The notes below the pieces were generated by a model. The model was not told where the DNA came from and did no database searches. It worked only from the letters and a program-made list of their open reading frames with translations. The position numbers were made by a program, and so were the translations under genes. Positions 1-27,790 of a stretch of DNA of 27,790 bases are shown piece after piece (position 1 is the stretch's first letter; each line of letters opens with the position of its first letter). Source of the stretch: a virus. The stretch is taken from the IMG/VR virus record IMGVR_UViG_3300045996_004584, positions 1 to 27,790 of that record. One strand, written 5' to 3'.

Positions 1-333
1 GACGAACTGGCAAAGCGGGAATTCGCCGACGAGCAGCTGAAGGCCATCCCGCAAGGGTGGCGGCTCGCCAGCGCGATCAAGGGAATGGCCCGGAAGGCTG
101 CGGCGCGGACGCTGCGGCATGCCGGTAGCAAGCTGATGTCGTGGTGCATCGGCAATGTGAAACAGGAACCAAGGGGAGCAAGCGGCGTGGCAATCACCAA
201 GCAATCCCCGAGCGCGAAGATCGACCCGGTTGCGGCGATGTTCTCCGCAGGGATGTTGATGAGCCTCAATCCTGAGGCGTCGAACGACAATTCGCTGGCC
301 GATTTCATCGCCCAGATGAAGGCGGCCGGCTGA
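1..333 (+). CDS. Terminase large subunit, C-terminal end (partial)
   Basis: The reading frame is open from the first base of the window to the stop at 331-333, so this is the 3' end of a gene starting upstream; an internal ATG at 85 is not the real start. The last ~110 residues include SKLMSWCIGNV, then TKQSPSAKIDPVAAM. That matches the end of HK97/lambda-like large terminases, where a 'W..gNv....d' segment is followed by a Lys-rich stretch, 'kID..vA' and a hydrophobic helix in the nuclease domain. The large terminase packages DNA into the prohead by ATP hydrolysis and cuts the concatemer. The next gene, the portal, overlaps the stop by one base, which is the usual packaging-portal order. The ATPase part lies outside the window and cannot be checked. 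Confidence 0.82.
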   Translation, partial: DELAKREFADEQLKAIPQGWRLASAIKGMARKAAARTLRHAGSKLMSWCIGNVKQEPRGASGVAITKQSPSAKIDPVAAMFSAGMLMSLNPEASNDNSLADFIAQMKAAG

Positions 334-1694
334 TGGGTATGTGGAGCTGGGTCGGCTCGACGATCGCGCGCTTCGGCACCGGGGAGTCCGGCAAGCTGAG
401 CGGCGCACCCGAGGATGAGGCGACCCGCAAGGCGATCTCCTATGGGTCGCGGATCGATTCCGCGGGGCAGAACGTAAACCAGAAGACCACGCTCGGCCTT
501 GCCGCTGCCTGGGCGTGCGTTCGGCTCAAGTCGGACGTGGTCGGCTCGATGGGCATGGGCGTTCACGAGAAGGCCGGCGACGGCGGGCGCGTGGATCGGT
601 CGGATCACTGGCTCTACGATCTCGTTCACGAAGAGCCGAACCGCGATCAGACGGCTCCGGAGTTTTGGGCGGGTCAGGTGGCTGCGCTAGATCTCTGGGG
701 CAACGCCTACGCCGAGAAGGAAACACTCGGGCTGCGCACGACAGCTCTGACGCCGCTCGCACCTGACCTTTGCCGCGTGGGGCGTAATTCGAACAACGAG
801 CGGATCTATCGCTATCTCGATCGCGGCAAAGTCGAGACGCTGCCGGCAGACAAGATCTTTCATATGCGCGGCTTGACCCTCGGCGGCGACGAAGGTCTGT
901 CCGCGATCGAGTTCGGGCGCCGCACATTCGGTGGCGCCATCGCCGCGAACAAGGTCGCTGGCGACACCTTCCGGACCGGGCTTCAGCTGGCCGGCTTCAT
1001 GGACGTCGCGCAGACCAAGCTTTCGCCAGACCAGCGGGCGGATCTGCTCGAAATCTTCGACGCCTTCGTGGGCGATGCGATGCGTGGCCGCATCGTGCCG
1101 CTCGAAAAGGACTTCAAGTTTCAGCCGCTCAAGATGAACCCGATCGACGTTCAGCTGCTGGAGTCGCGCGGCTGGGACGTCGAAGAGGTCTGCCGCTGGT
1201 TCGGCATGCTGCCCGTCCTGATCGGGCACGCGGCCAAGGGGCAGACGATGTGGGGCAGCGGCATCGAGCAGCTGCTGCTCGGCTGGCAGACCCTGATGCT
1301 CAACCCGCTGCTGCGGAACATCGAGACGGCAGTGAAAAAGCAGCTGCTGCCACGCGCCGAGCGCCGGAAGATCTATCCCGAGATCAATCGCGAGGCGCTG
1401 ATGGCGGCGGATAGCGCAGCGCGCGCCGCGCTGTACTCGGCCTTTGGGCAAAACGGCGTGATGACTCGCGGTGAAATGCGCCGCCGCGAAAACCTGCCCT
1501 CGCTGCCGGGTGACGACTTCCTGACGGTGCAGTCCAACCTCGTGCCGCTCGACCAGCTCGGCAAGGCGCCCAGCGCTGAGCAAGGCGCACGCTCGGCGCT
1601 GATCAACCTGCTCGGTGGCGACATCGATGCGATCATTGATGCCCGGCTCAAGGCTCTTCCCACGAGCATTGGCCCGGCTGACTTCGGAGACTGA
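333..1694 (+). CDS. Phage portal protein, HK97 family
   Basis: This 453-residue protein has the length and composition of HK97-type portal proteins, which form the dodecameric ring at the head vertex through which DNA enters and leaves and to which the terminase docks. Typical features are an N-terminal 'aW.cVrl.s..v.smp' region (LAAAWACVRLKSDVV, near residue 55), the 'l...PN..qt...F' block (EEPNRDQTAPEFW, near residue 100), the stretch KIFHMRGL, and a C-terminal 'fgmlPvlig' segment followed by 'l.NPll..iE'. It starts at an ATG overlapping the terminase stop (TGATG); a second ATG two codons later is also possible. The protease gene follows after two bases. The family assignment is secure from conserved blocks and gene order. 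Confidence 0.93.
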   Translation: MGMWSWVGSTIARFGTGESGKLSGAPEDEATRKAISYGSRIDSAGQNVNQKTTLGLAAAWACVRLKSDVVGSMGMGVHEKAGDGGRVDRSDHWLYDLVHEEPNRDQTAPEFWAGQVAALDLWGNAYAEKETLGLRTTALTPLAPDLCRVGRNSNNERIYRYLDRGKVETLPADKIFHMRGLTLGGDEGLSAIEFGRRTFGGAIAANKVAGDTFRTGLQLAGFMDVAQTKLSPDQRADLLEIFDAFVGDAMRGRIVPLEKDFKFQPLKMNPIDVQLLESRGWDVEEVCRWFGMLPVLIGHAAKGQTMWGSGIEQLLLGWQTLMLNPLLRNIETAVKKQLLPRAERRKIYPEINREALMAADSAARAALYSAFGQNGVMTRGEMRRRENLPSLPGDDFLTVQSNLVPLDQLGKAPSAEQGARSALINLLGGDIDAIIDARLKALPTSIGPADFGD

Positions 1695-1696
1695 AT

Positions 1697-2404
1697 ATGA
1701 TCCAGCTCGGCGAGTTCGGCCGCAAGCATAGCGGCGCCCTGAAGGTCCGTGACTTCGATTTCGAGATCAAGGCCGTCAATGACGATGGTAGCTTCAATGG
1801 CTACGGTTCGGTCTGGGACGTCGTCGACAGCTATCAGGAAGTCGTCGCGAAGGGCGCCTTCACGGACAGCCTCGCTGAGATCCAGCGCAAAGGCCGTCCG
1901 GTTCCGATCCTGTGGCAGCACCGCTCCAGCGAACCAATCGGCGCATGGTCGAACCTGCGCGAAGACGATCATGGGCTCTTCGGCGATGGCCAGATCCTGC
2001 TTGAGGCGGGAGCCATGGAGAAGCGCGCCTACGCGCACATGAAGGCCCGCACCGTGACCGGTCTGTCGATCGGCTACTGGGTGCGCGAAAGCAGCTACGA
2101 CGAAAAGACCGGCATCCGCACCCTGACCAAGCTCGATCTCGTCGAGATCAGCCTCGTCACGTTTCCCGCCAACGACGATGCACGGGTCGAGGCGGTCAAG
2201 TTCAAGCTCGCCCATGGCGAGCTGCCCACCGAACGAGAATTTGGGAAGTACCTGCGGGAGGCAGGCTTCTCGAAGTCGCGCGCGACATTCCTCGCGGGCG
2301 CAATCGACGAGCTGCGTCGGAAGGAGTCCGACAGCGAGGCGACCACCCCGGCCCAAAAGGCCCTTTCCGACACTCTGGCCAGCTTCTCCCTGAAGCTCGC
2401 CTAA
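1697..2404 (+). CDS. HK97-type prohead protease (peptidase S78)
   Basis: This 235-residue serine protease processes the prohead, removing the N-terminal scaffold (delta) part of the capsid protein before expansion. The S78 pattern is visible: 'f.Gy.s.f...D...e.v..Gaf' near residues 33-58, His75 in LWQHRSSEPIG, Ser124 in TGLSIGY and Glu150 in LVEISLVTFPAND. In HK97 protease and herpesvirus assemblin relatives the His and Ser are catalytic; the role of Glu150 is inferred from position. The last 65 residues (TEREFGKYLREAGFSKSRA and following) are a common C-terminal tail in this family. It lies between portal and major capsid genes, the canonical HK97 order, two bases after the portal stop. Confidence 0.93.
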   Translation: MIQLGEFGRKHSGALKVRDFDFEIKAVNDDGSFNGYGSVWDVVDSYQEVVAKGAFTDSLAEIQRKGRPVPILWQHRSSEPIGAWSNLREDDHGLFGDGQILLEAGAMEKRAYAHMKARTVTGLSIGYWVRESSYDEKTGIRTLTKLDLVEISLVTFPANDDARVEAVKFKLAHGELPTEREFGKYLREAGFSKSRATFLAGAIDELRRKESDSEATTPAQKALSDTLASFSLKLA

Positions 2405-2415
2405 GGAGACCCAAC

Positions 2416-3672
2416 ATGAAGACCAATGCCATGCTGGTCGCCGCGGCGGCCGCTGCTGTCGCGCGCGACGTCGCCACGATCCCGGAATTCGGCCGCAAGG
2501 ACGGCGGCGCCGATCCGGCCACGCTCGAACAGCGCCTCGCCCACGCGCTCGAAGAAGTGAAGGGCTTTGCCACCGAGTTCAAAACCAAGAGCGAGGCGGG
2601 CGAGAAAATCTCGACCGAGACGAAAGAGAAGGCCGACAAGGCAATCACCGACCTGACCGAGATCCGCAGCGAGGTCACCGAGCTTTCGCAGAAGCTCGCC
2701 CAGTTCAAGAGCGGCCGCGGCGGCGACGATGAGCCGGCGCTCAAGTCCCTCGGCTTCGAGGTCGCCAACCACCCGGACATTAAGGCGTACGCAGAAGGTG
2801 GCTCGAAGGGCACCGTCGGCATCACCGTCAAGGCGATCACGAGCGCAGGCGGTTCGGCCGGTGGCCTGATCGTGCCGGATCGGCAACCCGGCATCGTGGG
2901 CATGCAGCGCCCGCAGCTGCGCGTCCGCGATCTGCTGACGCCCGGCCGCACCACGCAAAACTCGATCGAGTATGCCTATCAGGCGACGCGTGTGAATAAC
3001 GCGGCTCCGGTGGCGGAAGGCGCGCAGAAGCCCGAATCGGACTACACTTGGCTGGTCGACAACGCGCCCGTTCGCACGATCGCCCACTGGGTGCCGGTGT
3101 CGCGACAGGCGATGGACGACGTACCGCAGCTGGAAAGCCTGATCGACGGCGAGCTTCGCTTCGGTCTGGACGATGTCGAGGATGCCGAGCTGCTGCTCGG
3201 CGACGGTAGCGGCCAGCATCTCGAAGGCCTCTACACGCAGGCCACGCCTTATGCGGCACCGATCGTCGTCGCTGGTGCAACCCGCATCGATCAGATGCGG
3301 CTCGCCATCCTGCAAGTCGAACTGGCCGACTATGCTCCCGACGGCGTCGTTATGCACCCGAGCGCATGGGCTGGGATCGAGCTGACCAAGGATGCGGCGG
3401 GCGGCTACATCTTCGCCAATCCGCAGGGCATTGCCGGCCCGGTTCTGTGGGGCCGGCCCGTCGTCCCGACCAAGCGGATCGGCGTGGGCAACTTCCTGAC
3501 CGGCGCATTCAAGCTCGCCGCTCAGATTTTCGATCGGATGGATACCGAGGTCCGCATCTCGGATCAGGACCGCGACAACTTCATCAAGAACATGCTCACC
3601 GTTCGCGCCGAAAAGCGGCTGGCGCTCGTCGTTCGCCGTCCCGGCGCGCTCGTGAAGGGTGCGCTCCTCTAA
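2416..3672 (+). CDS. Major capsid protein, HK97 fold, with N-terminal delta domain
   Basis: This 418-residue protein is the main shell subunit. Residues ~35-105 are charged and helical (LEQRLAHALEEVKGF, then DLTEIRSEVTELSQKL), which fits the scaffold-like delta domain removed by the adjacent protease. The HK97 core follows: GGSAGGLIVPD, a 'l.v.dll......s..y.y' segment, APVAEGAQKPESD, then PVRTIAHWVPVSRQAMDD and IDGELRFGLDDVEDAELLLGD, which are classic blocks of the family. The C-terminal part contains the 'WGRPVV.T' and 'R.....FIKNMLTVRAEKRLAL' segments. A good ribosome site (AAGGAG) precedes the ATG at 2416. An intrinsic terminator begins 14 bases after the stop, which could favour capsid expression over downstream genes. 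Confidence 0.95.
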   Translation: MKTNAMLVAAAAAAVARDVATIPEFGRKDGGADPATLEQRLAHALEEVKGFATEFKTKSEAGEKISTETKEKADKAITDLTEIRSEVTELSQKLAQFKSGRGGDDEPALKSLGFEVANHPDIKAYAEGGSKGTVGITVKAITSAGGSAGGLIVPDRQPGIVGMQRPQLRVRDLLTPGRTTQNSIEYAYQATRVNNAAPVAEGAQKPESDYTWLVDNAPVRTIAHWVPVSRQAMDDVPQLESLIDGELRFGLDDVEDAELLLGDGSGQHLEGLYTQATPYAAPIVVAGATRIDQMRLAILQVELADYAPDGVVMHPSAWAGIELTKDAAGGYIFANPQGIAGPVLWGRPVVPTKRIGVGNFLTGAFKLAAQIFDRMDTEVRISDQDRDNFIKNMLTVRAEKRLALVVRRPGALVKGALL

Positions 3673-3685
3673 TCCTGCACCTCGT

Positions 3686-3718
3686 CAGGGCGCCCGTTCG
3701 TGGCGCCCTGGCTTTTTC
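3686..3718 (+). terminator. Intrinsic terminator after the major capsid gene
   Basis: A perfect 9-bp stem (3686-3694 with 3702-3710, CAGGGCGCC/GGCGCCCTG) has a 7-base loop and is followed by GCTTTTTC. It lies directly downstream of the capsid stop and inside the late gene array. The T-run is also one arm of a second inverted repeat just downstream. Confidence 0.8.
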
Positions 3719-3748
3719 CATCGGCCGTCTCCGACCGATCGAAAAAGC
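3711..3748 (+). repeat. Imperfect inverted repeat overlapping the terminator T-run
   Basis: GCTTTTTCCATCGG (3711-3724) is the reverse complement of 3735-3748 with one mismatch, leaving a 10-base loop. The left arm contains the T-tract of the preceding terminator. The ribosome site of the next gene (AAGGAG, about 3751-3756) starts immediately after the right arm. This RNA hairpin could form only after the polymerase passes the terminator, and it may influence translation of the next gene. Confidence 0.6.
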
Positions 3749-3763
3749 TGAAGGAGACCGACC

Positions 3764-4324
3764 ATGAAGAACGCTTATGTGCTGGAGCATCATCTCGGCG
3801 ACGACGGCACCGTCACCGAAGGCATGATCCTGACCGACATCACCGAGAAGCGCTTCGATGCGCTCAAGAAGCGCGGCCTCGTGCGCGAGGCGACCGCCGA
3901 GGAGGTCAAGGCCGGCTATCAGCCGAAGATCGCCGCGGACGAAAGCGCCGGCCTCGATCACGATCGCGTGCTCGGCCTTTCCCATGCCCAGCGAGTGGCG
4001 GCCGAGGCGCAAACCTATATCGAGCAGCTCGTCGAGGAGCATGCCGAGGCGCTCCGCGCCGAAACCGAACGCGCGAATGCCGCCGAGAGCGCGCTCGCCG
4101 TCGCCCAAGGCGAACGGGACACCCTCACCGCATCCCTCACGGCCTCTGACGCCGCGCTGGCGGAAGCTCGCAAGGAGACTGCCGAAATGAAGACCGCGAA
4201 CGAAGCCGCTGAGAAGGCGCTCGGCGACGCACGCGCCGAGATCGCCGAGCTTCAGTCGGCTGCAAAGCAGGACAAGGCGCCGGCCAACAAGAAGGCGGCC
4301 GATCCCGCCAACAAGGGCGCCTGA
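3764..4324 (+). CDS. Hypothetical phage protein with C-terminal coiled coil
   Basis: This 186-residue protein is not one I can assign. Residues 1-65 look compact and globular (KNAYVLEHHLGDDGTVTEG, DITEKRFDALKKRGLVREAT); the phrase about a 'K..GLVREA..EE' helix resembles small phage proteins that sit beside the capsid gene. Residues ~75-165 are Ala/Glu-rich heptad-like sequence (EQLVEEHAEALRAETERAN and onward), a likely long coiled coil. The tail is Lys/Ala-rich and probably disordered (DKAPANKKAADPANKGA). The ATG at 3764 is chosen because AAGGAG lies seven bases upstream. Its position after the capsid gene suggests a head-associated or assembly role, but there is no direct evidence for that. 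Confidence 0.7.
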   Translation: MKNAYVLEHHLGDDGTVTEGMILTDITEKRFDALKKRGLVREATAEEVKAGYQPKIAADESAGLDHDRVLGLSHAQRVAAEAQTYIEQLVEEHAEALRAETERANAAESALAVAQGERDTLTASLTASDAALAEARKETAEMKTANEAAEKALGDARAEIAELQSAAKQDKAPANKKAADPANKGA

Positions 4325-4326
4325 TC

Positions 4327-5901
4327 ATGAGGAGCCGCGCCGCCGCTTGGGTTGCCGCCAACGGCGGCGCCCTGTTGCTCCTCTCACTCTCGGCCGTGGA
4401 TCTGGAGTTCGGGGTGCCCGTGGTCCTGAACATCATCGGCGCCACCGCGGGCTCGGTGCTCTCGTCGGCGGATCTACCCGCGGGCTGGACGTTGAACAGC
4501 GCTGCACGCACGCTGAGCGGCACGCCCAACAAGCGAGGCCGGAACGGCTTCTCGATCACCGAGACGCTGGTCGGAAAGGCAAATTCGCCCCGCACCTCCG
4601 CACTGAGGTTCGTCGTACCGGCCGCGCCGGCAGTCGCCGCTCCGCTCATGACGTCGATCGAGGATGCATATTCGAAGGGCATCCGGCCCCGAAACACTCG
4701 CGTCGCGCTGCTCGGCGATAGCATTCCCTTCGGGAATAGCTTCGCGTCGTCGCCCACGAACATCAAGCTGTACGGAAAAGGATACGGCAACTGGGCGGCA
4801 TTCATGGGCCGCCAGCGCTGGACGTTCGACCATGAGGACAATTTCGGCGTCGCCGGTGACAACACCAATGATGTCGTGAAGCGGATCGATGCGGCGTTAA
4901 AGGCCACATCGGCCGGCACCATCATTCTCGATTGCCTCACCAATGACGGGCCGAACGGCCTCAATCTGGCGACGTCGAAGGCGAACTATCAGCTGCTCGT
5001 CGCGAAGATTCTGGAAGCCGGCCGCGTTTGCGTATGCATCACGCCTCGGCCGCGCGACATCACTTCGGCGGGCCTGACGATGACCGCAGCCCAGTACCGC
5101 GATCACCTCGCTCGCCGCGACTTCGTCCTCGGCCTGCATAACCCCGCCTCGGGGATCTATGTGGTCGATATGTGGCGGTATCTCGCCGATCCCGCGAGCA
5201 CGAACGGGGCTTTTCGCGCCGCCTTCAGCTATGACGGCACGCATCCGTCAGTGCTTGGCGGATACTGGGGCGGCAAGGCGCTTGCGGAGCTGTTGGGCGT
5301 GGGACGCGGCGCGGGTCTGTTCCCCTTCCGCGACGTGTTGCCTGGCCAGAATAGCGACGTGTTCAACGCGACCTATCCCCGAGGTTGCCTCAACTCCAAT
5401 CCGATGATGCAGGGCGGCGCCACCGCGGCGACCGGCTACACCGTCTCAGGCGGCTCTGGCGTCACCGCGACGGGATCGAAGGTGAGCCCGGCAGGTGGGC
5501 GCACGGATATCCAGCAAATCGTTCTGGGCGGAAACGCCACGGCCAATGCCGACGTGTTCGACTTCTACCAGACGATCTCCGCGGCCAATCTGGCAGTCGG
5601 CGACGTGGTCGAGGCCTTTGCCGAGGTCGAGTACGACAGCCTGTCAGGCCTTTCCGCCCATGGCCTCGCTTTGGTCGACACCGGCAATTTCGCGAATTTG
5701 GTCGGCTTTCTCGCTGACAGCACTGACATCAACGCGATGCCCTTCGTCCTTCCGGAAGCGGTCTCTGGCGTGATGCGTACGCCCAAGTTCACCCTCCCGT
5801 CGACGACGCTACGGCTCGGCATGCGGGGGCGTGCGATCAACGGGCAACCTGTCGCTGGCACGTATCGCATCGGCGCCATGGCCGTTCGCAAGGTCATCTG
5901 A
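4327..5901 (+). CDS. SGNH/GDSL-type esterase, probable virion or surface-polysaccharide enzyme
   Basis: The 524-residue protein has three parts. Residues ~25-97 resemble a putative Ig-like (He_PIG) module (LPAGWTLNSAARTLSGTP). Residues ~120-325 form an SGNH hydrolase with all four blocks: Ser132 in LLGDSIPFG, Gly177 in GVAGDNT, Asn206 in CLTNDGPNG, and Asp303/His306 in YDGTHPS. Residues ~335-524 are Gly/Thr-rich and beta-like, resembling a carbohydrate-binding module. SGNH enzymes hydrolyse esters, often acetyl groups on polysaccharides. There is no convincing signal peptide, because the N-terminus is short and hydrophobic but lacks a clear cleavage site, so virion incorporation is more likely than secretion. 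It sits between head genes, two bases after its neighbour, which is an unusual place for a receptor-type enzyme. The substrate is unknown; removal of acetyl groups from host exopolysaccharide is my inference. Confidence 0.85.
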   Translation: MRSRAAAWVAANGGALLLLSLSAVDLEFGVPVVLNIIGATAGSVLSSADLPAGWTLNSAARTLSGTPNKRGRNGFSITETLVGKANSPRTSALRFVVPAAPAVAAPLMTSIEDAYSKGIRPRNTRVALLGDSIPFGNSFASSPTNIKLYGKGYGNWAAFMGRQRWTFDHEDNFGVAGDNTNDVVKRIDAALKATSAGTIILDCLTNDGPNGLNLATSKANYQLLVAKILEAGRVCVCITPRPRDITSAGLTMTAAQYRDHLARRDFVLGLHNPASGIYVVDMWRYLADPASTNGAFRAAFSYDGTHPSVLGGYWGGKALAELLGVGRGAGLFPFRDVLPGQNSDVFNATYPRGCLNSNPMMQGGATAATGYTVSGGSGVTATGSKVSPAGGRTDIQQIVLGGNATANADVFDFYQTISAANLAVGDVVEAFAEVEYDSLSGLSAHGLALVDTGNFANLVGFLADSTDINAMPFVLPEAVSGVMRTPKFTLPSTTLRLGMRGRAINGQPVAGTYRIGAMAVRKVI

Positions 5902-5902
5902 C

Positions 5903-6472
5903 ATGCGCGTGATCGTTGTCGCCCCTCCCGCGCCGGTTGTGGCGTGGGAGGCAGCGGCTCAGCATCTGAAGCTCTCGGATGACGCGAGCGATCGCGCCTA
6001 TGTCGAAGGGCTGGTCGCCGCGGTTACCGCCAATCTCGATGGTCCCAACGGATGGCTCGGCAGGGCGCTGGGCGTGCAGACGCTCGAAGCTCGCTTCGAT
6101 CTGATCAGCTGCGGTCGCTCGATCAAGCTGCCCTTCCCGCCGATTATCGAGCTTGTCGGCGTGAAGTATCTGAACGCGCTGGACGTCGAGCAGACGGCCG
6201 ACCTCGGCGATTTCGAGCTGCTTGGCCGCGAGCTGGTCGCCGCGGGTTCGTTGTTCCCGTGGGAGGGTGGATCGTTACGCCGAGAGGCGGCGCGCGTTCA
6301 ATATCGGGCTGGCTACACCACGCTCCCCGCGCCGATCGCGACGGCGATCCTGCTGATGGTCGGCGATTTGTATGCTAACCGGGCAACGTCCGTAGTGGGC
6401 ATGACAGCGGCGGAGGTGCCGATGTCGGTCACCGTTGAGGATCTGCTGACGCCGTTCCGGGTGTTCGGCTGA
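5903..6472 (+). CDS. Head-tail connector protein (HK97 gp6-like)
   Basis: I place the start at the ATG at 5903, one base after the esterase stop; a longer in-frame start at 5831 would overlap that gene. The 189-residue product shows the gp6-like connector pattern: an N-terminal helix 'a..hLkl.dd..d..ve.Lv.aa' (AAQHLKLSDDASDRAYVEGL), then LPFPPIIELVGVKYLNALD (the 'LP..Pv.sV..v.Y.d' block), and PAPIATAILLMVGDLYANR ('P..i..AillLv..lYenR'). Proteins of this family form a ring below the portal and close the filled head before tail joining. The next gene overlaps its stop (TGATG), consistent with translational coupling in the connector cluster. Confidence 0.88.
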   Translation: MRVIVVAPPAPVVAWEAAAQHLKLSDDASDRAYVEGLVAAVTANLDGPNGWLGRALGVQTLEARFDLISCGRSIKLPFPPIIELVGVKYLNALDVEQTADLGDFELLGRELVAAGSLFPWEGGSLRREAARVQYRAGYTTLPAPIATAILLMVGDLYANRATSVVGMTAAEVPMSVTVEDLLTPFRVFG

Positions 6473-6819
6473 TGGGCTTGGCAATCGGCCAACTGGATCG
6501 CCGCATCCGCATCGAGCGCCCGATCGCCGACGCCAGTTTCGACGGTGCCGGTTCGGGTGCCTGGGCGCTCGTCGCCGAGGTGTGGGCGCAGGTCCAAGAT
6601 GCACTGCCCAGTCGCGCGGAACGCCTCGCGGACGGGATCAACGTGGCGGCGCGGCCCGCCCGCGTCCGGATGCACTACCGCGCGGACGTCACGCCCAGCA
6701 TGCGCTTCGTGATGGGCGATCGCGTGATGCAGATCGTCTCCGGTCCCGCTGAGCTTGGCCGGCGCGACGGGCTCGAGTTCATGGTTGAGGATTACAGCTC
6801 GGCAGGAAACCCGGCCTGA
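6472..6819 (+). CDS. Head-tail adaptor protein (SPP1 gp16/HK97 head closure type)
   Basis: This 115-residue protein matches the Phage_H_T_join family: an N-terminal 'l.rRI.ie.p' (IGQLDRRIRIERP), a middle 'W..v.evWA.v......r.e...' (WALVAEVWAQVQDALPSRAE), and a C-terminal beta-rich end where a measured value is corrected for 'GD....I.sv' (MGDRVMQIVSGP). The family forms the stopper or adaptor ring between connector and tail. Start and stop each overlap the neighbour by one base, so the three connector genes are likely co-translated. Length is normal for the family. Confidence 0.88.
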   Translation: MGLAIGQLDRRIRIERPIADASFDGAGSGAWALVAEVWAQVQDALPSRAERLADGINVAARPARVRMHYRADVTPSMRFVMGDRVMQIVSGPAELGRRDGLEFMVEDYSSAGNPA

Positions 6820-7364
6820 TGCCGACAACGGTGAAGGGGCAGGCCGAGGTCAAGCGCTTCATCACTCGGCTTCCGGATGATCTGGAAAAGGTGCTGCGTG
6901 GTGCCGCGCGTGCCGGTGCGAAGATCGTGGCCGACGAAATCAAGGAACAGACGCCCTCCGAGGCGGTGCGCGACAATGTCCGCATCCGCTCGCAAAGGGG
7001 CGATGGGCAAATCGTCGTGAAGATCGACGTCAAGCCGGGCTGGGCGCGCTCTGTGGGGATCTGGCTGGAGTACGGCACCTCGCCGCACTTCATCTCTGTC
7101 GACGACAGTCAGCGGCAGGGGATGAGCGTTGGGCGGATCAACAAGCAAGCCGCTGAGGGCGATCGCAGCCACTCCCTGATCGTTGGCGGCAAGTTCGTCG
7201 GCGCGACCGTGTTCCACCCCGGCGCCCGCGCGCACCCGACCTTTCGGCCTGCGCTGGATCTGAAAGAGGCCGAGGCAATCGCCGCGGCGCGAGGGTACAT
7301 CAACAGCCACGTCAAGCCGTCGGGCATCGTGGCTCCTGCCGATGCCGGGGGAGACGAAGAGTGA
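6819..7364 (+). CDS. HK97 gp10-like tail component
   Basis: The 181-residue product fits the HK97-gp10_like family. It opens with a helix carrying FITRLPDDLEKVLRGAARAGA and IVADEIKEQTP, which is the typical 'l..lp....kal..al..ga..v....k..tP' pattern. This is followed by a beta-strand region with a WLEYGTSPHFI motif ('.EyGT....ap.Pf.rPAl') and later HPTFRPALDLKEAEA. Members act in tail completion or head-tail joining. The C-terminal 25 residues are an extra tail. The start overlaps the previous stop (TGATG), and the next gene starts within its stop. Confidence 0.87.
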   Translation: MPTTVKGQAEVKRFITRLPDDLEKVLRGAARAGAKIVADEIKEQTPSEAVRDNVRIRSQRGDGQIVVKIDVKPGWARSVGIWLEYGTSPHFISVDDSQRQGMSVGRINKQAAEGDRSHSLIVGGKFVGATVFHPGARAHPTFRPALDLKEAEAIAAARGYINSHVKPSGIVAPADAGGDEE

Positions 7365-7762
7365 CCGGGGCTGACATCATCGGCGCGCTGCTGCTCGCCG
7401 ACGCGCCTGTTCTCGCATTGGCGCCGGCAGGGCAGATCAAGGAAGATCGCCTGCCCGACGATGCGCCGTTGACCGCGCTGCTCGTGCGTACGGTCAGCTC
7501 CGTAGATCGGCAAACCCTGAAGCTCGGGCAGTTCGTCCGACGGACCGATCGCATCGCGGTGACGGTTCGCGCGGCCGATGTCCGCGCCCGAAAAGCGGCC
7601 ATGGCCGCAGTGCGAAAGTGCTGTGCTGGACGGACCGGCGACCTCGGCGGCGCACTGCGCGTGTCGATCCTGACGGCAGGCACCGGGCCATCGCTCAACG
7701 GTCCGGGCAACAGCTTCGAACAGACCCAAGATTTCCGCGTCAGCTTCGACGCGATTGCCTGA
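7361..7762 (+). CDS. Tail terminator/completion protein (DUF3168-like)
   Basis: The start is a GTG at 7361 overlapping the previous stop by four bases, preceded by a GGGGGAGA-like ribosome site. The 133-residue product has the size and position of tail terminator proteins (lambda gpU/HK97 gp11 type), which cap the tail tube and fix its length. Visible pattern: an N-terminal helix GADIIGALLLADAPVLALAPAGQIKEDRLP, described here by position (residues 3-32), a central beta region with IAVTVRAADVRARKAAM, and an end FEQTQDFRVSFDAIA like the 'Q...Dy.v.y..' strand of the family. No strict motif exists, so the call leans on gene order. Confidence 0.72.
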   Translation: MTGADIIGALLLADAPVLALAPAGQIKEDRLPDDAPLTALLVRTVSSVDRQTLKLGQFVRRTDRIAVTVRAADVRARKAAMAAVRKCCAGRTGDLGGALRVSILTAGTGPSLNGPGNSFEQTQDFRVSFDAIA

Positions 7763-7772
7763 GGAGAAGACG

Positions 7773-7958
7773 ATGAGCACCAAGAAGACTGGCTACGTGC
7801 CGACCACTTTCACCGACGCCGGCACCGAGACGACTTACGAAGGTGGCAAGGAACACGATTTCGAGCCCGGCGCCTACGCCAATTACAAGCACGCGGGCCT
7901 GATCGGCGAAAAGCCGAGCGCCAAGGCTGCATCCGACAAGGGCGGCACCACCGCCTGA
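7773..7958 (+). CDS. Small hypothetical phage protein between tail terminator and tail tube genes
   Basis: I choose the ATG at 7773, eleven bases after the previous stop, because GAGGAGA lies just upstream; an earlier in-frame start at 7755 would overlap the preceding gene. The 61-residue product is hydrophilic, with TFTDAGTETTYEGGKEHDFEPGAY near residues 12-35 and a charged, Ala/Lys-rich end. I do not recognise its family. The 'F..G......G....i..G.y.nY..aGL' appearance resembles short phage proteins that carry an N-terminal beta-hairpin fold. It is expressed with the tail genes by position. Confidence 0.7.
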   Translation: MSTKKTGYVPTTFTDAGTETTYEGGKEHDFEPGAYANYKHAGLIGEKPSAKAASDKGGTTA

Positions 7959-7967
7959 CCAGCTCAG

Positions 7968-7981
7968 CCGCCCTCGGGCGG
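7968..7981 (+). repeat. Short GC hairpin between small gene and tail tube gene
   Basis: CCGCCC TC GGGCGG is a perfect 6-bp stem with a 2-base loop in the 69-base gap before the tail tube gene. No T-run follows, so it is not called a terminator; it could affect mRNA stability. Confidence 0.4.
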
Positions 7982-8027
7982 TTGATCCCTGCCGGCTCCG
8001 CCCGGCGCGCCCACAAGGAGAAAATTG

Positions 8028-8477
8028 ATGGGTTCCACTACCGCGGCGGGCTCGGCGCTCGCCATCGGCGCCACTGCGCCGGCTACGATGGATGCAGCAG
8101 GCTTTGCTGCTCTCACGTTGACTGAAATCGGCTCACTCGAAAAAATCGGCACCCTCGGCGCGTCGTTCGCGAAGGTCGAGTTCACGCCGCTGAAGGGCGC
8201 CAAGGACAAGCACAAGGGTTCGCCCGATTACGGCTCGCTTCAGCCTTCGATGGCATTCGACTCCACCGACGCCGGTCAGGTGCTGCTGCGCACCGCCGCC
8301 GATGACGCGACGTCGAAGCTGTACCCGTTCCTCGTCACCCTGCCGACGGGGGACAAGCGGTATTTCATGGGTCGCGTCTTCGGCAACCCGGAGACGGTGG
8401 ACGGCGCCGACTCCATCGTCATGGCGGCGCCGACGATCGAGGTCTGCACCAAGCCCGTGAAGGTCGCCGCTACCTGA
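8028..8477 (+). CDS. Major tail (tube) protein
   Basis: I choose ATG 8028 over the adjacent upstream TTG because AAGGAG lies at a good distance (8015-8020). The 149-residue product matches compact siphovirus tail-tube proteins: an N-terminal Ala-rich arm, then FAALTLTEIGSLEKIGTLGASFAKVEFTPL, described by position (residues 26-55), where the 'w..i.gv.sigs.g....vid.t.L' pattern is typical, followed by LVTLPTGDKRYFMGRVFGN and an end with APTIEVCTKPVKVAAT ('.....v.l.isg.pt.v'). Such proteins polymerise as hexamer rings around the tape measure. Position between the terminator and chaperone genes supports the call. Confidence 0.85.
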   Translation: MGSTTAAGSALAIGATAPATMDAAGFAALTLTEIGSLEKIGTLGASFAKVEFTPLKGAKDKHKGSPDYGSLQPSMAFDSTDAGQVLLRTAADDATSKLYPFLVTLPTGDKRYFMGRVFGNPETVDGADSIVMAAPTIEVCTKPVKVAAT

Positions 8478-8520
8478 TCACCACCAATTCCGGCTGAGAT
8501 GGCCGGATCACTCGCATCGG

Positions 8521-8552
8521 CCCGCCCCGCGCATCGCGGGTGTCGGGGCGGG
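8521..8552 (+). repeat. GC-rich stem-loop between tail tube and chaperone genes
   Basis: A 9-bp perfect stem (CCCGCCCCG at 8521-8529 with CGGGGCGGG at 8544-8552) surrounds 14 bases. There is no T-tract after it, so intrinsic termination is unlikely. A plausible role is protecting the 3' end of the abundant tail-tube message. Confidence 0.5.
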
Positions 8553-8583
8553 TCGGTGCATCCTCCCGCGAAGGAACAAGTAC

Positions 8584-8991
8584 ATGGACGCATCTACCCT
8601 GAAGGTGGCCGCGACGGCCGCCATCCACGTCAAGAACGCCGCAGGCGAGCCGCTGTACGACGACGGCAAGCCGGTTCGCATCATCGTGCACGGTCCCGGC
8701 AGCAAAGCCTATGCTACTGCCGCGGCGCGCCAGACTGCGCGCTCTCTCAAGCGCATGAACGACAATGAGGGCAAGATCACCGCGCCCACGGCCGAGGAAA
8801 GCATCGCCGAGGTCGCCGAGGATCTCGCCTCGGTCACGATCAGCTTCGAGAACCTGACCTATGGCGACAAGCAGGGCGCCGAGCTGTTCGATGCCTTTTA
8901 CCGCGATCCCGAGCTGGGCTACATCACCAAGCAGGTGAATAAGTTCATCGCTGACTGGGGAAACTTCAAAGCCGGCTCGACCGGCAGCTAA
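8584..8991 (+). CDS. Tail assembly chaperone, short form (G-like)
   Basis: This 135-residue protein occupies the position of lambda gpG, between tail tube and tape measure genes. It has a beta-rich N-terminal half (STLKVAATAAIHVKNAAGEP, 'v.....R.i...pgSka....') and a helical acidic C-terminal half (SIAEVAEDLASVTISFENLTY, then DAFYRDPELGYITKQVNKF). Chaperones of this type bind the tape measure protein and keep it soluble before the tube forms. The ATG at 8584 has an AAGGA ribosome site. Near its end the mRNA carries a -1 slippery heptamer at 8958-8964, so part of the ribosomes should continue into the next frame to give a longer form of about 279 residues. Confidence 0.85.
   Translation: MDASTLKVAATAAIHVKNAAGEPLYDDGKPVRIIVHGPGSKAYATAAARQTARSLKRMNDNEGKITAPTAEESIAEVAEDLASVTISFENLTYGDKQGAELFDAFYRDPELGYITKQVNKFIADWGNFKAGSTGS
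8958..8985 (+). promoter_or_regulatory. Programmed -1 ribosomal frameshift signal (G GGA AAC plus hairpin)
   Basis: The heptamer G GGA AAC (8958-8964) is in the correct X XXY YYZ phase of the upstream gene (TGG GGA AAC). After a 6-base spacer, GCCGG (8971-8975) pairs with CCGGC (8981-8985) around a 5-base loop. The -1 frame is open from 8955, just after a TGA at 8952-8954, through to 9422. Lambda uses G GGA AAG at the same place. Confidence 0.85.
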
Positions 8992-8999
8992 CCCTTTTC

Positions 9000-9422
9000 G
9001 TGCGGCAAATGGCGTGGCTTCACGCCACGCCAAAGCCGCCCGAAGGCACCAAGCGTGCCGAGAATACGAAGTCGGCAATCAAGCTTAGCCGGCACGATCA
9101 GATGAAGAAGGCCGGCATCACCCCGAAGATGCCACCCAACCCTATGCCGCACATGATCGAGCGGCTGGTCGAGATCGGCTTAACGGAGTCGAACGGCATG
9201 GGAGCGGTGCCGATCGGTTGGGCTACGATCGATGCGTGGCAACGCTGCACCGGGATCGAGCTAGATCCATGGGAAGCCAAGTTGCTGCGTCGCCTGTCCG
9301 CGGCATATGTGGTCGAGAGCCGCCGTGCCGAAGACGAAACCTGCTCACCGCCGTTCCACACCGGCCCCGATCGGCGTGAAGTCGAGACGGAGCATGCGCG
9401 CCTGATCGCATTGCTGGGCTGA
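9000..9422 (+). CDS. Tail assembly chaperone, -1 frame extension (T part of GT-like fusion)
   Basis: This frame is probably read as a continuation of the previous gene after a -1 shift at 8964, giving 127 residues of the G-like part plus 152 more. The only start codon near its beginning is a GTG at 9000 with no ribosome site, which argues against separate initiation. The sequence shows IERLVEIGLTESNGMGAVPIGWATIDAWQ (positions ~53-81 of the 140 residues from 9000), then ELDPWEAKLLRRLSAAYVVES. The pattern 'P.l.....eig....gmga.pi.W.ei..W....g..L..wE...l..LS.aY' is what I know from siphovirus tail assembly chaperones. The long form links the tape measure protein to tail tube subunits during assembly. 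Confidence 0.82.
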   Translation: MRQMAWLHATPKPPEGTKRAENTKSAIKLSRHDQMKKAGITPKMPPNPMPHMIERLVEIGLTESNGMGAVPIGWATIDAWQRCTGIELDPWEAKLLRRLSAAYVVESRRAEDETCSPPFHTGPDRREVETEHARLIALLG

Positions 9423-9424
9423 GC

Positions 9425-9456
9425 TTGGCAGATCCACAAACGCGCGTGTATCTAAT
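9425..9456 (+). promoter_or_regulatory. Possible promoter for the lipoprotein gene
   Basis: TTGGCA (9425-9430) resembles a -35 box, and TATCTA (9449-9454) or TCTAAT (9451-9456) could be the -10 box, with 18 or 20 bases between. It lies right after a tail gene and before a self-contained gene that ends in a strong terminator. The match is only moderate. Confidence 0.4.
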
Positions 9457-9478
9457 CTCCCCTGTTAGGGGATTGGAT

Positions 9479-9742
9479 ATGCGCGCGTTTGTCCTGGCTG
9501 GCCTGTTCATGGTGGCGGGCTGCTCGTCGGCCTCCGATCGCGCAGAGCGCGAGTATCAGATCGTCGTGGAGAACAAGGGCTCTGTCGCAGAGCGTTGCAG
9601 GGCCGCTCGTGCGGTGGCCGACGCATTTCTGAAAGAGCAGAACCAGCCCCGGCACAAGGAAGCCACAGCTCGCGCGAACATCGTTTGCGCGTCGAGCGAA
9701 GGCTCGTCCGAGTTCGCGCCGGAAAAGATCACCGCGCAGTAG
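9479..9742 (+). CDS. Small lipoprotein, probable moron gene
   Basis: I choose ATG 9479, after an AGGGG ribosome site, because the protein then begins with a lipoprotein signal peptide: RAFVLAGLFMVAGC, with the lipobox VAGC and Cys15 as the lipidated residue. An in-frame TTG at 9425 would bury that signal. The mature part (about 72 residues) has an acidic/basic helical section and a second and third Cys (ERCRAARAV, NIVCASSEG). I know no function. The gene interrupts the tail assembly block between chaperone and tape measure, has its own possible promoter and is followed by an intrinsic terminator, which is how morons (genes added to a phage and expressed in the lysogen) look. Envelope lipoproteins of other phages can block superinfection, but that role here is a guess. 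Confidence 0.75.
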   Translation: MRAFVLAGLFMVAGCSSASDRAEREYQIVVENKGSVAERCRAARAVADAFLKEQNQPRHKEATARANIVCASSEGSSEFAPEKITAQ

Positions 9743-9802
9743 ACCGTACCTAGCCGCGGGCCGCTCGGCCACGCAGCCTGAATTTCTAGTCGCATCTCCA
9801 CG

Positions 9803-9825
9803 GCCCCGCTTCGGCGGGGCTTTTT
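9803..9825 (+). terminator. Intrinsic terminator after the lipoprotein gene
   Basis: GCCCCGC (9803-9809) pairs with GCGGGGC (9814-9820) around a TTCG tetraloop closed by C-G, followed by TTTTTGC. This is a textbook strong terminator. It lies 18 bases upstream of the tape measure start, so transcription of the downstream tail and lysis genes must read through it or begin after it. Confidence 0.88.
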
Positions 9826-9842
9826 GCATTGGGAACGAACCG

Positions 9843-12800
9843 ATGGATGACGGTACGCCAGCACTTGAGGTCGGTTTCGGGATCGACACCGCTGGTGCCT
9901 TCGGTAGCCTGATCGGGCTCGACGGGAAGATCGACGAAACGGTCGCGAATGCGGTTCAAGAATTCGCGCGCGTCGAGGCCGCCACCAAGGGCGCCGTCAA
10001 TCTCGCGGGTGCCACTGCGCAGGTGACGTCTTTCGGCAATGCTGCAACGCGCGAGCTTGCCGCTGCCGCCCGCGCGAGCGCGAATGCTGAGAGGGCTGGT
10101 GAAGCGATGGTTCGCCAGCTTCAGCGCCAGACCGAGACGTTCGGTAAAACGGCATCCGAGATCCGCAACATGCGCGCCGAACAACGCGCCCTCAATGCCG
10201 AGCAGCGGGGCCTCACCGAGTTGGCTGGCCGTATTCGCGAACTGAACGCCGAGATGAACCGGCTTGAAGCCGCCTCTGGAGGAACCACCAATTCGCTCCA
10301 CGATCAGGCCACGGCGTCGGGTGCCGCCAAGGCTGGATACCAGCAATTGAATTTCCAGCTGTCCGACATCGCTACCCAGTATTCTCTGGGCGCCAAGCCG
10401 ATGCAGATCTTCGCTGCGCAGTCCGGGCAGTTGTTTCAGGCGCTCGGTATGATCGCGCAGGGTGGCGCGCAGGCCGGGAAGGGTGCGCAAGCCGCCGCGG
10501 ACGCGGCGAAGGATGCTGGTGCCGACGTCGAGGGGCTCGGCGAACAGGCGGCTGCGGTCGCAGAGAAGGCCGAGGGAATGGGCGGCAAGCTGGGCGCCGT
10601 CGCCACCTTTATGACGGGGCCGTGGGGCGCTGCGGTGCTGATCGGCGTGTCGGTCCTGACGCCGTTCGTCGCAAAGCTGTTCGAGGGCAACAGAGCCCTC
10701 GACGATGCGGTCGACAAGCTGAAGAAGGATGCCGAGGCGACCGAAATCAGCCGTCAGGCGAACGAGCGCTTCAGGACGACTGCCGAGGGCGTGGCAGCTG
10801 CGATCCGCGACGGCACTGAGGCGACCAAGGCGGCGATCGCGGCGCAACGAACGTCCGCCGAGCAGGCGAATAGCAATGCTCAGGCCAATCTGGCGCAGGA
10901 AATCGCCATCCGTCGCGCCACGTTGGCAGAGATCGAGCGCGTGAAGACGCTCGCTGAAAACGTCACGCCCTCCGGTCCCGGTGGCGCCGACTCCGCGGCG
11001 CGCATCATTTATCTTCAGCGGGTCGCAGAGCTGCAAAAGCAGGCGAAGGAACAGGCTGACCTTATCCAACAGGCCGAGGCGCGCCTTGGGCAGACTCGCA
11101 TCGATCTCGCGACCGATGCGGCGAAGCGGGCGACGGACGCGACGCTGCGGATCAACAGGCAATACGACGCCGAGGCAGCGCGCTTGCAGGCCGTGGCACG
11201 TGCCGAGGGTACTGTCACAATCGCGCGCGCAAACCGGCTGGCGAACGAACTGGCCGCGAACGAGCGAGCCCGGAAAGCGGCGCTCGACGCCGAGCAGGAC
11301 AAGCAACAGGCCGTGAAGAAGACGGCGCAAGTCGGTCGAGAAGTGGACCTAGCTGAAGCGCGCCGCATCGCTCAGAGCATTGGCGCCCGGATCACCAGCG
11401 AGAAGCGGTCCTACGCCGAGCAAAAGGCGCTGTACGACAAGTACGTGGCGTACAAGGCTGGCCGAGGACCATGGGCAGCGCTCGCCGCGGCTCCGGGCAC
11501 CAGCGATCATGAGCGGGGGAACGCCCTCGACATCGCCAAGACGCCGGGAATGTCCCTCGGGAAGATCCGCGAGGCGTTCCGCGCAGCCGGCGTGTCGATC
11601 AAGCAGCTGCTCGACGAGGGCAGTCACTTCCACGTCTCGTGGAAGAAAGGCGCAGACAGCGCCGCTGCCGCGTCGAAGAAGCTCGCAGACGTTCAGGCCG
11701 ACCTGGCCAAGAAGTTCGACCCGGCCGAGGCCGCGGCAATCGAGTACCGTGCGGCACTAAAAAGCATCGCCGACGCCAAGCTCGATCCCGCGACTGCGAA
11801 GCGCTACGCCGAGGAGGCCGCCGAGGCGTTCCGCAAGGCGCGCGCCGCCGCGTTCGAGCTGCCGAGCATGGCCGGTATCGCCGCGCAGGCTGACAGCGAC
11901 AAGGCGTCCGAGAAGTCGGCTGAGGATTTCCGCCGCAATGTGCTCCAGCCGCTCAAGGACGAGATCGCCTTGCATGGCCTCGTTGGCGCCGCGCGCGAAA
12001 CCGCAGCGCTCGCCCTTGAGCGCGAAAGCTTCCTCGCGGCCAACATGGATCAAGGCATCACGATCGCGATGCAGCGGTGGCAGGAGTATTACGCTCTCAA
12101 AAAGCAGCTGATCGATAAGGATGCCGCCGCGGACGCGCAGGAGATCGCAATCCGGCGTGCGACCGATCGGCTTGACGAAATGGTAGAAAGCGCACGCCGC
12201 GTCGGCGACGCGCTGTCGCGTTCATTCGGCCGAGGCGGCGCCGCGATCGCCGACGCCGTCGACGCGCTCGGCTTCTACATGCAGCAGCAAGACGAGCTGA
12301 AGCGCCGCAACCTCGGCGAGGCGAAGACGGCGCGCGAATCCGCGCGGCTTCAGGTCGGACTGTATGGCGATATGGCGGAGGCCGCGAAGGGCTTCTTCGG
12401 CGAGAAGAGCAAGGGCTATCAGGCGATGCTCGCGGCGGAGAAGGTGTTCCGCGCCTTCGAGTTCGCGATGTCCGTTCGCGCGATGGTGCAGGACGTCGCC
12501 GAGACCCTTTCGTCGGTCGCGAACAGCGGAGCACGCGCGACCGCGGCGGGAGCCGAAGGCATCGCGACGCAATCGAAGCTGCCCTTTCCGTTCAACATCG
12601 CTGCAATGGCCGCGACCGGTGCCGCGCTGGTGGCGGCCGGCATCGCCCTGCTCGGATCTGGCGGTGGCGCGGGGAGCAAGCCGGCGCCGACGAACTCGGG
12701 CACCGGCACGGTGTTCGGCGACCCCTCGGCGAAGAGCGAGAGCATCAAGAATTCGATCGATGCTCTGAAGGACGTCGATACCCTGACCAATACCTATGCG

Positions 12801-14543
12801 CGTCAGATGGCCTCTTCGCTGCGCTCGATCGAGAACCAGATCGGCGGCATCGCCAACCTCGTCGTGCGCGCCGGGGACATCAGCGCCTCGGCCGGCGTGA
12901 CCGAGGGGTTCAAGACGAACCTTATCGGATCGGTGCTCAGCAAGATCCCGCTTATCGGCGGCATCCTCGGCGGGCTGTTCGGTTCTACGACCACGGTCAC
13001 CGGTAGCGGGCTGTACGCCGGGGCGCAGTCGCTGGGCGGCATTCTCAACGGAGGCTTCGACGCGTCCTATTACAGCGACATCACGAAGAAATCGAAGTTC
13101 CTCGGCATCACCACGGGCACGAAGAACTCGACGCAGTACAGCGCGGCCGATGGCGCGCTTGAGACGCAATTCACGCTGCTGCTTCGCCAGTTCAACGACG
13201 CGATTGTCGCGGCGGCCGGTCCGCTTGGAGCGGCCACGGCCGACATTCAGAACCGGCTCAACAGCTTCGTCGTCAACATCGGCAAAATCGACCTCAAGGG
13301 GCTGACAGGCCAAGAGATCCAAGAGAAGCTGTCGGCCGTTTTCGGTGCTGCTGCCGACAGCATGGCAAATGCGGCCTTCCCCGGAATCGCGCAGTTCCAG
13401 AAGGTCGGCGAGGGCGCCTTCGAGACGCTGGTGCGGGTCGCGTCGACGATCGAGGCGGTAGGCAACTCGCTCGATATGCTCGGCCAAAGCGCCGTCGGGA
13501 TGGGCGTCGCCGCGAAGCTGGGGCTTGTCGATCAGTTCGAGAGCATCTCTGCGCTCACCGACGCGGCGGAGGCGTATTTTCAGGCCTATTACACCGATGC
13601 CGAGCAAGCGGCGGCGAAGACTGCCCAGCTGAGCCGCGTCTTCACGAGCATGGGCCTCGCCATGCCCTCGACGCTCGCGGGCTTCCGGCAACTGGTCGAG
13701 GCGCAGGATCTGACGACGGCCGCGGGGCAGGAGATCTACGCGACGCTGCTGAAGCTCGCGCCCGCGTTCGCCGATCTCAAGGAAGCGATGGAGGGCGCCA
13801 AGAGCGCGGCCGACATCGCGAGCGAGCGTTCCGACCTTGAGCGGCAGATGCTTGAGCTTCAGGGCAACACGGCCGCGTTGCGCGCGATGCAGCTGGCGAA
13901 ACTCGATGATAGCAACCGCGAGCTGCAACAGCAGATCTGGAACCTTCAGGACGCGCAGGAGGCGGCACGCGCCGCCGAAGAGCTGCGGCAGGCGTGGACC
14001 TCGGTCGGCGACGGCATCATGGACGAGGTGAAGCGCATTCGGGGCCTCTCGGGCGTCAACACCGAAGGCGGGTTCGCCTCGCTCATGGGCCAGTTCAACG
14101 CGGCCACGGCGGCGGCGCGTGCCGGCGATCAGGATGCTGCGAAGAGCCTTCCCCAGCTGTCGCAGGCTTTGCTCTCTGCCGCGGCGGACGCCGCGACAAG
14201 TCGGCAGGAACTTGCCCGCATTCAGGCGCAGACCGCGGCGAGCCTTGAGGCAACCTACGGCGTGATCGGGCAGCTGGGAACGACCGCGGCCGCCACGTCG
14301 ACCGCGGCACTGCTTGCCGCGGCCGGGGCGACGCAAACGCCTTCGGCCGCGGGCAATGACAACACGACATCCGGCCTCCTGGCCGCGATCGACGAGTTGC
14401 GAGAGGAAGTCGCCCAGCTGCGCGCCGAGAACAACGTCGGCCACGCCGCCAATGCGAGCGCGAACAACCGGACCGCGAAGGTGCTCGAGAACGTCACTCA
14501 GCAAAGCGGCGGGGATGCTCTTTCGACGGTGCAAGCGGCATGA
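9843..14543 (+). CDS. Tail tape measure protein with internal M15-type peptidase
   Basis: At 1566 residues this is the longest gene, located after the chaperone pair as expected. It sets tail length and is ejected with the DNA. Residues ~60-150 and 330-490 are long Ala/Arg/Glu helices; a hydrophobic segment is near residues 256-282 (WGAAVLIGVSVLTPFVAKLF). Residues ~503-605 form a metallopeptidase of the VanY/D-Ala-D-Ala carboxypeptidase type: SDHERGNALDI supplies His556 and Asp563, and SHFHV supplies His595/His597, which fits the zinc-binding H-x6-D...H-x-H arrangement. Residues ~780-950 look like a conserved tape-measure core ending in a hydrophobic Gly/Ala stretch (IAAMAATGAALVAAGIALLG). 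The C-terminal 400 residues are helical with coiled-coil character. The peptidase may cut peptidoglycan cross-links so the tail can cross the wall. The stop overlaps the next start by four bases (ATGA). Confidence 0.92.
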   Translation: MDDGTPALEVGFGIDTAGAFGSLIGLDGKIDETVANAVQEFARVEAATKGAVNLAGATAQVTSFGNAATRELAAAARASANAERAGEAMVRQLQRQTETFGKTASEIRNMRAEQRALNAEQRGLTELAGRIRELNAEMNRLEAASGGTTNSLHDQATASGAAKAGYQQLNFQLSDIATQYSLGAKPMQIFAAQSGQLFQALGMIAQGGAQAGKGAQAAADAAKDAGADVEGLGEQAAAVAEKAEGMGGKLGAVATFMTGPWGAAVLIGVSVLTPFVAKLFEGNRALDDAVDKLKKDAEATEISRQANERFRTTAEGVAAAIRDGTEATKAAIAAQRTSAEQANSNAQANLAQEIAIRRATLAEIERVKTLAENVTPSGPGGADSAARIIYLQRVAELQKQAKEQADLIQQAEARLGQTRIDLATDAAKRATDATLRINRQYDAEAARLQAVARAEGTVTIARANRLANELAANERARKAALDAEQDKQQAVKKTAQVGREVDLAEARRIAQSIGARITSEKRSYAEQKALYDKYVAYKAGRGPWAALAAAPGTSDHERGNALDIAKTPGMSLGKIREAFRAAGVSIKQLLDEGSHFHVSWKKGADSAAAASKKLADVQADLAKKFDPAEAAAIEYRAALKSIADAKLDPATAKRYAEEAAEAFRKARAAAFELPSMAGIAAQADSDKASEKSAEDFRRNVLQPLKDEIALHGLVGAARETAALALERESFLAANMDQGITIAMQRWQEYYALKKQLIDKDAAADAQEIAIRRATDRLDEMVESARRVGDALSRSFGRGGAAIADAVDALGFYMQQQDELKRRNLGEAKTARESARLQVGLYGDMAEAAKGFFGEKSKGYQAMLAAEKVFRAFEFAMSVRAMVQDVAETLSSVANSGARATAAGAEGIATQSKLPFPFNIAAMAATGAALVAAGIALLGSGGGAGSKPAPTNSGTGTVFGDPSAKSESIKNSIDALKDVDTLTNTYARQMASSLRSIENQIGGIANLVVRAGDISASAGVTEGFKTNLIGSVLSKIPLIGGILGGLFGSTTTVTGSGLYAGAQSLGGILNGGFDASYYSDITKKSKFLGITTGTKNSTQYSAADGALETQFTLLLRQFNDAIVAAAGPLGAATADIQNRLNSFVVNIGKIDLKGLTGQEIQEKLSAVFGAAADSMANAAFPGIAQFQKVGEGAFETLVRVASTIEAVGNSLDMLGQSAVGMGVAAKLGLVDQFESISALTDAAEAYFQAYYTDAEQAAAKTAQLSRVFTSMGLAMPSTLAGFRQLVEAQDLTTAAGQEIYATLLKLAPAFADLKEAMEGAKSAADIASERSDLERQMLELQGNTAALRAMQLAKLDDSNRELQQQIWNLQDAQEAARAAEELRQAWTSVGDGIMDEVKRIRGLSGVNTEGGFASLMGQFNAATAAARAGDQDAAKSLPQLSQALLSAAADAATSRQELARIQAQTAASLEATYGVIGQLGTTAAATSTAALLAAAGATQTPSAAGNDNTTSGLLAAIDELREEVAQLRAENNVGHAANASANNRTAKVLENVTQQSGGDALSTVQAA

Positions 14544-17500
14544 GGGTCCAGCTTGAAGGCGAGGAGATCGTCGAGCTGGGCACGACCGAGACGGCGCCCA
14601 CGATCGGCATCATCGATTATAGTCGCCGCGTTACCGACGACTTCGGAACCACCACGGTCGTCGAGCGCGGGTTCGCGCGGCGGCTGTCGGTCCGGCTTTC
14701 GGTGCCGTTCGATGGCGTCGACGCCCTTCAGCGTCGACTGGCAAGCCTTCGCGCCACCTCGGCGCTCTGGGTCGCCGACGAGCGCTATGCCAGCCTCGCA
14801 GTGCAGGGATTCTACAAGGACTTCTCGCTTGACCTGAATGTGCCCCCGGTCAGCTTCTGCACGCTGACGGTCGAGGGGCTGGTCGAAACTGCGCTGCCCG
14901 CCGATCCCGGTGGCGATCCGGCCCCAGTCGGTCAGACGTCAACGCTCCGCCTACTACAGCCCGTCATCATCGATCCTGTCATGCTGACGGCAACGAACGT
15001 GCCGGAGACTGACTATCCCGAGTGGGGGGCGGACACGACCTACGCCCTCGGCGCACGCGTCATGCGTGCTGTCGCGCACAAGGTGTACGAGAGCGTTGTC
15101 GCCGGCAACGTTGGTCACGATCCGTCGGCCGGTGCCACCCAGTGGATCGAGGTCGGGCCAACCAACCGCTGGGCGATGTTTGACGGGGCGCTCGGCACGT
15201 CGACGGTCAAGGCATCCTCGATCATCGTCACGATCGCGCCGGGCACGGTCAACGCTCTGGCGCTGCTCGACGTTTCGGCAACGTCTGTGCGCGTTCAGGC
15301 TACGGGCTATGATCGGACGCTTGCGGTCGGCGCCGGCCCGGTGCTGTTCCTCGACCTGCCGGCGACTGGCGTTGCCTTCACGGTGACGATCACCGGCACC
15401 GAGGTATCCGTCGGCACGCTGCTGATCGGCAAGCTCGTCGGCCTCGGCGTCACCGAGGCATCGCCCACGGCCGGGATTACCGACTTCAGCCGCAAGGAGG
15501 TGGACGACTTCGGCGAGGCGACCATCGTCGAACGGGCATGGGCGAAGCGGATGACCGCGCGCGCACTGATCCGCAGCGATGCGACAGACGCCGTCGTCAA
15601 TCGCGTTGCGACGGTCCGCGCGCGCCCGTCACTATGGATCGGGCAAGATCAGCTCGACAGCCTGACCCTCTACGGGTTCTTCAAGGACTTCTCGGTTGAG
15701 GTCGGCGAGAGCGTAAGCATGCTCTCGCTATCGGTGGAGGGGTTGAGCAAAGCGGCGCCAATCGTCGATACGACGATCGGCTGGAACGACATCATTGATG
15801 ACGATCCGGCCCATCCCAAGCCCGAGGACGGCGCGACCGTCGGCGCGCCAGCCGGGACCGAGGTTGCGGGGCGCCCGGCCGAAACTGTCGTCAGCATGCA
15901 GAACGCGGCTGCGGCTGCGATTTCGGCGGCTGAAGGAATGATCTCCGCCGCTATGGCGCAGATCGCGACGGCGAATGCGGCGCTTGCCACGGCGCAGGCT
16001 GAGATCGACCAAGCACAAACCGACATCATCGCTGCGGGCGGGCAAATCGGCGCAGTCGTCACCCGGCTCGGCAACGCCGAAACGGCGATCACGACCAACG
16101 CGACCGCTATCAGCAATCAGGCGGGCACCCTCGCCAGCCTGAACACCACTGTCGGAACGCTGGGGTCGACCGTCTCGACCCAGTCGACCGCGATCAGCAC
16201 CCTCAACAGCAACTATTCGACGCTCTCGTCTACGGTATCGACGCAGGGTGCCTCGATCACGAGCAACACGTCGGCGATCAGCAATCTGACCGGCAACTTC
16301 GCTAGCCTGACGACTACCGTCGGGGCGAGCACCGAGGCCCGCAATCGCAACCCGAACTTCACCGATTGGCCGGCCGGGTCCTGGCCTGCTCTGTGGACCG
16401 CATGGAACGACATCCCGACGAAGGTACCCGGCGTGGTCGGCACCTATAGCGCCCAGTTCAATGTCGCGCTCAATACGGACTCGGGCATGGTCGCCAACTG
16501 GACGACCGATGCCGCGCTCGACAACGTTCCCGCGGGCGGATGGTGGGTAGTCGAGGCCGACGTGACGCTGGTCGCTGGCGCCCTTCCGGGCGCGGGCGTG
16601 TACTGCGTCATCTACAATGCGTCGACGGTGGCGACGAGCCTCCTGCAACTCGACTTCTCGGCCGATCGCGACAGCACCGGGGCGGCGCAGGGCAACGGCA
16701 CCGCGGGCAAGCGCTACAGCTTCGCCAAGCTGTTTCAGGACGGCGCGGCCGGCACGAAAATCCAGATGTACGCTATGGCAAACTGGACCGGCTTCAACGG
16801 GGCTCGCGCGGCAAAGACGATCAAATTCAACCGCGTGGTCGTGCGTCCGGCGCGGCAGGACGAAATCGAGCTGAACAAGCCGACGACCGGCGTGAAGGCG
16901 TTGGTCACCACGAACGCGAGCGCGATCAGCACGCTCAACGGGCAATTCTCGTCGCTATCGTCGACCGTCTCGACGCAAGGAACGTCGATCAGCACCAATG
17001 CGTCTGCGATCAGCACGCTCAATTCGAATGTCGCGTCGCTATCCTCAACGGTGTCAGCACAAGGATCGAGCATCTCGACGCAGGCGACCGCGATCGGCGG
17101 GCTTCAGGCGATCACCACTATTCAGGACACCCGCTCCACAAACCAGCCGCCCAGCTGGTACTGGGCGAACTATCCGCAGAAGGCGGTCAGGGAGTTCAAG
17201 ACCAGCACGGCGCTGGGCATCGGCGCGCTCGCAGGCGGGACGTATGGCAACCTGACCACGACGACGCCGTGGCAAGATAGCAGCGGCGGCCCGGTGCAAC
17301 AGGTGTTCGTCGCCTATGACGAAAGCGTGGCCTTCTCGCGCTACTCGACTGGCTCGTCGACATGGTCGGCGTGGACCAATTACGTCGGCACGCTCAATTC
17401 GAACGTTGGCACGTTGCAAGGCCAGTACGCCTCCCTGTCGTCGACGGTGTCGACGCAGGGCTCTACGGTGTCGTCCAACTCGACGGCCATCTCGACCCTC

Positions 17501-17902
17501 AACAGCAACTATGCCTCCCTATCGTCGACGGTATCGACGCAAGGGTCGTCGATCAGCTCGCAGGCAAGTTCGATCTCGACGCTGAACAGCAACTATTCGA
17601 GCCTGTCGTCGACCGTGAGTGCGCAGGGCGCTTCGATCAGCAGCCAGTCGACCGCGATCAGCACGCTGAACGGCAACGTCTCGACGCTGTTCGCTCGGGT
17701 CTCCTTGCGCCTTGATGTCAACGGCTACGTCACCGGGTACGAGATCAACAACAGCGGCAGCGTGGGCAATTTCGTCATCAACGCTGACACGTTTGCGATC
17801 GTGAAACCGGGCGGCGGCCAGCGCCTTGAGTGGAGCAACGGGAGCCTGAAGGCTTACTATTCGAACGGTGTCGTCGCGGCCGAGATGGGGGTGTGGTCGT
17901 AA
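14540..17902 (+). CDS. Tail tip/fibre protein with duplicated domain, coiled-coil repeats and C-terminal gpJ-like domain
   Basis: This 1120-residue protein follows the tape measure gene directly. Residues 19-116 and 308-404 are two copies of one domain (both contain '..DFG..T.VER..A.R' and 'GF.KDFS'), about 40% identical by my hand alignment. Between them, residues ~155-190 look like a CBM5/12-type module (YPEWGADTTYALGARVM, then ATQWIEV). Residues ~460-500 are an Ala-rich coiled coil. From residue 524 there are three blocks of 28-residue repeats, separated by a beta-rich insert (~596-780, FTDWPAGSWPALWTAW) and a pyocin-knob-like insert (~858-952, PQKAVREFKTS, STWSAWTNYVG). The end, GNFVINADTFAIVKPGGG, resembles the DUF1983-type end of gpJ-like host-specificity proteins. 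It probably makes the distal tail and contacts the host. Separate gpM, gpL, gpK and gpI genes are absent. Confidence 0.85.
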   Translation: MRVQLEGEEIVELGTTETAPTIGIIDYSRRVTDDFGTTTVVERGFARRLSVRLSVPFDGVDALQRRLASLRATSALWVADERYASLAVQGFYKDFSLDLNVPPVSFCTLTVEGLVETALPADPGGDPAPVGQTSTLRLLQPVIIDPVMLTATNVPETDYPEWGADTTYALGARVMRAVAHKVYESVVAGNVGHDPSAGATQWIEVGPTNRWAMFDGALGTSTVKASSIIVTIAPGTVNALALLDVSATSVRVQATGYDRTLAVGAGPVLFLDLPATGVAFTVTITGTEVSVGTLLIGKLVGLGVTEASPTAGITDFSRKEVDDFGEATIVERAWAKRMTARALIRSDATDAVVNRVATVRARPSLWIGQDQLDSLTLYGFFKDFSVEVGESVSMLSLSVEGLSKAAPIVDTTIGWNDIIDDDPAHPKPEDGATVGAPAGTEVAGRPAETVVSMQNAAAAAISAAEGMISAAMAQIATANAALATAQAEIDQAQTDIIAAGGQIGAVVTRLGNAETAITTNATAISNQAGTLASLNTTVGTLGSTVSTQSTAISTLNSNYSTLSSTVSTQGASITSNTSAISNLTGNFASLTTTVGASTEARNRNPNFTDWPAGSWPALWTAWNDIPTKVPGVVGTYSAQFNVALNTDSGMVANWTTDAALDNVPAGGWWVVEADVTLVAGALPGAGVYCVIYNASTVATSLLQLDFSADRDSTGAAQGNGTAGKRYSFAKLFQDGAAGTKIQMYAMANWTGFNGARAAKTIKFNRVVVRPARQDEIELNKPTTGVKALVTTNASAISTLNGQFSSLSSTVSTQGTSISTNASAISTLNSNVASLSSTVSAQGSSISTQATAIGGLQAITTIQDTRSTNQPPSWYWANYPQKAVREFKTSTALGIGALAGGTYGNLTTTTPWQDSSGGPVQQVFVAYDESVAFSRYSTGSSTWSAWTNYVGTLNSNVGTLQGQYASLSSTVSTQGSTVSSNSTAISTLNSNYASLSSTVSTQGSSISSQASSISTLNSNYSSLSSTVSAQGASISSQSTAISTLNGNVSTLFARVSLRLDVNGYVTGYEINNSGSVGNFVINADTFAIVKPGGGQRLEWSNGSLKAYYSNGVVAAEMGVWS
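14594..15751 (+). repeat. Duplicated ~97-residue domain inside the tail-tip protein
   Basis: Copy A spans 14594-14887 (residues 19-116) and copy B spans 15461-15751 (residues 308-404). My residue-by-residue reading finds about 42 identical positions over 97, with one gap. The DNA of the copies has diverged, so this is an old duplication. Confidence 0.8.
16109..17700 (+). repeat. 28-residue (84-base) coiled-coil repeats in three blocks
   Basis: The unit reads like 'ISTLNSNYASLSSTVSTQG' plus nine more residues rich in Ser and Ile. Blocks lie at about 16109-16330, 16925-17110 and 17405-17700, with two, two and three full copies plus partial ones. Twenty-eight residues equal four heptads, which fits a long trimeric coiled-coil shaft. 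Confidence 0.85.
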
Positions 17903-18204
17903 TGCCGGCCGGATTTCGGGCTCGGGACGAAGCCGCAAACATCACCTTCGATTCGAACAAGACGCCCCTCAAGGTGCTAGGGTATTTCGACATCGGATCG
18001 GGATCAGCCAACGGGACGGCGAACGGGTCGTTCAACGATGCTCGCCTCGCCGACTACCCAAGTCATACGGCGATCAGCTTCGCGATCGACGGCAACTGGC
18101 TGGACGACAACCTAGCGATCGTGACGATTTCGGGAACGACGGTCAGCTGGACGTGGCCGACGGCGAACAGGTCGTTCCAGCGCATGGTCTACGGAATCTT
18201 CTGA
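17902..18204 (+). CDS. Small tail protein with MPAGFR N-terminal motif (first copy)
   Basis: I start at ATG 17902, which overlaps the previous TAA by one base. The longer frame from 17830 would run inside the tail-tip gene. The 100-residue product opens with MPAGFRARDEAANITFDSN and continues with hydrophobic beta-like segments and SGTTVSWTWPTANRSFQRM. I do not recognise a family. Its first 20 residues match the start of the next gene's product, which suggests a common attachment peptide with different distal parts. It is likely a structural part of the tail tip or a fibre subunit, by position. It has no ribosome site of its own and so probably depends on translational coupling. Confidence 0.72.
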   Translation: MPAGFRARDEAANITFDSNKTPLKVLGYFDIGSGSANGTANGSFNDARLADYPSHTAISFAIDGNWLDDNLAIVTISGTTVSWTWPTANRSFQRMVYGIF

Positions 18205-18884
18205 TGCCAGCCGGCTTTCGCTCACGGAAACTCGACGGGAAATTGCAGTTCGATAGCAACTTGCCGTTGATGTACCTCCGCAGGACCGGCTCTGTCGCCA
18301 CGATCGCCTACAGCGGCGCAGAGAGCCTTATTCGCGTGCCGGTCCCCGGTAGCTGGCTAATTACGATCGTCGCCTTTCAGACGAGCGGCTACGTTGTCGG
18401 TTATCAGGGAAGGGACCGCGGCAACAATTATAGCCTGTTCACGTCGAACGCCCCGGCCGGGACGGCGATGAATTACTATGTGTTCGACCTGTCGACCAAC
18501 ATTCCGCCCTCTACCTCAGGATTTCAGACGCGGACGCTGGCTGGCGAAGTGATTTTCAGCAGCCGCTATCGCGTCATGGATATGCTGGCCGCTGGTGCCG
18601 GCACTTGGCCCGGCCGATCGGTGGCGGTCGGTCTCCCGACCGGTGGCGGCGTCAACCAGCATACCGACATCAACCCGGATAGCGGCGGGTACACCTACCA
18701 CCATTATTTCGCGGTCTATGGCGGCTCCGGGGGTGGCGATACGGTGAACTTCGGCGCTGTCGTCATCCAGGACTCGTACGTCTTCAGCCCGAATTACCCT
18801 GACGGTGCGCCGGATTATGATCGGCCGGCGCCGATCCTAGCGATCGACGTTACCGGCGTCCCGATCGGCCAAACCTTCTTCTGA
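18204..18884 (+). CDS. Tail protein with MPAGFR N-terminal motif (second copy)
   Basis: The start is ATG 18204, overlapping the previous stop (TGATG). The open frame begins earlier, at 17868, inside other genes, and that part is a shadow. The 226-residue product starts MPAGFRSRKLDGKLQFDSN, then has a Gly/Ser/Tyr-rich beta section (FQTSGYVVGYQGRDRG, GGYTYHHYFAVYGGSGGGD) typical of phage tail-tip or receptor-binding proteins. I know no exact family. The shared N-terminus with its neighbour suggests both dock to the same site on the tail. A 66-base stretch follows before the next ribosome site. Confidence 0.75.
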   Translation: MPAGFRSRKLDGKLQFDSNLPLMYLRRTGSVATIAYSGAESLIRVPVPGSWLITIVAFQTSGYVVGYQGRDRGNNYSLFTSNAPAGTAMNYYVFDLSTNIPPSTSGFQTRTLAGEVIFSSRYRVMDMLAAGAGTWPGRSVAVGLPTGGGVNQHTDINPDSGGYTYHHYFAVYGGSGGGDTVNFGAVVIQDSYVFSPNYPDGAPDYDRPAPILAIDVTGVPIGQTFF

Positions 18885-18967
18885 CATCGGCGGGGCCGAC
18901 CTCCCGCGAACCTAGCACCACCCCTCGCAGCAGCGAGCTTTCCCGATCCTTGCCCAAGGAGAATGAC

Positions 18968-19252
18968 ATGCGCCTACTTCCGATCGCCTCCGCCCTCGCC
19001 CTGGCCGCTCTGCCGGCCTGCGGCGCAGCCCAGACCACGAAGGTCGACGGCGTCGACGTTCCGGCCGGAATCGACCCTTGTTACAAGCAGTCGCTGACCT
19101 CGAAGAAGGCCGCGGAAATGCGCCGTCGCCTGCTGCGGCAGGGATTCATGGTGACGGTGACGAAGCCGGCGACCGGCGAAACCCGCACCGATGTTCCCGC
19201 CGTCCTGCCCGCCTCGCTGGGGCGTGGGCGGATCGCCGTCAGCGGCTGCTGA
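18968..19252 (+). CDS. Small exported protein or lipoprotein, unknown
   Basis: ATG 18968 is chosen over the upstream in-frame start at 18950 because AAGGAG precedes it and the product then starts with a signal peptide, MRLLPIASALALAALPAC. Cys18 could be a lipidation site (LPAC, with a less usual Pro), or cleavage could follow AAQ. The mature part of about 75 residues is basic in the middle (KKAAEMRRRLLRQGFMVTV) and has Cys residues near the N-terminus and at the very C-terminus, which might form a disulfide. I do not recognise the family. It lies between tail and lysis genes and may act in the periplasm. Confidence 0.7.
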   Translation: MRLLPIASALALAALPACGAAQTTKVDGVDVPAGIDPCYKQSLTSKKAAEMRRRLLRQGFMVTVTKPATGETRTDVPAVLPASLGRGRIAVSGC

Positions 19253-19286
19253 CCTCAAGCCCCACCACCATCGAAAAGGACCGACC

Positions 19287-19553
19287 ATGGCCGACGAAAC
19301 TCCAGCCAAGAGCCCCGAGCAGCTGCTTGCCGAAGCGCAGGAAGCGCAGCGTCAGGCAGACACCGCCCGCGCCGCCCATCTCGCCCCGCTGCGCGCGATC
19401 GTGGACCGCCCGGCGTTCAAGGAAATCTATGAAGGGTTGAACGCTCTCGCGCCGACCTACGCGCTTGAGCTTGGCTTCGCCCACATTCACGGCGTCGCCT
19501 CGATCATGCCGCGCCTGAAGGACTGGCTCGACGGTCAGCCAAAGGCAGAGTGA
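19287..19553 (+). CDS. Small hypothetical protein before the lysis cassette
   Basis: I start at ATG 19287; the frame is open from 19191, but that part overlaps the previous gene. A purine-rich GAAAAGGA precedes the ATG. The 88-residue product is a charged N-terminal helix (PEQLLAEAQEAQRQADTAR) followed by a mixed region (PAFKEIYEGLNALAPTYALE) with no signal peptide or membrane segment, ending LKDWLDGQPKAE. No function is apparent. Its place just before the membrane lysis genes suggests joint late expression. Confidence 0.68.
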   Translation: MADETPAKSPEQLLAEAQEAQRQADTARAAHLAPLRAIVDRPAFKEIYEGLNALAPTYALELGFAHIHGVASIMPRLKDWLDGQPKAE

Positions 19554-19588
19554 CGATCGTAACCGCAGCGTAGAGCAGGAGGCGTTAA

Positions 19589-19855
19589 ATGACCACGCCA
19601 GCGCCACCGCGCGCCAAATGGCTCGACTTCCTGCCCGTGATCTCGCTTGCTGTGGTGCTCGCCGGCATCCTGATCGCGGGCGGCGGGTACATCACCCAGC
19701 TCAAGGAAAACACGCGACGCATCGATCAGCTGGAGGTCGAGGCGCGGGCCGACGCGAAAGCCCGAACCGAGATGCTTCAGCAGCTCGATCTCCGCCTCGC
19801 CCGGATTGAGGTGAAGCTCGAAATGATGGTGCCGCCCAAGGACAAGGCGCGATGA
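19589..19855 (+). CDS. Small membrane protein with coiled coil, lysis-cassette member
   Basis: AGGAGG at about 19578-19583 gives a strong ribosome site for ATG 19589. The 88-residue product has a short cytoplasmic-looking start, one membrane segment at residues ~13-35 (FLPVISLAVVLAGILIAGGG) and then a charged heptad-like helix (QLKENTRRIDQLEVEARAD, LDLRLARIEVKLEMM). One membrane helix plus coiled coil, followed by a second small membrane protein and a muramidase, fits an accessory lysis protein such as a holin partner. I cannot tell which, and a holin proper is also possible. The next gene overlaps its stop by four bases (ATGA). Confidence 0.68.
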   Translation: MTTPAPPRAKWLDFLPVISLAVVLAGILIAGGGYITQLKENTRRIDQLEVEARADAKARTEMLQQLDLRLARIEVKLEMMVPPKDKAR

Positions 19856-20103
19856 CCGGCGACGGCGGGTTGGTGCTGATGCTCTTCGGGGCGCTGGCGC
19901 TGATCTTGTCGCTCACCGAGCGCGTCATCGCGCAGCATCGCTGGCTCGACGCCACCGTCGAGACGGTGCTCGATCCCGCGTTGCGCGCTGCATTCCCGCC
20001 CCCGTCTCAGGCGTGGGAGCTGGAGCGCCTCGTTGCCGAGGCCGGTGCTGCCCTCGAAAGCCAAGAGCTTTGCCGGCAGCAGCAGCGGCGCTCACGCCAC
20101 TAG
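19852..20103 (+). CDS. Small membrane protein, possible holin partner
   Basis: The ATG at 19852 overlaps the previous stop (ATGA). The 83-residue product has one strong hydrophobic segment (GLVLMLFGALALILSL, residues ~6-21) and then a soluble, charged region ending in a very basic tail (CRQQQRRSRH). A single N-terminal membrane segment with a basic C-terminus is seen in some holins and antiholins, but the assignment is weak. The endolysin gene begins 28 bases after the stop. Confidence 0.65.
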   Translation: MTGDGGLVLMLFGALALILSLTERVIAQHRWLDATVETVLDPALRAAFPPPSQAWELERLVAEAGAALESQELCRQQQRRSRH

Positions 20104-20131
20104 ACCTCAACCCCGCCCAAAGGACAGCGAC

Positions 20132-20815
20132 ATGGACATAGCGACGCTTCAGCGGCGCCTGACGACGCTCGGCTATTCGATCTCGATAGACGGGAGATAC
20201 GGCCCGCGCACCCGAGCTGCGGTGCTGGCGGCGCTTACCGATCCGGCCGACACTGCCGTTGTCGCCGCGGACATCAACGGCCTCGCCGAGCAATGGGAGA
20301 TCGAGCCGGCCGCTCTCTGGGCGGTTCGTGATGTCGAGGCGAGCGGCTCCGGTTTCGCCGACGGCCGTCCCAAGCTGCTGTTCGAGCCGCATCGCTTCAG
20401 CCGCGCTACCGGGCATCGCTTCGACGGCTCACACCCGACGATCAGCTACCGCAGCTGGGACCGCACCCGATACCCGGCCAGCCAAGCGGCGCGCTACGAC
20501 CAGCTGCTCGACGCCATCGCCCTCGATGTCGACGCCGGGTTCGCCAGCGCCAGCTACGGCGCATTCCAGATCCTCGGCGAGAATTGGAAGATCTGCGGCG
20601 AAGACGATCCGTTCGACTTCGCGATTACCGAGGCCATGGGCGAGCTTGGCCAGCTGCGCCACTTCACCCGCTTCTGTCACGGTAATGGCCTTGTGCCGGC
20701 GCTGCGGCGCAAGGACTGGGCTGCGTTCGCGCGAGGCTACAACGGCACCGCCTACAAGGTGAATCGCTACGACGAAAAGTTGGCGGCTGCTTACCGCGCG
20801 CGAGGTGGGCGATGA
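20132..20815 (+). CDS. Endolysin: N-acetylmuramidase (DUF3380) with peptidoglycan-binding domain
   Basis: I start at ATG 20132, after AAAGGACAG; an in-frame start at 20033 lies inside the previous gene. The 227-residue product has an N-terminal PG_binding_1-like part (LQRRLTTLGYSISIDGRYGPRTRAAVLAAL, described by residues 6-35) and a DUF3380/N-acetylmuramidase domain from ~50. Landmarks are Glu69 in VRDVEASGSGF (likely catalytic), KLLFEPHRFSRATG, the SYGAFQILGENWKICG block (~141-156), and FARGYNGTAYKVNRYDEKLA (~199-218). The enzyme cuts the glycan backbone of peptidoglycan. There is no signal peptide, so it needs a holin or other release. It sits in the middle of the lysis cassette. Confidence 0.93.
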   Translation: MDIATLQRRLTTLGYSISIDGRYGPRTRAAVLAALTDPADTAVVAADINGLAEQWEIEPAALWAVRDVEASGSGFADGRPKLLFEPHRFSRATGHRFDGSHPTISYRSWDRTRYPASQAARYDQLLDAIALDVDAGFASASYGAFQILGENWKICGEDDPFDFAITEAMGELGQLRHFTRFCHGNGLVPALRRKDWAAFARGYNGTAYKVNRYDEKLAAAYRARGGR

Positions 20816-21120
20816 GCCGCTGGGACTGGACGAGCATCTTCCGGGGCTCGGGCGGCGACTATGAGGTCAACCGCTTCGTCGGCGGCGTGGGGGTGCTGGC
20901 ATATATCGTGACCGTCCCGGCGCTGGTGGCATTCGAGGTCATCGTGCGCGGCCGCGCGTTCGACGTGGTCGCGTTCTGCGCCGCGTACCCGGCCGGGCTG
21001 GGCGTGGCGATCGGCGCGATTGCCGGCGCGGTGGCGATCAAGGATCGGCAGGTTGCCAAGGCGAAGACCGAGACGGCGGCGGCGGCTGTAGTGCAGGCCG
21101 ACGCGGAGGCCCGCTCATGA
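20812..21120 (+). CDS. Small membrane protein, holin candidate
   Basis: ATG 20812 overlaps the endolysin stop by four bases (ATGA). The 102-residue protein has two likely membrane segments: ~24-45 (VGVLAYIVTVPALVAFEVIV) and ~50-74 (VVAFCAAYPAGLGVAIGAIAG). Its end is charged and Ala-rich. Two membrane segments next to the muramidase make it the best holin candidate of the cassette. The 'PaglG..iga.a..va' look is common in phage membrane proteins adjacent to endolysins, and some of these are annotated only as hypothetical. The next gene starts within its stop. Confidence 0.72.
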   Translation: MSRWDWTSIFRGSGGDYEVNRFVGGVGVLAYIVTVPALVAFEVIVRGRAFDVVAFCAAYPAGLGVAIGAIAGAVAIKDRQVAKAKTETAAAAVVQADAEARS

Positions 21121-21515
21121 CCCGCCCGCGTCTCATCATCGGCGGGCTGATCCTGCTCGCCCTGATCGCCGCCGTCTGCGTCATCCGTCGCGGCGGCGAA
21201 AAGGCAGGCGAGGCCAAGGTCACCGCCAAGGTCGAGCGCGAGCACGCGCAGCGCGTCGGCGAGGCGCGCACCGACGAACAAGCCGCCAGCGTCGTTGCCG
21301 ACTCGATCAGCCGCCGCGTCACTCGCGCCGATGACCTTTCAACCGCTGCCGTCCAACGCACCATCAAGGAGCTACGCGATGCTCTCGACACTGTCCCGCC
21401 TGCGCCTGCTGGCGCTCCTGTGCCTGCCGCTCCTGTCGACGGCCTGCGCGACCAGATCAACGCCGGCATCGATCGCGCGAACCGAGCGGCCGACGCTGCC
21501 GAGGCTATCCCCTGA
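21117..21515 (+). CDS. Inner-membrane spanin (Rz-like)
   Basis: The ATG at 21117 overlaps the holin candidate's stop. The 132-residue product has one N-terminal membrane segment (IIGGLILLALIAAVCVI, ~7-23) with a basic anchor, and then a long hydrophilic Ala/Glu/Arg helix up to about residue 88, typical of Rz-type proteins that span the periplasm. A Pro/Ala linker and a short helix follow. The strongest argument is the second reading frame inside its 3' half, starting with a ribosome site and a lipoprotein signal, which is the hallmark of Rz/Rz1 pairs. Spanins fuse the two membranes in the last lysis step. Confidence 0.8.
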   Translation: MTRPRLIIGGLILLALIAAVCVIRRGGEKAGEAKVTAKVEREHAQRVGEARTDEQAASVVADSISRRVTRADDLSTAAVQRTIKELRDALDTVPPAPAGAPVPAAPVDGLRDQINAGIDRANRAADAAEAIP

Positions 21516-21735
21516 ACTGACCAAGGTCGAACGGCTGGCGCCGCTCTCGGGCCGTAAATCCGGCGAGCTGGTCACCGTCGACAAGGGTTGGCTCGGCGAA
21601 GTGCTGGAGCGCCTGGCCGACGCGATCGGCGCCGTCGAACGCGGCAACAATCGCGCGGCCGGGGTGAAGCTGGAGCGCCGCTGTACGGCGGCGATCCTCG
21701 CGACCGGCACGGCCCCGGCCGACTGCCCACGCTGA
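21379..21735 (+). CDS. Outer-membrane spanin lipoprotein (Rz1-like), overlapping Rz
   Basis: I choose ATG 21379 because AAGGAG (21366-21371) sits seven bases before it and the product then begins with a lipoprotein signal, LRLLALLCLPLLSTAC (Cys23 lipidated; the lipobox STAC is imperfect but preceded by Leu). The frame is open from 21295, but that start gives no signal sequence. After the Cys the sequence is Pro-rich (STPASIARTERPTLPRLSP), as in Rz1. The gene shares 137 bases with Rz in another frame and then runs 220 bases further, adding an uncommon C-terminal part of about 73 residues with a helix (GWLGEVLERLADAIGAVE) and two Cys. Classical Rz1 is much shorter. Confidence 0.8.
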   Translation: MLSTLSRLRLLALLCLPLLSTACATRSTPASIARTERPTLPRLSPELTKVERLAPLSGRKSGELVTVDKGWLGEVLERLADAIGAVERGNNRAAGVKLERRCTAAILATGTAPADCPR

Positions 21736-21761
21736 ACACCCTCAATCCCCGGAGACAGACC

Positions 21762-22196
21762 ATGCCCTTCGCACGCGCCATGCAAACCCAGATCCTCAGC
21801 CTCATCCTGCGCGGTGAGGACATCAACGGCATTGCCGTGAGTGACGCCGACCCGATCCCCGATTTCTCGATCTCCCTTCACACTGCCGACCCGACCGACT
21901 TGGGAACGCAGGCGACGAACGAAATCGCGTACACCGGATATGCTCGCCGGGTGTTCGCACGCCTCACTGGCGAGGCGGAGCGCTTCAATGTTGCCGACGG
22001 CGTCGCGAGCCCGTCCGTCCCGCTCGACTTCCCCCAATGCTCGGCCGGTGGCGGCATCGTTACGCATATCGGGATCGGCCTTTTCACCGCAGGCCCCGGC
22101 GTCCTGATGCTTTGCGGCGAGCTGGACGATCCTATTGTGATCGAGCCCGGCGACATTCCCCGCCTCACGACGGCGTCGACCTTCACGCTGCGCTGA
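21762..22196 (+). CDS. Phage tail fibre-type protein
   Basis: I start at ATG 21762, preceded by GGAGACAG; the frame open from 21588 overlaps the spanin gene. The 144-residue product shows a pattern I know from short phage tail-fibre proteins: 'lHtadPt..GtqatnEiaYtGYaR..v' (SLHTADPTDLGTQATNEI, then YTGYARRVFARL), an 'i.Fp......g..vthigig....G.G.ml..g.l' middle (LDFPQCSAGGGIVTHIGIG) and 'i..GdiPrl...tftl' at the end. Such proteins are structural and often adjacent to tail-tip genes; here the gene lies after the lysis cassette. Confidence 0.78.
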   Translation: MPFARAMQTQILSLILRGEDINGIAVSDADPIPDFSISLHTADPTDLGTQATNEIAYTGYARRVFARLTGEAERFNVADGVASPSVPLDFPQCSAGGGIVTHIGIGLFTAGPGVLMLCGELDDPIVIEPGDIPRLTTASTFTLR

Positions 22197-22220
22197 TCCT
22201 CTTGGCGCGGAGGTGAGCGC

Positions 22221-23030
22221 ATGACGAACGTAAATCGCTCGCCCGGCTCTCAGGCGAACTACAACAACCCCAGCCATCCCGGGCAACACCCGTGGACGCT
22301 GAACGGCGTGAACGGCGCGAACATCGCCGCGAACAATCCGGCCGGTCTGAGCTATGATCTTGTGTGGAGCGGCTTCAACTTCGCCAGCCAGATCCCGGCT
22401 GGCGCGACGATCGACGGGATCGCCTTCGGATTCATCGGCTCGACCGATCAGCCCGGCATTCTCGACCAGCGCGTCGTGCTTCGCGTTGGGACCGGCCCCG
22501 ATTCCGCCAACCGGGCAAAAGCGACAACCTGGCCCTTCAGCACCGCGACCCGCAACTATGGCGGCGCGGCCGACACATGGGGGCTCGCCGCTGCCAATCC
22601 GGGCATGACGTTGGCCGAGATCGTGCGCGCCGCCAACTTCTCGGTTGCGCTTCAGGTGACGAACAACTTCGGCGATCCCGAGGATTTCCAGCGGACCTTT
22701 GTCGCTGGCGCCAGCGTAACGGTAAGCTGGTCCCTTCCCGCGGTGGTCAAAACCCTGACCTCGGCGGCGACGATGAGCATGGCGGCGCGCCCGGTCGCCG
22801 GCATCGTCACGGATCTGACATTGGCTGACGGAGCGCAGCTAAACGGCGCGGCGCAGCTCGGCCGGCGCGCCGACATGCTCGCCCGGGGCTCCGCGGCCCT
22901 TAATTCGCTCGGTGTCGCCAGCATCGCTTCGCCGGCCGTGACGTCGCCTTGGCGCACGATCGCGATCACTGACCGGGGAGACCGCACGGTCACCCTCACT
23001 CAACCCGGCTCCAACGAAGGGGAAATCTGA
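22221..23030 (+). CDS. Probable tail appendage protein, unknown family
   Basis: ATG 22221 has a good ribosome site (GGAGGTGAG). The 269-residue product starts with a Asn/Pro/Gly-rich stretch (RSPGSQANYNNPSHPGQHPW) and continues as beta-rich sequence with a jelly-roll-like rhythm (LVWSGFNFASQIPAGATIDG, RVVLRVGTGPDSANRAK, SVALQVTNNFGDPEDFQ). After residue ~180 the composition changes to Ala/Thr/Leu-rich short segments. I do not recognise a named family. The neighbours and composition fit a virion surface or tail appendage protein. The next gene overlaps its stop by one base. Confidence 0.7.
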   Translation: MTNVNRSPGSQANYNNPSHPGQHPWTLNGVNGANIAANNPAGLSYDLVWSGFNFASQIPAGATIDGIAFGFIGSTDQPGILDQRVVLRVGTGPDSANRAKATTWPFSTATRNYGGAADTWGLAAANPGMTLAEIVRAANFSVALQVTNNFGDPEDFQRTFVAGASVTVSWSLPAVVKTLTSAATMSMAARPVAGIVTDLTLADGAQLNGAAQLGRRADMLARGSAALNSLGVASIASPAVTSPWRTIAITDRGDRTVTLTQPGSNEGEI

Positions 23031-23422
23031 TGCCTCTGCCTCCCACGGCGTTCATCATCACGGCGCCAATTGACCCCGCCGACATCGCGGATTCGAAGGT
23101 CGTTCTAACTCAGGAAGGCGACACCCTGCCGGCAGGGCAGCGGCCCTTACTTGAGGCTGGCGAAGCGGTCGAAAGCTACACCCTGACGCCAACGGCCGAA
23201 GCTGTCGCGGCCGGGCTGATCATCAAGGAGGGCGGGGGCTATGAAACCACGCTCGCCGGTAAAGATCTTCGGTTCTGGCTTGAGGTCGACCCGAGCTTTC
23301 AGGGTCACCAAATGTTCAACGGCGAGGGGCAGACGTTCGGCATCGAGCTGACGGTGCTGACCACCTCGTCTCCGCAGCGGCGCAAACAGCGGACGATCGG
23401 CGTGAAGGTAGCGAACCAGTGA
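23030..23422 (+). CDS. Small phage protein, beta-rich, unknown
   Basis: The start overlaps the previous stop (TGATG), suggesting coupling. The 130-residue product has a short Pro-rich start and a beta-like body (YTLTPTAEAVAAGLIIKEG, RFWLEVDPSFQGHQMF, FGIELTVLTTSSPQRRKQR). No known domain is visible. It belongs by context to the tail appendage group 21762-23661. Confidence 0.68.
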   Translation: MPLPPTAFIITAPIDPADIADSKVVLTQEGDTLPAGQRPLLEAGEAVESYTLTPTAEAVAAGLIIKEGGGYETTLAGKDLRFWLEVDPSFQGHQMFNGEGQTFGIELTVLTTSSPQRRKQRTIGVKVANQ

Positions 23423-23661
23423 CCATGGTCATCAAAGGCGCCGTCAGGAACGGCAAGCTCGTCGACGTCGATTTTGGCTGGTACGTCGGCCGGGCTGGGT
23501 ATCAGCAGACCGCGCGCGGGATCGAGGTCGCCATCTTTAGCGGGGCTGAACCCAAGCTAAGTCAGCCCGGCACGATCGACGGCCAGCCGTTCTCGATCGT
23601 GAAGGTCGCCACCAGTCAGACGGTAGCCGGTATGACGGTGCTGACGGTGCGCCCGGCCTAG
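23419..23661 (+). CDS. Small phage protein, unknown
   Basis: I start at GTG 23419, overlapping the previous stop by four bases (GTGA); an ATG at 23425 would shorten it by two residues. The 80-residue product is a compact beta-like chain (KLVDVDFGWYVGRAGYQQTA, IDGQPFSIVKVATSQTVAGM). The family is unknown to me. It is the last gene of the plus-strand array before the convergent hicAB operon. Confidence 0.6.
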   Translation: MTMVIKGAVRNGKLVDVDFGWYVGRAGYQQTARGIEVAIFSGAEPKLSQPGTIDGQPFSIVKVATSQTVAGMTVLTVRPA

Positions 23662-23714
23662 ACCGCAGCGACGGCCGCCAGCATAGCCGCGGGCCGGCGC
23701 GCTGGAGGCTGGTG

Positions 23715-23733
23715 CAACCGCTGTTGGCGGTTG
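23715..23733. terminator. Stem-loop at the junction of phage genes and hicB
   Basis: CAACCGC (23715-23721) pairs with GCGGTTG (23727-23733) around a 5-base loop, two bases beyond the hicB stop. There is only a weak T-run (ATTTA) on the plus side, so termination is possible but not certain. Confidence 0.4.
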
Positions 23734-23735
23734 AT

Positions 23736-24227
23736 TTACCGCTGGCTACCCTGCTCTTGAGCCACTGGCTTAAGGCCATAGATGCGCTCAAGGTCACGGA
23801 AGTTCTTCGTCGCGAGTTCCCCTTGGCCGATGATGCCGCCCGCTACCATGTTGGCCAGTTGCGCGCGGGCCGCATCCGAAAGGAAACGTGACCGATTATC
23901 CGCCGCGCGATCGATACGCGCGAGAAGACCCTCCTCCATCGAGATTTGCACGCGGACTGCTTTGCTAGCGGTTTCGCCACGGACCAAGATGCGAGCAACC
24001 TCGTCGCTGCCTTCCTCGGTCGTGATGGCATCAATGTCGGAGGGCTCGGGGATCTCATCGCCAAACTCCGCCATAGTGGCAAGGTGCCCGTTTAGGGCTT
24101 CCTCGGCAGCGATGGCGGCTTCCTGCACGGTGCGGCCAGCCGACACGCAGCCGGGAAGGTCCGGGAAATAGACGCCGAAGCCATGAGCGCCTCGCTCGAT
24201 AATCGCTGGATAGTGAACGGTTGCCAC
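23736..24227 (-). CDS. hicB: HicB-type antitoxin with C-terminal ribbon-helix-helix domain
   Basis: The start is GTG at 24227 (minus strand), chosen because AAGGAG lies seven bases before it. Residues ~1-65 form the HicB_like fold: YPAIIERGAHGFGVYFPDLPG, then GCVSAGRTVQEAAIAAEEAL, the family's 'y.a..e....gy.v.fPDlpGc.t.G.t..eA...a.eal'. Residues ~88-130 look like a DNA-binding ribbon-helix-helix (RVQISMEEGLLARIDRAADN, then SRFLSDAARAQL). The 163-residue length matches HicB proteins with such a C-terminal part. HicB binds and neutralises HicA and usually represses the operon. hicA lies upstream on the same strand with a 35-base gap. The pair may stabilise the prophage. Confidence 0.9.
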   Translation of the reverse strand: MATVHYPAIIERGAHGFGVYFPDLPGCVSAGRTVQEAAIAAEEALNGHLATMAEFGDEIPEPSDIDAITTEEGSDEVARILVRGETASKAVRVQISMEEGLLARIDRAADNRSRFLSDAARAQLANMVAGGIIGQGELATKNFRDLERIYGLKPVAQEQGSQR

Positions 24228-24249
24228 GTTCTTGCTCCTTGGTGGGGGC

Positions 24250-24280
24250 GGGGTTCCCTCCTCTATGGGAGGGGAACCCC
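24250..24280 (-). repeat. Strong stem-loop between hicA and hicB
   Basis: GGGGTTCCC (24250-24258) is the reverse complement of 24272-24280. The hairpin overlaps the last codons and stop of hicA and ends about 11 bases before the hicB ribosome site. There is no T-run in either direction, so it is more likely to affect mRNA stability or translation balance than termination. Confidence 0.55.
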
Positions 24281-24451
24281 TGTCTGCTTGCTGATGCTCT
24301 TTAACGTCCCGATTGGCAGGTCGCTTTTAGGGTGCGGAACGGTGGCGGTGCCGGGCTTGATCGGGTGGCGGAAGTGCTTGTGGCTTCCGGTCTGGCGCAC
24401 TTCGTACCAGCCATCCGCCTCAATCTTCTTGATCACTTCCCGGCTCTTCAT
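24263..24451 (-). CDS. hicA: HicA-type mRNA interferase toxin
   Basis: I choose ATG at 24449-24451 (minus strand) after an AGGGAG ribosome site; the open frame continues upstream to 24604 but that part crosses the promoter region. The 62-residue product has the HicA pattern: MKSREVIKKIEADGWYEVR ('.k.revik.L...Gf......GSH'), then TGSHKHFRHP with His24 of the GSH motif as the expected catalytic residue, then PHPKSDLPIGTLKSISKQTG ('vP.H...el..Gtl..IlkqagL'). HicA has a double-stranded-RNA-binding-like fold and cuts mRNA. Length is normal. It is followed by hicB. Confidence 0.92.
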   Translation of the reverse strand: MKSREVIKKIEADGWYEVRQTGSHKHFRHPIKPGTATVPHPKSDLPIGTLKSISKQTGVPLP

Positions 24452-24464
24452 CGTCTCGCTCCCT

Positions 24465-24528
24465 GTTGTGTAAGATATACACAACAACGAACCGCAGCGC
24501 AATAGCATATACACAATAATTACACAAC
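24465..24528 (-). promoter_or_regulatory. hicAB operator region with TTGTGTA boxes
   Basis: A perfect inverted repeat GTTGTGTA-5 bases-TACACAAC spans 24465-24485, 14 bases upstream of hicA. Two further TACACAA boxes lie at 24510-24516 and 24521-24527. On the minus strand TTGCGC and TATATC, 17 bases apart, could be the promoter, with the -10 box inside the inverted repeat. This suits autorepression by HicB's ribbon-helix-helix domain. Confidence 0.62.
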
Positions 24529-24682
24529 GAGACAGCTCGCCGGATGCGCTGGAGAGCGGCCGAGCGGGGTGCTGGGTGGCGACCCGGCAACCGAGGGCTA
24601 GCATCCGTCACGCGCGGCCGGCCTAGCCGCTAACGCCCTGCCGCGCGATAGCAGTCGCGAGCGGCGCGTGCGTTCCTGTCGA

Positions 24683-24709
24683 TTGCGGTGGTGAGAGTGG
24701 CGCTATACT
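24683..24709 (+). promoter_or_regulatory. Possible promoter for the two-membrane-segment gene
   Basis: TATACT (24704-24709) is a good -10 box 28 bases before the start codon. The best -35 candidate, TTGCGG (24683-24688), is 15 bases away, which is short. The gene is divergent from hicA and so needs its own promoter. Confidence 0.45.
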
Positions 24710-24737
24710 CCCAGAGAGCAGCGCGCGGGAGGTGCAG

Positions 24738-25343
24738 ATGGCCGACATAGCAGATGATTACTTGGGTGTGTCCGATCGTAACAACCTCGATGGCGCGCAG
24801 GCGACCAGAAGGTCGACACGCACCAAATACTTTTCGAACGTTCTTTCTTCGATTGCTGCGGCCGTTGCAGTAGCAGGTCTCGCGGGGGCACTCGGCAACG
24901 TCGTAGGAGATCGAGTCCTGCCCGACCTCACTGGATCGGCAGATCTTGCCGACACCCGATCGAGGCTCGACGGCGTAATCGTGCAGCATCTTAGGCAATT
25001 ACAAGGAGAGGTGACGGCCTTGCAAAAGGCGCAAGCAGCTATTGCGCAACTCCCGACCAAGGATCGGGCCACCGTACAGATTGCCGCGCTAGCCGGCCGT
25101 CTAGAAGCGATCGAGCGCCGGCAGTCACAGGTAGAGCAGGTGATCCTCAACAATCCTGAGAAGGCCCTCTCAATGCCCCTTATGAGGCGTGACATAGAGA
25201 ACTTGCGAGACAACAATACCCAAAGCCTTTCGGCCATTAAACAAAGTGTCGACCAAATATACGATCTAACCAAGTGGCTACTCGGAGCGCTTGCTGTCGG
25301 CGTGTTTTCGCTGGCGATCGCCAATTTCTTCACAAAAAAGTGA
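24738..25343 (+). CDS. Membrane protein with two membrane segments and a central coiled coil, unknown
   Basis: I use ATG 24738 with GGGAGG just upstream; a GTG two codons earlier is also in frame. The 201-residue product has a hydrophilic N-terminal part of ~30 residues, a first membrane segment at ~32-54 (YFSNVLSSIAAAVAVAGLAG), a long helical section at ~75-175 with heptad rhythm (LRQLQGEVTALQKAQAA, AGRLEAIERRQSQVEQV), and a second membrane segment at ~177-199 (LTKWLLGALAVGVFSLAIAN) followed by FFTKK. I know no family. It is divergent from hicA and upstream of an AIPR-type gene, so a part in an accessory or defence unit is possible, but the 333-base gap means a shared operon is not shown. 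Confidence 0.72.
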   Translation: MADIADDYLGVSDRNNLDGAQATRRSTRTKYFSNVLSSIAAAVAVAGLAGALGNVVGDRVLPDLTGSADLADTRSRLDGVIVQHLRQLQGEVTALQKAQAAIAQLPTKDRATVQIAALAGRLEAIERRQSQVEQVILNNPEKALSMPLMRRDIENLRDNNTQSLSAIKQSVDQIYDLTKWLLGALAVGVFSLAIANFFTKK

Positions 25344-25676
25344 ACCGATTGTAGCATGGACGCCGGTTGGCTTTCGGGGAACTGCCAGCCGTGCTGCTTC
25401 ACGGCCCGGGCGGGCTAGAAATATTCTCTCATTCGCGCGGAGATATACTCCGGTCCGATATCGTGCCTTGCGACGACGTGCATTCGCGCGTGCCCTGAAC
25501 GTGGTTTCCGTCACGATCCTGCGATGGGCAGCTGGCTGAAACCGAGACGAGGACCTTGGGGGTGTCATGCTGTTGGCATTGCGTAATGCTTATGTCACAC
25601 GTGCATGGAGGGCGTCGTACTCCTGCTCGCGTAGCGCGCGTGCGGCGCGGGATTGATTAGAACGGGGGATTCGGGC
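25344..25676 (+). other. Gene-free stretch before the AIPR gene
   Basis: Roughly 330 bases contain no convincing gene; the short frames in it are Arg/Ala-rich and look like shadows. TATACT at 25444-25449 repeats the TATACTCC seen upstream of the previous gene and might be a -10 box, but no good -35 is present and the leader would be about 200 bases. I see no tRNA, repeat array or strong terminator here. Confidence 0.4.
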
Positions 25677-27401
25677 GTGACGTTTGTAGACGCGGTAAAT
25701 GCCCGCAAAGCGTTGGTCGACAAGGTCGGCTTTCATGATGCATATCTCGTACTCGCCGTGGCGATGTTTATTGAGGAGCCCGATGCGGAGGCCCTTGCCA
25801 GTAGTGCCCTGACTGAGGGCGGTAATGACAAGAAGATTGACCTCATCCATATAGACAGAGACGCAAGGCGGTTGGTCTTTGCTCAAGGCTATATGGGTAC
25901 AAAGAAGAATGACTCTGCCCCTGCAAATAAGGCATCTGACCTAAATACAGCGTGCGCGTGGCTTATATCGGGCGACCTCTCGACAGTGCCGCCAAAGCTA
26001 AGCTCTATCGTAGAAGAGTCTAGGTCCGCGATATTGGCCGGAGATATTGATTTCATCGACTTGCTATACGTGCACAACCTCCCAAATTCGATAAATGTCG
26101 CAAGAGAGCTGCAGACGGTTGAGGATCATCTTAGGGTCACCCTCGCCAACGAGAAAATTCTCGTAAAATCGCACGAGCTTGGCAGCGCTCGATTGGAGCA
26201 CTTATTCGCTGCCCAAGAGTCACACATCGCGGTGTCGGACGATATCCCATTTCCCAGCGAAATCGGGATTACGCAGAGTGGCGCGACTTGGGCGGCCGGA
26301 GTCGCTACGGTTTCCGGTGAATGGGTGAGTGGGTTGTACGCCCGCTACGGGGATGAACTGTATAGCGCGAATTATCGAGGATTCCTCGGTGCGGACGGTC
26401 GTAAGCGGGTCAACAAGGGTATAAGAGAAACGGTCGAGCAAGCCCCATCAGACTTCTGGGCGTTCAACAACGGCATTACCATTCTGACTCTGGAAATCCG
26501 TCGCGAAAAGATTGGTAAGGATGTGAAGATCTCGCTGCGAGGTGCTTCCGTCATCAATGGTGCGCAAACTACCGGTTCAATTGGATCCGTCGACGCTACC
26601 AGATCGCCGCTAGCTGATGTGAAGCTGCTCTGCCGTGTTATCCAGTGCTCAGATCAAGAAACGATCGACAAGATCGTTAAATATAATAATACGCAAAACG
26701 CGATCACCACATGGGATCAATTTAGCAATGACGAAGATCAGAAAAGAATTGACGAGGAGTTTGCTGAACTAGGGTTCTCCTACAACCGAAAACGGGGTTT
26801 TTCGGCTGCTGGGGATCAGATTGGAATCGAGCAGGTTCTGCAACCGCTTCTTGCATATCATGGCAGGCCGACGGACGCAGTCCGCGGTAAAAATCAGCTA
26901 TTTGTGCAGAAACCGCTTTATCGCAACGCCTTTGATGGCATCAAGGCGCGACACATATTATTCGTTTATGCGCTATCGAGGGCTATTGATAACAAGCGAA
27001 CGGACCTTAAGGCGAAATCGAACACATCTGCTTTGATCGCTGTGGAAGAAAAGCAGCTTGATCTTCTTCGAAACCTGAATTTCAAGCCGTTCCTTATCGC
27101 AGTCATTGCGAATAGTCTTGAAACTATATTGGGAGTACCTTGCGATAACCGTACGGTGGGATTCAAGCCCAGTGCGGCCAAAGGTACTGGTATAAGCGAG
27201 CTCGCGGCTCGCTGGCTTCCGGTTGTGGAGTCCTTTTTGCCTTTGCTAACTTCCTTGGTCAAACCAGACGAGTTTTTCCGGAATCTCAGCGGGGACGAAG
27301 GGTATCTCGACACGATAAAGGGTCAAATGGACGGCTTTTTGTCGGCGACGCAAGCAGTCGGTAAACACGCGACGTTCATCGACATGGTGGCGACGAGCTA
27401 G
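25677..27401 (+). CDS. AIPR (abortive infection phage resistance) family protein
   Basis: The start is either GTG 25677 (GGGGGA 8 bases before, my choice) or TTG 25653, eight residues longer. Numbering from the longer start (582 residues), the AIPR core is clear: LYSANYRGFLGADGRKRVN (~237-254, the 'l...NvR..lg....vN..I' block), DFWAFNNGITILTLEI (~267-282) and GASVINGAQTTGSI (~297-310). Residues ~57-85 look like a restriction-nuclease-type patch (NDKKIDLIHID, then LVFAQGYMG): Asp63 fits, but the usual Q-x-K is Q-G-Y, so activity is uncertain. AIPR proteins occur in phage-defence contexts. The base composition is visibly AT-richer than the phage genes, which suggests separate acquisition. No partner protein of a known system is adjacent. 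Confidence 0.83.
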   Translation: MTFVDAVNARKALVDKVGFHDAYLVLAVAMFIEEPDAEALASSALTEGGNDKKIDLIHIDRDARRLVFAQGYMGTKKNDSAPANKASDLNTACAWLISGDLSTVPPKLSSIVEESRSAILAGDIDFIDLLYVHNLPNSINVARELQTVEDHLRVTLANEKILVKSHELGSARLEHLFAAQESHIAVSDDIPFPSEIGITQSGATWAAGVATVSGEWVSGLYARYGDELYSANYRGFLGADGRKRVNKGIRETVEQAPSDFWAFNNGITILTLEIRREKIGKDVKISLRGASVINGAQTTGSIGSVDATRSPLADVKLLCRVIQCSDQETIDKIVKYNNTQNAITTWDQFSNDEDQKRIDEEFAELGFSYNRKRGFSAAGDQIGIEQVLQPLLAYHGRPTDAVRGKNQLFVQKPLYRNAFDGIKARHILFVYALSRAIDNKRTDLKAKSNTSALIAVEEKQLDLLRNLNFKPFLIAVIANSLETILGVPCDNRTVGFKPSAAKGTGISELAARWLPVVESFLPLLTSLVKPDEFFRNLSGDEGYLDTIKGQMDGFLSATQAVGKHATFIDMVATS

Positions 27402-27424
27402 GCACAGACGGGGATGCCAGCTTG

Positions 27425-27462
27425 GGAAGCTGCAGACCTTCAGGGGAGGTCGGAAAGCTTCC
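27425..27462. terminator. Nested stem-loop between convergent AIPR and GrlR-like genes
   Basis: GGAAGCT (27425-27431) pairs with AGCTTCC (27456-27462) and encloses GACCT/AGGTC (27435-27439 with 27447-27451). A competing hairpin CAGCTT-GGG-AAGCTG spans 27418-27432. Position between convergent genes suggests transcription ends here, but no T-run is present. Confidence 0.4.
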
Positions 27463-27790
27463 GCAAGCGAACCCCTAGCTTATGACCGTTGCGCTCGATA
27501 GTTCCTTCGAGACGACCGTCGTGAGTTTGGCTCGCGACAAGGTCGACCGTGAATTCGTCGTCGCCGGTTCCGAACGCGTCGATGCTGCCTGGATCGTGAT
27601 GATGGCGTTTGACGTTCAGTGCTCCGGTCACGCCGCTTGGGGTCGTCTGGAACGTCCCGGTGTAAGCGAACCAGCTGTCGCCTCCGAAGACGCGATTTGT
27701 TTCGAGCACGGCAATCCCGGCATTGATTGCCACGAACTCAGAGCCAGCGTGGCCGAACTCAACAGCCCAAAGACCTTCGATCGACGCCAT
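27440..27790 (-). CDS. GrlR-family regulatory protein
   Basis: The gene starts at the last bases of the window (ATG at 27788-27790 on the minus strand) and is complete, 116 residues, though an upstream extension cannot be excluded. The sequence follows the GrlR pattern of a small lipocalin-like barrel: SIEGLWAVEFGHAG at the start, GIAVLETNRVFGGDSWFAYTG ('G..vl..g.v.GGDs.y.Y.G', residues ~25-45), and later FTVDLVASQTHDGRLEGTIE ('f.l.l.g....g.l.G'). GrlR is known from enteropathogenic E. coli, where it inhibits the activator GrlA; relatives in other proteobacteria have no proven role. It is convergent with the AIPR gene, 38 bases away. It may be phage, island or host DNA. Confidence 0.75.
   Translation of the reverse strand: MASIEGLWAVEFGHAGSEFVAINAGIAVLETNRVFGGDSWFAYTGTFQTTPSGVTGALNVKRHHHDPGSIDAFGTGDDEFTVDLVASQTHDGRLEGTIERNGHKLGVRLRKLSDLP

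Follow-up and report, generated by a model that had tools for sequence, protein, structure and literature searches.

In bacteriophage lambda, the tail assembly chaperones G and GT are expressed from two overlapping reading frames by a programmed −1 frameshift (Xu, Hendrix and Duda 2004, reviewed in PMC5009743), and this G/GT frameshift has been conserved across a wide range of long-tailed phages (PMC5009743). The lambda genes lie between those for the major tail protein and the tape measure protein, and the sequence GGGAAA stands in phase near the end of G, followed by the −1 extension. The slippery heptamer GGGAAAC has been predicted in the tail chaperone genes of Caulobacter phage Colossus (PMC3556154), Burkholderia phage KL1 (PMC3483164), and the haloarchaeal virus HCTV-1 (PMC5009743). 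These three viruses have other hosts than the relatives of the locus described here, and are likened to it by their heptamer and not by sequence kinship. The second slip codon influences the outcome in Escherichia coli, where AAG shifts more than AAC (A_AAA_AAG compared with A_AAA_AAC; PMC5009743). Stimulators built from two RNA hairpins are described for IS elements: the IS3411-type apical loop–internal loop (ALIL) stimulators combine a proximal stem-loop with a second one located 44–104 nt downstream (Mazauric 2008, in PMC5009743), and the two-hairpin stimulators of IS elements need pairing between the loops (PMC5009743).

The locus studied here lies in IMG/VR virus record IMGVR_UViG_3300045996_004584, the 27,790 bases of which were analyzed as a whole and are referred to below as the window. 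The window carries an HK97-type head module (portal, PF04860; capsid, PF05065; and an HK97-gp10-like protein), and in the tail region its genes are ordered major tail protein, G, GT, tape measure. Directly 3′ of the gene for the major tail protein (8025–8477; phrog_158), the plus strand encodes ORF1 (8584–8991, ending with TAA at 8989–8991), a putative G-like tail assembly chaperone of 135 residues. The −1 frame, hereafter ORF2, is bounded upstream by a TGA at 8952–8954, is open from 8955 and stops at 9420–9422; its T-like extension comprises the 152 codons 8964–9419. The tape measure gene follows on the same strand at 9843–14543 and encodes a protein of 1,566 residues (phrog_7740, E 8e-60), the presumed client of the chaperones. 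The layout is thus that of lambda in its gene order, its in-phase GGGAAA near the end of G, and its −1 extension. It departs from lambda in the last base of the heptamer (C instead of G), in the distance from the heptamer to the end of the stop codon (27 nt, compared with 18 in lambda), and in having a small lipoprotein-like gene between T and the tape measure gene, an arrangement that recalls the extra gene before the tape measure gene of KL1 (PMC3483164). Family searches with the proteins of the window returned neither the lambda G nor the lambda T family.

An initial annotation had interpreted this locus as a lambda-like −1 frameshift, with G GGA AAC in the correct phase near the end of the G-like gene, a 6-base spacer followed by a GCCGG/CCGGC hairpin, and a −1 frame open from three bases before the heptamer to 9422. 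All of these elements are there. The heptamer occupies 8958–8964 of the plus strand and, checked base by base, is read in ORF1 as TGG-GGA-AAC; the spacer TTCAAA (8965–8970) and the proximal hairpin (8971–8985) follow, and the −1 frame is open over 8955–9422. Only two in-phase XXXYYYZ sites occur among the 5,369 codons of the ORFs in the window, one of them being this heptamer, and about 0.004 would be expected by chance in an overlap of 12 codons. Because such sites are rare, chance explains the heptamer poorly, even without counting the relatives. The same scan applied to lambda returns GGGAAAG. Synonymous sites are more constrained in the overlap (O/E over 7 codons rising to about 2) and fall to an O/E of about 1 further 3′. 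The A-site codon of the window is AAC, the less shift-prone choice in the E. coli comparison.

We consider it very probable that ORF1 and ORF2 constitute an expression unit of the lambda G/GT type that uses −1 ribosomal frameshifting. Most ribosomes would read ORF1 to the TAA at 8989 and produce the 135-residue chaperone G. We infer that a minority, with GGA in the P site and AAC in the A site, would slip back by one base to GGG and AAA, probably aided in the phage of the window by the hairpin 6 nt downstream, and would continue in the −1 frame to 9422. The predicted product is a GT fusion of 279 residues (127 + 152), for which the junction previously anticipated, ...DWGN-LQSRLD..., is correct. 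By analogy with lambda, G and GT may then coat the tape measure protein, with the T part recruiting the major tail protein.

The protein families are consistent with these roles. The T part matches the Pfam family PF23812 (Phage_TAC_18) with 28.8 bits against a cutoff of 27, the same family is found in 19 of 19 members scanned (E 0.01), and ORF2 also matches phrog_18915 and phrog_4966. A structural model of T (pLDDT 84) begins with one continuous helix, residues 2–20, and among the structures that it matches weakly are named long-form tape measure chaperones. ORF1 matched no Pfam family and gave no tblastn match among annotated phages; a plasmid search was likewise without a match, and a Foldseek search of the PDB with the ORF1 model returned nothing significant. 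Upon realignment of this AlphaFold model (pLDDT 84), the joint best matches were the HK97 tail assembly chaperone 2ob9 and YqbN (3klu), at Z 5.2 each, with the next unrelated structure at Z 3.5. A Z of 5.2 lies below 8 and is modest, as is the alignment with 2ob9 itself (96 residues, 12% identity), but the predicted fold is suggestive of a tail assembly chaperone for the G part as well.

Scans that used the T and G parts as queries yielded a first round of 49 related loci, with ORF1 identities of up to 73%. Those that come from cells lie in Sphingobium and Sphingomonas genomes and are presumably prophages. The −1 relation of the two frames is kept in all 49, and the tblastn homology of the T part starts no more than a few codons from the last base of the heptamer. 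In 47 of the 49, GGGAAA is present with C, G, or T as the next base. The expectation that the heptamer would be conserved in homologues therefore holds for GGGAAAN in these loci, and the remaining two carry other slippery heptamers: GGGAAA is lost and replaced, within 3–6 nt, by A AAT TTT in L033 (GGCAAATTTT) and by T TTT TTG in L036 (GGGCAATTTTTTG). In L037, judged against the protein alignment, GGGAAA sits three codons further downstream. Of 39 unique loci, comprising the window and 38 relatives, 37 use GGA as the glycine codon of the slip site, whereas GGA accounts for 2.2% of the glycine codons elsewhere in the same ORF1s; this contrast is descriptive and carries no formal probability, since the loci are related. 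Diverged relatives thus share the heptamer, the −1 relation, and the start of homology at the shift point, and together with the gene order this supports the lambda-like reading. An assembly error or a pseudogene, i.e. a single ORF broken by a false or a real frameshift mutation, is refuted by dozens of phages and prophages, each sequenced separately, in which the same −1 arrangement and heptamer recur, and we give it next to no credence.

Extending the search to 398 genomes from the Sphingobium family showed how the slip site varies. GGGAAAC is present in L063–L066 and L068. In a sister clade, A AAT TTT occurs in L069 and L071–L076, and A AAT TTC in L078, giving eight A AAT TTY loci. Two loci, L034 (3384–3393) and L079 (1483–1492), contain GGGAAATTT, in which an in-phase G GGA AAT and an A AAT TTY overlap; these double heptamers are plausible intermediates between the GGGAAAN and A AAT TTY classes. 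In the annotated phages, the heptamer is A AAT TTT in those of Acinetobacter and Salicola and G GGA AAG in a Mannheimia phage. We also looked for homologues lacking the slippery site and carrying both frames as separately initiated genes, the observation that the initial annotation had named as contrary to its reading, and most homologues without GGGAAA have another slippery heptamer. Strict XXXYYYZ heptamers are missing from the sister-clade loci L070 and L077, which have only CATTTTAC or GAATTTTAC, and from the examined Vibrio phages, which have T TTT at the same place; all of these nevertheless keep the −1 overlap, as do the Acinetobacter, Salicola, and Mannheimia phages. A tree of the T parts, many forks of which are unresolved, requires at least eight changes of site class. 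As judged from these alignments, slipperiness outlasts the particular letters of the heptamer in this chaperone family. The same observation bears on a fusion produced by transcriptional slippage of the polymerase. The slip site does contain GGGG and AAA runs, but at lengths of 4 and 3 these are short for slippage by a polymerase, and the relatives retain the XXXYYYZ phase pattern rather than run length, moving to A AAT TTT or T TTT TTG, which makes slippage at the level of transcription exceedingly improbable.

The proximal hairpin, with a stem of 5 bp and a loop of 5 nt (GCCGG-CTCGA-CCGGC), has a predicted energy of −9.3 kcal/mol (z −1.4 relative to shuffled sequences). Across the relatives, stems beginning 4–9 nt past the heptamer have a mean score of 6.6, compared with 2.8 (sd 1.2) at 197 control offsets, none of which scores as high. 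Two registers alternate between lineages, a GCCGG-5-CCGGC type and a GCCGCC-TCGAA-GGCGGC type; 51.6% of the cells are paired in the register of the window and 63% in the alternative one, which rules out a strictly conserved structure, and 5 of 23 representatives (L003, L035, L036, L037, and L042) lack a perfect stem. The hairpin previously described as part of the signal is thus present in the window, while its exact form is specific to a lineage. We regard it as a likely, though not invariant, stimulator of the frameshift.

Could T instead be translated on its own? Two codons lie close enough to the end of ORF1 to be considered, the annotatable GTG at 9000–9002, which begins 9 nt past the last base of the stop codon, and the ATG at 9009, which begins 18 nt past it and is found in most relatives. 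ORF2 would then be an independent gene, started at either codon alone or by termination–reinitiation after the stop at 8989–8991. The initial annotation had noted the lack of a ribosome site at the GTG, and indeed the anti-Shine-Dalgarno energies are −2.0 kcal/mol for GTG 9000 and −1.8 kcal/mol for ATG 9009, which amounts to almost no Shine-Dalgarno sequence, compared with −6.5 for ORF1, −8.3 for the major tail gene, and −8.2 kcal/mol for the capsid gene. L003 and L004 score better for the GTG on paper, owing to a GGGA-type stretch that lies well over 10 nt upstream and is therefore too far away for normal use. In many relatives GTC or a different codon stands in place of the GTG; the ATG, although the commoner alternative start of the two, is absent from several and is an unlikely start. 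Moreover, homology of the T protein starts 12 codons upstream of GTG 9000, initiation there would truncate helix 2–20 of the T model, and both codons lie in or beside a conserved stem-loop (see below). An independent start would also leave the conservation of the heptamer without a reason. Separate initiation of ORF2 is therefore very unlikely, and the frameshift remains the preferred reading.

The initial annotation had missed a second and better conserved stem-loop. This two-tier structure at 9002–9039 of the plus strand, with an outer helix (9002–9006/9035–9039), an inner helix (9010–9018/9024–9032), and a loop at 9019–9023, is the strongest structure near the slip site and begins 38 nt past the heptamer. 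In the alignment, 95.7% of the cells are paired in the inner helix (8 pairs counted) and 86% in the outer helix. Changes on both sides of a pair occur in 26 cells, compared with 12.2 after shuffling (counted over the whole tested structure, proximal helix included), for example in L042 (GGGATGGC/GCCGTCCC) and L043 (GGCATGGC/GCCGTGCC), and three pair types are found at 9002–9039. Randomization of synonymous codons gives a mean per-sequence z of −2.8, compared with −0.9 to 0.1 for control stretches. At the stem wobble bases 9005, 9014, 9026, 9029, and 9038, conservation exceeds expectation 1.8–2.4 fold, with the lysine wobble 9035 as an exception among the stem wobbles, whereas the unpaired wobbles of the stem-loop are not conserved and the synonymous sites in the rest of T are near saturation (O/E about 1). 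An O/E of at least 1.6 is seen for 5 of 6 paired codons compared with 8 of 93 other codons (Fisher p 1e-4, for sequences that are not fully independent). The synonymous randomization and the restriction of wobble conservation to paired bases disfavor the hairpin being a mere by-product of the amino acid sequence. A DNA palindrome is possible, but RNA fits better given the G–U pairs in the stems.

The distal hairpin recurs in the same register in the Salicola phage L055 (GGGGTGGA-TGCAC-TCTACCCC) and in a shifted position in Acinetobacter phages. Its presence in all Phage_TAC_18 phages is unsupported, several Vibrio phages being without it and the z scores there being weak. Rfam contains no match to the window, our literature search found no such RNA element reported for tail chaperone genes, and no mention of a distal stem-loop was found in those parts of the accounts of Colossus, KL1, and HCTV-1 that deal with their heptamers. 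The combination of the proximal hairpin with 9002–9039 resembles the IS3411-type layout, with a distance of 38 nt here. However, the loop pairing of the IS3411-type ALIL has no conserved counterpart here: 4-nt complementarity between the loops of the proximal and distal stem-loops is found in at most 9 of 38 rows, which speaks against an ALIL or another loop–loop pseudoknot.

A structure that starts 38 nt past the heptamer is too far away for direct contact with a ribosome at the slip site. A ribosome that terminates at 8991 should, however, lie directly next to it, and the two candidate start codons of T, GTG 9000 and ATG 9009, fall within the structure or at its edge. On these grounds a lock on the start sites, or an influence on frameshifting by an indirect route, seems to us more likely than a classical stimulator. 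We put forward only tentatively the possibility that 9002–9039 serves this chaperone family as a conserved, functional RNA element, either as a remote component of the frameshift signal or as a lock that hides GTG 9000 and ATG 9009 from ribosomes that have just terminated at 8991.

The interval from the T part to the tape measure gene holds an ORF from 9425 in which a small lipoprotein is predicted at 9479–9742 (MRAFVLAGLFMVAGC-SS...). It looks like a moron, and a role in superinfection exclusion is a guess. Similar short lipoprotein ORFs occupy the same slot in L031 and L034, and an unrelated-looking one is found there in L037. A long inverted repeat at 9436–9492, with 25-nt arms that are 84% complementary and a 7-nt loop, spans the start of the lipoprotein ORF and scored as terminator-like, and a second terminator-like sequence at 9802–9826 (GGCCCCGC-TTCG-GCGGGGCT, then TTTTG) lies just 5′ of the tape measure gene, so that the lipoprotein gene appears to be bordered by terminator-like signals. 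Vibrio phages have a minus-strand gene in this position (L051, 2958–3236; L054, 2947–3423; L060, 3033–3458), and the slot may therefore be an insertion hotspot. The tape measure protein itself contains an embedded VanY-like D-Ala-D-Ala carboxypeptidase domain at residues 512–580 (PF02557, E 2.9e-6).

The frameshift pair of the window is thus an ordinary case of an already known mechanism, accompanied by one unexplained RNA element. The mechanism is textbook and its presence here was expected, and the G GGA AAC variant, which had been put forward as a useful natural example and is indeed present, is not new, having been published for Colossus, KL1, and HCTV-1. The value of the locus is comparative: slipperiness appears to be retained while the letters turn over, one group having G GGA AAC/G where its sister group has A AAT TTY, and the overlapping heptamers of L034 and L079 hint at how one heptamer could hand over to another without loss of the fusion. 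The distal structure, visible through wobble conservation and compensatory changes, can be tested with synonymous mutants, and if it does act as a lock, T would be produced only as a fusion.
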